From Ceratodon purpureus (Eukaryota > Streptophyta > Bryopsida > Pseudoditrichales > Ditrichaceae): DNA of 64,000 bases. Shown in pieces: positions 1 through 64,000 of the stretch. The DNA is taken from positions 15,966,318 to 16,030,317 of the forward strand of contig CM026429.1 of NCBI GenBank assembly GCA_014871385.1, in the 5' to 3' direction. Position numbers and translations under genes: made by a program. Each line of letters opens with the position of its first letter. Positions within the stretch are counted from its first letter, which is position 1. The notes under the pieces were generated by a model. That model was not told the origin of the DNA. It worked only from the letters and a program-made list of their open reading frames with translations, and made no database searches.

Positions 1-444
1 TACCTTTGTTGAGTGATATCGTGAAGTCAGAGGAAGAGAACATGACACAAATTTTACTAATATATGTTTATTTCTGCAAGGGGATCTTCATCTATATTGA
101 TGCAAATTTTCTGATTGTTCAAAGGCTGCAAGTTTGTACTGAAGTACGTAGTTTTCTTAGCTTTTAGCAATTGATCAAAGAGGATATTAAACATGTGAGA
201 AAGCCGGTGCAGGAGATGCATGACGTACCAGGAGAGCGGCACTAGTCGAAGCCATTGTTGAGGTTTTCAGCTCCAGGCAGTGTCACTCCTAACGAAGTTG
301 TAAAAGAGTCTGATGCACATCTATTTAATCCCAAGATGCACTGTCACCACGCTGCAGAGACAATAAGCAACTCTTTGTCAAAGAGGTTGTGACAAGCATC
401 CTCTGTTTCAGATAAGAAACATCGACTTAGGCATCTAACCTCCG

Positions 445-700
445 TAACGCTCGTTCTCTTGCCTGATGTCAATGTGTGTTCTTCGAACTATTTAACAATG
501 AATACATTGCAACCGCAAGTGATGCTCGTTCTCCTGGATGATGTCATGCCGACTCCAAAGCAACAGTTCGTGTGCTTCATTATTGAACATGTTACTGCAG
601 CAAGTAATGCTCGTTCTCTTGGATGATGTCATGCCGACTCTAAAGCGACAATTTTGGTTCTTCAAACAACGTAATAATGAAAACGTTTCGACAGCAAAAC
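445..700. repeat. Degenerate tandem repeat, about 3 units of 75-95 bp
   Basis: Three successive units each begin with a variant of GCTCGTTCTCTTG followed by a GATGTCA motif and end near GCAAC/GCAGCAA. They start near 448, 525 and 610. Units 2 and 3 are closest to each other; unit 1 is more diverged. No coding role is supported, because the open frames crossing it have no recognisable product. Confidence 0.6.
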
Positions 701-957
701 CACAAATATTATATATTTCTGCAATGGTACATTACCGAGGGAATCAGTGCATAATCAGTGGCCACGAAATAGCTCTCAACCAACCAATTATCACCACTCT
801 GGACAGAAATCTATGAACGGTAGAAAGTTCAAACTATCTCTACTGAATGACTCATGAAAAAACTTTGTTGAGCTCTAAGAGCTTAAATTGACCTCACTTC
901 ACAGAATTGGTCACTATCAAAAATGGGATAGCAACCTAGGTTTAGCAACCGCAAGTT

Positions 958-1282
958 AGGGAGTCCGCATGGGCAAAACACGATGTTGTCCCTCACTCAT
1001 ATCCAACTTCTCAGGTGTCATCCCATCAGGATTTAGGAAAAGATCACTCAAAAGCATGGAGCAAATTAGCCACTTCCGAATGCATTGCAAAAGTAGCAAA
1101 CGCCATGCCAGGATACAATGCCTTCTAGACCCAATGGAATGGAGGCATAATGTCGTCCAGGTTCAAGATCTTTCCTGCATCAACTCTTCCAGCTTCCAAC
1201 AGGTCAGAAACTCTAGAGCTTTCTCCCAAGATTGAGGGTCTCGCCCTACACCTCAAGCGTTCGCAAACAACATCGTCTTAGC
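958..1282 (-). pseudogene. Cytochrome P450 C-terminal fragment (CYP71-clan-like), decayed
   Basis: Read on the minus strand, three short stretches follow the order of a P450 C-terminus: FANA, then GRDPQSWEKALEF (the segment before the PERF motif), then the heme-loop region ending YPGMAFATFAMHSEVANLLH, then PDGMTPEKLDMSE. These match the conserved tail of plant class A P450s. The pieces lie in different frames with in-frame stops (the W expected after NA is TGA; another stop precedes the heme loop). The heme-ligand cysteine of the expected RRICPG motif reads as tyrosine (ALYPG). No N-terminal two thirds is present nearby, so this is a dead fragment rather than a gene. Confidence in the family is good; the subfamily is not determined. 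Confidence 0.75.
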
Positions 1283-1548
1283 CGGAATGTCAAACTCCAA
1301 GCTCGTTTAGCATCAATGCTCTCATGTGGAACTAGCAAAGGAGCAGTTGCATGCAAATAAACAATCAAATTGCACGCACTTCTTTAGACTGACACAGCTC
1401 CTGCGAGGTTCTTCACATCCAACCATGCGAGAAGGCTTGATATCCCCGGTTTTGGTCCGCGAGTCCAAGATTAGGGTGCCTGCATTGCAGCTGCTCCGAA
1501 TGAACTTGAAAGAATAGGAACGCTTTGAGGTATTCAGTGTTATGCCTA

Positions 1549-2010
1549 TGGGTACCCTGTGTGTAATTCAGGTCATCGTCTAACCCATCGTCAAGTTGTG
1601 CAAGCTTTGATACTGGCCCAATAGATGGGTCGGCATGTGTTTCGTAGAGTGGATGGAAGAAGTAGCATGGGTGGTTGTTTGGACTGATCTCTAGAGCTGG
1701 AATGGAACTTATAGAAATCCTACCTCTTCCCTCAGACTCGACAACAATATTGGAGAGCTTTGGTAGCATTATTATGACAATATAAGCGCCGAGCAAGTGA
1801 TCACACACGGCCGTCGAAGTGATCCCTACTCGCTTCCTGCATATTGTGGACCTGATGGCATTTGTACAGAAGGTGGGAATTGAAAATGCCCCGGATTTGC
1901 AGAAGCAGGACTTACTCCTGTTTTCCAATTTCGAAATGCTTCCAACAATCGGCAAGCTGGCCGCAATCCGACATGGAACTCAGTGTCTTGTGTAAATAGA
2001 AACCCGCGGG
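1549..2010 (-). pseudogene. Short-chain dehydrogenase/reductase fragment, decayed
   Basis: A minus-strand frame shows FCTNA (the NNAG position of the Rossmann fold), then DHLLGAYIVIIMLPKL (matching the NHLGxxxLTxxLLPxL helix of retinol-dehydrogenase-like SDRs), then ESEGRGRISISS (RIVxVSS strand) and finally VSKLAQL (the YxxSKLAQ active-site helix). The order and spacing fit a classical SDR. The catalytic tyrosine expected four residues before the lysine reads as glycine, and the N-terminal TGxxxGIG cofactor motif is absent. It lies immediately beside the P450 fragment on the same strand, but the two enzymes are unrelated in sequence. Confidence 0.6.
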
Positions 2011-2329
2011 ATGATCCGGGCAGTACCATTGATGTACTCCAAGTTCATAACGTGACCTAGTTCCCTAATAAATATTCATAAATCTTAAGTTATTACAATA
2101 ATTTAGGTGTTAACGCATCATCACTGTAGCATAGAAATATGTGCTTGAACTATAATTGCTCTTGTGCAGCCTCTTACTTCCAGTCTCGCTTCTGGCCCTC
2201 TAATCGCCCTATTGCTGGAAGCTGCCTTTTCGTTCAAGAGGTTTTAATCATGAAAACATCAAACAGTCAATTCCAAAATTGTCCCAATTGCTTGCCATAT
2301 TCTGCCTTCATCAAATATTTGCGGAAGAA

Positions 2330-2665
2330 AACAGATGGAATCACTAGTACCACAAAAAAGAGATCCGTGCATGGAAATTGGGCGTCAGCATATTTTGCTC
2401 ATCACGGCCTGTATATGTATCTTCACGTTGGTCAGGCGTGCATGGACCCTGTCTCAGGAGGATGACGATTTACTTGAGTCGCTCCTCCAAGGTTCACTTT
2501 CAAAGACTTGGACACTGCCACCGAGCATTTTAGGAAGATCCTAGGTGAAGATGGCATTGGCAAAGCCATCACACAGAAAATAGCTTTCAATATGGTGGAC
2601 GTAATAAAATTACTTCGGGAGCCTTCACAATCGCAGGAGAACCTCCTGCGGAATGAGGGAACTTA
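2330..2665 (+). pseudogene. Receptor-like kinase juxtamembrane/N-lobe fragment, decayed
   Basis: A hydrophobic stretch (ILLITACICIFTLVRR) is followed by an acidic juxtamembrane segment (QEDDDLLESL). In another frame comes FTFKDLDTATEHF and ILGEDGIGKAI, which mirror the FxxxELxxAT..F and LGxGGFGxVYKG start of plant receptor-like kinases. VDVIKLL and SQSQENLLRNEGT then resemble the VAVKxLxxxSxQGxxEFxxEV strand. The glycine loop is altered and the frame changes inside the segment; no kinase C-lobe follows. It is interpreted as a broken piece of a host receptor kinase. Confidence 0.5.
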
Positions 2666-3799
2666 GCTCTTATTACATATTCTCGATTTTCCCAGCACCT
2701 CTCGCGAGTTCTCTTGGCGCAATGGCGTATGACTTCTGTCCCGTTGACAGGCAGGCTCCCGACTCCCAAGGCGTTAAACTCAAATTTTCAACCAGGAAGA
2801 TCTAGAAAACGAACCAGTCTGTTCTGTCCAAAGTAGACATACTGGTCAAATGCACTTTGAGCAGGCGGGTTTACTTCTGAGCGTAATCTATTTGACATGC
2901 GACTCAATCAGTTCACTGTGCCAGAATTTTTGACTTCCAGACCTCCAAACGACATTTTCGATTATAAACCACACCAAATTCCATCAGATTCATGCGTTAC
3001 ACCGCCCTCGGGGAGTTCTGTAGAGCATAGCCTTACAACCTTCGACAGCGCTGGTGGTTATCAGCGCTATGTCAATGTGTGTTCCGTACGTGAATGTTCA
3101 CAAATCATCAGCATGGTCTGCCGTTTCACCAATTGCATTGTAATATATACATAGATAACGTGGAAGTTTGCGTTCCTTCTCAATCGGCGCTGGTACCTGC
3201 TCTCGCTCCTCGACGGTCATATTTTCATGTCGCCGTCTGTCAGATTACTTCTCTTATGATCAGGGTATTATTTACGTATCATTCGTGTTACTCAGATGAA
3301 TCCTGTGAGAAGCACTGAAGTAACAGTTTCGTGTTCGATTTGTGGAGCTTGAAGATATTTGCCAACTAAGAATTCGGTTTAAGGAATTGTATGGTTATTT
3401 ATCAAAAACGTATCATAGGTTAAAATGGAATCCAAAGGCTTCTGTCAGCAAAAAATTAGAGTATTTTTGCAGCATCATGCACCGCAAGATGTCAAGCAGA
3501 AGTTAGGTCATCATCCAGATGCCAGTGGAAAACCTGACTCACCTAGAAACAATATTAAATGAGATTCAGACATAATAAAGGGCCTCAGAAATCCTGTGTC
3601 ATGAAAACATCATTACTTCGTCTTGGAAGTTAAGATGGAGCTCATGAATCTGTCATCATAGGTCACACTGAAATTTAGGTTGCGCTCAGTGGAAGAAGAA
3701 GTCGTTTTGATGATTTGCCCACGGTACTCCGTTGAGCACCTCACAAATGCCTCACGGCATTATCATCATTGCGCAGATAATTTTGAACCTAGCCCTAAC

Positions 3800-4135
3800 T
3801 AGACAACATGGAACTGGTTGTGGTCCCTGCTCACGTCAGGCCAAGGTGATGAGCTCCAAAGAGCCATGCTCGGCCTATTCAGAACAGTGACACGCCCACA
3901 ACGCTCTCGCATTGCAGGCCCATCCGTATGTGAAGAGTAACTAACGAGGAAGAGAATCAATACCGCAACCTCTACTCTATTATCTTCACATAACCACAAC
4001 AAGTTCTCGACACCACAAAAACTGTATGAAACGCGGTAAGCGATATGCTCATGAACCGAACACACATCCTTAATGCTCCAGATCTCTCTAGCTACAGCCG
4101 CAAGGGCAGAGGAATCACACCCATAGACGAGCATG
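3800..4135 (-). pseudogene. Possible U-box/ARM-repeat E3 ligase C-terminal fragment
   Basis: The minus-strand frame reads ALAAVAREIWSIKDVC, then YRVSYSFC, and finally MRERCGRVTVLNRPSMALW followed by SSSP. Plant PUB proteins end with similar pieces: an IAKKIxRVSxVA helix, a xRVLxxIC helix and a TKEKAxxxLxLHxxxWxxSPC tail. The match is by eye and weak. No U-box is visible upstream. A short ORF with an ATG lies just upstream in another frame (4192-4377) without recognisable content. Alternative: chance similarity. Confidence 0.3.
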
Positions 4136-4899
4136 CACCTTGAGTACAAATGTAGCAAACAGAACCCCCAAAACCCTAACAACCCCAAACCCTAGATGAG
4201 AAATAAATGTAAACTCGACCAATAGTAGGGCAAGCGCATGAAAGAGCACAAGCACCGTGGAATGAGTTCTACGGTTGTCTGGCCGCTGCCACATCTTGCG
4301 ATGCGACGGTCCCTCTGGGCACAATGTCGATTAGAGTGTCGCACTGTCGAGACACCCTGAAGAAGACGTTGCGCCAAAACGGTTCCAGTAGAAAATATAA
4401 CAGAAAAGAGAAGTGTGCTAGAGACGATGCGGGGAGATCATATATAGGAGTGTATGTTCAAAGCCGTTAAGGTTTACAGAAGTGATGTAATCTATGAATT
4501 GTGAACATTGAGATTCGAGATCTAGGATCGGGGTGGTGGTGACGGTTTTGGATGCGCGCGAGTTAGGGTTTGGAGGGTGGACGAATTAGGGTTGGAAAGT
4601 GACGGCCGTGATGTGGGTCGGCTCGTCGAGGTGAGGACTCCGGAGTATGTCTTTGGGTCCGGACTTTGTGCGGCAGCTTCGGAGTTTGGTCAATTGGGGC
4701 TCTCATATGCGGACCTCACTTCGGGGATTTTATTTCAGGGCCTCATTGAGGATCATGTTGCGACAGAGGAGAAAACGAGAAAGAGAATATAACATAAAAT
4801 ATAACAACTGTGTATCACTCTGAGGTGTGGGGTGTTTATATTGATATTAGGGCGACCCTTACAAGGTTATATTTACAGTTAACTGAATTCCAACACTCA

Positions 4900-7680
4900 A
4901 TAGAGTGAAGTGGAACAAACAATTACTTTAACTTTAGGGTTTATTCAACAAATCACATTGAAAATCTTATGGAGTATCATTTGAAGCCTCAATCTTGTCG
5001 ATTTTCAATAAAAAGGTATGATTTAAACTAGGTGTCCAGATATTGTAGTACCATAGCTTGTTTGTCCAAAAATAATTCTAAAAATAAATACCTAAAAATT
5101 AGAAAATTATAAAGATATGAAAATAAAAGTAAAAATAATTAGTATTTACAATATTTTTTATTCTAATTCATTTAAAGTCATTTTTGTTGATTTTTTGCTT
5201 TAAAAATGAAAATTGAAAAAATCGGTTTGTAATAGGCGAAACTTGTTTTTTTCCAAAATAAAAAATCTTTCTCAAGGTGAACTTGCTATGGTGTTACCAT
5301 ATATAATGCAGAGTAACTTTTTTTCATTTGAAACCCTAATTTTATGAATGCTTTGCCTGTTTGTCTAGGTTTTTTCTTCTCTTTTTCTTTTCTCACATGT
5401 AAGTCAAACCACCTATGACCTTCAAAATGGAGTAACTCTATCTTTGCATGGCCACACAATTCTAAACTTTTTAGTCGATCACCTTGTATTTGTGTTCACA
5501 TGACAAAAACTACAAAAATAAGTCTATTGCTATTTTGGAAAGAGGTAGCGACTATGATCACACAACGTGAGAACACAATAATTGGGTAAAATAATGATTG
5601 GTAGAATTTATGTCACCAAATCATGAGTTCAAATCTAAAATTTGGTGTAAATTTATCTCATAAAATTGGTTTGCGTTTGAAGCTTAACGTTGTGAATGAG
5701 ATTATCCAACTTAAACAACAAGTCGTGGTATTTTCTTTCTTCTTTTATATTCAATTTTTTTTTTTAATCTTTTTTTTGGTGAAACAAATCGAAAACATAT
5801 CCATTGGAACGTGTTCATATGTGTTAAAAAGGAATCTTCCTTTTGAAATTCAAATAAAGATGTTTTAATTTTAGTCCATTTATTATCACCTAATACTTTA
5901 CAATAAAAATAAAAATAATGAGTCTTGCGTCCCAAAGACAATTGACATTCAACATTCTTTAAGGTTATGTAAAAGGCGGTCAAGAATGATACAAAGGAGG
6001 TTATTAATTCCAATTCGATGTTGATAGTTCATAACCAAGTGAAATTTGATTGGCAAACTCTATTAATTATAGAAGATAATGAATTATAAAATAATATGGA
6101 AAAAAATAAATATCAAGTGAGATTGTTAAATTATCATATAAATATAAAGACATAAGTAACCCATTTATGATGAACACTCTAAATTTCATTTTAAAAAACC
6201 TTTGATTTAAAAAATAATCCCAAAAGACATCAATTGGTACATTAAAGGATTACTTGTATTTCATATATTATGTGAAGTCAAAGAAAGTGTCTACTCTCAA
6301 AAGGAAGGAGTAAATCTTTACTCACATACCTTTGTCATGTGGGCATTGGATTTGGGGTGGATCGAACAAACACTTCATTCACATTGATCTTCTTCGGAAA
6401 CCAAAGTTTCTTTCTTTCTAAAGTTAAAGAATCCAATGAGTTTTTAAGATTTATAAAAGAAGTATTGAATTAAGGAAGAACCAACACTTACAATATTAGG
6501 AATACTTTTAATAACTTTTTTTTTGGGAAGGTAAAACCTTATGGCAGGGCCTTGAATTTTTCAAAATGTGACAGGTCATTTTTACGTTTTATTGAATAAA
6601 CCTAAAGATTATTTTTTTCATGTCCTCATTTTTTCTAGTTTAAGAATGGACATAAACCTTTTTCTTAATTGCACAAATTAATTTCTATAAAATCAAATCA
6701 AATCAAAATTAAATTAAAATGTGTATTAGCAATATTATGAATATATGTTTATTTTGCAAATTTTTCACAATGCTACACCACTTTGCAATTTTAAAAAATT
6801 TAAAATATAAAACATTAAGATCATATATATCATACTCATATAAAATTGAGACATATATATATGAAAAAATTTAACATCAAAATAAGTTGAATTTGCTAAT
6901 CTTGTTGAGGTGAGAAAAAAAAATCATTATTTCTCATTTTAATTCTATAATCTTCCAATTTATAATTGATCCTTTAGCAGTTAACAAAATCCAATAATAT
7001 TGGACATGGTATGCAAGAAAAGGCATCTTTTGAAAGTTGAAAAACTTTCTAAGTTATGACCATTAAGGATCAATAGTTGTAACTTATAATCTCAAAACAA
7101 TCTCACAATCTACTTAGAGTTATATATATATATATATATATAACTTTTAATGAAAATAAGAGATACCACATAAAGATATTTTCAAGATATTTGGAAAAAG
7201 TATTTTAAATATAAAATCACATATGATCATTAATTCTTCAAAGTTTATTGGACTTCAAAGAGAACGCAATGCCTATAACATGTATTAATTAAGTCCCAAA
7301 ATGATAAAAATTAGAAACATAGATAATAATAACTTTTAACAATAAAAATAACGACTAAAAAAATCAAAAATCATTTGTTAAATTGAATTAGGACAAATTC
7401 TAAAACCTTACAATACAATATAGAGTTGACTCAAAACTTGATGGCATAAAAACAACATTATTTATTTCAAACAAAAAATGCTGTATACAATAAAGAAAAA
7501 GCAAAAAACACATTAAAGTATTTTTCAACTACAACGTCAAACATTAATATCTTCTTCATTAGTTTCTGAAATGGAATATGGCGATTGCAACAAACAAACG
7601 AGCCATGAATTCTCCTAAAGCAAGGGATTGATTGTAAGCATATGTATAATAGAAATATTAAAACATGCATATTGATTGTG
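4900..7680. other. AT-rich intergenic DNA, no gene
   Basis: Very AT-rich sequence with homopolymer tracts and a short TA run (about 7120-7142). Apart from the SINE-like repeat at 6285-6430, nothing coding is supported. Confidence 0.7.
6285..6430 (-). repeat. Short dispersed repeat (SINE-like), copy 1
   Basis: The reverse complement of this stretch aligns over its full length with 48062-48205, sharing for example AAACTTTGGTTTCCG, GTGAATGAAGTGTT, ACCCCAAATCCAA and GACAAAGGTATG. It contains GTTCGATCC, close to a Pol III B box, which suggests a tRNA-derived SINE. No clear A box was found. Confidence 0.6.
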
Positions 7681-7684
7681 ATTC

Positions 7685-8182
7685 TTAGCCCCTAAACGGC
7701 CAAGGGTGTCTTTGCTCAAGAAGGTGTCTACGCTCTGCACGATTACAAATTACTCAAGTTGTCTCAGCAGAGAGTGATGGTTGCTGGAGATGTTCTTGAA
7801 AGTCTTGAAATCAGGTTGTGCTATCACCTGCACAACAGCCAAGGATTGCAGCAGGCCATCTTAGGAATGAATTCGACGTGTAAGCCCTTTAAAAAGCAAA
7901 CAACTAACAGACTTGTCATACAAGGCTATGGTATGGTTCCACTTTACGAAAGAGGAGGCCAGAGAAAAGGGCTTGGGTGGAGGTTGGATGGGCACACAGA
8001 AAGCGTGGTTAGAGTATGCCATGCGGCATGTGGAGCTATTATACGTAGATGATTCGGTTAGCAGAGGCTACACTTTGGGCCATTATTCTCGAGAAGATGT
8101 CGCTACTAAGCTGCAAAGCAAGTCGGATAGTGCAAAATTGGAACCAATTTTGGTATTTCCAATCATAAGATCTTGTATCTAA
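7685..8182 (+). other. Higher-GC island with two unrecognised overlapping short ORFs
   Basis: This stretch is less AT-rich than its surroundings and keeps two overlapping plus-strand frames open: about 7701-8052 (containing GVYALHDYKLLKLSQQ) and 7913-8182 (containing WLEYAMRHVELLYVDD). Neither matches a family I know, and neither has convincing flanking splice sites. The left edge CCCCTAAACGGCCAAGGGTG resembles the terminal repeats of the inverted-repeat elements at 14.3 and 30.1 kb. It may be a captured gene fragment inside such an element. Confidence 0.25.
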
Positions 8183-8199
8183 CTTCTATGTCTATATGC

Positions 8200-9012
8200 G
8201 AATCAAATCTCACACTCTCATTCCTTACCATTTGAGAGATCATAGCATTCAAAGTCAAAGAAAAGTTTTTTTACCCTGCAAAAGGAGGATAGGAGTCTTT
8301 TGAGGATCTGTTTAAATCCCTCTATTAAGCGGTGGCTCAGAGGCTAGGCTCGAAAGGTGGGGAGGGGTGGAGGCAAGTCTCTGGCCCTATTATTTGCTTC
8401 AGTGGGGTCCTACTGATCTCAAGAAGACCTCCAGAGAGTAATTTGGAGCCTATGGCCCAGAATTTGTCAAATAAAAAAAATAAAAAAAGACCTTAGGACC
8501 TCAAAAAACTTATGTGTAGATGGTAATTTGGCTGTGGGCCTTGCGATTTATTCATTAAAGTGAATGATACATTAGCTTAAATTTCGATATTCATGTTAAT
8601 ATAGTGAGGATAATCTTATCCGACAATAAACTATAAGATAGGATTTCAAGCTTCTTGATAATAAAAATAGCCTAGATAGTTTTTTTTCTTCCTAATTTCA
8701 TGTAATCTTATACTTTTTAAATATATTAATTCATAAATTCTAGGTTAAATGTAGGTTAAAGTTTCCTTTAGAAGGTTCTTATAAAAATAACAACATTTGT
8801 AAAAAATAAGAATAAAGTGCAAAAATCAAAGACTGATTTTTTTAGTATTCAAATATAAGTTTAGATCTATTCTACGTTTTAAAAAGCCAATCAATACATC
8901 CATTTTTTAATAAATTTTATATAGAGTTTCAGCTTTAATTTTCTTAATATTGAATACTTGATAACAGATTAGATAAAATAAATCTATTAGTCTTGATAGA
9001 TTGCATTAACTT

Positions 9013-9090
<78 letters not shown>

Positions 9091-10240
9091 TTACATAGTT
9101 GGTAATATCTAAAAATGTCATAATTATTTTTCATGTGATTCAAATTACTTTGTACTTTACAACTTCAAATTGTATAGTATTTTTTTCCAATTAACCATTG
9201 GTGAAATCTATCTTTGATATAATTATGATCAATAGAAAGAATAATTTTGTACTAGATATAAAAAGATATTTACAAGCATTTTAAAGTTTTCTTTGACTTC
9301 AAAACTTTATCAAATAGAATGAAGATACAATGTCTCTTCTATGTTTATTCTAACTTTGAAATGGAAAGAGTCTTCAAAGCTTTGAATGTGTAAAACAATA
9401 CATAACTTCTAAATTGATTGTAATTTACTATTTTTTTTTAAAAAGTAAATGCAAAATTCTACATAAATATTTTATGAACTCTTGTGTTTTAAAAATTTTA
9501 AAAACAAATATGATGAATGTGAGATTTTACATGAGTAGGAGTTAGAGTGGGTAATACAACATCGTAAATTCAACAAAACTTTATAACATTTAGTCTTTCT
9601 CTATTTCTTAATTTTATTAAAAATGTGGTATTTTTGAAAGATATAAAATATTTATCATTTATCCAATTTTTTTATTAAATCTATAAGAATATAATTTATT
9701 TTAAGACATATGTTTGATTTGCTTCAAAACTGGAGTAGAAGAAATGTGCATCATTTAAATATTCTAGTCTTCATACTAACACAATGAAAGATATAGAATT
9801 AAAAATATTAAAAATATTAAAAAAGTTTCAAAATAATAATAACTAAAAATAATATTTTTCAAATTTTATAATAAGATTTTTAATTTTTAAAATTAATATA
9901 GTCAACATTTTATTATTATTGTTATCAAATTCACTAATTAATAGAATTTTTTTGCAATTAATTTAGATGTGCAAGATAAAATCAATTTAATTAGCACGTT
10001 TCCATTAAATTCAAAAAAGTGAAATATATTTGGTAAATTCATATTTTTCAAAACTATGCAAAATATTTATATTTTGAGACTTGTATTGTTTGAATCTAGT
10101 TCTCTGAGGCTTTACGATGTCACGATGAGTTCACCGTTTTCATCTAAGATCTTCTGAAGCTCTGTCAACCAAGAATACAATGTCAATAACAATAAGGAAT
10201 TTGCAATCCTAAATGGAACTTAATAAGCCAACAAACCTAC
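8200..10240. other. AT-rich intergenic DNA
   Basis: No supported gene. It holds the TA/GA microsatellite at 9014-9090 and otherwise AT-rich low-complexity sequence. Confidence 0.7.
9014..9090. repeat. (TA)n microsatellite running into (GA)n
   Basis: About 31 TA units are followed directly by seven GA units. This is a simple-sequence repeat with no gene nearby. Confidence 0.95.
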
Positions 10241-10247
10241 TAATGTT

Positions 10248-10505
10248 TCAATCCAAACATAAAGAAATTATACATGTCAAATTCTTCCATGAAAGGTTGT
10301 GGGATGCTAAGAAGCGTTCAATGCACAAACACGCCAACCGTTTGAGCCCGTGAGGTCCAACAAAATGTTGAGCCATGGCTCGAATGCGTGGTACGCAAAA
10401 TTGCACGTCGTCAGAACACTTGTGGAGCAAATCTCCATGCTTCCTCTCAAATTTTTGAATCTCTAGAAAGTAATCTTTTGGCTTTTTATATTGGATCATA
10501 TCTGC
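10248..10505 (-). other. Exon-like unrecognised coding remnant
   Basis: An open minus-strand frame of higher GC than its flanks contains DVQFCVPRIRAMAQHFVGPH and GLKRLACLCIERFLASHNL. It has no ATG near its 5' end and no partner exons I can join. The composition contrast suggests a captured or orphan exon. The family is unknown. Confidence 0.25.
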
Positions 10506-10559
10506 CAAAAAAACATTTTTAACATGAACTTTATTTAACACCAAACCATACAAAATTAT

Positions 10560-13500
10560 AAAAAATACAGAAGTTAACTTTTACCCTAACAACTAGATCT
10601 TTTGCACAATGTGTAATAATTTTTTACAAAATTCACTCAAGAGAAAATAATATCATTAAATATTCAAAATAATTTTTTGTGACATGAATTGATTTTGTAC
10701 AATGAAGTTTGTATAATTAACATGTTCAATGCGGACATAGTTGTGCACTTTGTTGCTAATTACACCAATTTTTACTCAAAAATTAGATTGCACACTTACT
10801 CAATATTTTATTTATTTATTTATTTATTTTCTGGAACAAAGGGTGTCATATTTCAAAAAGAACGATAACTACTCAACATTTCTTTATTAAATGATAAGGG
10901 AACGTGGACAAAAAATAAAAATGCTTAAAGCTATGTATTAGAAAGACTATACTTGCTTTGTCATTTTAAACTAAGACTTGTCAAGTTAAATCCCGTGCAT
11001 TGTATAAAATAGTGAAAATATGGATGCCCAATTTTATTTTTTAAAATTCTTTAAAATATGTTTAAATTTAAAATTGAATCTGAAAATTTAAGGGATTTTT
11101 AAGTAAGTCGTCCTTGCTAGAGGTCGTGTTTTTGATGCTGTATTTTTGAGAATGTATTGAACTTGTTGTTATAACTCAACAAGATATTAGATGGACTTTC
11201 TTTAGTAAAATTTCTCTACATATTTTTTTTGTTAGAACCCAACCAAGAAGGACACGTCACACATGTTAACCACATGGCCCTGATGGAACACTTTTATACT
11301 GCAAGTTTCTCATTTATTAAATTCTACCTACATATCCAATCTTCTAGTTTGGCCACCTAGTCTTTTATAACTAATTAAAATTAATAGCATAACAATGATA
11401 AATGATAAATTTAAGCCATTTATTAATTATATCCTTGTTTGATGTGAGAATAATGACAAGGGCTAAAAAAGGCTTATTAACATTGATGAAGCATTTTGAC
11501 TATATTCCTTGTAAAAAATACATCAAATGCTCATTTTGGTAAACTGAGCATTTGGAATCTAAAAATCACAACATGGGTTTGTTGCAATACTCTCTAGCCG
11601 ACAAGATTCCACATAACGAGGTGGGAAAACCCGCATTTAAGACTATTGTCTTTAGATCTTTTGATGAAGATTTAATAGATAATTTTCATCTTGTAGTGTG
11701 TCTATTTCATTATTTATTAAACACATTGTCACGTGTTTATACATAGAACATGTTAAAAAATCGTTATTGATTCATTAATATGAAAAACTTCAATGTAATA
11801 GTCTTCTTGTTTAAAACAAAGGCATTGTAAATGTGATTATTTTGGATTTTTTTGACAAAAAAGATAGTGACAAACATTTTGACAAGGTTTTCAATCTAAT
11901 TAAGCAATCTGAAATTGTAGCTAAATCATTAAAGAAATATGGAGGTTTAATGTTGATGTATGGGCCGTAGATTTGCAATAGGGTGTTTGATCGTTGTAGA
12001 CAAATCAACAAACCTCATGGAGTAGAAATTGTAGAAGAGAAAATCTTCTTATCCTGATGAACTTGATAGGATTGCTAGTTGTTTTACAACAATGATTAAG
12101 CATAGATTGAAAAATAATTGCCATTATGAACAATAGTGTTTGAAAAACTAGTTCTTATGAACATAGCAACGAGTTTGGCAAGGTTAGGGCGCTGTTCATT
12201 CACAACCACGAGGGCAACTTTGAATTATTGGACAAGTAAGTATGTGGATTCTACAAATTTTGGGTATGGAACTGTCAGGTAGTTTGATAATAATCACACG
12301 AACGAATCATGTCTCAAGAAATATGAAACCCGCACTAGTTGGTGTTACATTCGTAATTAAAAAAATTGGTCTTGACAACTTCTTAGAAGTGAATGGCATA
12401 TTTAAATTTTATAAACAACAACAAAGATTTTGAGACTTGGAACTAATTGCCGCAGTCCTCGACCAATCGCATTTGCTCTTCACTTTTCTTAGGCTCAAAA
12501 TATGATATTCTTTTCTTGTTCTCTTACCATCTCAATTATAATCAATGTATACAAAAATGGTTTTAAAGTTGTTCGCATATTCCTTGCTTGCAAATCAATT
12601 GTGTCATCTTGAATCTTGATAATAATATCATAACTTTTGGAATAACTACGGATTTGGAACAAATATGTTGTTATCGTCTTTTGCTCTTGTTGCTCTATAC
12701 GCTTGTCTTCTTCCATCAAAGTTCTTACTAAAAGTCCACCTCAGATCTTCTATTTTCAAATAGAAGAATGTAATAAAGTGATGATTTTGTCATGGTTTCC
12801 AGGTCAACTATTGTAAAACAACATTTTTAGTAATCCTACAGCCTTGGCTTACAACCTCATCTTTTCTCTTGTTCTTCCTTTACATCTTCCAAATGCTTAT
12901 TGTATAAAGCTTTTAGACTTTAAATTTTAGCACGGCCAAAAAATACATTGATATGAGTATCATTGAAATACCTCTTTAAGAAAATAACATGAGGTAGAAA
13001 ACTAAGCATGACGATATATATATAAGCGTAAAATCAAAATATTAAATATAAAAAATAAAAAGTTTATAAATATATATAATATAATATAAAAAATCAAAAA
13101 ATAATGTATCGTTAAAAAAATATTAAATAATTTACAAAATAAAAGATATAGAAGAATAAATAATTTTTAAATCCATTTTTTTTTTTAAAGTCAATTTTTT
13201 ATTTTGTTTATTTTTTAAATTCCAAAAAGAATAAAAATGAAAAATGAAAGAAATTAAAAAGAAGACCTTCAAAATAGAGGAGGAGTGGAGCCTTGTCCAT
13301 TGCAAAGTTTTTTGGCATATATAAAATTGAATATCTAAGACAAGAGTGTTCTTTATTAGAAAATATTTCCAACAAATATCAATAGCATGGCTACAAAGCA
13401 TAGGCAATTATGAGATTAATTTAAAACACATTTATGGGATTCATTGTTAATCTATATAATAAAATACTAATACATTTACTCTATCAGCATATTTTGCATT

Positions 13501-14320
13501 CATTGTAATAGTTTCAAATGAAATAATAAATAATGTATTTATTTCTAAATTTGATGATTTTTTGTTTTAAGATTTTGGAGGAAATCTTTTTTGGAGGAAA
13601 CATGAAAAATATCGAAACAATTCATTTTTGTCAGTTGCGTTAGAAATTTTGGTATTGGCTTATTTAAAAACTTTAAATTAATTATCATATAAATTCCACA
13701 ATTATGAAATGAGAAACCAATACTTGTTCCACGATACATTTTTCAAAGTGTTTATTACAAAATAATAAATTATCCCTAATATCTAAAACCACAATCAAAT
13801 AAGAATCATTCAAAAGTCATATAAAATATCATGAATTATGTTGAATACACTTTCGACTAATATTTATTCATTTAATATGACTATTAGATGAGAAAAAGAA
13901 GATAAACTTTTGTCTCCAAAAAGACGAGCATGAATTAAGTGTCTCTTTGTTCCACATCCAATTTATTGGATAAAAACTAATTTATTGGTCATCATTAACT
14001 ATATTCAATAAAAATAATAACGTTGAATGCTCTCTCATTTTAAAATTAAGTTATACTTTGAAAGTGCAAGTGTATGCATAAAACATCACAAAATTGAGTG
14101 AATTTCTTGGGCACCAATAGTAGATATGTGACGGTACTATAGCTGATTTGAACAATTTAGAAATGAAAAAGAATGATGATAATTTTTCTTTACTATTTTG
14201 GATGATTTTTTTTTTTTTTTTTTAATTCATATAAAAAAAACTTCTTGACATTGTTTTGACATAAATCTTGGAGAAATATCGAACATCATTAGCAAGAAGT
14301 AAAATGGTTTATTTCTATAG
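10560..14320. other. AT-rich intergenic DNA with faint coding-like traces
   Basis: Mostly AT-rich. Plus-strand traces near 11552-11746 (a 64-aa ATG frame) and 11820-12100 (VNVIILDFFDKKDSDKHFDK, then stops) look like decayed coding DNA of unknown origin. Nothing intact is supported. Confidence 0.5.
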
Positions 14321-14328
14321 GTTTTTTT

Positions 14329-15263
14329 TTAACCCCTAAGTGCCTAAGCATGTTTTGGATCTCAAAACCTCCAAAACAGTGATTTTTGACCACCTTGTAG
14401 AGACGACAATTTGAACCAAACACATTTTCTTTTTTTAGACATCCAGCCGTAAGATCTTGTAGTACATCTTCTTTAGAAGTACTGATAAAATTCTTAGCCG
14501 TTGGATGTTTACCGTCTTAGAGATTATAATGTTCAAAGTTGTAGCAAAACTTTTCTTTGGCATTGGGTGAATGACATAGTCAAAATGGTGCAAAAGGGGA
14601 ATTGAAGATTGTTACCCCAAACATTTTTCCCATATTTGTTTCCATGTAGGTAATCAAGTTGAATACATCCATGGAAAATTTGAGAGACTCCTTCATTTTT
14701 TTGGCTCTCATAAAATTTGTTTTCTAGAAGCAAGTCTGAAAACATTGATATAGTAAACATGCATGACGTCACGTATATTTGGTTTTAGAAAATCTGAACG
14801 ATGGTTAGGTGCCTTTATAAGTTTTTGATTTTTGAGCCAAATTATTTTTGAAAAATTCCAAAATCTCAAATTTTGACGAATTTTGAAAGAAGTAATTCAA
14901 AAATTACTGAAAATATTGAAGCTTGTCTTTGTAATTTTTAGAGGCTGCCCTTGTAAAATTGGTATATTTTTTGACTTGGGTCTCTTTGGAATTTGAGTGG
15001 TAGTTTGGTAATGAACATATTTCAAGAATTGTTTTTAAAAAAAAGCCTAATTTTAAGCTGCCCGTTTTGGACTTGAAACCTAAAATTTCTAGATGAAAGG
15101 TCTTAAAAATGGAATTTGGCTTTGCAAATTTTACCACATATACTTTGTTGTACAAGGAGCATCCAGTAAAATCTTAGGCAAAAATATCAATTTCAACCCC
15201 TTTATCTAGACTGACCGAAACAGCAAAAAGCCATTTCGGCATTCCTGGGCACTTAGGGGTTAA
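14329..15263. mobile_element. Non-autonomous TIR element M1
   Basis: The left end reads TTAACCCCTAAGTGCC and the right end is its exact complement, GGCACTTAGGGGTTAA, about 930 bp apart. The interior has no transposase. Near the left it carries CCGTAAGATCTTGTAG, which recurs in inverted orientation near 32100 in element M5. No convincing target-site duplication was seen. This is interpreted as a MITE-like DNA transposon. Confidence 0.65.
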
Positions 15264-15274
15264 CCATCATAACA

Positions 15275-15560
15275 ACAAAGGTATGGCTGAATTTGTTTCC
15301 ACATATACTTCACTAGTGTATACACCTTCTTTTATTATTTTAGAAACTTTCACCTTTTTTTGTGATTTTCCATGAATTTTGAATACTTAATTCATAAGTC
15401 TTGACCTTAGACTTGGCCTTTGAGGTTCACACCATGACCAACCAAAAGCTTCAATTTGTATATTTTAATGTAGTTTTCAGCCCGAATACATGAACTCTCA
15501 CCTTGGTCAGAAATTTCGACAGTCACCCTCACAACTCGGTCATACTGTGAAGTGGGACAA
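15275..15560 (+). repeat. Dispersed repeat R, diverged copy 1
   Basis: Similar to 32590-32850: both have a TTTCCACA...CTTCA..AGT..TACACCT block followed by CTTTG.GGTTCACAC.ATGACC and a CAAA.GCTTCAA motif. This copy is the most diverged of the three in the window. It starts directly after TIR element M1, as the copy at 32.6 kb does after M5. Confidence 0.5.
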
Positions 15561-15944
15561 ATTCAAGAACTTCAGAAAAACTAAAAAGTAAAAATCTAAA
15601 AAATAAAAAACAAAATAAAAAGAAAAAGAAAATCTATATTCTTTAAAAATCGAAAGCCAATATTAGCCGCAGAACAAATAGATACCGCAAGCACCCACCC
15701 CCTCACACATGTCATGCTTGGAAGCGCTTTGAGGAGTAACCCCCCCTCAAATTACCAAATTCAAAACATCGCAGGCTCACAGAAACTGCAGCAACATCAA
15801 TGCTGCCACCCACCCACCACCCAAAATTACCAAAACGAGACCCAGAAGCTCCATGGCATTGGAGAAAGTGTCCACTGCATCAATGCCACACTATGTTATA
15901 GGCAAGTGGAACGCTACAAAAGAACAAACGATTCCAGTCCCCTA

Positions 15945-16250
15945 CCCCAAGTCCATTTGACCATCAATTTCAACACTCAAAATAACCCCAAAAAACACTA
16001 CAAATACACCTACACTTAATGGCCTCAGCATGGGCATCCAATACCAAAACCCCACAGACTAAATAGAATCAGTAATGGCACTAATTTCCATGGCTTTTCA
16101 GTATGGGCAATAAATCATTTAAAGATGAGAAATCATGTAAAGATGGGAAGGAATTTTGCATGATGGAGTGAGCTATGGTAACTCGGAAGCACCATGCAAC
16201 ACACTCAAATGCAACAAGAAATTCAATCCATATCCCGCTAGGGTATTCTA
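15945..16250 (+). repeat. Direct duplication, unit 1
   Basis: Closely matches 16507-16797, offset about 562 bp in the same orientation, from CCCCAAGTCCATTTGA through TCAATCCATATCCCGC. Unit 1 carries an extra internal duplication of about 18 bp around 16118-16140 (CAT.TAAAGATG repeated). Confidence 0.85.
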
Positions 16251-16506
16251 AAGAGTACCCATCGAACTCTAAGGAGAACCGTAGTAGGGCCCAAGCAAAA
16301 CCTTCCAATTTGCATGACATTGATTCCACGTCATATAAGAGGAGTTTTTTTGGCTAGATTTGAGTCGTAACATCTAAATTTGGCAAAAAAAAATTCTGTA
16401 AAAAATTGTAGAACCTTGAATTTTTGATTTTAGGATTCTTCATGTTCTGTATCATAAAAAAGGGTTCTCCTAATAATTCAATAGATATACATTAGTGTGC
16501 CTGAAT

Positions 16507-16797
16507 CCCCAAGTCCATTTGAGCATCAATTTCAACCCTCAAAATAACCCCAAAAAGCACTACAAATACACCTACACTTAGTGGCCGCAGCGTGGGCATC
16601 CAATACCAAAAACCTCACAAGTCACGGAAAAAATAAAATCAGCAATGGCACTAATTTCCATGGCTTTTCAGTACGGGCAATAAAGCATGTAAAGATGGGA
16701 AGGAATTTTGCATGATGCAGTGAGCTATGGTAACTCGGAAGCACCATGCAACACTCAAGTGGAGGAAATTCAATCCATATCCCGCCGAGGCATTGCA
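16507..16797 (+). repeat. Direct duplication, unit 2
   Basis: Second copy of the 15945-16250 unit, differing at scattered positions and lacking the extra internal repeat. It lies upstream of the 696-aa coiled-coil gene and may include part of its distal promoter; no coding content is supported. Confidence 0.85.
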
Positions 16798-16899
16798 GGC
16801 TCAAGAAGTGAGCGCGAATTGTGCTAGTCGTTGCGGAAAGCATATTGCCAAAGAAAGGCGCGAGAAGCAACATCCCGGCTTCCGAATGGGCGGAGAACC

Positions 16900-18015
16900 G
16901 AACCTCCGAAGACCGAATAATGCACGAGTCTACAGTAAAATCAACAGACGCGGAACATGAAACCATCGCGAGCCCTCGATCGTCCCGTTGCCAACTGATC
17001 TATCTAAGTTAAGGTCATCGACTGCTGGTCGAGGGATAGCGACGAGGCCCTGTGTCGATGAGCCGGGGATGTCGACGACGGGAACATGATGGTGAGGAGG
17101 CGACGAGGTGTGGAGATGGAGATGGAGACGACGTCGAAGAGGCGACGACGGTGTTGAGGAGGTGACCATGGTGGCGATGTAAGCCGTTACGAACGGTCAC
17201 CGTGTGAGGTCGTTGCGTCCGAGTTTCGAGCCGGCGATCGTCGCAATTTGGACGTATTCGTGGTTCGGCGCGGCTTGGTTTCGGGTGCGTGAGGTCGCCG
17301 GGGCGGCAGGATTCCGCGTCTTGTGGATGTGGTGAGTAATCAGCTGGTGAGGTTTGCGTTGTTCCGTTTTGGTGGAGTCGGGAATTTCTTCGACGGCTCT
17401 GGTTTGAGCTGCCGTGTGGATCTGGATTTTGGATGCCGGTCGTGGATTGTGACGAGGTCGTGGTTTCTTGGTTCAGTTGTTGCGTTCGTCGTCCAGTTTC
17501 TTGAGTTCGAGTGAGTAGCATGAGGTGTAGGAGTTGTAGGTAGGGTGCTTGTGCGGAAGTTGGAACGAGGTTTTGTTATTTGGCCTTTGTTGGCGAATGT
17601 CGATTTCTTGAGGTTTTGAGCTGCCGAGGGGGTTTGCATTGCGGATGCTCGTAGTGGAGTGGTCTTGGATTGTATTGAGGTTTAGTATTCGTGGTTTGTT
17701 TGTGTCGTTTCGTGAGTTCGAGTGAGTGATTGATGGTGTGAATTGCAGGAAGGATTGTTTCTTCGGAGGCTGGAACTGCGTGTTGGACACTTGGCGAGGT
17801 CGAGGTCGATTGGTGAAGGAAGTCGTTGCGGAGGGGGTACAAGTGAGGCTCTTGTTAGGTTATGGAGCCTATGAGATACGGAACGGGGGAATGTTCGTTG
17901 TGGATGTGGAGGTTTCAAGGGGAAGAGCGGCATCGTGATTGAGGTCGTTGTTGGCAACGTTCTTGAATTGAATGTGTAGGGCGCGGCGGAGGTGGTTAGC
18001 GAGGTGAGCGTTGCG
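16900..18015 (+). promoter_or_regulatory. GC-rich promoter/5' leader region of the coiled-coil gene
   Basis: GC rises sharply here relative to the DNA before it, with TC- and G-rich tracts typical of a plant promoter and 5' UTR. Several short open frames on both strands reflect composition and are not called as genes. No TATA box could be fixed with confidence. Confidence 0.4.
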
Positions 18016-20106
18016 ATGGCGCTCAGTGAGGTTCAGCGAGGTCATAGTATTGCGTGGAATTGTCCGGCGTTGGAAGGTGGTAGTCTGCATCATAATGGAT
18101 ACAAGCTGACTGAAGAATTGCGGAGGTCTTCTGAATTGTCTGCAGCCAAGATGCGGAGCTTTGAGAGGGAAGATTACAGTTCCTACGGCTTGGAGAAAGG
18201 AGAGAAGGAGAATCTGGAGATGCGTCTTGCACCTGAAGATCTTGCGGAAGAGAACTATGCCAAAGACGGCACTGGTATGCCGGAGCAATGTAGTGATATG
18301 GAAATCTGGGCGGGTAGAACGAAGCTTGAGGAGCATAGTCTCAGGGGCAGAGTGTGGTCGTTGGAAGAGGAGAACGGTGAACTGCACAAGGACTTAGCCG
18401 CCATGACGTTGAAGGAGACTATTCTAAGAGATAAGGTGAAGGATTTTGAGATGCAAATGGACAGTCACAGGAAGCGAGTGGAGAGAGCGGAGAGGACGAT
18501 TTCAGAGCTACGACAAGCGGTAGCTCATAGTAGCAAACAAGCGCGACAAGCTGACGGGGAGGTTGAGGAGCTTCGTTTGCTTTGCACTCGGAAAGATGGA
18601 GAGAAACAGGATTTGCAAAACAGAGTGGAAAGATTGCAGCAGTTGTGTACAGATCACGAGAAGAGCATCCATGGTCTCAGGCAGGGGCTCAAGAATGGGA
18701 TGGATGGAAATAAGGAAGGAAGGATGAGCAGGTTACAGAAGGAATTGCAGAGGTTGAGTGCTGTTGAGATTACTCTTCGTACCGACCTCGAGGCTTCTCG
18801 AGTTGAAAACGCAAGCTTGCGGCAAGATATCAATTCCCTGCTAGAGAGGTCTGCGAACCAGCAGAGAGAGAGTTCAATGCACATGAAGAGACTAGAGCAG
18901 GCGTTACGGTCAGAGATTGATCGTGGACAGTCTAAAGTTGCTGAGCTCCAGGATGAAAATAGTCTCCTGTTTGCGAAATTGAGGCTGCTGACGAGAGAGC
19001 GGCAGGACACCAGAGAGGCCCTCAAAACTTGTAATGACAGAGTATCCGATTTGGAAGAGGAGAATCAATGTCTACAAGAAGAGATTGCTTCGGCAGAGAA
19101 GGCTTTGGAAGTCAAGCAGGAGGCAATCCAAAGCTTAGAGCGTCAGCTCGAACGCCCCACTCAGAATAATGAGGTGGCTCAGACAGCTTTAACGCTACAA
19201 GAGAAGACTTCTCCAAATAGTATCATCGCGATAAAGATGAAGGATAAAGAGCCTCAGAATGCTCCTCACTTGGGAACCGAGCTGCGCCAGAGTCTACAGG
19301 CCGCAGCGCAGCATCTGCATAGCATGAATGAACGGCTGGAGGCGTTGATGGACAAACTTTCCGAGCGCGATCGCCAGCTGCAAGAAGCTAGGTCGGACAT
19401 TGCCCGAAAGGACGAGGTTATTACTGACCTCGAGGCCACTGTGAGCAATTTAGCGAAGACAGTGGATTCCCAAAGTTCGCGCATAATGCGCCTCTCTAAG
19501 CGGAACGAGGATCTCACAAAGGTATCGCAGTCTCAAGCAAGACAGATAGAGGAGTTCCAGACTCGGATTGCTACTGCTTTGGATTCCAAGAATAAGGCAG
19601 AGCAGGAACTGAATGTATCAAGAAAGCGCCTGGAGGATTATGATAAGCACTACGAATCACAGGATTTGACATGCCAGCTGCTACAGGAGAGACTGGAAGC
19701 TTTTGAGGCAGAGCTGCAGCGTTGTCAGCCACAAATTTCCTCGCTTCTGCAACAGAGGGACGACCTAGCGTTGGAGAGGAAAAATCTACATCATTCGCTT
19801 TCCGATGTGACTCTCAGGGTCAACGAGCTTGAGCATCGGTTGGCAGACAAAGAAGAGGCCGTGAAGGTGCAGGAGGTAACTCTGGAGGAACTAAGGAAAG
19901 AGGTGGATGTCGGACGAAAAGAGTTGATTCTTGCCAAACAAGAGAGAGATGAGATGCAAAAAGAAGCAGAGTCAATGAGCAGAGAAGCGTTACGAACAAG
20001 TATGGAGGTTGAAGTTTTACGAAGAAGAGTCCACCAGCTTGATGAAGATTTACTGCTTCGAGATGGTCAGATTTGCATACTTCGTGGCGGTCTTGAAGAT
20101 TCATAG
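18016..20106 (+). CDS. Long coiled-coil protein, DUF7653-like (plant-specific)
   Basis: An intronless ORF of 696 aa. The start is the ATG at 18016 (MALSEVQRG); an upstream extension to 17992 would need GTG. After a non-coiled N-terminus of about 100 residues, nearly all the rest is heptad-rich, charged coiled coil (E, K, R, Q, L; no transmembrane segment). The segment LCTDHEKSIHGLRQGL, followed by LQKELQRLSAVEITLR and SLRQDINSLLERS, resembles the conserved core of plant DUF7653/myosin-heavy-chain-like proteins (LQMLCTDQEKTI.GLR...LTGVE.SLR). The C-terminus (LDEDLLLRDGQICILRGGLED) also fits that family from memory. The role is unknown; scaffold or cytoskeletal function is only an inference. 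A long GC-rich leader precedes it, and the next gene (21846-23011) is convergent. Confidence 0.85.
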   Translation: MALSEVQRGHSIAWNCPALEGGSLHHNGYKLTEELRRSSELSAAKMRSFEREDYSSYGLEKGEKENLEMRLAPEDLAEENYAKDGTGMPEQCSDMEIWAGRTKLEEHSLRGRVWSLEEENGELHKDLAAMTLKETILRDKVKDFEMQMDSHRKRVERAERTISELRQAVAHSSKQARQADGEVEELRLLCTRKDGEKQDLQNRVERLQQLCTDHEKSIHGLRQGLKNGMDGNKEGRMSRLQKELQRLSAVEITLRTDLEASRVENASLRQDINSLLERSANQQRESSMHMKRLEQALRSEIDRGQSKVAELQDENSLLFAKLRLLTRERQDTREALKTCNDRVSDLEEENQCLQEEIASAEKALEVKQEAIQSLERQLERPTQNNEVAQTALTLQEKTSPNSIIAIKMKDKEPQNAPHLGTELRQSLQAAAQHLHSMNERLEALMDKLSERDRQLQEARSDIARKDEVITDLEATVSNLAKTVDSQSSRIMRLSKRNEDLTKVSQSQARQIEEFQTRIATALDSKNKAEQELNVSRKRLEDYDKHYESQDLTCQLLQERLEAFEAELQRCQPQISSLLQQRDDLALERKNLHHSLSDVTLRVNELEHRLADKEEAVKVQEVTLEELRKEVDVGRKELILAKQERDEMQKEAESMSREALRTSMEVEVLRRRVHQLDEDLLLRDGQICILRGGLEDS

Positions 20107-21840
20107 ATGTCATTTTCCATTGGATGGTCCTGAGCGTGGCCAGACTAATGTACATACTCTAACACATTCTTTAGGCGGACCAGCTCCAAGAGCCAGTCCC
20201 AATTTATCACATAATAGTTTCTAACTCTAACAGATTCAGCTTATGGAGAATCGACGCAACGCTGGTGATCACTGAGTTCTTCTAAGCAATTTCCCGACCA
20301 TGATCGACGAGAAGCCACTTGGCAGCTGTATTTGCATTGCCGCAACATGGAGGGCACATCATAACATTCTTTCAGGTATTTTTTCAGGTACCTTAATGAC
20401 ACCACTGGTAGGATTTTTAGTTTTGCTATCCACTCATGAGTAAAGAACAGTGCGAGGCCACAATCACATGGAAACTCCGACTTTCCCGTGGTCAGAATGT
20501 AACTCTTCAGGTGCTAATGTATGTCGTCTCGTGCTATTTCTTCCGATTCTGTCAGGTATTGTATGTTAGCCTTGAAAACAAGTCCTTATTATTCTCTTCA
20601 AGTCAGTCTTCTGATGGTCATGAGAGCACGAGTTCCAACCTCAGAATTGGTAGTTACACACAGATCCGTATGAAGTAATTATGTCTTCAAAATGCTGAAT
20701 TGTGCAGAGCCTCAGGAATTGCCGAGGTGAAAGTGACAACGTGGAGTTTTACAACGCTGGAAAACTATGCATCTGCGGTGTTAGCTACGGTGGACAGGCT
20801 CATTTGTATGATAAATGAAGACACAACCTGGCTTGTTCTGTTCATTTCCTTTCCCAGGCTTTGCAACTCTTCAGTTGTTGTACCGTACTCGGATCTTGTC
20901 GTCCACGGGGGTATTCTTCAGCCGAGTTGAAGAATCAGCATCTCCGCAGCTGTTTCCCTTTGTAGGAAAAAATCTTATTTCGTTTCTACGATACGAGAAT
21001 CTATCACATTATCTGGAATTTAGTCATTTAGTGGGATATGCTAAATAGGAGTAACAATTGAGGTTGGTTACTGTCCAGGGTCTGATGTGCCGGATTCCTC
21101 TCCAGCCTAGACTCTTTAGTGAACCGATTCTATGCAGTATCTGAGGTGTGTATAGATATAAGGTAGGCAGGAATAGAGTACACAACCTCTGCCAGCTTCT
21201 TTCGCAACATTTCAATTTTTGATTTCTCTGGATTTCCTTAGGGGCCATCGTCTAATGACTTTGTATCATTCGGAGTCACATACGCCTCTGAATCGCCAGG
21301 TACTATCTGGTACCTGTTCCTTAAATCATATGTCTGCTTTCATGCATAGAAAACGTCCGGCGCGTACTATGGATTGGCCTTTAACGCATAACTAATTGCG
21401 TGCAAATCTATGAGCGACGTATGACGATTTGAGGATGAACTATGTGTGAAACATAGCACCAGGTGTACCCCTGGACGTGGATTGTTTTTGCCTCCACGTT
21501 CGAACTCGTTAGGAGTGATATTTTATCAGTTTCTTGGCAAGTTTAAAGTTGTCTTTCCTTTAATGACAGTAAGCCATGTACTCACAGCCTACAATCCCTC
21601 TAGCCCCAGCTAGAGAGAAGCCAGACAGGAGCCCAATTAGTTAACTATTTTTTTCATCTCACACGTCTTGAGGTGTTCAACTTTACCAGCTACAACCACA
21701 CAACCAACGAACGGACATCTAGATTACTGAGAGATTGATCAAATGTATTCAAATGAAGTAGTCAGCAACAATGGTCTGTACACTCTTACTACACAATACT
21801 ACACATCACTAAACTACTCGAAGTACACCGACGATGCACA
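20107..21840. other. 3' UTR and intergenic space between convergent genes
   Basis: No further gene supported. Short open frames at 20436-21248 have no recognisable product. Part of this is presumably 3' UTR of the coiled-coil gene. Confidence 0.5.
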
Positions 21841-21845
21841 TCCGA

Positions 21846-23011
21846 TCATGGTGGTGCCGGTGCTACTGCGTCGGAAGGATTAATGGGGGCCAGTCCACGA
21901 TTACACAAAATCAAAAAATATGAAGCTATAAAAATTCCTGTGAACACAGACAAAGTGAGCACTAGAACTCCAAATCTAAAAATCCAGAAATGGCTGCTAT
22001 ATCCGAGATATAGCTTGGGAGCTTCATCCTTGTCCTTCTCCTTAAAATCTTTGAATTTGAAGCGCCTCCCCTTATTTCGAAGAACATTTGTTCTTGCAAC
22101 CGCCTCCTGAAAATCATACCACCAGGTCATCGCATGTCAAAATACGATAAATTCAATAAACAGCCACAGCTGTGCTGATCAGTACAATATTTTGATCACC
22201 GCAAGAATGTGGCACAGAAGGTGGTGAACAAAAGAATAAGGATTCACCATACACACCGTTGCATGCTCAAAAACTAACTGATCTGTTCTGTACTATTCCT
22301 TGATAGGGTGAGCAATTCAAGATGAAATAAACGAAATCTGAAAATGGGTGCAACGAGTGAATCCATTTCTGAAAAAGAGGGACAGGAGAAGTTGAAAGAA
22401 GCATTAGACAGTGAGAGGTTGTGAGATTGTACCCTTCGAGCTAGGTCTTCGTCGTTGCGCAGGTCGTCGATCACTTGGATGCGGCTCAGTTTCATAAACA
22501 CGCCAACGAGGGCGACCGCCCACGCAAGTGCCGTGAGAATGACCGGACTCCACACTTTTTTGCAGTTGTGGTACTCGTTGCCGGATTGCGTGAGCTGCGT
22601 CACGGCCGTCAAAACCACTCCTTGGAACACTGAGAAAAACCCGACTAGCTGATAGATTTCGTTCTTCAGGTCACCACTACGCTTCTCCTTCTTATCCACC
22701 CGGTCGGACAGCAGCTTCACCTTGCGATCCCACTCTTCCAGCGCTACGCTATACACCGTGTTCCGCTTGATCCACAGCAAGCTCTTCACCTCGTAGTAGG
22801 GCTGCAGTGCGTCGTCCTCGTCGTCAATGTTTATGTTCTCATTCATCTCAATGTCTTCCTCTGTCAATCCTAAGTGTATGCCAGCAAGCTCCGGGTGGTG
22901 TGAGGGTTGGGGTTCGGGAGGAATAACATTGTTAGGCTGAACAAGAGGCTGAAGTTCTTGATCACCTTCGATGCTCGAGGTCGAACTTTGCCCCTTACTA
23001 CTACTCATCAT
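21846..23011 (-). CDS. Three-TM membrane protein of unknown family, paralogue A
   Basis: Two exons on the minus strand: 23011-22433 and 22106-21846, joined by GT-AG (GG|GTACAA ... TTTTCAG|GAGGCG) in phase 0, giving 279 aa. The start is ATG-ATG at 23011; an upstream extension to 23038 would need TTG. The N-terminal ~80 residues are hydrophilic and acidic. Then comes a block shared with paralogue B at 26.5-27.5 kb: WIKRN.VYS.ALEEWDRK, RVDKKEKRSG and NEIYQLVGFFSVFQGVV, the last starting TM1. TM2 is around WSPVILTALAWAVALVGVF and TM3 is in exon 2 (VFTGIFIASYFLILCNRG). Exon 1 ends DEDLARR exactly where B ends DEDQARR. I do not recognise the family. It lies head-to-head with the small gene at 24793. 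Predicted integral membrane protein; the compartment is unknown. Confidence 0.85.
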
Positions 23012-23039
23012 CGTGCCGCCTGTGAACTTCACTGTCAAT

Positions 23040-24790
23040 ATTCAACGCAAAGCCCCCCGGCATGAAAACCAAATTCCTTTTGTCAGCTAGCTACTTTTCT
23101 TCATCTCCTTCACCGTCACGGATCTACTCGCCTCTGCAAGAGCTCCCCTTCAAATCAAAACAAGCAACCACGAGTTTCTTGCTTCAAGCCTACAAACCCA
23201 AAAGACCACTGAACTCACGAGATGAAACTAGCAGAGAGGATTGGCGCTTGAAATGGGATGTACCTGCATAACCGATTCAATCGCCGAAGCAGGTGGCACA
23301 ATTAACCGCGTTCACATCCCGCGTACACACGCACATTCTTTGTCGCAACCTGAGCTTCGCAAAGAGAAAGTAAGGTCTAGCCATCAAGACTTCGAATCTC
23401 CTTATCCCAATGGCGCGGCCTCGGCTCCAACCTCGATTGCTCCCACATGGAGCCCGCGTGCCCGCGGCGAACCAATTACAAGCATAACTTAGGAAACCCA
23501 ATCGTCGCACATGCACAAGTGGAGTATCATCACACGGTATATCAAATCCTCAGAGAGCATCCACTGTTCATTGCGAGGAACCCGCGGCCGATGCGCTCGT
23601 AGAAGTCGCAGCATCGATGAGTTATCGATTCAGTCCATGTACGGGAATGGCTAATACGAGACACCACAGCTTCAACCTTGCTGTCACTGTCCTGGAAACC
23701 TGCCACTTGCGAGATTCCCTGAATTTCATACTCTTTGAAGCTTGAGACCTTGAGGCAGGCTTGACTGTCGAAGTGGTTCTGGACCTATGCGGGAATCTTC
23801 CTGTGCCACTTGCGGGCTATCATGAGCACTCTTGAGACTTGTACATCTGCAGACAGAAAGCTTTCGTAGCTACTTTTTTTACAGACAAGCTGCACATATG
23901 ATATTTTATATTTACCGACTGCTAATAGCTTTCAGCAGACTTCTCTGACGCGCTTTACCGACTGTGATTAGAATACTATAAGTTAGCTACTGTGCGCCAG
24001 CCTCGAGAGTTCATTTTCCTTTGCCGAGACAAACGTTGGGTGTAGGAGGGAGAAGCGTGTTCGAGGGAGGTTGAGACTGTGTGACTGTGCGAGGAAGTAG
24101 GGTTTTGCTGTGGCTTGAAGCCCTGAACAGACGATGCGATCAGACGAAGTTGGTGTAGCGAAACCTGGGCAAAGCAGAGCGTAAGGAGAAGGTGTAAAGA
24201 AGATCGAAGGCAAGTACTTATTTAAGGTTTGTTTCAACTCCTGGGTGTCGTTTCGATCGCTCTTGAATAAGCATTTGAATTTCGACATACAAGTAGAAGT
24301 GAATCAGAGTCTGGCTATGGCCGCAGCTTTTGTCGATGACCATCAACACTGTATCCATTGACGAAAGTGGGTTCGCAAGCTAACTTGTCACTAAGATTCT
24401 TTCATAGTGACGTTGATTCAATCCTTGAACCGCATTGCAATGTTGATGCAAATTGCTTACAAGCCCTAGTGCAGAAATTTGAAGCTTTAGTGAGCAGTGC
24501 ACAGGCCTCAAGAGATTACGTCGCAGAGTGTGGTTTCTCATCAAGTGCTGCCAGGCTTGCCGACAAAGATTCCTAAGTATTGTCGGCAGAGTTTTGTTTC
24601 GAGAGGATAGGAGCTCTTGTAAATCAGTTCCCTTCCACCTTCAATCTGGACACTCTTCTAACTCTGATTTAAAGAGGGTTCTGCGATTTTTAGTCACTTA
24701 CATCTCTCAGTTAAACCATATCTATTGTTGAACTCGGTGCAGGACTATTCACACTTCTCTAGGAGGGGAACCGAACCCAATCATCAGGCA
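23040..24790. promoter_or_regulatory. Bidirectional intergenic region, module copy 1
   Basis: Separates the divergent starts at 23011 (minus) and 24793 (plus). A TATA-like ACTATAAGT near 23973-23981 could serve the plus gene. AAAGCTTTCGTAGCTA and TATGATATTTTATATTTACCGA (23860-23925) recur in related form upstream of the second small gene (about 33358-33465). An AG-ended pyrimidine stretch near 24744 may be the acceptor of a 5' UTR intron. Confidence 0.45.
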
Positions 24791-24792
24791 GA

Positions 24793-25233
24793 ATGACTAC
24801 GATCACAGTTTTGCGCAATGCTACAAAGGGCACAGTCGTCTTGAGAGAAGGACAAGTCGGGGTTCTCCGAAGAGTATGTGAAATTCCAGCCGGCGAAACT
24901 CACAAAGTGCGCTCCAACTTGACTGCAACGTACAAAGAGTACTGGTGTGCACTGCAACCCAGTAGCAATGATGACAAGTTCATCCTCACCTCGGACGACT
25001 GCATCGACTGGAGGGAAATAGAGATCATCACCACTGATGATACTGTTGGGAAGAAGTTTTTATGGAAGGGAGTCGTTCCAGCGAAGGGCACCTCCAAATC
25101 TGATAATACTGGCACACAATCAGATTCCGGTTCTCCATCATCTCAATCAGCTGGAGCTTCCACATTTCTTTCGAGACTGCGCTCCTCCAGGCTATTTGGA
25201 TGGGTTTTCAAACATAAGCCACTCGGTAATTGA
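24793..25233 (+). CDS. Small protein of unknown family, paralogue 1 (TYKEY domain)
   Basis: A single-exon ORF of 146 aa from ATG at 24793. The N-terminal ~95 residues form a compact domain shared with the protein at 34166-34585: VLRxxQVGVLRRVCE, a TYKEYWCAL motif near residue 47, LTSDDCIDWREI near residue 70, and LWKG near residue 95. A low-complexity S/T/G/Q linker follows, then a basic, hydrophobic tail (FLSRLRSSRLFGWVFKH). There is no signal peptide or TM segment, so cytosolic or peripheral membrane location is inferred. The domain looks like a small beta-rich fold, but I cannot name it. It is transcribed away from the three-TM gene A. Its 3' flank GGATGTTGCAAGAA recurs after the paralogue, confirming segmental duplication. 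Confidence 0.85.
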   Translation: MTTITVLRNATKGTVVLREGQVGVLRRVCEIPAGETHKVRSNLTATYKEYWCALQPSSNDDKFILTSDDCIDWREIEIITTDDTVGKKFLWKGVVPAKGTSKSDNTGTQSDSGSPSSQSAGASTFLSRLRSSRLFGWVFKHKPLGN

Positions 25234-25239
25234 AATCAA

Positions 25240-26470
25240 CTTTCAGTTTATTGTGGATGTTGCAAGAATTAGTTGAACTCATGCTTCTATGTTCATTTGT
25301 CATGATTCAGCACTTGTAGCACTCTTCAGTGTTTGTCTTCACATTCTGGAAGGACCAATGTAGAGGCAAGTCGCACATAGCATGGCCGCAGTTTTGATTC
25401 AGATAATTTCTTATGACTGTTTTATCATGATAAGAATTTAATCCAATGTTGATCTGTCAATGTAGGTACTGCTCCTGCCACATCATCAACGTCTCATGCC
25501 GATACGGCACTATGATGCCAATAGGGAGTGGGGGCTGGTGGTGAATAATCGTGAAACATTACATAGCCTTTTTTTGTAGATAATATTGCATGTCCAAGAC
25601 GATTATATCATGGCAGATGGATGTTAGATTATGTAAATACAGTAGTACTTCGACATGGAAATAGCATCCAGGAGGAAGGCCTTACCACCGGGTCAGCGAA
25701 CTGTCGGAGGTTCTTGAATTGCATAAGGCGTTACCAATGGCAGATGGCACCAAACTTGTTATTTTATTGTAAATTATAATTTGCTTTCACCTGTTCGTGA
25801 GAATGCGAAATAGGTCCAGAAGTATAGACTTGCAAACTTAGACCGACTTTTTAACATCTTCACAAGTTCCATAGAAGTTTAACATCTTGACAAGTTCCAT
25901 AGTAGATCGAAGGACAGATTCAACTGTATGATTCTTTCAATAAATGTGTTAAAAATTTATGTGTTAATTTGAATGTTTATAGATTAGATCTCAATTCTTC
26001 ATGTCTCTTGATCAATTTTCTTCAGCAAAGCGAGTTTCTCATCTCTTATCATTATTGTTGGTTTTCAAGAATCTTCATATCATGTTTATATGATCCAACT
26101 TTTTGATCCACTATGATTCTCACTTCAGCGTGATCCAGTTACGCCATTGTTCACATTCCCCTACGATTGCACTATGGTTCTGTCTGCATGTTTAATTCCA
26201 TATTCCATGTGTCAATGAGAGCAGTGATACTGTTGCACCACACCCCTGGACATGTATTTAACATCCTTGAACTTTGGTACTGGTAACATACTGAACACAG
26301 GATGAACACAAATAAAAACAATTCATCATTCTAAATGGACCTCACGACCAAGTATCAGACATGTTGAAGAATCAAAGACTTTGTATTCAAAATTACTCGA
26401 CAATAATCCTCAAGGATTGTACACTTCTGTGGACAACACCAGAACTTGACACCTAGTATCTAACAGGTAT
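25240..26470. other. Intergenic, no gene
   Basis: Contains a short direct duplication at about 25852-25905 (AACATCTT.ACAAGTTCCATAG twice) and otherwise nothing recognised. It probably includes the 3' UTRs of the converging genes on either side. Confidence 0.55.
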
Positions 26471-26475
26471 AGGAT

Positions 26476-27478
26476 TTAGGGTTTTATGGGGGCCATTCCA
26501 CGATTGCACAAAATTAAAAAATATGAAGCTATGAAGATTCCTGTGAACACAGACATAGAGGCAAAAACTGCGCCAAATCTGTTGATCCAGAAATGCCATA
26601 TTCCATATTCAAGAAATGCTTTTGGAGCAACTCTCTTCCCAAGTACCTTAAATTCGATGAATTTGAATTGCTCTCCTTCTCTTCGAAGTGCATTTGCTCT
26701 TCGAACGACTTCCTGGAAATACCAAAAGGTTATTGATTAGAACTCATACAGGTGAGAAAACGGTAGCAGCTTCTGAGCCTCAACATATCTCTATGGTCTC
26801 TCTCTAAATATTCATTTGTGCATCATACAGGATATCATTTTCGTTCAAATGCGGGACAAGACTCTATATTAGTCTACTGATGTCTTGTATTTATGTCGAA
26901 AGGAGAATCTGCCATCAAAATCCAAGACCAGTACTCTGGAAAGATATTAGAACAATATTCAGAACCAGAAACAAACAGTGGGTGGAACAGATTACCCTTC
27001 GAGCTTGGTCTTCGTCCGCACGATCGCGCTCTAATGTGTCAATGCGGCTCAGTTTCTGCCAGACTCCAACAGTGGCAACGACCCACGCCAGCGCTGTGAG
27101 AATGACTGGGCTCCAGACCTTCTTGCATGTGTGGTACCCGTCTTGCGACTGCGCGAGCTGCGACACAGCAGTCAACACCACTCCTTGGAACACCGAGAAA
27201 AACCCCACTAGCTGATAGATTTCGTTCTTCAGGTTACCACTACGCTTCTCCTTCTTATCCACCCTGCTGGACAAGAGCTTCTCCTTGCGATCCCACTCTT
27301 CCAGGGCTGCGCTGTACACCGAGTTCCGCTTGATCCAAATCAGGTTCTGCACCTCACGAAATGGTGCCAACAATTCGTTCTCGATTTCATTCAACTGCAA
27401 AGTCGGATTATCTCGTTTCACCCTCAAGTACTCCACAATCCCTTGCTCGATCTCTGCCTCTGTCTTACCAAAATCCAT
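26476..27478 (-). CDS. Three-TM membrane protein of unknown family, paralogue B
   Basis: Two minus-strand exons, 27478-26996 and 26712-26476, joined at GG|GTAATC ... TTTCCAG|GAAGTC in phase 0, giving 239 aa. The start ATG (MDFGKTEAE) is at 27478; a longer frame to 27508 would need GTG, and a TTTCAG just upstream may be a 5' UTR acceptor. It shares the WIKRN...ALEEWDRK, RVDKKEKRSG and QLVGFFSVFQGVVLTAV blocks and the same intron position with paralogue A. It has a shorter, different N-terminus and ends IKP, lacking A's DAVAPAPP tail. Three TM segments lie at roughly residues 85-107, 122-140 and 200-225. It forms the left half of the second divergent module. The function is unknown. Confidence 0.85.
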
Positions 27479-27959
27479 CTTGCAGTAACAGTCACCTGAA
27501 ACCACCACATTTAAATGTTAAGAACAAGTCTGAACTCCAATACATCGAGAATCTTATTTACAACTCCGTTCCAACATAGTCAAGAACCACTTAAGGATCT
27601 CAGGCGCATTAACGAGCCTATGCTTGCTCCACATCTCTGGTCCTACACAGGTGATGTGGGGCGAACTGGTGCCAAAGAAAAGCATCCAAAAGAGATAACC
27701 CACAATGTGAAAAAACACCACTTTTTGATGTTCATCCAGAAGTGAAATCACCAAACACGATATTTCCAGAGCAACTGTGCAGTCACCTCTAAAGGACACC
27801 GGGGATCACCCACTCACTGTCCGTCGCAGACTTGAAGAGAACATCAGGAACTCTGCCACATGTATAAATTCATATTAGGTGACCCCAAACCGCATCAGAG
27901 ACATATCAGGTGCTTTTGGGGTAGCGAATCTGTTCCCTAACCGAACTGCGTAACACAGG

Positions 27960-28110
27960 TCTGATTTCTCCTGTGGTTCGCCCCCGGAAGTGAGCAGTGT
28001 CACGGGCTGGGAGAAGAGCAACTCTCTTGCGGCTCGGCTCCCCTAGCAAGTCGAATACCTTACCACTAACGCGCTGTACCAATGCACAAGCGCGCCCAGT
28101 AAGTTACTAC
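27960..28110 (-). repeat. Possible tRNA-derived SINE fragment
   Basis: On the minus strand, CGCGTTAGTGGTAAGG resembles a tRNA D arm/A box, followed by GACTTGCTAGG (anticodon-like) and GGAGCCGAGCC in the place of a B box. It does not fold as a complete tRNA gene. The B-box match is poor, so this is tentative. Confidence 0.3.
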
Positions 28111-28348
28111 TGGGGGAACTTGATGCTAGATGAGGCTGCTTTCGATGTCAGAATACGTGAGTACCGCGTCTCTAGAGTCCAGAGAGCGCGTCGAGGGGAA
28201 GTGCTCGATCGGTGGCATTGATACTCTTGCCGTGCATGATTCCAGGGTCGGTGACTCGGTTGCCAAGTGCGAAGTGAGGTAGAAGAGGTACAGTAAGTTA
28301 TGTGTAGTGCACAGTATCAGCTACAGACATGACAGCTAATTCATTGGA

Positions 28349-28712
28349 GGTAGAGAGGGGTATTTTCGGGAGTTTAAGCATCTGGGCATGTTTTCCAAGG
28401 TAGAAAAAAAAATGTTGCTTTGAAATTTGGGTCCTCTTCTAAAATGTTTTTTTCAAATATTTTTTTGAGAAAAAACTGAATTTTTAAGGTAATTTTGAAA
28501 GGAGAACTTGTAGACCACTGTAACAATGAGTAGAGTATTTCTATTCCGCCATTAGAAGTCAAAACTTAATGATGGAATTTCTAGCGCGAGATTCTCCTGG
28601 GAAAAACCAAAAAGTCAAAACTTAATGATGGAATTTGGGTGACGGTACGTTGTTTTCTAGAATAATCATAGGGCAGGGATATTGATTCCTCAGGGAAACA
28701 CCCCTCTCTACC
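28349..28712. mobile_element. Small TIR element M2
   Basis: The left end GGTAGAGAGGGGTATTT and the right end AAACACCCCTCTCTACC are inverted repeats with one mismatch, 364 bp apart. The interior holds a 24-bp direct repeat built around CAAAACTTAATGATGG (28556 and 28613). No ORF. It abuts element M3 base to base. Confidence 0.65.
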
Positions 28713-29527
28713 TTTACCCTTTAGTGCCCAGGTGGTTATTGAGAAATCACTGTTTTTGGTTGATGTGTCTTTAAAACTCTATTTGATGAAATTAGTGATA
28801 CTATTAAAAGTATCCAACCGTATAAATGTAAGTATAGATTAATGACACAAGTGTCGTTTAAATCTTGGTAAGATCGGACTATTGAATTGGGAGATTATAA
28901 CACGTCTTTGATTTGTGTAATGTACACTTAAAATTGGGATTTTTGGGGGTGTGTGACTTCAAGGTTAAATAGAATTTGGGTTAAATTTTCAAAATTAAAA
29001 GTGAAGATGTTTAGCAATAATGGCTTGTGTCAACACCTTTTCATTGCAATCTTTCATGTCAAGAACACACTTATACATAATTATTGTAGATTTGATAAGT
29101 GAAGGTGACTTATCTATGTACGGTTTAGTACAAAATTTATACGTAAAATAAGAAAATAGATGGTACATTAATCAAGGTCAGAATATATACACTACTAGAA
29201 CATGAACAAGAGAACACAATAAAAAGAAACTATAGAAGATAACAAACTTGCAAATATAAGAAATACCACATAGTACGTGTGTTGTATTTGTAAGTATTTG
29301 CTATATTTTGAGGTATTTGTAGTGTTTTGGTAATTTGTACATAGATATTTGAATAGCTAAGAAAGTCAGATTTCAATTTTTTATTTATTTTTGCGTTATC
29401 TACCTAATCAAAAATTGCACATCTGAACTTTACAAATTGAATTGAGATGGTTCACAGATTTTCCAGCATTTCATTTTCTACTGATCCGGTGATCACTTAG
29501 TGGTCATGTAGGCACTAAAGGGGTAAA
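28713..29527. mobile_element. Non-autonomous TIR element M3
   Basis: The left end TTTACCCTTTAGTGCC and right end GGCACTAAAGGGGTAAA are inverted repeats. The termini resemble those of M1 and M4 (CCCxTxAGTGCC core). Internal TATCCAACCGT and GATTATAAC motifs also occur in M1 and M4 in similar form. It has no coding capacity. Confidence 0.6.
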
Positions 29528-29529
29528 AG

Positions 29530-30130
29530 CTTCTACACCGGTGGTGGGTGTTTTAACGTGCCAAGAGCATCTACTTGATGTCATTTTTAGCACCATGATC
29601 ACTCACTCACACAAAAGTAGGCGCCAAGAGCTTGCCCTTTCATTGCAAGATGGAGTTGGAAATATAAAATTTAGCACAGTCACCCAAGATGCTTGACGTT
29701 GGTGCGTTGATGGTGGGAAGCCAAATACCGTTGGCGCAATTCACATTGCCATAATTGCCGTTGGCAAGTTGAAATGGCCTCCCCGTAGAGAAGCTTTAAC
29801 TTCAATCTTATTGGCGACAATGCACGGGGAGAACCGGCAGCTAGTTACAAATCAGCCAACTGAAATTGATCTTTAGCTAGTAGAACTTAAATGTCTTAGG
29901 ATATTTTTTGGTTGATAAATCTAAAATTCATCCATGTATCACAAGAATATCACATAGACATCACCTAAATATTATTAGATTATTATCCAAGTATCATCTA
30001 CCTTTACCGAATGAGTTCAGAGAAAAGAGGATATCAGGTGGGTTGAGTCTAAAATCTCCGAGATAGGTGATTGGCAAACTTCAACATGCAGAGTTTTTGG
30101 TTGACCATTGCAATGCGCTCTCGAGATTCA
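29530..30130. other. Spacer between TIR elements
   Basis: Unidentified sequence between M3 and M4, moderately GC-rich around 29560-29860. It has no open frame with a recognisable product. It may be old host DNA of the divergent module or another decayed element. Confidence 0.4.
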
Positions 30131-31326
30131 TTAAACCCCTAAAGGCCCTTGGTGTTTTTGGAGGCAAAACTGCAAAAACATACCTCTACTGATAAAAGCC
30201 TACTCTTTTCTAAATTCATAGTTAATATTGAATATTAAGCCGTAGGATCTTATACCTACCTTATCCAAAAACATGTAGACCAATTTTGAGGACAATCCAC
30301 CGTACAGATTGCAAGATTATAACGTTAGATTGCAAGATTATTACGTTTGAAGTCACTCTAAAAGTTTTTTTTGATACGGCCCCGTGAATATACCAAAGAT
30401 TTGATGTCCAAAAACTATACTTTGCAAACACATTTGATTTATAGAAGATCATCAAATCCTTTAGGTATGTAAGCTAGGTATAAGTTCACAAAGTTTGAAC
30501 CACATACGGGCTTAAAAAGGCGAAAAAATCCTTGATTTTCTGGAAGGAGGTGTACTGAAATTGCCTTACATTCTCTAAAATTTAAATCACTTAAACGGTA
30601 GTCTAAAAATGTTGAACTAATAATCCGAATGGTAGATATGTTGAATTCAATGAAGAAAAGAACCACAAAAAATTTCAATGCAATCCAAGTAGATCCCAAA
30701 TTTCTAGAATTTTTTGAAGTGTAAATTGTATATTTCCATTTTATTTCAAAGGGCAATTTTGGTAAGAGGGGTCTTGTAGATGGACCCCTGCCAAGTCATA
30801 GATACTGGATGAATTTTATTAAGTTTGGATGACAAATGAAGATAGGATGAAATATTTAATATGGATGAAAATTAGCTTTTGGATGAAAACTAAGCTATGT
30901 CAATTGGATGAAAAAACTCGTCAACCTCTTTAGATGGAAATGAATATTTAGAAGAAGATTTTCTATTGGATGAAAACCGTCATAAATGTATATGGATGAA
31001 AAAATATTGGGCCCCTTATTTTGCAAGTGCCCACCCTTTGAAAATTTGTCTTGTCACTTTTTGCCCTATTGAATGACGAGCAACTTGGGCAGAAAATAGG
31101 AGATTTTCATTGGTAATTGGCTGCTCGGATTTAGAGCAAATTCTTCTAAAATTTATAACTTTTGCATCGTAACTTTGAATGCTTTGAAATTTACGTTATT
31201 GGAAAGCTATTGTTGAGAGCTACATGGAGTAAAAATTTCAAAAAATAATAAAATTTTGGAACCTTAGTATAGCCTGCCTAGAAGTGCTTCGACCCTAATC
31301 AGGTCTCAAGGGCCTTTAGAGGTTAA
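30131..31326. mobile_element. Non-autonomous TIR element M4
   Basis: The left end TTAAACCCCTAAAGGCCCTT and the right end AAGGGCCTTTAGAGGTTAA are inverted repeats with few mismatches, about 1.2 kb apart. Inside are a duplicated AGATTGCAAGATTAT motif (30313-30350) and an array of TGGATGAAAA-like motifs (30803-31005). No transposase is encoded. Confidence 0.65.
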
Positions 31327-31373
31327 AGTTGATAAACACCCACGAGCGTATACAAGTATAACGACTCATGAGG

Positions 31374-32360
31374 ATTTAACCTCTAAACAAAAATTGTCCT
31401 AGAATGGGCTTTTTTAAAATTTGGGCGGGTTATTAGAATTCCAATTTAATTCATAAATCTTTGAAAAAAATTACGTAGGTAGGCATTTTGAAGAGGCTTG
31501 TGTAGGATTTTTTTATTTTTTTGGAACATACTAAAAAAAGTTACGGGGTTTTGAGTGTCAAAGGCTGCATTCAGCAAAACTTCGAGCAAGTTCAGAGCCA
31601 CTATGAATGCAGCAAATTCTGCCCAAAACTGCCCAAAACTGCCCAAAGTCAAAACTTTGAAATTCCACCAAAAATTGAGATTTTGATATTTTTCAAAAAT
31701 ACAAATTTCTATGTATAGAGAAGGCAGTAGAGCATGTTCCTACTCTTCGGATTTTTGATCCAAGAATTTTCATATGCTACTTTTATTGTCAAAAGACGGC
31801 CTTTGTTTGTGAATTTCAGCATACCCGCTAGCGGAATATGATTTTTTTGGGAACCTTCCACAACGTTTTTGAATATGATATTTTTTGGACATGTACCTAA
31901 CTCACTTAGGAACAAGAATATGGAGAGACTCATCCCATATCTACTTTAAAAAATGGGTTTTTGGGCCTTCAAAACTCTGCTGTCCCCTTTTTTAGCATGG
32001 AAAAAAAATCATGTTTTTCAACTTTGAATGTTACGATCTTGCAATTGGTGAGGAATGAGTGCGTGAGATTTTGTGGAAGCGTAGACATACAAGTTAGCTA
32101 CAAGATCTTACGGTTAGATGTACTTGAAAAGACCCCGAGTTTGCAGAATCCACATTGCTTTGAAGTGGGGCTGTTTTGAGGCGGTTTTGATGAAAAATAC
32201 CCTCAGAATTGTAGGGGTTCAAATCTATGAATACAAACATAGTCCTGACTGAGGGCCAATTCAGACTATGGCGAAACTTTGAGAGGAGAAGCGTCCCAAC
32301 CAATGAAATTATAGAAATGCACAAAGTTCCTCATTTTGCCCTGCACGCTAAAGGTCGAAG
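31374..32360. mobile_element. Probable TIR element M5, ends poorly defined
   Basis: Contains ACAAGATCTTACGGTTAGAT near 32099-32119, the inverted counterpart of the CCGTAAGATCTTGTAG motif in M1. The left boundary TTTAACCTCTAAAC resembles the M4 end. The right boundary (near CTAAAGGTCGAAG) is only a weak complement. A CTGCCCAAAA triplet repeat lies at 31619-31648. Confidence 0.35.
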
Positions 32361-32427
32361 TCCAAAGGATGTTGCCTCCTAAAGACCCTAAGTGGCAGCA
32401 CTTTTAAGAAATTATGGCGCCAAGAGT

Positions 32428-32492
32428 TTGGCCTCTCAAGCAAAGTTTGGATCGAGCAAAATGCTCGACCCAAACTTCCTTCGAGAGGCCAA
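32428..32492. repeat. Short inverted repeat able to form a ~31-bp stem hairpin
   Basis: Arms 32428-32458 and 32462-32492 are complementary at about 26 of 31 positions with a 3-base loop. Outer arm TTGGCCTCTC pairs with GAGAGGCCAA, and inner TCGAGCA with TGCTCGA. The mismatches sit in the middle. It could be a small-RNA precursor-like hairpin or a tiny palindromic mobile relic. Confidence 0.7.
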
Positions 32493-32589
32493 AATTTTTT
32501 TCATTAAAATATGCACAAGAAGTTAAGGCTCTTGGGCTATTAAGAGCTAGTCATGCTTCACAAGCCATGTCATGCTTCAATAATGAACC

Positions 32590-33215
32590 TTTCGACAACC
32601 ATTGGCATTACACCAATGTTGGTACAAAACTTCAATCAGTCATAACATTGATATAACAATGAATATTTTGGTCAAATTTTTTCCACACATTCTTCATTAG
32701 TTTGTACACCTACCCTATTTTTTTTAAGATTTAAAAATTAAAAAAAAAATATATATAAATGTTTATATATTTTGATCATATGTCTAGACCTTTGGACTTC
32801 TCCTTTGGGCCTTCACACTATGACCGGCCAAAGGCTTCAACCTGTAGATGTCCCGAGAACTGCATTTTGGCTGCCACCTCGTTGACTAGCATTGTCAGAC
32901 CACTGACCAATCAAAAAGTTCAAAAACAGTCAAAAAGCTGGTGGTTTTGGGTACACTCATGAGTGGAAATTAGTACCAACTAGGTATGACAATGGAAATA
33001 GTCTACATATCAGTTTTGGGTCACGAAGTACTTTTGTGTTTAAAAATTTGTATCTATTTCAATATTGGGAAGAAAATTTTGAAAAAAATTGCATTATATG
33101 AGAAACCTATTTTTCTACACGTGAAAATTACACCCCAAAAATAACCCCACAAAAAAAGGCTCAAAATCCTTAAGTTGTTGGTTTTAGGTGCTTCTACCTT
33201 ATCAGCCCAAAGACT
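32590..33215 (+). repeat. Dispersed repeat R, copy 2
   Basis: From about 32838 to 33205 this is strongly similar to 47555-47945 in the same orientation, sharing ATGAGTGGAAATTAGTACCA, TATTTCAATATTGGGAAG, AATTACACCCCAAAAATAA and GGCTCAAAATCCTTAA. The earlier part matches 15275-15560 more weakly. There are no terminal repeats or ORF, so the class is unknown. Confidence 0.8.
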
Positions 33216-33219
33216 TCTC

Positions 33220-34165
33220 CTCTCATCATAATTTGGGCCAGGAAAGGGATGCTTCTCCTCTCCACTCAGGACCGGCCCTGAGTGCCTGTAGGTCACAACA
33301 GCACTTTCTTTTAATGATCATGTGCGACTACAGTACTCTGAGATATATTTTTGCACACTGCTTTCGAGCTACAGTAATTCGATCAGTTTCCAGGAAAGTT
33401 AAAACTCGATTCATTTGCAGACATTTGCAGACAAAGAAAACTTATGATATTTTATTTTACCGACATTTGTACAGTAGTCTTGGTTCTCGGTGCTGAACGT
33501 TGCTGACTTCGAACGGTTATATATTGCGAGCCGTAAGCCTCGAAATCATTCTGCTTCTCATCAACAACTGTCGATTTACGAGGGAGAAATGCGGAGGGAG
33601 ATCAACGTCTGCGCAGCTGCAAGGCGAAGTTCAAATTGATGGTGAGACTGCTGAATCCCTTGACAGACACCGTTATGTATGTGTAGTGGTACTTACGATT
33701 TCCCAATCCAAGTATAGCGATCAGAGTTTTCAGGGATTGCTTACGAATGTCACGAGGTTGGTTTGCTGGGTTCGTTTTCTCACAAAGTTCTAGTTGCTGC
33801 ACATATCTTGCCCATAGAGAGTTGAGAATCAAAATCGTTGTCAGTAGAGATCTGTTTCGAGAGCTTTAGGGCTCATGCCCTGTCCGTCTAGGATTTCGCA
33901 GATGTGGGTGGGATATTTACTCTTCCACCTCGAAAGTAAAAATTATCCTCTCAATTTGTCATGTTGGATGCTGCTCAGGAAAAAGCTTGAAGGGGAGAAC
34001 TGAGGCTTGAGGCTTGAGTGCGAGGTTATAAGTTGTAGAGGAACAAGCTTTCTATTGAAATCACAACTAGAAAGACCTATCAACAACATTCAGTTTGACG
34101 AGATTTCTGGACGCAGCTTACTGCACGCGTCATTCGATTGTGGACGAGGAGTCCGTTAAGCTAGG
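33220..34165 (+). promoter_or_regulatory. Upstream region of small gene 2, module copy 2
   Basis: It retains blocks similar to the upstream region of the first small gene (TTTCGAGCTACAG near 33360; TATGATATTTTATTTTACCGA near 33443). A TATA-like GGTTATATATTG lies near 33511-33522, giving a leader of roughly 600 bp, comparable with the long leader in copy 1. Homology stops at about 33.25 kb, where repeat DNA begins. Confidence 0.45.
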
Positions 34166-34585
34166 ATGGCAAAAACGACGGTGAAGAACACTACCAAAAG
34201 CGTCGTTGTTCTGAATGAATCACAAGCTGGGATACTTCGGAAATTATGTGATTTGCAGCCTAACGGTTCTTACGTAGTGAGTTCTCAGTTGAATCAAACA
34301 TATAAAGAGTACCTATGTGTTAGTAACAACTGTAACCAGTTTACTCTTTCCTCAGACGACCTTTGTGAGTGGAAGGAAATAGTGATCGAGCAAACTCAGG
34401 GCGACCCGGGAAAATTGGCTTGGAAGGGAACACAGTCGAGGACGACGACTTCCAAAGCGAAAGGTCCTAACCCAGCAGCAGCTTCTGGCACACAACCTAC
34501 TCAACAACCTACACAGCCCTCCAGCTCACTTCTGTCAAAACTGAGCAACAGGGTGGCCGGTTGGTTTCATGAAACCAGCAGGTAA
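34166..34585 (+). CDS. Small protein of unknown family, paralogue 2 (TYKEY domain)
   Basis: A single-exon ORF of 139 aa from ATG at 34166 (MAKTTVKNTTKSVVVLNESQ). It aligns with the 24793-25233 product throughout the N-terminal domain: AGILRKLCD, TYKEYLC near residue 47, LSSDDLCEWKEI near residue 66, and LAWKG near residue 87. The alignment continues, after a P/T/Q/S linker, in the short tail SSLLSKLSNRVAGWFHE. The linker differs in sequence and composition, so selection appears to act on the domain and tail. No signal peptide or TM segment. In the original arrangement it faced three-TM gene B, from which it is now separated by about 6.7 kb including the 28.3-33.2 kb repeat block. The function is unknown. 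Confidence 0.85.
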   Translation: MAKTTVKNTTKSVVVLNESQAGILRKLCDLQPNGSYVVSSQLNQTYKEYLCVSNNCNQFTLSSDDLCEWKEIVIEQTQGDPGKLAWKGTQSRTTTSKAKGPNPAAASGTQPTQQPTQPSSSLLSKLSNRVAGWFHETSR

Positions 34586-34619
34586 CTAGCTCTAAACTTC
34601 ACTATGCGTTGGATGTTGC

Positions 34620-37500
34620 AAGAAGCTGGATTGATGCCGCCTGTCGATGACAGTTGCTTGTGTTCTTGGATTGCCATGTGCAGAAACCGTTCCTTCTTCA
34701 TTGTTTTTATTTACTCAACACTTGTTATGAATATCTCCTTTGAACTAGTAATCGAAGGAAGAACATAATTCTAGTTGCTACATTGGTAGGAATATCGTAT
34801 TGCTCATAGAAGAGGATTTTGGACGATCTTTGTGTAGATGACTTTCACCAAACTAATATTGTCCAATCTGATGCACTGTCTTGTGACAGATCACCGCAGT
34901 GACAGATCATTTCTACCGCTGCTTCTGCTCCCACAACTCCTAGTACTAAAACTGCGATCACTATTGGTAATATTCAACCTTTTCCAATATTAAACCTGTG
35001 GTAGCTAATGGTGAAGTAGAGAAGGGAGATTGATGGGGTAGCTCCATCCAAGGTCGACTCCTTTCCCATCATTATTCACCCTAAACTTTTCTGTAGATAC
35101 CTTGGTATCAGGCTCTTTGGTGCATGAAGGCATGGCTATGGGACCCCTGAAGAATCAAAGGAAGAGTTTTCTCATGGCAGATAAATCTCAGGGGTTCAAA
35201 ATCTTATGTGATACAAATTAAGTACAAAAATAAACTGTTCTGAACAGATCTTGATACTTATAGCTCTTCATGCAGCATCCTCCTCCATTTTAGGGGAGTT
35301 TTAACATATATCCTCCTCCGTTCTTGAGATGTTTGAACACAAAATTAGTGACAGACGATGGAGGCATAACGCAACAGATTCGAAGTATTGTTCACATCAT
35401 CGATCCTCGAATGGAACGTCTAGGATCCTCACCGCAAGCATTGCGTATCACAATACCCTTGCCAGATCAACGAACTCAAATCTCTTGTTGGTTGAGACAG
35501 GAATCAGTACATGGCTTAGATCAAGCACGAAATGCATGGAAGTGTTGCATACCATCTTTGCAACAGGTCTCAGATAGACTGGGTAAAGTTAAGGTTAATG
35601 GAACTGGGGCGTGTGAACCTCGACTGAAACACAAGGACGCGTCATCTTGCCACCGAACTTGGCGTAATTGATGGTATCCTTCTCTTGAATTTATGCAATT
35701 ATATGACTTGGTGGTGATTCTAAGTTAGAAAGAACAAGAGTGCTGCCTCTCAGGAAATGACATGTGAAAATCTTGTTTCCGTTGATAGGCACAACATAGC
35801 AATCCAAGCTGCACCCGGTTTTTGCTGTTGCATTACAACGGTTCTCTATTTCCAGTTCAAAAGGATGTCAAGTTCAACAATACATTGTTGGGCTCAACTT
35901 TGCACGCTCAACTTCTGCTTGAATGTAGGAAATTCTGCTACATTTTAGGTTATTGTATCACCCACTCCTGACACCCCCTAATGAAGAAGATGGAAACAAA
36001 TGGAACAAATGGAAGATCACCACCTTCTACAATAGCTCAAAAGCGTCACGTTCATTATCAGTGATCAGAAAGTGTGCCACGAGCAATGTAGTCACATAAG
36101 AGCTCGCAATGGAGGACATGGAGTCACCTTGTAACACCCTTTATTTTCCTTGTATTTTTTCTCAATCAACATGAAATTTGGGCTTCTTCACACTGTATAC
36201 ATATTTTTAGCACATTTTTTATTTCTTTTTGGCCAATGTTAGCTTTCATAACATTCTAAAGGAGTGATAGGTTGTCTTCAATTTACAAATCTTTGTCTTA
36301 AATTATTATTGAATGGGGCAACCACATTTTGAACTAATTATTTTTTTATAGAAATTAAAAATTTAGTATTACTTAAATATGACCACCATTATGAAATAAT
36401 TACATGTGGCACTAAGGAGTGAGTATGATCACATAGTATATGAATGAAATATTATACTGATCAATAAAGATTTCCATCTTGTTGTGTGATGGTTGTCTTA
36501 ATGCAAGTTTAAAGATGTTATACATGTATTAACAATCTTCACATTTAAAGTGTATTAGTCTTTGCATTCTTGCAAGTTAAATACAAGCATTATAGGTTCA
36601 TGAAAAAAATTATATATACAGCTTCAAAGTTGAGCTCATAGATTCCTTTGAACACTTTTTATAAAAAGGTGGAATTTTATCTTTGAAGTTATTAATTGAT
36701 TATAGAACTTTTAGTGATTAAAGAAAAGATGGAAGTCATAATCATACTTCATTAATTGTTTTTACATGCACTACAGAGCAATGAGTGAATTTTGTTTTTG
36801 TTTTTTATCTAAGAACAATGATATTGACATATTACGATTGGTATCCAAAATGATATGTACTAAAGGAAAAACTCATATTGAAATTGTTTCATAGAGGAAG
36901 TTTATTTTCCAAACATCTTATAATGAATGCCTACAAGGAAAAATGATAGATCAATAAACATGCTTCGTAGACAACCATCCATTTATTCTTAATATATGTA
37001 CATAAAGAATTTTAAGAAAATATATGTATTATATTATTTAATTCTAACATTTAATTTAATGATGAATAATAAAAAATTATATAAAAATAGATAATAATTT
37101 TTTCAATCATAAAGATAACTCACATAAGATATTGTAGCTCTTCTTATGTGTTGTTCTATTTTATTAAAAGCAATTTTTGAAATCCTTATATGGTTTGTAG
37201 GGCTTTTCAAATTTCCTTTCCATATTAACTAATATCGTATCCTCTCATGTGCAATTTTTTTTTGTTAAATGTAATTTTCATGGTTGAAATGTTTTTGGTC
37301 TATTGGATTAAGCCATGAAATGGACTTATCCTTTTTGAGTGTACACCATAGTCGGTCAAATATTTATAAAATTTTCTCTAAATATTTGTATATCTTCAAC
37401 ATCCCATCCTTTACCTCAAATAACCATGATTTGAGCCAGTATTCTTGATCAAAAGTACTCTCAACTTTCTACAACCCCCGAACGCGGAGATGCTCATTGT
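34620..37500. other. 3' flank then AT-rich intergenic DNA
   Basis: 34.6-36.1 kb is of medium GC with short open frames (for example 35329-35577 from ATG) that I do not recognise and do not call. From 36.1 to 37.4 kb the DNA is AT-rich and without features. Confidence 0.5.
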
Positions 37501-37511
37501 TTTTATAAACT

Positions 37512-38130
37512 TTATTCATTTTCTGGATAACACACACCTCCACAAGGAGTCACCCAAGCATGGAAACAGTACCATTCTCCTGGAGGGAGTCCTGGGCCAA
37601 AGCACAGAATGAACATGGCAACCATCACAAGTGTAGTACATACTACCACCGAAGACGTCCCCAAGATTCCCAGCAAAGCCAATCCTCCAACCAACAACCA
37701 CCGTTGAAACACCGTCAGCACAACCCATATGGTCACCCCCCCACCCCCCCACTGCCAACTCAACATTTAACATCCATGACTTGGCAACCATCATCCACGG
37801 AGGACGACTCGAGTATCAACTGAGTCTCTCATCCATCCATCCATCCATCGGATGTGGCATGTTAAGCGTGGGATGAAACCACCCAATGAGACTCCACACC
37901 AAAGTTGGAGCAAAGGCGACGGAACTTGCGAATGATCTTCGGACAGTCATTCATCCCGAACACTCTTGCATGAGGCGTGCACCTGTCAGTGGAGTGTGTC
38001 AGATAACGACGAACTTCGTTATCCACGTGAACGACTCCGTCCACGATCAGTCAACCGCATGGGTGCTCGTCCCGTCGTCTCGTCGCATGTTACACGTTCG
38101 GAGATTGGCTGGGGAAACGCCACCGTAGAT
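37512..38130. other. GC-rich island with unrecognised ORFs
   Basis: A minus-strand ATG frame at 37766-37512 (84 aa) is strongly hydrophobic (WVVLTVFQRWLLVGGLALLG, then VVCTTLVMVAMFILCFGPG) and could encode two membrane helices. A second minus-strand frame at 38044-37862 includes NDCPKIIRKFRRLCSNFGVE. Neither is a family I know, and competing frames are open on the other strand. Composition and a TCCA tetranucleotide run (about 37834-37850) make a gene uncertain. Confidence 0.25.
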
Positions 38131-38719
38131 CCTTCATTTTGTTGGACGGGTGAGGCGGATTGTCCACGGGTATGGGTACTACCTTCTGGTCGTATGTATG
38201 CTCATAACCGTGGCCGTACCCAAAACAGCCATTGTCTATTTACTGATCAGTTTACATTTTGAAATCAGTTCACAGCCAAAACTTGTAGCCTGTCCAAAAA
38301 GACAAACCACTGTTATCAGGAACCTTGACCTGCCTGCACTTCTCATACATAAAATGAAGATACTACGGGTGGCTTTACCTATGGAGGCTGGGCCAATTTT
38401 CTTAGGGGCGGATTGCATGAAATTTCAGTCCATTTGCGGTGGAGCGTGCTGCCCACTGTAACCGTTTTTTCCATATGTAAAGGCCTTGTGGCCAAGAAGC
38501 TAGGCCGATCCAATAAATCTAGAAAATTTCAGACAATTTTTTTCTCGCTCTTCATTGCCATTTTTATAAAATGGATGAATTAAGACACAAGATTTTAGTG
38601 TCTTTAGTAATTGATTGAACAAAAAATTGATATCTATGATAGTACATACATCTTATGCATCTTCAAGTGCTAGGCAAACACATGGATGACCAAACTCCTA
38701 CTTAGGCCTTAGCACTATC

Positions 38720-39480
38720 TTCCCGTGCATTTATATCAAGATAAAGAAACATGAAATACTAGATGTAACTACTTCATAGTAAATAACTCCAAATAATATG
38801 CCACTGGATTCACTTGCTTCTAAACAACAAATGGTTCCAACCCTAGGTAGTCCAATTTATCACATAGTCAGTTGGTCTTCATATTTTGTTGAAGCAGCCA
38901 CACTTTATCTCCAAAAATACAAAGATAGGTCAAAGTCTTTATTCTTAGTTATAACATCAAATGTTTGAGTATTGAAGGAATTTGAAGAAGGGGGCTCAGT
39001 AAAACAACATGCTACACATTTACAAGTGCATCTGAACGACTCTCTTAAGATGAAGCATAACATTTTTAGTGTCAAGTACAATCTTAATAGAGGCATGTTA
39101 TTGAGCCATCGTATATGACTTCTAACCTCGCAGATCTTGACTCAAATGCTAGAATGTATTGCATCCAAACGGCAATGACAATACACTTCAACTGTTGAAG
39201 AGTTCTTTAATCATTGCAATTCATCTCTTGGAGCTCTAGTTCAACTTTCTTGATGTTGTTCGTGTACTCTTCTTCTTAATTTAAGTTCTTATTACTTTTT
39301 GCCTTCAACATTTCTTTTAGTTCCAAACTATTCATTCTCTATTTTTGCATCTATAATACTAGAATAGAAACTTTCTAAATTTGCAGACTCTCATGCACAA
39401 GAAATTTATACTCCTTAGCTCCTTCAATCCAACAGATCCTTCCATCACAACCAAACAGATCGAGATCTATCCATCTTGAG
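38720..39480 (-). mobile_element. Ty3/gypsy LTR retrotransposon fossil, integrase C-terminal part
   Basis: The minus strand keeps recognisable pieces of the region following the integrase core of plant Ty3/gypsy elements, including a GDKVWLL motif, a CDKLDYLG motif and a following FHVSL-type motif. The copy is broken in several places, lacks visible LTRs within the window and is flanked by AT-rich DNA, so it is an old partial remnant. Confidence 0.55.
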
Positions 39481-39499
39481 GTATACCAGTTTCATTCTG

Positions 39500-40930
39500 A
39501 AAACTTCCATCCACGTCAAAGTTGGCATCCAACCAAAAGCTTGATTGAAATCCTATACAACCACCAAAACCAAATAATGAAGCTCACTTCCATACATAAA
39601 CGCTCATAGCTCTAGTATTGTCACACGCAATACTCTGTACACGCAGCTCTTGAAAAACATGGGTGGCCGTCAAAGATTTGTTTTAAAAAAAAATTAAAAA
39701 ATTAAAAAAACAATCAAAGAGAGTCAGTGAGAATAGAAAAAGATGAGCATAAGAGATAGATAGTAGCATAGAGAATAATAATAAAGGAAGAGGATCATCC
39801 CCAAACCTAAAATTGACTACAACCATAGGGTCTCTTGAATAGATCCAAGCCATCTATGATCATAACCATAAGATCGCGTCAAAAAATTTGGTGTCTCATG
39901 CATACAAGAGATTCATTGCATAATTGATGGTTTAATCCAAGCATTGCAATTATATTTCTCAAGGTGTTGAATCCATGTTGTATCCACCAAAAAGAATCTA
40001 CAAATTGAACAAGGTTGTGAATATTGACCATCGTCTTTCTAAAATCTCTATCACTTTACCGCAAGTAAAATTGATGATTTAGCATTTATTGCTGCATTTC
40101 AAGATTGTATTGCAAGTAAGAAGTGAAATAGAGGCATGCAAGCAAATCAAGAAGATGTTGAAATTAATGCCCTAACTTTGAGGTGTAGTTCTTGAATCTT
40201 ATGTGCCTCAAAGCCATTGCTAGCAAAACGATCTATATTTGTTGTTGCTACACTTTCTAGCAAGCTAATCATATACTATTCCAAAACAATTATAACTATA
40301 AGAAAAGTTGTAGTTTTCAAACATTTATTTTTCTACCTAAAGAAAAAAGAAACAGATACAATGACATATTAAAGTACATCAAATGTGCTCGAAAGCAACT
40401 ACAAGTTATAGGATATAAGAAATTAATTTGTGTGAGTAGCAATAGAGAGTATAAACACATTTTATGTGAGGTTTTTTTCTAATTCTATGCATGACTAGGT
40501 ATCACTTAGATAGTAATGTATCCTTCTTAGAAGGTAGTTTAGACGAAGAATGTTTTCTTCATTACTCAAGTCATATATCTAATAAATAGAATTAAAGTCA
40601 ATAAATTTATATTCAATCAAAATATATATGAAAGGATATAATTTCATTCTTCCAAAATGTAATGAAGCTATTTTATTTTGTGGTTTTGCATGCCAATTTT
40701 CACCAATTTCTTCTTCTTAATTATTGGTTAAAAGTGTATTTCCATAACATACAACATTCTACCATTTCAAAAATTGTTTATGTATAATTAATTCTTAAAA
40801 GGCTTGGAACATTTTCCAATCTAAACATATTATTGTTTTTTGAATGACATACTTGGAGATAGGAAATGATCAATCATACAATTTTGTATGAGCCTAACTA
40901 TCTCCCCAAATCTCATTGTGCACAAGGTTT
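39500..40930. other. AT-rich intergenic DNA
   Basis: No supported gene or clear repeat boundary. It may include further undetected remnants of the neighbouring retroelement. Confidence 0.5.
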
Positions 40931-40949
40931 TGCATTAATTAATTAATGC

Positions 40950-41180
40950 AAGGGTGGAGAGGGGGGCGGTTGGGGGATGTACGTGGCACAACTAGGACGG
41001 TCGGGGGGTCTTGGGGGGGCTCTTGGGGGGCTCTTTGGGGGGGGGGGGGGGGGGTGGGGTCTTGAGGGGGCGACATTACCCAATAATGTTTGTACGTCCT
41101 CACCCCCCTCCAAAGTACAAGAGGACTAGGGATGGGTGGGGAAGATAATTCAAAAATATCCCAGTTTGCCATGTGGGACC
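40950..41180. repeat. G-rich tract with an 18-G homopolymer
   Basis: Multiple runs of 5-8 G precede an uninterrupted run of about 18 G (41037-41054), then further GGGG runs, within otherwise AT-rich DNA. The plus strand could form G-quadruplexes. The proline-rich frame on the other strand is a composition artefact. Confidence 0.85.
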
Positions 41181-41189
41181 CCCTCAAGG

Positions 41190-42160
41190 GCGTACGAGCG
41201 GCAGAAATCTCACTATGAGACACTATGAATTGGGATCTCATAATTTGTAATTGTAAATATGCGGATATAATTTGAATTCTTGAAGCCTTGCAGACTAAAA
41301 GATTATATTGTTTTAAAATCAAAATTACTTACAAAATGTGATTGTATACACTTTAGAATCGAAATCCTCTTCCTGAACTTGTTTGCAATAGAATATATTT
41401 TTAACTACAACATTTAAAATCATATCATATACACATTTGTACAAAATGAGAATATTTAAAAGAATTTTTTATTTCAAATGACCATCCAATGTCCCCAAAT
41501 GGCCAAATTTTACAAAGCAAAAAAAGAATCCAAAATTTGATCCATTTGATCTAAAGTCCTTGCCAAATTTTAAAAACATCTTAAATTAAACTTATATTTA
41601 TACCACAGTAATGAAATTGAAGAAAATAAATGTAATATTACGGATTTCTATTTTTGGTGACATATATTTATTTTATTCCATAAGAAAATCACTAAACACA
41701 TTCCAATGAATTTCAATAATTGGAATTTTGATGATGAAGAAATGACTCTTCAAAGTAGAACATACAAAATTATGACGCCATGATAATTAAAGTTTAAATA
41801 TATTTAATTATTTTACTTGTGTCATTGTAGCATGATATCATTATATATAATGCTGTAATATAGTAGAAGATTCCATAATATTATATTTAACTTAATGCTA
41901 CAGTGGAATATGTAAATGTATATTTTTGAAAATCTGGTGACTTCTCAAAGCTAAGTCCATTTTTAAATGTTTATTGAAAAAATATGAATAAAATGATAAT
42001 GGTAAAAGAGAAAATAAAGTCAATAAACTATGGTAAGCTGTACCACCAATTTAGTCCTCTATTTTTTTGTTAGAGAATAACCATTTTATTGAATAAATAA
42101 TAATTAATGGAAAAAATTGGCTCATGCATGTGAAAATGAATTTTAAGTAAACCATTTTTT
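41190..42160. other. AT-rich intergenic DNA
   Basis: Nothing recognised. Confidence 0.6.
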
Positions 42161-42220
42161 TTAATGTATTATTATTTTTTTAATGATGTCTTCAAGTGTA
42201 CCTACAAGATCATGAATCTA

Positions 42221-42448
42221 GAACCAACTATAGAAATCCATGTAAATCTAAAGATTGGACTTTACTTCAAAGATTTGGAACCAACTATAGAAATCCACGT
42301 AAATCTAAAGATTGGACTTTACTTCAAAGATTTGGAACCAACTATAGAAATCCATGTAAATCTAGAGATTGGACTTTACTTCAAAGATTTGGAACCAACT
42401 ATAGAAATCCATGTAAATCTAGAGATTGGACTTTACTTCAAAGATTTG
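42221..42448 (+). repeat. Tandem repeat, 4 units of 57 bp
   Basis: Units start at 42221, 42278, 42335 and 42392, each beginning GAACCAACTATAGAAATCCA. They differ at only one or two sites: unit 2 has CCACG for CCATG, and units 3 and 4 have TCTAGAG for TCTAAAG. The last two are identical. Because 57 is a multiple of 3, two frames stay open across the array, including an ATG frame 42164-42544 of 126 aa. That frame has no recognisable domain. Confidence 0.95.
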
Positions 42449-42739
42449 GTGATGGTGAAAGTGAAGATGTTCAAAGAAGCTAGACAAGCTTCACCGAACA
42501 ACCTTGGATCTACTTCAATCCTACATTTTAAAGTGATTTGTTAGTGTTGTATTGTGTGCGAAACAATGGAGAGTTAAAAGGATTTAATTCCCTCATCAAT
42601 TTTTTTTTACTTGTAATGCCGGATATTAGAACTCAGTTCGTTTTGGGGAAAAAAATTACAATGACCTCAAGGCTTCGCAAATTCTGCTGCCATGCAAGTA
42701 GACACAGCGCTCAAATCGAAGAATCACTGTGGTTTCGTA

Positions 42740-43650
42740 TGTACAAATTCATCCTCCCATCCCCCCTCATTCATCCACACGTCATCCCACCCCTGATCCA
42801 ATAAAACGATACTCTGACATGTATCATCTCCCAGGAAACAGGAATCCATCCACAAACATCCACCCTGCTCCATGCACAAACGCCATGACAGAATCCATCT
42901 TCAAACTCCCCAATATTCATCCCCGCATCCCACCAAAAACATACATCATCCCCAGCACGACGTCTCATCCACAAACATCCGTCCACATCCGCCAACGTCA
43001 TCCATCCGCCCGGGAAGCCCCAGCTTTCGCGACTTCGGTCCTTTGTCGCTGGACTCGTTTCGACGGTTTCCTGCTCGCGTTGCTTGCGCTCTCTGCGTGC
43101 CCTCACTCGCTTGCACAGACACCATCTCCCGGCCCCGTGCTGCCGCTGCGATGGCTTCTCCGACGGGGTTATGTGCGTCTTATCCTTGTAGCTTGCGTTC
43201 CTAGATCTCTGTAGTACTCGACGGTTTCCGATTTGGTGGCGTATTGCGATGGCGGGGGCTTGGCGACTCGGGCGCCGGGGTGCGGGAGCGGGCGTCATTG
43301 CGGTGTGAGATGAGTTCGCCGTGCGGCTTTTTTGGACAGGTACTGGTGCTAGATCCTATCCCGGCAGTGAATTATGGAGTCCGGATTGGCGGGGGGGAGT
43401 TTTGCGGGAGTGGTTGTGCGGGTTGCGGTTGCGGTTGTGGTTTTGTGAATGCGTTCTAGCTGGAGTTGATGAGGTGATGGTGGAGGAGTGGAGGGAATTC
43501 GGTGGAGTGGAGGATTCTGGTGGCGATGGTTGTGTTCACGGCTGCAGTTTGTGTGTATAGGTAGTTGGCGGTAGCGGAGTTGGTGTTGGTTTGTTGTTTT
43601 CGTTGTTTGGTGTTTTTTTTTTTTTTGTGTTTTTTTGGTTCTGTTGTTTG
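42740..43650 (+). promoter_or_regulatory. C-rich then GC-rich promoter/leader of the 43.6-46.5 kb gene
   Basis: A CATCC/CCATC-rich pyrimidine tract (42745-43010) is followed by a GC-rich stretch with many overlapping open frames on both strands, as expected for a promoter and leader. A T-rich tract ending TTTGTTAG at about 43654 may be a 5' UTR intron acceptor just before the ATG. Confidence 0.35.
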
Positions 43651-43659
43651 TTAGGCTTG

Positions 43660-46519
43660 ATGGAAATTGTGGAGTTATGGTGGAATGTGAAGGCGTGGGG
43701 GAATCGTGGCGCGGTGCAGGGTGTGGCAGTAATGGTTGATATGGAGAGGGAACGGATGGTGGTGGAGGAGCGTGGCCCGAGCTTAGAGGTTCTGTCTGCA
43801 CGCGGTTTCAATGCTGGAGCTCCTGGCACCACCGATTGCTCTAAACCGCTAGTACACGATTCGCCGAAATTACTGCCCTGTGAAACTGCGAAGGATGAGG
43901 TATTGTCTAGAGTTGTTTTTTTATATGTTTTTTAATGCGATTTCTTGACATGTTTTTGGTTTGCCATATGTTTTACTTGGACTAGGCATATCGGTAATCT
44001 CGATTATTGTTTACGAATTGCTGTTTATTTCCTTTACCGGTTCTGCATCGGGATGGACGATTCTGATTGCATCTGAATAGATGTGGAGTGAAGTGAAAGG
44101 ATTGAGCAGATGCAGCATTCAGCTAATGTTAGTTGTGTTGGCAGGACATGGCTGCAATGCGGTCTTGCCTAGCAGCTGCTGATAGTATAGGGATGAAGAC
44201 ATTGCAACATATTGTAGACTCTCTTGAGACCAGGCTACAGAGTGCATTGATGCATGCGGTGATGCAAATTTTGGAGACTTTAGGGAAAGACGCAGCCGCT
44301 CGAGTGGTTATGGCGGAGCGTAAAGCATCGGTGATGGAGCAAGAGCACATCAATACTAAGCAGCAGGCTCTTGCGATGATGCTCCGCATCAAGCACAGTT
44401 CTGACTCTATGGTCTGTTGTCGTTTCTTCATGCTTGCACACAGCTTTACCTTCCTCAACGTCGTCTGTACATCATTTGGGTTTTGTTTATGTCGTTTGTT
44501 TGTAGATTGATTGAAGATCAAAGATAATGATCGAGTACCTTAGGCTTAGGTCGTTCTAGGGTCCGTTGTTGTCACCTGTATCGAGTATTTGGAACACAAA
44601 TCATCATATTTCGCGAAATGATAAAATTTCCAGCTTTGAGTCGAGGAATGGTCGGCAGGTCTTCTTGTTGCCATGTACGCCACATGATGACTCTGGCTTA
44701 GAAGTATGCGCGATGTTGTTTTGAGCCTAATAATATATTGTATGATGTGTTGGCAGCTTATTGATGCGGAGAAGAGACTGCTCGTAGAAAAAAGACGTTC
44801 GCAAGAATTAGATGCGAAGGTTGGCACCTTGCAAGATACAATTAGAAGGATGAAAGCAGAGTTGAAGAGGAAAGGGGATATTCTGGACGAGTTGCAAAGA
44901 ACTCAACTAGAGGTTGGGGCTAGACCAGGGTTGATGAGTCCCAGCGAAGCAGTCTCCAAGAAGCGGAAAGGAAATCCTCTAGTGCGACTCGGTGAGGGAA
45001 AACCTGGTCAACCAAATGATGGTGCTGTAGAAGACGAGTGTGACGATACTGCCACCCTTTTAGCCACGATGCCTACCAGATCTCCATCGACCGATCGTCC
45101 CAATTCAGTTCTTGGTTGGGGTCTAGGTCAGTCCACCCCGCGGAACTCATCCGTGCAGGAGTATAGTCGGGTGGCACCCACGAATAACAAGCAAGGTTCA
45201 CCAGCATCATTGCGAAGGAGTATGGAGGATGGATGTGTACAGAAAACATCTGGTCATCGTGACAAGGAGTTGAATTTGTCAACGGGATGTCCCGCGGAAC
45301 GAAAGAGGATCTCCGCTCAATCTAAAAGTACTCGTGCAAAGCTAGCGGATGTTGAGGATGATTCAAGTGATCAGCATGACAGCAGTGTGGAGGGGCTGTC
45401 ACAAAATGCTGAAAAGAAGACTAATTCTAAACATGATTCTTTGGTTAATGGTGAAGACATGGATGGCATAGACGATGGCTTTCTGGGACTCATCGCTCTG
45501 CAGGGAGCCTCACCAGGTCCTTTAATCTCGCATGAGTTACAAAATGGTGATACAGCTCCAGGTATGTGTGGTATTAATCAATATCTATGCATCTTTTGAG
45601 ACTTTCGTTTTTTGGCCAACCCTATGTAGCAGCTCAAAAGCTTTACAACAACCATCGCTGCACACTATGACGTCACTTCTTTCTTTTTCGTTATCATTGA
45701 CACAGGAGGGATTATAATTTACACTGTAACATGTATTAGATCGTCGTGTCAATAAAGGTTTGCTTTATAACCAGAAATCAAACTTTTAAATTTTTAGAAG
45801 GCGAGTTGACATTGAATGGAAACGTTTTGCAGGACTGAAGTCGGGGGCAGAAGCTAAAGAGGAAGATGCTAGTGATTCTTCAACTGATGATGAGGCGGAA
45901 TACCAATCAAAGCAGAAAAATGCAGCTCGTGTCATGCAACCTAAATCTGACGAGGCCATGCGTCACAAGGTTCCGGAGACCACAAAGAGTAGTTTGGTCG
46001 AACAGACAATGGTACTCAGGCGAAGCTCTGGGAGGATTAGGAGGGGCAAGCAGCATATGTCACCTGAGAAATCAGGTCCAATCGTGAAAGAAAAAGAAGT
46101 TAAATCGTCTGGAGACATTAAGGGTGCAGAAAACAGTGCATCGGGAAGATTGAAAGGTGGTGCTGTAGACGCGGCAGATGGATCCAGTGCATTAGTTGTG
46201 GAATCGTCGCGCGACAGCAGACGGCTGATGCAGGGCGCTCGGCAGGTACGTTATATTTTCTTCTATTTCACACCACATCGTAATCTGAGTTGTGTCATTC
46301 ATCTCTGATGAGTTCTTCCTGTACATTGACTATCTGACACACTTCTGAGTCTTTTTTGTTGAAGTGGACTTCGGGATGGTAGAGAAAACTTTATCTTTGA
46401 GGTGTAATCAGGAACTTTGAAGAAGCTAATGTAGAGTGGTTCTCATTCTTGCAATTTGCGCCAAGTATTGATATTATTAATTATTTCTTGTGCAGCTGCT
46501 CTCTTTAAGGAAATTGTGA
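43660..46519 (+). CDS. Plant coiled-coil protein, probably nuclear, unknown family
   Basis: A five-exon model with GT-AG junctions: 43660-43899, 44145-44411, 44757-45561, 45833-46245, 46496-46519. Frames join without stops to give 582 aa. Exon 2 and early exon 3 are coiled coil (residues ~80-220: MAERKASVMEQEHINTKQQA, then DAEKRLLVEKRRSQELDAKV and MKAELKRKGDILDELQR). The middle is polar and low-complexity with SKKRKG and AERKRISAQ basic stretches that could act as nuclear signals. The distal part has an acidic SDSSTDDEAE patch next to LRRSSGRIRRGKQ, and the protein ends ARQLLSLRKL. No catalytic domain or TM segment is visible. The first exon start is uncertain (ATG at 43660 or the later in-frame ATG near 43733). 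I do not recognise the family; a chromatin- or spindle-associated scaffold would be a guess. Confidence 0.7.
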
Positions 46520-47500
46520 ATGGCTCGAGATAAACTTACTGGCGGGGACAATTTTGAATGTTGATAATTAGATGAGCCTTGTGAATATACGAATTGTACA
46601 TCTTTTGTTTTTAATTATCTACAAGAATCCCTAATTTGCCATATGGTTCAACCATATCTGTCGTTCAATTATGTTCATAGAAAACTTGGGGTTGCAGTGT
46701 TCCGATTGAATTTCACTGCTATAGTGCCTTGACAGATTGCAGGAGAGAGCCACTGCGTTTCCTAGAGTCGAAATACTTGGTAAGATATCGATTTTGGCAT
46801 TTGTGACCATGGATTTTTCCATATGGTTAACAAGGTAAGTTGAATTAAGCGAATTTAGGGTGGTGTGCAACTGGCTTTGTCCTTTCCTGTATGTTTAAAG
46901 TCGGTACAATTGCACAAACTTAAGGTTGGAGCCCCCAAATCTGTTCTGTTCCCACTTCCACTCCAATCTAAACTTGGGAAACAAAACACTTGTTTTTCTC
47001 TACACGAAGGATACTTTCTTAAGAAAAAGGAATGGGGTTCAATAAATACTACGTTGGCAATCACGCATTGAACTTAAATTATTGGCGATTAGAAAAACTT
47101 CCGAAATAATGTATGTAACTAAAAGTAATTTTGCTACAATACTTTGGTCTAGTACATTGAATCCATGATTCATATCGCAGGGTCAGATTTGAGCACGTTT
47201 TTATCAACAAAGCGAACTGTAGGAACAATCGCACCTTATCGGAGTTTTGACTACTTCAAGCATGGAGTTTGTATTGTTAAGTTCCCTCCATCACAGGACA
47301 AACTCGATTAAAAGCCTACTGTTGGAAACTTTTCTTGCAATAATGTACTACCTTGAGTGTTTTATTTTTATTTTTATCTAGAACCAAATGAAGAAAAAAC
47401 TTTGTGAGCAGTACTGGGTTTTTCTTTTTTTTCAAATATGTCATAAATTAGATAAAACTATTAATTTAAAAAATCCCAAAGAAACAGGTTAATTATTTTG
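46520..47500. other. 3' UTR and intergenic, no gene
   Basis: No supported coding region. Short frames at 46631-47071 overlap on both strands without recognisable content. Confidence 0.5.
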
Positions 47501-47554
47501 CCAATGTGCAGATCCATGTCTAAGGTAGACACACCCAAAACCACCTGGAACCCC

Positions 47555-47945
47555 AGAACCAACTTGTAGATCCCCCCAGAACTGCACTTTGGCTGAACTA
47601 ACTTTGGCTGAACTAGCATTGTCAGACCATTCAATTCAAACTGACCATTCAATTCAATCAAAATACTCAAAAAGTTGGTGGTTTTGGGTCGGATCATGAG
47701 TGGAAATTAGTACCAACTAGGTGTGACAATGGAAAACTCTACAGATCAGTTTTGGGTCATGAAGTATTTTTGTGTTTACAAAATTTGTATCTATTTCAAT
47801 ATTGGGAAGAAAATTTTGAAAAAATTTGTATTCTATGAAAAACCTATTTTTCGACACGTTAAAATTACACCCCAAAAATAATCTAAAAAAAAAAGGCTCA
47901 AAATCCTTAAATTGGTGGATTTAGGTGTCTCTACCTTACCTAAAG
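47555..47945 (+). repeat. Dispersed repeat R, copy 3
   Basis: Strongly similar to 32838-33205 in the same orientation. It contains a small tandem duplication absent there (CTTTGGCTGAACTA repeated near 47585-47615, and GACCATTCAATTCAA twice near 47625-47657). Confidence 0.85.
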
Positions 47946-48061
47946 CTCTAATTTTGCACTATTTGTGAAAAAATTTGTACAAAAGAAGAAATTAGTGACG
48001 CATAAAATGAAACTAAGCTTGTTATTATTAGATTATTGTATAAATTGAAACTATATATTTT

Positions 48062-48205
48062 AATGCTAGAGAGAGAAAAAAACTTTGGTTTCCGGAGGAG
48101 ACCGTTGTGAATGAAGTGTTGGTTCGATCTACCCCAAATCCAAAGCCCACAGGACAAAGGTATGGAAGTAAAGATCTACTCCCTTCTTTTTAAAGTAGGC
48201 ACTTT
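48062..48205 (+). repeat. Short dispersed repeat (SINE-like), copy 2
   Basis: Matches the reverse complement of 6285-6430 along its length. GGTTCGATCT (48121-48130) is close to a Pol III B box. It is followed after about 75 bp by another tRNA-like unit. Confidence 0.6.
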
Positions 48206-48274
48206 AATCACGAGTAACCAGTAACAAAAATCAAAAAAATCAACCGTCTATATTAGTTTGGAATGAACATTTCG

Positions 48275-48480
48275 CCATCAAGCCACAAGCTCATTGTTGG
48301 TTGGACGTGAGCATTTGTCTCATATAACTGGTCCGGGTTCAAACCTTGATGAACTCGTTTGAGCAGATGTGGAGAATGAAGTGGCTTGGTACTACTGAGT
48401 GAGCGACCGTAGGCAGAAAATGAGTTGTGCCAACCAATAGTCCACCTCTCGATCACCTTAAAACACAGCTTAAGAAAAAA
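48275..48480 (+). repeat. tRNA-derived SINE candidate
   Basis: The head resembles a tRNA: a D arm GCTC...GAGC (48289-48312), an anticodon-arm-like GTCTCATATAAC (CAT, methionine-like), and GGGTTCAAACC (48335-48345), a near-perfect B box at the right distance. A tRNA-unrelated body then runs to an A-rich end near 48480. It is not a functional tRNA gene because the acceptor stem does not close. Confidence 0.5.
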
Positions 48481-48489
48481 TTTGGTTTG

Positions 48490-49940
48490 TAGTTTCTCTT
48501 TAGAAATTTAAAAACTACACAATAATTTTGTATTTATTTAATTTTATTCACTAGAGATAATTTATATCAAAAATATATGTAAGGAAATGGTTTTATAATA
48601 TTTTTAAAAAAGCCCATAATGTAAAAAAATGTATGATCGATCCGTCCCTTTGTTTGTCCGTCCATCTTTCTATCCATCACAAGCAAATTTTACAAAAAAC
48701 TTTACATCAATATTAATTTATGTATCTTTTCAAAACATGCAGCCTACTTTACTACTATAAGGATTATTTATATATTTTTTGAAATTATTTAACTACTTTG
48801 ATGTATCCCTTGACACAATTATCTGATAACATGGTTTTGTATATCTTCACACAATGCAAATCACAAAACGCATTCACAATTATTCCTTTTAGATCTTAAA
48901 AAATCTTATAGATTTAAAAATTAGTTAAAACTTATTGTATTTTTTAAAGTATAAAATTTGGACCTAATAATTAATAGCCAATGCAAAAATGTTTTGGCAA
49001 ATCATGAAATTTTATATGTTAATATGTCTATTTCCCAAAATATTCTTTAAACATGCATTTATGTTTTTGTCTTAATCATATAATTTCTATATCAAATAAT
49101 ATGGAACATGAATTTTCATTGTTCTATTATAATATGAATTGTTTAGAATACATAACTTTGTTGACAATGCAAAAATACCTCAATATAATAGATGTATAAG
49201 ATTTTTGAATTATATTGTTTAACAATGCGTTAAAGAATTGAATTTACATGAGTTTCTTTTTATTTCAATTTTTTCATACAATGTAAAGTTTGAATCTAAA
49301 ACAAATATATTCAATGCAAAATAAATTTGGCCCATTATGATAGTCTTATATAATTTTTTATATATATTCATGATATGTACACTTTAAAGTGCATTTATGT
49401 GTTTTCCTTGGTTATAGAATAGATGTAATGACTTTATTAAATGACAAATTCACTTAGTCCATAGATATTAATGATAGATACATTTACTTTATCAAATGAA
49501 AAATCTGCATACTTTGACAAATAATAGATCCACTTATTTTCTCAAGTCCTTAATCTACTTATTTTCCACTTGATAAATCTATCTTATATTTTCAATTAAT
49601 AAATTGATTTATTCTACCAAATAATAAATTCACTTATTTTTTCATGTATTAAATCTACTTATTTTGTTAGGTGATATAGTGACATGCCATAGTTAGAAAT
49701 TAAAAACCAAATTCGAAAGACCCTCACTATGAAGTGCAATCATCTATAAAAGTTAATATAAACTTATTCTATCCATCTCCAATCAAGTTTGCACTCCTTT
49801 TTGGATGTTTTGTATGTCAAAATCTTATTCATCTCTACATTAGCAATACATGATAACATGTTATAAGTATGAGATGATCTTGGCTAAATAATCTAAATAA
49901 TGATATTTATGACAAATTCATTTTTTGATTAGATACTCAC
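48490..49940. other. AT-rich intergenic DNA
   Basis: No gene. Around 49480-49680 there are repeated variants of an AAAT...CACTTATTTT...TAAATCTACTTA motif, a loosely periodic simple repeat. Confidence 0.5.
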
Positions 49941-49964
49941 TCTCTATTCTCATGCATGATTGTG

Positions 49965-50730
49965 AAAATACAGACAGGTTATAGAGACTTCAGGCTTCGA
50001 GCCACTGCTCCCAGCTCTATCGTCAAAGGAGAGGTTTTCACGGATGAGTAGGAGCTCAGCACTCACAAACGGGAGCTCAACACTCACAAACAAAAGTTGG
50101 ATACTCATTCTCGTCTTTTCCTTTCCTTTGCAAAGCAAGACTGGTAGTTCTAGCGGCAGAAATTCTCAAATGGTCAGTAGGAAGACGCGGGGACCACATT
50201 GTTGAAGACGGATGCTAGTTGTATGGAGCGGTAGTGAGGCTCAAGGTTTTGGTAAGTTAACTTAATTTTTTTATTATATAGTCCCAATGATTTTCTATTG
50301 ATGTTTAATAATTATGTTCTTTTTTTAGTAGCTTGCTGCACGTGCGTACGATGTGTAAGGCACAAGTCCCACTTCAGACAACATGCAACATTTCAAGACA
50401 ATATCGAGGGCGGTCATCCTTTTGCACAACAAGACGGCGCACTTTGAAGACTTGAGTGCACTAGAGGGCTTAGTTAAATCCTGCAAGATCGCCATTGATG
50501 AATGGCCCTCCCTGGAAGCCAAGTTCTAACAACATGTGAGGATCATCAGAAACTATCGAGAATTCAAGCAACTTCTTTCTGGAATGTTCTAGTGAACCTC
50601 ATCAACATATGTGACGTGATTATATCTCATTTAAGACTTGGTGAACCAATACACAATGTATGAAGAGTTTGACATTGAGTAGATTTCTAGGATTGGCAGA
50701 CTTGGCAGTAGCAAAAGCTACTCACTTTGA
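49965..50730 (+). pseudogene. Decayed unidentified coding remnant
   Basis: Higher GC than the flanks. A GGTAAGTT donor-like site at about 50250 separates two coding-like parts. The second (50370-50700) reads HFKTISRAVILLHNKTAHFE, then LEGLVKSCKIAIDEWPSLEA and later YTMYEEFDIE and SRIGRLGSSKSY in one frame, broken by several stops. The helix-rich character suggests a former structural or coiled-coil gene. I do not recognise the family. Confidence 0.3.
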
Positions 50731-50739
50731 CCATATACA

Positions 50740-51590
50740 CTAAATACAACATGTGAATTACATTCAAACACAAATGTATTCCTGTTGCTACTCCATACAG
50801 CATGTATAGTTAATAAACATTCATGAGTGCACACGTGACAGTGAACAGTATTAAACACAATAGTCCAAACAACTTAGAGAAGGAATGAAAGGACTTTGTT
50901 GTTTGTCATCTCTATCATATGCATGAATGGATCTTTCTAGCGTTTTTGAAATTCTTATATCAAGAATGATCTGCTGGAGCTTCCACTATCCTAAGTTGCT
51001 GGTTTGGTATAACAGGTTGTAGATTGCAGCGTGAATAGGATGTTACTAGCATGTGACATTATGGATGTTGACTACTTTTGTATCTCTTTAAATTGCAAAA
51101 ATATGGACATATAGATATCCTTGTGTCGAATGCGGGAGCAAATCCCTCAATCGATCCTATTGTGTCTTTATCAGAGAAAACTCTAGGTAAAATATAGCAG
51201 GGGTAACATCCGCCTCTCGACCCAACGGAGTTGAGAGTCGGAGGCAGGACGACCCGACATTGAGCAAAGGACAGCTCTCATTGAACAGCCATAACTTTCA
51301 TAAATTTTTTGTAAAAAAATAAATTTTTAATTTTAATTTTTTTTCCCCAAGAAAAATGGTCTTATAAATTTACATGAATAACATAAGGTTTTTTGAATCC
51401 ATCAAGCGGAGCAACAAGGGTTTGAATAAGGGCGATGGGTCCGGTAGGCACCGTTGCCCGTTACGTCTTAGGGTTCACTCAAAACAACAATTGCGGGGTA
51501 GCTAAGGTTGGTCTTATTGAATTTTGGTTTTTATAGCCTCTATATTTTTCCAAGTAAATTTTTTGAAAAATAAAAATATAAAAAATTTCA
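50740..51590. other. Intergenic, no gene
   Basis: Nothing recognised. Confidence 0.5.
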
Positions 51591-51593
51591 AAT

Positions 51594-52930
51594 TCAATGG
51601 AGGCTGCCTGTGAGGTGGGCACCAATTCCTCTTGCCCTACCCTCTGTTTCACCCGGGTCATGGCTATAGATTACATCTACTATATGTTTTCCAAATTCGG
51701 AGCCCTGGTGCGTCAAAGGTATGCTCCGGAGCTTTAGGACGGAGATTGTTGTCATCCTCTCGAGAATGTCGCTTAGATTGTGGAAGTTTATCCAACACAC
51801 CTTCCAGTCATCGTTCTCAAGGTCATCAACAAAGAAGACGTGCCAGTTATATTCCGCAGTTTCATTAAATTTTTATCTTATTTCGACCGAGCATCTTGTT
51901 AAGTCCCCCAACCCAATGCATATTAATATGAATGACACTAACTTGTACAAAAATGCGATCATCTTTGCAAACAACTATTGTCATAGAATATGGTTATCAT
52001 AATTAATTAAGTGCGGTAGAAACAATATGCATAAGGTCGGAGGAAAGAGTCAACAACGTACCTGGGAGGCAGATTTTCTCGATTTGCATTTTGTCGAGTG
52101 CCAAACTTAGCCATCCAAAATCTGTATTCGTCTTGATGTACAGAAGGATTCCTTGCCAAATTAGGGCGTATCCAAGAACACTTCATAATTGTCCTCCTTA
52201 CTGTGCGATATGTAACAACAATGATTTTCTTCAGAATGCCCACGTATGGCACGTCGACGTCAAAAACATTTCTATCGTGTATTGAATCCCAACACCCCTG
52301 TAGAGACATTACAAATACTTCCAAATCAAAATTTTCATTTGTTATAGACTCTTCATTGGAGAGGCAGGGGTAGTGATTCCCGTGAGCCCACATGGCATCA
52401 TATTACTCAGCTACCTTAATCGGTGAATATTAAAAAACGAACAGTTGACAGGGGTTAAGGTCTCGTTGGGAATTACAAGGAAATCATACAAAATACAATT
52501 TAGAAAGTAAGTTGCAAACCTGCGTAATTCCTGGCTCGAAATAGAGTTCAATAACATATACTCGTGAATTTGTCGTCTCTCACGGACATCGAGGCGGAAT
52601 GTGCGAATTGCTCCCTCTAAAACTTCTCCATAAACACTTTCATCCTCTTCCATGTCCCACATGCGTCGTTTATATAAGGAGATAGGGCTGTGTAGTCTGT
52701 AACAAACCCCAAAACTTCCTTTGCGAGATATCCCGTAGCCATATATACCTCCGGTGTGTACCTGTTTCTCACAAATTTTTCCAAGCCAAACAAATAATGC
52801 TCTATTCCATAGCATCATCTGCTATAGAAGGGTCCACACAATCGGACTTTGTCAATGAGATGCATCACTAAATGAGGCATTGTATCAAAGAATCCTAGAG
52901 GAAACTAGATCTCTAGTAAACTAAGTCAGT
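51594..52930 (-). mobile_element. CACTA (En/Spm) DNA transposon remnant: DUF4218 and DUF4216 parts of a TNP2-type transposase
   Basis: Minus strand. Near 52930-52620, FFDTMPHLVMHLIDKVRLCG, then FVRNRYTPE and MATGYLAKEVLGFVTDY match the DUF4218 domain that follows TNP2 transposases. VYGEVLEGA and RRQIHEYMLLN follow in a shifted frame. From 52393 downward, VDVPYVGILKKIIVVTY and DEYRFWMAKFG...RQNAN match DUF4216, and VFFVDDLENDDWKV (about 51800-51850) continues it after about 180 bp that may be an intron (CCCAG|GTACGT). At least one in-frame stop (SR*CYG for SRWCYG) and one frameshift show it is dead. The catalytic TNP2 part and the CACTA termini were not found in the window. Confidence 0.8.
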
Positions 52931-52939
52931 TTTTATTCC

Positions 52940-54030
52940 CATCTGAAACCTCACGCTCACAGCTGTCCTTGTTGTTTCATGCTTCTTGATGCTCATCTTC
53001 GCGCTCTGCGTCACAACTTCCCACTAGTCGCACGGCGCCTACTCGAAATTTACTCTACTTGTCTAGGACGTGATTGGAGCCGACGTAGACTCTGTTGAAA
53101 TTTTGAAATTTTGAAAATTTAGTGTAGATCTTGTACAATCTATGGTTTTGAGGCAAATTTGGAGTTGGGTTACGGAATTTATGACATTTAGGTTTTTGTG
53201 AGGTGGATTGCATCATGGGTTTCCAGTGGCTACATTGGGGCCGTGGGATGTACGGAGGCTGTGGAGGTTACTAAGTAGGTGTTTGTTCTCAATGACCCGT
53301 GAAAGCCCTGTTTAGAACACTATGCTTGAGAACTTGAGACCCACCCTACTCAACCAAACTCCACTTCCTTAGATGATATTAGCGTCATCCAATTCTACAA
53401 GTGAATTGTATTTGTATGCATTTGAGCCTACATTTTTTTATCTGTTCAAAGGCACAAAACATGTCTCACCTCCCTATTTGTTGTCTTCTTTCAAAAACCA
53501 ACATTCTAAAACACCATTATTAATGTTCCCAAAATATGACCATTTTCCAAATTCAACATATACAATGGATGATGTATAATTATACCGTCAATATTTATGT
53601 GAATTATATTGTATTCTAATTTATTTTGAAACAAATTTCAAATTGGATGATTTTGGTTACTTCTAATGAATTTTTTTTCAGCACCTGTCAAGGTGTCATG
53701 ACTCATTTTCAACTGACAGCCTGAAACTGGGCAGGCCAATGCGCACTATGAATCACGCACTCTCAAAAGACTACATCTCAAAGAAACGAAGCAGCTTCAA
53801 GCAATGTACTGTTTTACTTCACTGCTAAAGAGACTCCTCTTACGTTTCAAGCATTAAAAGTTTCTTAGAAGGGAACAAAATAACAGTGTCACATGAGTTT
53901 GTAGGTTCCTTCAAACCCACCCCATTGTTTTCCCAGACATCATCTCTGGCCGCTACATGAAAAAACTACACAATCCCAAATTAGAAACAAAAAGCAAGGC
54001 TTTGAGGTGTATTTGTGAGTGTAAGATCAT
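52940..54030. other. Intergenic, no gene
   Basis: No supported feature; short open frames only. Confidence 0.5.
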
Positions 54031-54033
54031 ATC

Positions 54034-56056
54034 TCACTGTTGAAGCTCAATCATGCAGCCTGAAGAGTCCTTTGGATCTCCACAAGTACAACACGAATCT
54101 CCCAGCTTCCTCGGATCCTCATTGATACAAGTATTATATGTGCACGCTAACTCCAGAGAAGGATCACTTCTTGCTTGCGTCAAATTCATACAACTTGTCA
54201 CTTTTCTACAAGCTTCTGAGACATCTTATGCCAACATTCGTTGGTTGTGAGCAGAGGCTTGAACCATCATCTTGGAGTGTTACTTCAGCCACTCCACCCT
54301 TGAATGCTCCTCAAGGAACTGACGAGGAATGCGTGCACAAAATTTGTACTGCAGAATATGGCGGTTGGCTGAGGCTGAAAGTGTAAAGCAGTTTCAATTT
54401 ATGGAAGCTCTTTGAGATCCCACATTCTCCCCTTAGTGATCACTGGGCTCAGCTAACTGGCTTAGCTCATAGCTTGTTTACATGGATACACAAGTGCCCG
54501 TATCTACAGCCCTGCAGGCAACATTTGATTTGTGCTTGCAGGTCAATGTTTCTAAGTACAATATCTCATAAAAAGTAGAATCAAGCGTGCGAAAGCAAAT
54601 AGTCTATCAGTTGGTGTATGAATTTAACTCCATTGCATAGCTTCATGTGTGGGAGCCAAATAATTTGAACACAAAATAGGTTGTAAGGTAGGAGCACCTC
54701 TCTACCATGGTTCATATTATGCATGTAATTACTGTCTTTGATATATCACAAATGGTCTTTAGACAATTGGAAGTGCATAGTGGAATTTGTTGCGTGAACC
54801 AATCACTGTATTTTTAAGTACATGTACATGATTAATTTATTATACTTGAATGCAAGTCAAACTTAAATTTTTTAGACTGTTTAATTTTTTTGTTCATTTG
54901 TTAAACTTTAAGGCGTCCCAAAAATTAAATTTGCATTCAAACTTTAGCAATCCAATTTTCTATAACACAATAAGGTTGATATCAATTATATTACCAAAAA
55001 CTACTATTTTTTAAAATAAATTTTATATGATTTGATTCTTTTAGAAATAGTTGAAATTGGTCATGTTTTTTCATCTTGATATTTCATAAAAAAAAACATT
55101 CAAATTTCAATAGAATCATTTACTACGATTCTTGCTGCTATTCTCATTACTGTTCCTGCTACCATCGTTGCCACCACACTCATGTGTAACTTGGTTTATT
55201 ACTGATTCTCACACTGGCATTGTGGCCAGCCTCACATTCTTTCGCTACCAAGCTCATAAAAAGTGTCTGTGGACATGGCTTTTTCAGACATGAGTTAGAA
55301 AGTTGAAAACCCAAATGGGACATAGAACATAAATGGCACATGGTGACAAATCATGAACATGAGCCTCATTTTGGACTCAGGTCCCAGAAGGACGTCAAAC
55401 CCATGTTCCAAATAGGAAGCCAAGGAGGCGAGTTTTCAGCCACAGCTCTGAAGAACAGACTTGGTGTAGGATTGAAGAGTTCCTGGCCAAGCTAAACAAC
55501 TAAGGTGCACTAATGAGAGCCTTATGTTTTCCTGTCAAACCTGGGAACAAAACAAGTTTCTTCATGGCAATAGCCGTAGACATGGCACCATTACAACAAA
55601 AAGAACTTACATTGGGTATGGGAAAGTAGCATTTGCGGAGATGAGCTTCATGCCAAGTGGAAAGACCGTTCATTGCTGTCATCTCGGCCATGTACATGTG
55701 TATTCATAAAAGAGGGACACCACCATCCCAAGTACTACACTGCTATGCATTTGAACGACCATAGTCTTCGGCTGCTGTTTTAGCCTCATGAGCTTCACTT
55801 GGACTCCATGCTGTGGCTAGTTTTTCTCATCACAAAGTGCACTGAATGATAGCCTTTTCTCAAATTCCATTGGTATCTGGATGTTGTCATGCTGGCATTT
55901 TGCCCAACTGGGAGTTAGCAATGGATGTGGGTCCCTTGCGTTGGAGCCCACAAAGCTTGACTGCAGCAGTAAAGTGAACTGAGTGCCATTGCAGGTTGAC
56001 TTCCTCCAGGAAGCTCCATTAGCTGAAGAAATACATTCAAGTACCCGTGATGTCAT
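54034..56056 (-). pseudogene. Exon-like remnants of an unidentified gene, including a Cys-rich exon
   Basis: Four minus-strand coding-like segments lie in order. 56056-55817 starts at ATG (MTSRVLECISSANG, ending SFSALCDEKN). 55697-55611 has TWHEAHLRKCYFPIPN before a GTAAGT donor. 55482-55366 follows a TTGGCCAG acceptor and reads ELFNPTPSLFFRAVAENSPP. 54228-54034 is cysteine-rich (EACRKVTSCMNL, then ACTYNTCINEDP and DSCCTCGDPKDSSGCM) and ends in TGA. Each looks like real protein, but the junctions I tried do not keep one frame, so either the model is incomplete or the gene is broken. Secreted or extracellular character is only suggested by the cysteines. I cannot name the family. Confidence 0.35.
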
Positions 56057-56099
56057 CGCATCCTTGGATGAGTAAAAATGTGATTATATCAAGTAGCAA

Positions 56100-57600
56100 T
56101 AGTCTAAATGATATCACATTTAGGGGTTTAACAGTGACAATATAAAATTAAGTGTAATAAGTGTTCAAAACTTAATATGTAAACAAAAAGTAAATATAAT
56201 CATATACTTTTAATAAATATTTTTTAATTAATCGGGTGTAAAAATACTTATGTAATTTCATTATGATTTTTTGGTGAATGTAAATTGATCTAAATGCATT
56301 GTTGTGAGCTTGTCACATTTAATACCAATTTTTGATATTTTCCATTGCATAAGCATACTTCAACCTTGGTTTAACAAGAAATTGAGCAACTATGAAAACT
56401 GAGTTGCTCTTACACATCTACACAACACTCCAGATACGTACCAAAACCTATTCAAAGTCTTCTTTACATTGCATTTTATTGCAATTTACTGTATTTTTGG
56501 GATAAAAAGTGCTAAAAGAGTGATAGTGAGGGGTACTTTTGAAAGAGGGACATTTGTTTACGAACTTTTTGTGACGTAAATTTGAAGGTCCGATGGTAAC
56601 AAAAATAATGTTCTCTTCAGTGAACTCCACTGTTCTCCGAACTAACTTGGCATAAACTAAATCTGAGTTGAATCTCGAGATTGAGGCCCCCAATATAGAA
56701 CTCAGGCGTAATTCAGGAGGATAAACATGGTTCCTTGATTCGCTTCCATCGGACCAACCACAATCGACCAGCACGACGCAATGCCGGACCCTGGGGTCAC
56801 CTACATGCCACAATATATTCTCAATAATTTCCTACCACACTAAAACCCAGATCCCAAGAAAACCCCACTATTTTACAATTACTCTGCCTTATCCCAGCAA
56901 CTGCCCCCAACTCCCTCCAGCCTGGTCCCTTCCAAAGCCCCCTCAACTAAAATCCTCCACCAGGAAACCCTCCATTTCTCCTTTTCCATTTTCTCTGGAG
57001 CCGACGATCCCCAGCCGACGTGGAGCTCTAGATGCACTCAACTCCTGGCGACCCAATCCATTAATTCATTAAAAAAATCAATTTAAAAGGGGAAAAAAAA
57101 AAAAAACACTCCTGGGACCCTAGTGACCAAAATTTCCACAAACTGAAATGTCCTAAAATGGGTTGCCTCTTCAGTTAGTAACAATTCCATTTCATTAGAA
57201 ACCAAATCATGCTATCATATGTAGCTGAACTCCCACAGAGGCAAGTTAAATTTCTCACTAAACATGATTTTCAATTATTTCAATTAAGGAATAAAATTAA
57301 GAAAATCATTAGAAAATGAAGTGAATGAGAGGACCACTGCTGGTCGCCAGGACACAGCCACGTTGCAAGATCAGTCCGAAAGGCCGCCCAATGGACACCC
57401 TCCCCTCACTTCCTCCCCAACTCCCCTTCTATCCACCCCAACCCCAACCACAATAATTAGTGAGCCACAATCTAACTAACCCCGGAATTACGCTAACCCC
57501 ACTTCACTAATCCGCGCCCTTATCCGATGGCTCCACATGCCTCGATCGCCCACAGCCAGATGCCGTCGATCGAATTATACCAAAACTCTCCTACCTCGGC
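56100..57600. other. Intergenic, AT-rich then C-rich upstream of BCH
   Basis: 56.1-56.4 kb is AT-rich. From about 56.8 kb composition becomes C-rich (CCCCAACTCCC-like tracts) with a poly-A run near 57090, leading into the promoter of the carotene hydroxylase gene. No gene supported. Confidence 0.5.
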
Positions 57601-58204
57601 ACAAATATAATCTCGACGTGGAAGCCGAAACCTCATGAGACGGTACTAACTTACATCGTGTCTAGATTTTCATCGACACTGCTCGCCGCAGGCTCAGGGC
57701 CTTCGTTGTGTGGTGATCCGGCGTCGCTGCAGCATTGGACCTGGTGCAAATTCACTGGTGACTGGTCGCGGGGAATTGGCAGGCGGTTCGAGAACTTAAC
57801 TTACAGGCCCAGAGTTGCGACGAACAAGTGTAAAGTGATGCAACGCCGGTTGCGAGGAGCTGAGAGGAGGGACTGATACGTATTGACTCAGGTGTTTCTC
57901 GGAGGTTTTCGGGGTCCATTGTGTGGTTGGTAGCTCCTGGTGCGGAGTTATCGTTCGTTGGAGCTTAGGTGGGGGAGTGAGCTAAGTTAGTGGGTCTTAG
58001 CTTCGGAGTTCTTGCACGTGCAGGAGTGGTTTTTGTTTCTCGATGGGTGGTGTGAGTTTAGGATTTCGGGTCATGTGCAGTGGGTTGGAGTGAGGAGCAG
58101 GTTGCAGTGGTTTAGTGGGCGGAGTTTAGTGCAGTAGTGGATTTGGATTTAGTAAAGGTTGAGTTTTTGAGGTTGGTTGGGGTGGTTTTTGGTGTTTGGG
58201 AGAG
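57600..58204 (+). promoter_or_regulatory. Promoter/5' leader of the beta-carotene hydroxylase gene
   Basis: A TATA-like CAAATATAATC lies at about 57601-57611. The sequence then turns G-rich and has no open frame continuing into the gene. The leader would be about 570 bp long if this TATA is used. Confidence 0.4.
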
Positions 58205-60180
58205 ATGGCGGAGTGTGTCGCCAATCTGCAGTGTGTAGCGAGCAGGAGCATTCAGACGTGCTTTAGTGTAGCGCATTCGTGTACGCTTCGCAATGCGCCA
58301 GGGGTGCTCGTGTATAATCCTTTGGGGTGCAGTCCTAGGAATGGCAGGTTGCTGGCGGCGAGGATTAGTGTTAGGCCGAGTGATGCGGTGAGTGGGCGGA
58401 GGATAGGAGGGCCGGTGTGCGTTATTTCCAATGACTCCTCGCAGGAGCCTATCCAGCGTTCGGTGGAAACCGAGGCGGAATGTGACAATGGCGGGGCGAA
58501 GAATATTATTGATTTTGCGTCGTCGCTGGTGTCTGCCGTTGGCTCTGACGGCGCCAGCGAAATTGAACGGCCGGAGAAGAAGAGGAGGAATAGGAAGGGA
58601 GAACGGAAGGTGTATATGATGGCGGCCATAGCCTCCAGCATTGGTTTCACGGCCTTATCGGCTGGCGCTGTTTATTACCGTTTCCACTATCAAACGCAGG
58701 TATGCTGTTCTCTCTGGATGTAACTATTCAAATCTCGTGTGTTGCTCTTTGTGGGCTTTTCCTGAAGGAGGGTTGGAGGTTTGAAAGGCAGTTCATAAAT
58801 ATATCTCTGTCTGTTAGCTGCTGTTTTTTTGGGTAATTCTGCAATGCTCGCGTCCCGTTGTTGGAGACGATGCTCTTTTCTAATGTAGTTTGTGGTTTTC
58901 GCAGGGCTTATCTGTGAACTACCTAGAAATATTTGGGACATTTTCGTTAGCTATCGGTGCAGCGGTAAGGTTCTCCTATCACAATGAGTCAATACATAGT
59001 CCATTGCAATCTCTAGGCTTCTCCTCTGAGCCAGGGTATTGAATCTGACAGGTGTTCTCATTTCGAGAAGGTTCTTTGTATTTGCTTGTTCTTGATGCTC
59101 TTTCACGTAGGGCATCTTTTAACACGTTCAATTTATGGTGATCCTCAGGTGGGCATGGAATATTGGGCGCGGTGGGCTCACAAAGCACTCTGGCACGATT
59201 CGCTGTGGAACATGCATGAGGTGAGTAGACGGTTTGGCCGTTTAAATTCACTCTAGGTCGAGATATAAAATTGTCACTCTGTCTGCACGCGTGACATTTC
59301 ATGTTCATTTTTGGTTTCCAGCCTGAACCTATTATGGTGCCTGTTTCCAGTCGCACCACAAACCACGAGAGGGACCTTTCGAAATGAACGACGTATTCGC
59401 GATCATCAATGCCGTGCCAGCCATAGCACTCATGGCATACGGTTTCTTCCACAGTGGTCTAGTGCCTGGTCTCTGCTTTGGAGCTGTAAGTTCCCTAGAC
59501 CCCTCAAGAAATGTGAGATGATCATCTAGTACCAAGGGCGAGGTCTTATTGCGTGTTTGATTGTCAACAAGACCTCCTGTTGACTAACTGATCGTGTGTA
59601 TAAGACAGAAATGAAGCTGACGTTACGAAATTCTCGGTTGTTTTTGCAGGGTCTTGGGATTACCATGTTTGGTATGGCCTACATGTTTGTACACGATGGA
59701 CTAGTTCATCGAAGATTTCCTGTTGGGCCAATTGCAGACGTTCCTTACCTCCAGAAGGTCGCAGCTGCCCATCAGGTATTTTTCTTAAATTTCTGGAGTC
59801 TTTGTTTTTCTCTCGTCCCACTGTGTAGCTGCCAAAATGCTCTGTATTGGTTGCACACCTCGACGTGCTGCTCTTAGGGTATTATGTGCTGAACGTGCGA
59901 TTTGGATGTGTATCAGCTTCACCATGCAGATCTTTTCGGTGGAGTACCATACGGACTTTTTCTCGGACCTCAGGTAATCACCATTGTTGCAGGATTTCTG
60001 AATTTTGTTGAAGTATAGGTTTCTCAAGTACAAGTATTTTTTCTTGACGTTGAATTCTTTCATTTTCTTGGTAATAACTTGAGTTCATGCTGTTTGATGA
60101 TTCAGGAACTAAAGAATGTTGGAGGTGAGGAAGAGCTTCAAAAGGTGTTGAATGCGAAGTACAAATCTCGCAAAGAATGA
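58205..60180 (+). CDS. BCH: Beta-carotene 3-hydroxylase (non-heme di-iron), plastid
   Basis: Adds 3-hydroxyl groups to the beta rings of beta-carotene, giving beta-cryptoxanthin and zeaxanthin in the plastid. Seven exons, all GT-AG and phase 0: 58205-58699, 58905-58964, 59149-59220, 59351-59485, 59650-59775, 59917-59973, 60106-60180, total 339 aa. The start is ATG at 58205 (MAECVANLQ); an in-frame extension would need TTG. Residues 1-~130 are a serine/arginine-rich chloroplast transit region, followed by a first TM segment near 140-160. The fatty-acid-hydroxylase core has all four histidine motifs: HKALWH, HESHH (split between exons 3 and 4), HDGLVH and HQLHH (split between exons 5 and 6), plus RRFPVGPIADVPY and PYGLFLGPQEL. 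Length and motif order are those of intact plant CHYB enzymes. Confidence 0.97.
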
Positions 60181-60189
60181 TCAACTTTG

Positions 60190-62640
60190 ATCGCGGGTCT
60201 TTGTAAATTTAATTTGATGCCATTCTTCAGGATTTTAATTCCAATTTTCGTAGTCTTGAGTGAAGGTTAGTGGGTAGCATACAATCTAGTAGACAGCACT
60301 AAATAGTGCGGTACAAACGAAGACGTTTGTATGAGAGTGGTTGGCACCAATTCTACTCTGTACGACCTCCTCGACATGAATTGGAGAGTCGTAGAATGTG
60401 CAAACCTGGGTAGGTTGATGAGATTCATCACGTTGTACAATTGCTAATTTAATACTCATGTATGGTCGCAAGACATTTGAATTCCAAAAATTTCTGCCTC
60501 CAGTTTACAATTACAGAATAGTGCCTCCAAAAAGACATGATACGAACTCTCGGAACGCATCTAAATAATTTCAGTTCTTGAAGACATTATAAACCATCAA
60601 CTGTACGAAGTTGATTTATCCTCACTCTGGTCCTAAACAGTCCGCAATAACCAAACTCTGAAGAGTGGAAAAAACACAAGATATTTACCACTTTCAACCT
60701 CACAGTCACCTGTCGAAATGGGACGTACAACAGCATCAACATTGTGACAGTTTTAAACTCTGAAGAACACGAAGCAATTAATACGTAGCCGTCCAAAATA
60801 CGCATGCCCTCTCGAAGTAAGTGACTGATTCCCGGACAGAAAGGCCAAATCCGGCTATTAGATCAATGCCCGCACCATCCACGCCCAAAATTTGGCAGAC
60901 AACCCCAAACCTCAAACTGAGAAGTGTCACCACTCAAGTGACCGATCACCACAATTCCTATCACAACCAACACTGTGCACATCAACAATGCCACTAGCTG
61001 GAATCTTCCACACGACATCATGTCTGCAAGCTGCACGAGTTGCCTCTCTCCAGCATGCTTGAACTACTCCCCTGCTTCCACGTCCTCCGCCCGACCCAAT
61101 CACTCAACTGTAACAGCTTCCAGCAGCAGGTGACTCATCCAACAAACTGCTTCATGCAAGCAATCACATAACCATGACTCTCTTGCGTATTCCGACAGTG
61201 CTTCCCTGGCGGTAGGCCCAGTGACACATGATATAAAACTATGATCATTTTTCTCTGTTTTGTAATGGTTGCCTAGATGATGGCCGTTAAGGTACCATGT
61301 GATGTGCTTCCAATTCTATTTGTTCTTCTCTTTGCCGTTAAGTTGTGATGATCGACTAGCATGAGTTGTGTGCCAATGCTAAATTCTCGAGCAGAAAAGT
61401 CGCTGGGGAGGTGTCGGATGCACCGGCATCTGGCACTCTGCACGAACCCAACTGTTCCGAAATCGTCTTCCGCCATGTCACAAAGTCGTCAGCTTAGGTT
61501 GTCATTCACGCTTTCTCTTTTTTCTTTCGGTATTCACTGTTCATTGTTCACGAGGAGTCGGATTGGAAATGCATTGAAAACTGAAAGATCAGTCACTTTG
61601 ACATCAGCATGGCTTGAAGGAGTAACTGTCGGTTTGATGTCATCCTGCCATCAAGTTAATAAATGTTTAACTTACGAAAAATTGACATAAAAGTATCTCT
61701 AGAAAGTATGATTTTAAAATAACATCAAATACACAAACAACATTAAAATATAGTAAGTTTTGTAATCTTCGTAATATTGTTAATCCACTTTAATTTGATC
61801 TTTGCATAATATACGAGTAAAATGCATGTTAAATTTACATTCTATTAGAATAAAAAATCAAAGTGCATGGATAGTCTCAAAATTTATAAATCAATTTCTA
61901 ATACCAAGGTCAAAATATCATTTCTTGAGTTAATTAAATATATGCTAAATTCTATAGTTTTAAAATTTATAAAATGAATTTTTAAATTTACACATGTGCC
62001 TTCTTTTAAATTAAAATCATTTCTACTATTCTAAGAAACACCTAACTATTATCTTGGACATTTTTGACGACATCCTAAAATCTATCACTTAGGACATCAA
62101 AGAAGGAAAGGAGTATCACAATCTTCTTCATCTCCGCTTGCACTCTACTTTCATCCTACGTCATATCGCTTCAATGCACAATCCTCCAACAACCCAGTAC
62201 AAAATACGTTCACGAATTCCTTCAACAGAGATGAAATACTTCACCCAATAGTCATCCACATTTCCTTTCCATCCGCCTAAATGCCAGCAACAAAACTCGC
62301 CTTCACATGGATTCATCCGTTACGCCCTCCGTCTCCCGCTCGAATTCAAACCTCCCTTCATCCCCTATGGAGGTCCGTTTCCCATTCAAACCCCATATCT
62401 ACACCGTCACTAGACTTTTCTGACTGAAATCAACGTGCGAGCTAAATATGACCTTCATCCTCTTCACCCTGTTCCGCACTCCAACGTGCACATACACACA
62501 GTAACTAAACTCACCACCAAAATCCATGATATCTACATATCGACTAGATTAAGCCACCTCAAATGTGTGCTCTGGGTAGATGACATTTGCATCGCACTTT
62601 TTCAGGTTTGAAAACACTTCGTGTTTAGAGCTGAAGAGCG
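60190..62640. other. Intergenic between BCH and CAP-G
   Basis: BCH 3' UTR at the left; an AT-rich block at 61.69-62.06 kb; otherwise no recognisable gene or repeat. Short ORFs on both strands look random. Confidence 0.55.
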
Positions 62641-62650
62641 GAGGTCGGGT

Positions 62651-62658
62651 TTGGCGCG
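62651..62658 (+). promoter_or_regulatory. E2F-type binding site upstream of CAP-G
   Basis: TTTGGCGC is a perfect match to the E2F consensus TTTSSCGS, 308 bp before the CAP-G start codon. Plant S/G2 and mitotic chromosome genes are often E2F-regulated, so cell-cycle control is plausible. Binding is inferred from sequence only. Confidence 0.5.
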
Positions 62659-62965
62659 AGGGTTTGGTCGCGAATTTCAGTGAATCGAAGCTTTGAAAAG
62701 TGAAGGTGGAGCGAGGTAGAGCTCTGCGGAGCCTGGAGTATTGGCGGCCGGAGTACTAGAGGCGGAAAAAATCGGTTGCCGTTGAAGTTTTAGTTTGAGG
62801 AAGAGTGGCGTGGAGAGGAACGGTTCTGACCTTGGTTCGGGAGGTTTGGAATGCGCGGCTGTTGTTTCTGGCTCGCGAGTGTTTGTTGATTGGGAGACAT
62901 TGTAGGTTTGCGTTGCATTGGAGATTCGTTTTGGTGTGAGAGCGGAGACGGAGTGGTGAGGAGCC

Positions 62966-63352
62966 ATGTGCCAAGGCGCGTCTGGGAAGCGGCGTGCTTC
63001 CCAGCCGAGTGAGCGGCCGGAGGTGCTGATTCCGAGGACTTTGAACGAGTGCCAGCACACGCAGACTGCGCACATTCGCACCATTAAGGAGCTCGTAAAA
63101 TGCCGGTCGGAGCATCCGGAGACGTTTTTCGCCAGTTTTTGTGACTCGCTGCGGCCTGTCTATCTGGTTCAAGAGAAGGAGCCGAGCGTAGAGCGCGTTG
63201 TGAGGTATGTGTCCGCATTTGCTGCGTACCGGGATGAGGAGCATGCGGAGGAGTGTAATTCATTTGTGGAGGAATTTTTGAAGCACTTGTTGGTGCTGGT
63301 GGACGCTGCCAACAAGACTGTTCGCTCTCGGGCTTGCCAGCTGATCGCAGAG
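62966..63352 (+). CDS. CAP-G: Condensin complex subunit 3 (CAP-G), first exon; gene runs off the window
   Basis: CAP-G is a HEAT-repeat, non-SMC subunit of condensin I, which compacts mitotic chromosomes. Exon 1 runs from ATG at 62966 (MCQGASGKRRAS) to a GAG|GTGAAA donor after 63352, encoding 129 aa in phase 0. After a short basic N-terminus, the sequence ECQHTQTAHIRTIKELVKCR, FFASFCDSLRPVYLVQEKEP, SVERVVRYVSAFAAYRDEE, EEFLKHLLVLVDAANKTVRS and RACQLIAE matches the conserved N-terminal HEAT region of CAP-G in order, including the NKTVRxRxCQLI signature. No second exon was recognised in the remaining 648 bases, so intron 1 is long and the bulk of the ~1000-residue protein lies beyond the right edge. 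An E2F site lies upstream. Confidence 0.9.
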
Positions 63353-64000
63353 GTGAAATTTTCTCTTCTTTACATATGTCCTGCATTAACTTATATGATC
63401 ATCACGCATTCTAGGCTAGGTCTTTTATTTCATCATCTAAATTCGAGAGCGCTGGGATGTGACATGTCGTGAATTAAACTAACTTTCACTAGTACAAGTA
63501 ATTCCATCGTTCTGACCAAAATGCACGCCCTTTGTCTGTACACTCTAGCATTCCCTGAGTTCAATCTCTTTACAAGTACATGAAAGAAGACTTGATGAAC
63601 TGATTTAGAGTATCTACAGTCGGTCGCAAGTCACTTGAATGCAGGGACTGGGAATACTCCATTGCCTGGACTTAGCCTGTGATTAGCGTAGGGTGCACCT
63701 GATATTTTGAATTACCCAGGAACATAAAAAATTACTGCATTGGTGCTAGGTCTATGGCAGCCATTTAGTCTGCTATGTGGCGGAGGGCAATAGATCTCTT
63801 CTTGTAATCACTTGGTGCACGAGATGCGCTTAATTTCGGGTATGACTGAGACGGACATGGCTTGAAGAATTTCGGTAGTATGTTCACCTGTCATGGCGGG
63901 AGATCCAATGATATCTGGCATCGTATTCTTATGTCTAACAAGGATCCTGGCACTCTGAAGCCATATTTCTTCGCCCTTCTATTAACGCTACACAGTGCAC
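63353..64000 (+). other. CAP-G intron 1 (partial)
   Basis: It begins with the GTGAAA donor and shows no CAP-G-like coding sequence to the end of the window. Confidence 0.6.

What the first reader, a model, noticed from the sequence alone, without database searches (positions are those of the whole stretch)
21846..34585. Tandem duplication of a divergent two-gene module of unknown function
A three-TM protein gene (minus) faces a small TYKEY-domain gene (plus) at 21.8-25.2 kb, and the same pair in the same arrangement recurs at 26.5-34.6 kb. Both genes are paralogous between copies, and the upstream and 3' flanks of the small gene also share blocks, so the pair was copied as one unit. Retention of both partners suggests that they work together (for example a membrane protein and its cytosolic partner) or share a control region. 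Neither family is one I can name.
Basis: partly seen in the sequence, partly recalled or inferred. Interest (0 to 1): 0.8.

Follow-up and report, generated by a model that had tools for sequence, protein, structure and literature searches.

The report
Uncoupled relics of moss two-gene messages
The duplicated gene pair is real, but in this moss-like genome most of its paired relatives sit head to tail so tightly that both proteins are probably read from one messenger RNA, which is rare in plant nuclei; the pairs in this window look like copies in which that link was broken.

Summary
The duplicated pair is confirmed. The plus gene is DUF7748; the minus gene is a three-TM protein without a Pfam family. 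Divergent order is the exception: of 56 TM clusters found in this genome, 34 have DUF7748 downstream on the same strand, 33 within 1.4 kb (0.01 expected). In 32 measured loci the TM stop precedes the DUF7748 ATG by 11-561 nt, median 86. Ahead of that ATG the spliced sequence is an ATG desert of about 600 nt: 3.3-3.8 ATG/kb in the conserved exon parts and spacer, 21-27 in the introns, 19 in DUF7748 (27 loci). CTG, GTG and TTG are not depleted. Nine TM genes without downstream DUF7748, the window's two included, carry about twice as many ATGs as 30 coupled ones (P=0.0025). I conclude that the usual unit is a dicistronic nuclear mRNA whose second ORF is reached by scanning ribosomes, and that the window's pairs were uncoupled, probably before they were duplicated. 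No RNA data could be examined: co-transcription is inferred, and an internal promoter remains a rival.

The parts
22433..23011 (-). TM gene copy 1, exon 1 (N-terminal region, TM1-TM2)
   Evidence: HMM of TM exon 1, E 1e-39; splice donor AGG|GTACAA
21846..22106 (-). TM gene copy 1, exon 2 (TM3, stop)
   Evidence: HMM of exon 2, E 2.6e-19; acceptor TTTTCAG
24793..25233 (+). DUF7748 gene copy 1 (146 aa)
   Evidence: PF24928 E 1.4e-23, 83.2 bits, cut-off 25
26996..27478 (-). TM gene copy 2, exon 1
   Evidence: HMM E 6e-42; donor AGG|GTAATC
26476..26712 (-). TM gene copy 2, exon 2
   Evidence: HMM E 2.8e-18; acceptor TTTCCAG
34166..34585 (+). DUF7748 gene copy 2 (139 aa)
   Evidence: PF24928 E 9.6e-23, 80.6 bits
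23878..23919 (.). 42-nt block upstream of DUF7748 copy 1 shared with copy 2; possible part of the DUF gene's own promoter (inference)
   Evidence: blastn 81%, E 3e-4
33424..33464 (.). matching block upstream of DUF7748 copy 2
28713..29527 (.). high-copy repeat between TM2 and DUF7748-2 (476 first-look candidate places, 40 scored, most at 80-86%)
30134..31327 (.). high-copy repeat between TM2 and DUF7748-2 (2314 first-look candidate places, 40 scored, 79-85% apart from the window itself)
31600..32219 (.). high-copy repeat between TM2 and DUF7748-2 (3630 first-look candidate places, 40 scored, most at 88-92%)

Best explanation
The usual and probably ancestral unit of this gene family is a dicistronic nuclear gene. 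ORF1 is a three-TM membrane protein of 199-433 aa in two exons. ORF2 is a DUF7748 protein of 96-323 aa with its own ATG; 13 of 30 loci have a likely intron between the ORFs. One promoter and one poly(A) site would serve both (inferred). Ribosomes reach ORF2 by scanning through a spliced leader that selection has cleared of ATG codons: leaky scanning past a poorly placed ORF1 start, perhaps helped by reinitiation after short early ORFs (inferred). The two proteins would thus be made together in a set ratio and act at one membrane (inferred; many DUF7748 proteins end in a short basic-aromatic segment, three coupled ones have a cysteine at position -4). In the window's lineage the pair became divergent, separately promoted genes and was then duplicated; the TM copies have begun to regain ATGs. 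Shown by sequence: arrangement, spacing, the ATG desert confined to exons, start contexts, purifying selection on both ORFs, more ATGs in uncoupled copies. Inferred: co-transcription, scanning mechanism, complex, and the direction coupled to uncoupled.
For: 34 of 56 TM clusters collinear TM->DUF7748, 33 within 1.4 kb; 0.01 expected within 1.5 kb by chance. TM stop to DUF ATG 11-561 nt, median 86, in 32 of 33 loci (exon 2 not found in one); 19 of 32 at 101 nt or less. ATG per kb in 27 loci: exon 1 domain 3.6, exon 2 3.3, spliced spacer 3.8; TM intron 20.9, spacer intron 26.9, DUF CDS 19.3, 3' flank 21.3. Depletion is ATG-specific: 0.42 of expectation in ORF1 against CTG/GTG/TTG 1.0-1.2. Out-of-frame ATGs in 30 TM domains: 34 seen, 92.6 expected from the same proteins with ORF2 codon usage, z -8.1. 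Purine at -3: DUF starts 29 of 30, TM starts 16 of 27, P=0.0007. The desert reaches about 600 nt ahead of coupled DUF starts (30 loci) but about 200 nt ahead of 28 solo DUF starts. Uncoupled TM domains: 8.4 ATG/kb (n=9) against 3.4 (n=30), P=0.0025; without one pseudogene-like copy P=0.007. dN/dS below 1 in all 11 TM and 10 DUF comparisons that gave a value, of 12 pairs chosen. Several sister groups agree between the TM and DUF trees.
Against: No transcript, ribosome-profiling or protein data. ATGs are not depleted in the first third of the N-terminal region (17.4/kb), so plain leaky scanning from the assumed TM start is incomplete: an internal transcription start, a wrong TM start choice, or reinitiation after short ORFs would be needed. 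Uncoupled TM domains are still ATG-poor (0.55 of expectation), so part of the depletion may be composition or history. In-frame Met alone is only suggestive: 0.33% against 0.71%, P=0.07. The unspliced DUF frame relative to TM is uneven (6, 6 and 20 of 32), unexplained. The trees disagree in places: C4_19607k and C4_19623k are sisters for TM but apart for DUF; C9_5133k and C3_2702k likewise. Gene models and introns are my predictions; 3 of 30 loci lack an in-frame ATG in the exon-1 frame held, and 7 of the 8 ATGs left in spliced spacers lie in two loci where my intron may be wrong. Only 9 of 22 TM clusters without collinear DUF7748 entered the uncoupled set. No other moss genome could be searched.
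Confidence: 0.74

Rival explanations
1. Nested promoter: DUF7748 is made from its own mRNA that starts inside TM exon 1, so that the rest of exon 1, exon 2 and the spacer are its spliced 5' leader. The genes overlap but are not translated from one mRNA.
For: The ATG desert starts within the N-terminal region rather than at the assumed TM start.
Against: It needs a conserved internal promoter in a coding exon at some 30 diverged loci, and it does not by itself explain the weaker TM start contexts.
Confidence: 0.15
2. One fused protein: splicing from within TM exon 2 into the spacer joins the TM and DUF7748 frames.
For: Some spacers hold usable AG acceptors, for example that of C1_956k. The unspliced frame offset is uneven, 20 of 32 in one frame.
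Against: A DUF ATG is present at all 33 loci, with a purine at -3 in 29 of 30. 22 of 30 spliced spacers carry a stop in the DUF frame. A fusion gives no reason for an ATG desert.
Confidence: 0.04
3. One reading: the divergent pair is the functional unit and shares a bidirectional control region.
For: Divergent pairs occur at the two window copies and at C9:9.07 Mb and C11:1.61 Mb.
Against: Collinear pairs outnumber them 34 to 4. Three high-copy repeats, about 2.6 kb, lie between the genes of copy 2. Only a 42-nt block is shared, on the DUF side.
Confidence: 0.04
4. The ATG poverty is only a compositional habit of the TM domain, and the tight collinear pairs are close neighbours with separate mRNAs.
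For: Uncoupled relatives are also ATG-poor (0.55 of expectation).
Against: The non-coding spliced spacer is equally poor (3.8/kb) and the introns are normal; out-of-frame ATGs fall far below a protein-preserving null; spacers of 11-58 nt in 13 of 32 loci leave no room for a promoter.
Confidence: 0.03

Closest known systems
Bicistronic nuclear genes of chlorophyte green algae (PMC11892635; passages seen)
   Same: Two ORFs with their own start and stop, short inter-ORF region (published medians 183 and 40 nt; here 86), reduced AUGs ahead of ORF2, weak Kozak-like contexts at initiation (passage cut), ORFs often not in the same frame.
   Different: There 36 high-confidence loci in C. reinhardtii, many coding for proteins with unrelated functions, and ORF1 short (median 291 nt in A. 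protothecoides). Here ORF1 is as a rule the longer ORF, and the unit is one family of at least 32 collinear loci of the same two proteins, some with a likely intercistronic intron.
CDC26-TTM3 bicistron of land plants and green algae (Lorenzo-Orts 2019, seen only as cited in PMC11892635)
   Same: A conserved protein-protein bicistron in plant nuclei.
   Different: One conserved locus with a short first ORF; unrelated proteins.
Pfam DUF7748 (PF24928)
   Same: Both small genes exceed the cut-off.
   Different: Pfam gives no function; the partner TM family has no Pfam model above its cut-off (only scattered single-member hits).

Membership tests
DUF7748 (PF24928) | Whole-protein score above the curated cut-off of 25 bits | tested here: met
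   83.2 and 80.6 bits
Nuclear bicistronic gene | Two ORFs on one strand, each with own start and stop, short inter-ORF (tested on the paralogous loci) | tested here: met
   32 of 33 collinear loci, gap median 86 nt; in 3 of 30 no ORF1 ATG was found in the frame held
Nuclear bicistronic gene | The same arrangement in the window's own two pairs | tested here: not met
   divergent; beyond the genes themselves no TM or DUF match better than E 0.05 in 20.5-36.5 kb
Nuclear bicistronic gene | Both ORFs present on one mature mRNA | not testable with these tools
   no RNA data held
Nuclear bicistronic gene | Both ORFs under selection as proteins | tested here: met
   dN/dS TM 0.15-0.35 (11 values), DUF 0.20-0.57 (10 values) of 12 pairs; dS exceeds 1 in several, so values are rough
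Leaky-scanning bicistron (chlorophyte type) | AUG depletion in ORF1 and inter-ORF | tested here: met
   not in the first third of the N-terminal region
Leaky-scanning bicistron (chlorophyte type) | Weak ORF1 start context | tested here: inconclusive
   weaker than ORF2 (16/27 against 29/30 purine at -3), but only 6 of 27 are weak at both positions and TM starts are predicted
Leaky-scanning bicistron (chlorophyte type) | ORF1 shorter than ORF2 | tested here: not met
   ORF1 199-433 aa (27 models), ORF2 96-323 aa (30)

The most novel reading that the evidence does not exclude
A land-plant nuclear genome carries an expanded family of at least 32 protein-protein dicistrons for a membrane protein and its DUF7748 partner. 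The need to keep the mRNA transparent to scanning ribosomes has purged methionine and out-of-frame ATGs from the first protein's gene, and copies that escape the dicistron, as in this window, regain them: a natural experiment on translation shaping protein composition.
Probability: 0.6. Interest if true: 0.85.

Novelty: new variant of a known kind. Interest (0 to 1): 0.73.

Why it matters
Plant nuclear genes are held to be monocistronic with few exceptions (PMC8166872, abstract and introduction passages). A family of about thirty dicistrons, with broken copies as built-in controls, would make it testable how a land plant translates a second long ORF, whether fixed-ratio output is what is selected, and how far mRNA architecture can dictate protein composition. 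It also gives two uncharacterised families a strong functional link.

Tried and rejected
Fold of DUF7748: AlphaFold from the two window sequences gave mean pLDDT 41, so no fold search was run. PDB profile searches with a 13-row DUF7748 and an 8-row TM alignment gave nothing significant (best E 0.34 and 0.92). Pfam on 8 TM proteins gave single-member hits only. IMG/VR: 31 pattern matches, none a relative. A bacterial promoter/terminator scan is not relevant to a plant and was ignored. Remnants of a lost collinear partner in the window: none better than E 0.05. IRES: not favoured, since spacers go down to 11 nt and differ in length and sequence. Met content alone as proof of relaxation: P=0.07, not enough. 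Another upstream partner for solo DUF7748 genes: 8 of 28 have an open frame of 89 codons or more ending within 400 nt, nothing recognisable by eye. ORF2 carries more out-of-frame ATGs than its own shuffles (186 against 149.6); unexplained.

Paper searches. DUF7748 and PF24928: 0 papers each. Combinations of poly-, di- or bicistronic with plant or moss terms: rows seen 25 of 136, 20 of 27, 1 of 1, 7 of 9, 15 of 209, 12 of 18; no moss nuclear protein dicistron among the titles and abstract starts listed. Most subscription papers are not held.
Full report
What is there. The window carries two copies of a divergent pair: a TM gene on the minus strand (copy 1 exons 22433-23011 and 21846-22106; copy 2 exons 26996-27478 and 26476-26712) and a small plus-strand gene (24793-25233; 34166-34585). 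The small proteins are DUF7748 (PF24928; 83.2 and 80.6 bits, cut-off 25); the TM protein has no Pfam family. That it has three TM segments is read from the sequence, not predicted by a program. The window lies on a 17.6-Mb contig of a 362-Mb assembly of 151 contigs. That it is a moss, probably Ceratodon purpureus, is my inference from genome size and contig layout; no call names it.

Duplication. TM copies are 67% identical (dN/dS 0.35), DUF7748 copies 39% (dN/dS 0.50). In the DUF tree they are sisters (99/97); in the TM tree they form a set (99/95) with one long-branched copy, C9_16387k, which joins copy 1 at 97/73. blastn between the copies finds TM exon 1, exon 2 and one 42-nt block upstream of the DUF genes; a reversed control finds nothing. 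Between TM2 and DUF2 lie three high-copy repeats, at 28713-29527, 30134-31327 and 31600-32219.

The usual arrangement is different. I searched the whole genome with the TM protein (64 matches from 86 scored candidates) and with PF24928 (83 from 86); both are lower bounds. They merge into 56 TM and 82 DUF7748 clusters. 34 TM clusters have DUF7748 downstream on the same strand within 5 kb, 33 of them within 1.4 kb; 3 are divergent; window copy 2 lies nearest to the DUF of copy 1; 18 have none within 10 kb; 45 DUF7748 clusters were not assigned to a TM cluster as nearest, window DUF2 among them. By chance 0.01 TM clusters would have a DUF within 1.5 kb downstream.

Gene models. In the 33 tight loci TM exon 1 and DUF7748 were found in 33 and exon 2 in 32, one weakly at E 0.23. 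From TM stop to DUF ATG: 11, 27, 33, 42, 44, 46, 47, 50, 50, 50, 52, 58, 58, 74, 74, 77, 95, 101, 101 and 13 gaps of 165-561 nt, median 86. Two of the 32 are identical copies and were dropped, leaving 30. In the 13 long spacers a plausible GT-AG intron can be placed. After its removal the 30 spacers hold 2317 nt with 8 ATGs (41.5 expected from base composition), while the removed introns (2336 nt) hold 61; 7 of the 8 lie in two loci where my intron may be wrong. The TM ORF ends in a stop before the DUF ATG in all 32 loci. The unspliced DUF frame relative to TM is 0 in 6, 1 in 6 and 2 in 20 of 32; this unevenness is unexplained, partly because paralogues are not independent. 22 of 30 spliced spacers contain a stop in the DUF frame.

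ATG desert. In the 27 of 30 loci with a TM start, ATGs per kb are: upstream of TM 18.7 and 16.5; N-terminal region by thirds 17.4, 10.9, 7.0; exon 1 domain 3.6; TM intron 20.9; exon 2 3.3; spliced spacer 3.8; spacer intron (11 loci) 26.9; first 250 nt of DUF CDS 19.3; beyond the DUF stop 21.3. In ORF1 ATG is at 0.42 of its first-order expectation while CTG, GTG and TTG are at 1.0, 1.21 and 1.15; in ORF2 ATG is at 0.93. With each TM domain's protein kept and codons drawn by ORF2 usage, 34 out-of-frame ATGs are seen and 92.6 expected (z -8.1); ORF2 itself lies at 1.28 of this null. A milder within-gene synonymous shuffle of all of ORF1 gives 105 against 131.5 (z -3.35). The desert runs about 600 nt upstream of coupled DUF starts. 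Ahead of 28 DUF7748 genes without an upstream TM gene it runs about 200 nt, an ordinary 5' leader. A desert that follows the exons of a two-ORF message and spares its introns is what scanning towards ORF2 on a spliced mRNA predicts.

Start contexts. Purine at -3: coupled DUF starts 29 of 30, solo DUF starts 27 of 28, TM starts 16 of 27; P=0.0007 and 0.0009. Strong-context out-of-frame ATGs ahead of ORF2 are rarer than strong-context ATGs inside ORF2 (5 of 110 against 38 of 232, P=0.0015). TM starts are the first in-frame ATG and may be wrong in places.

Natural experiment. 22 TM clusters lack a collinear DUF7748. I dropped two fetched ones, a short fragment (L020) and a copy split over two frames (L089), and 11 were not fetched. 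The nine domains carry 8.4 ATG/kb against 3.4 in 30 coupled ones (Mann-Whitney P=0.0025); without pseudogene-like C9_16387k 7.2/kb; the window pair 7.1/kb. Without C9_16387k P=0.007. Out-of-frame ATGs are at 0.75 of expectation in the eight, 0.37 in coupled genes. Where an uncoupled gene has a coupled relative beside it in the tree, it has more ATGs: C9_9072k 4 and C10_16694k 0; C12_6021k 4 and C9_7082k 2; C10_15240k 2 and C10_15385k 4 against C10_15397k 0. In-frame Met alone gives P=0.07. The set is small and its rows are not independent.

Selection and co-inheritance. dN/dS is below 1 in all 11 TM and 10 DUF comparisons that gave a value, of 12 pairs I chose; dS exceeds 1 in several. Groups shared by the two trees include C2_9262k/9379k/9382k with C8_6758k, C11_1051k with C8_12557k, C13_2232k with C3_12368k (weak for TM), C12_9595k/9604k with C13_11603k, and the window copies. 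Disagreements: C4_19607k and C4_19623k are sisters for TM but apart for DUF, and C9_5133k and C3_2702k likewise. The DUF tree has few columns and many weak forks, holds only 9 of the DUF genes called solo, and lacks the DUF of C11_1611k, whose frame my script did not pick up.

Mechanism. The best reading is one mRNA with two ORFs, ORF2 being reached by leaky scanning as proposed for chlorophyte bicistrons (PMC11892635, passages seen). Because ATGs in the first third of the N-terminal region are not depleted, reinitiation after short early ORFs, or an internal start site, may contribute. In 14 of 30 coupled and 18 of 28 solo DUF7748 proteins the last 20 residues hold at least 3 aromatic and 3 basic residues; three coupled ones have a cysteine at position -4 (CTIL, CTIS, CIFQ) and no solo one has. 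With a TM partner this suggests a complex at a membrane (inference, not tested).

What it means for the finding. The window's pairs are most simply read as uncoupled derivatives. In the TM tree they sit within a 13-row group (94/86) that is mostly of coupled genes; in the DUF tree the corresponding group is weak (92/48). The two DUF genes share an upstream block, as if a separate promoter had been gained before the duplication. The trees are midpoint-rooted for drawing only, so the direction is inferred.

Noticed in passing
G000:C4:19606386-19607954 with 19653836-19655404, and 19622085-19623458 with 19669539-19670912: Two adjacent collinear pairs recur with the same match coordinates and spacers about 47.45 kb away: a recent segmental duplication or an assembly duplication.
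   Followed up: no
G000:C6: None of the 64 TM or 83 DUF7748 matches listed (86 candidates scored each) lies on C6, although that contig reaches beyond 86 Mb. It may be a sex chromosome (inference).
   Followed up: no
L074 (G000:C13:10669100-10671500): ORF2 here is 323 aa and two DUF7748 matches lie in this one frame: internal domain duplication.
   Followed up: partly
L020 (G000:C2:6233389-6233562) and L089 (G000:C9:15601013-15601342): L020: short fragment 86% identical to window TM copy 1. L089: TM-like copy split between two frames. They look like dispersed fragments or pseudogenes.
   Followed up: partly
L060 and L087 (G000:C3:7266699 and C3:7253004): A DUF7748 of the paired type and a divergent TM gene 13 kb apart: possibly another uncoupled pair.
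   Followed up: partly
G000 collinear loci: The unspliced frame of DUF7748 relative to TM is uneven, 6, 6 and 20 of 32. Unexplained.
   Followed up: no
window 17980-20106: Long open frame for a coiled-coil-like protein; used only as a control for Met and ATG content.
   Followed up: no
window 32838-33201 and 47560-47938: 84% identical repeat pair within the window.
   Followed up: no
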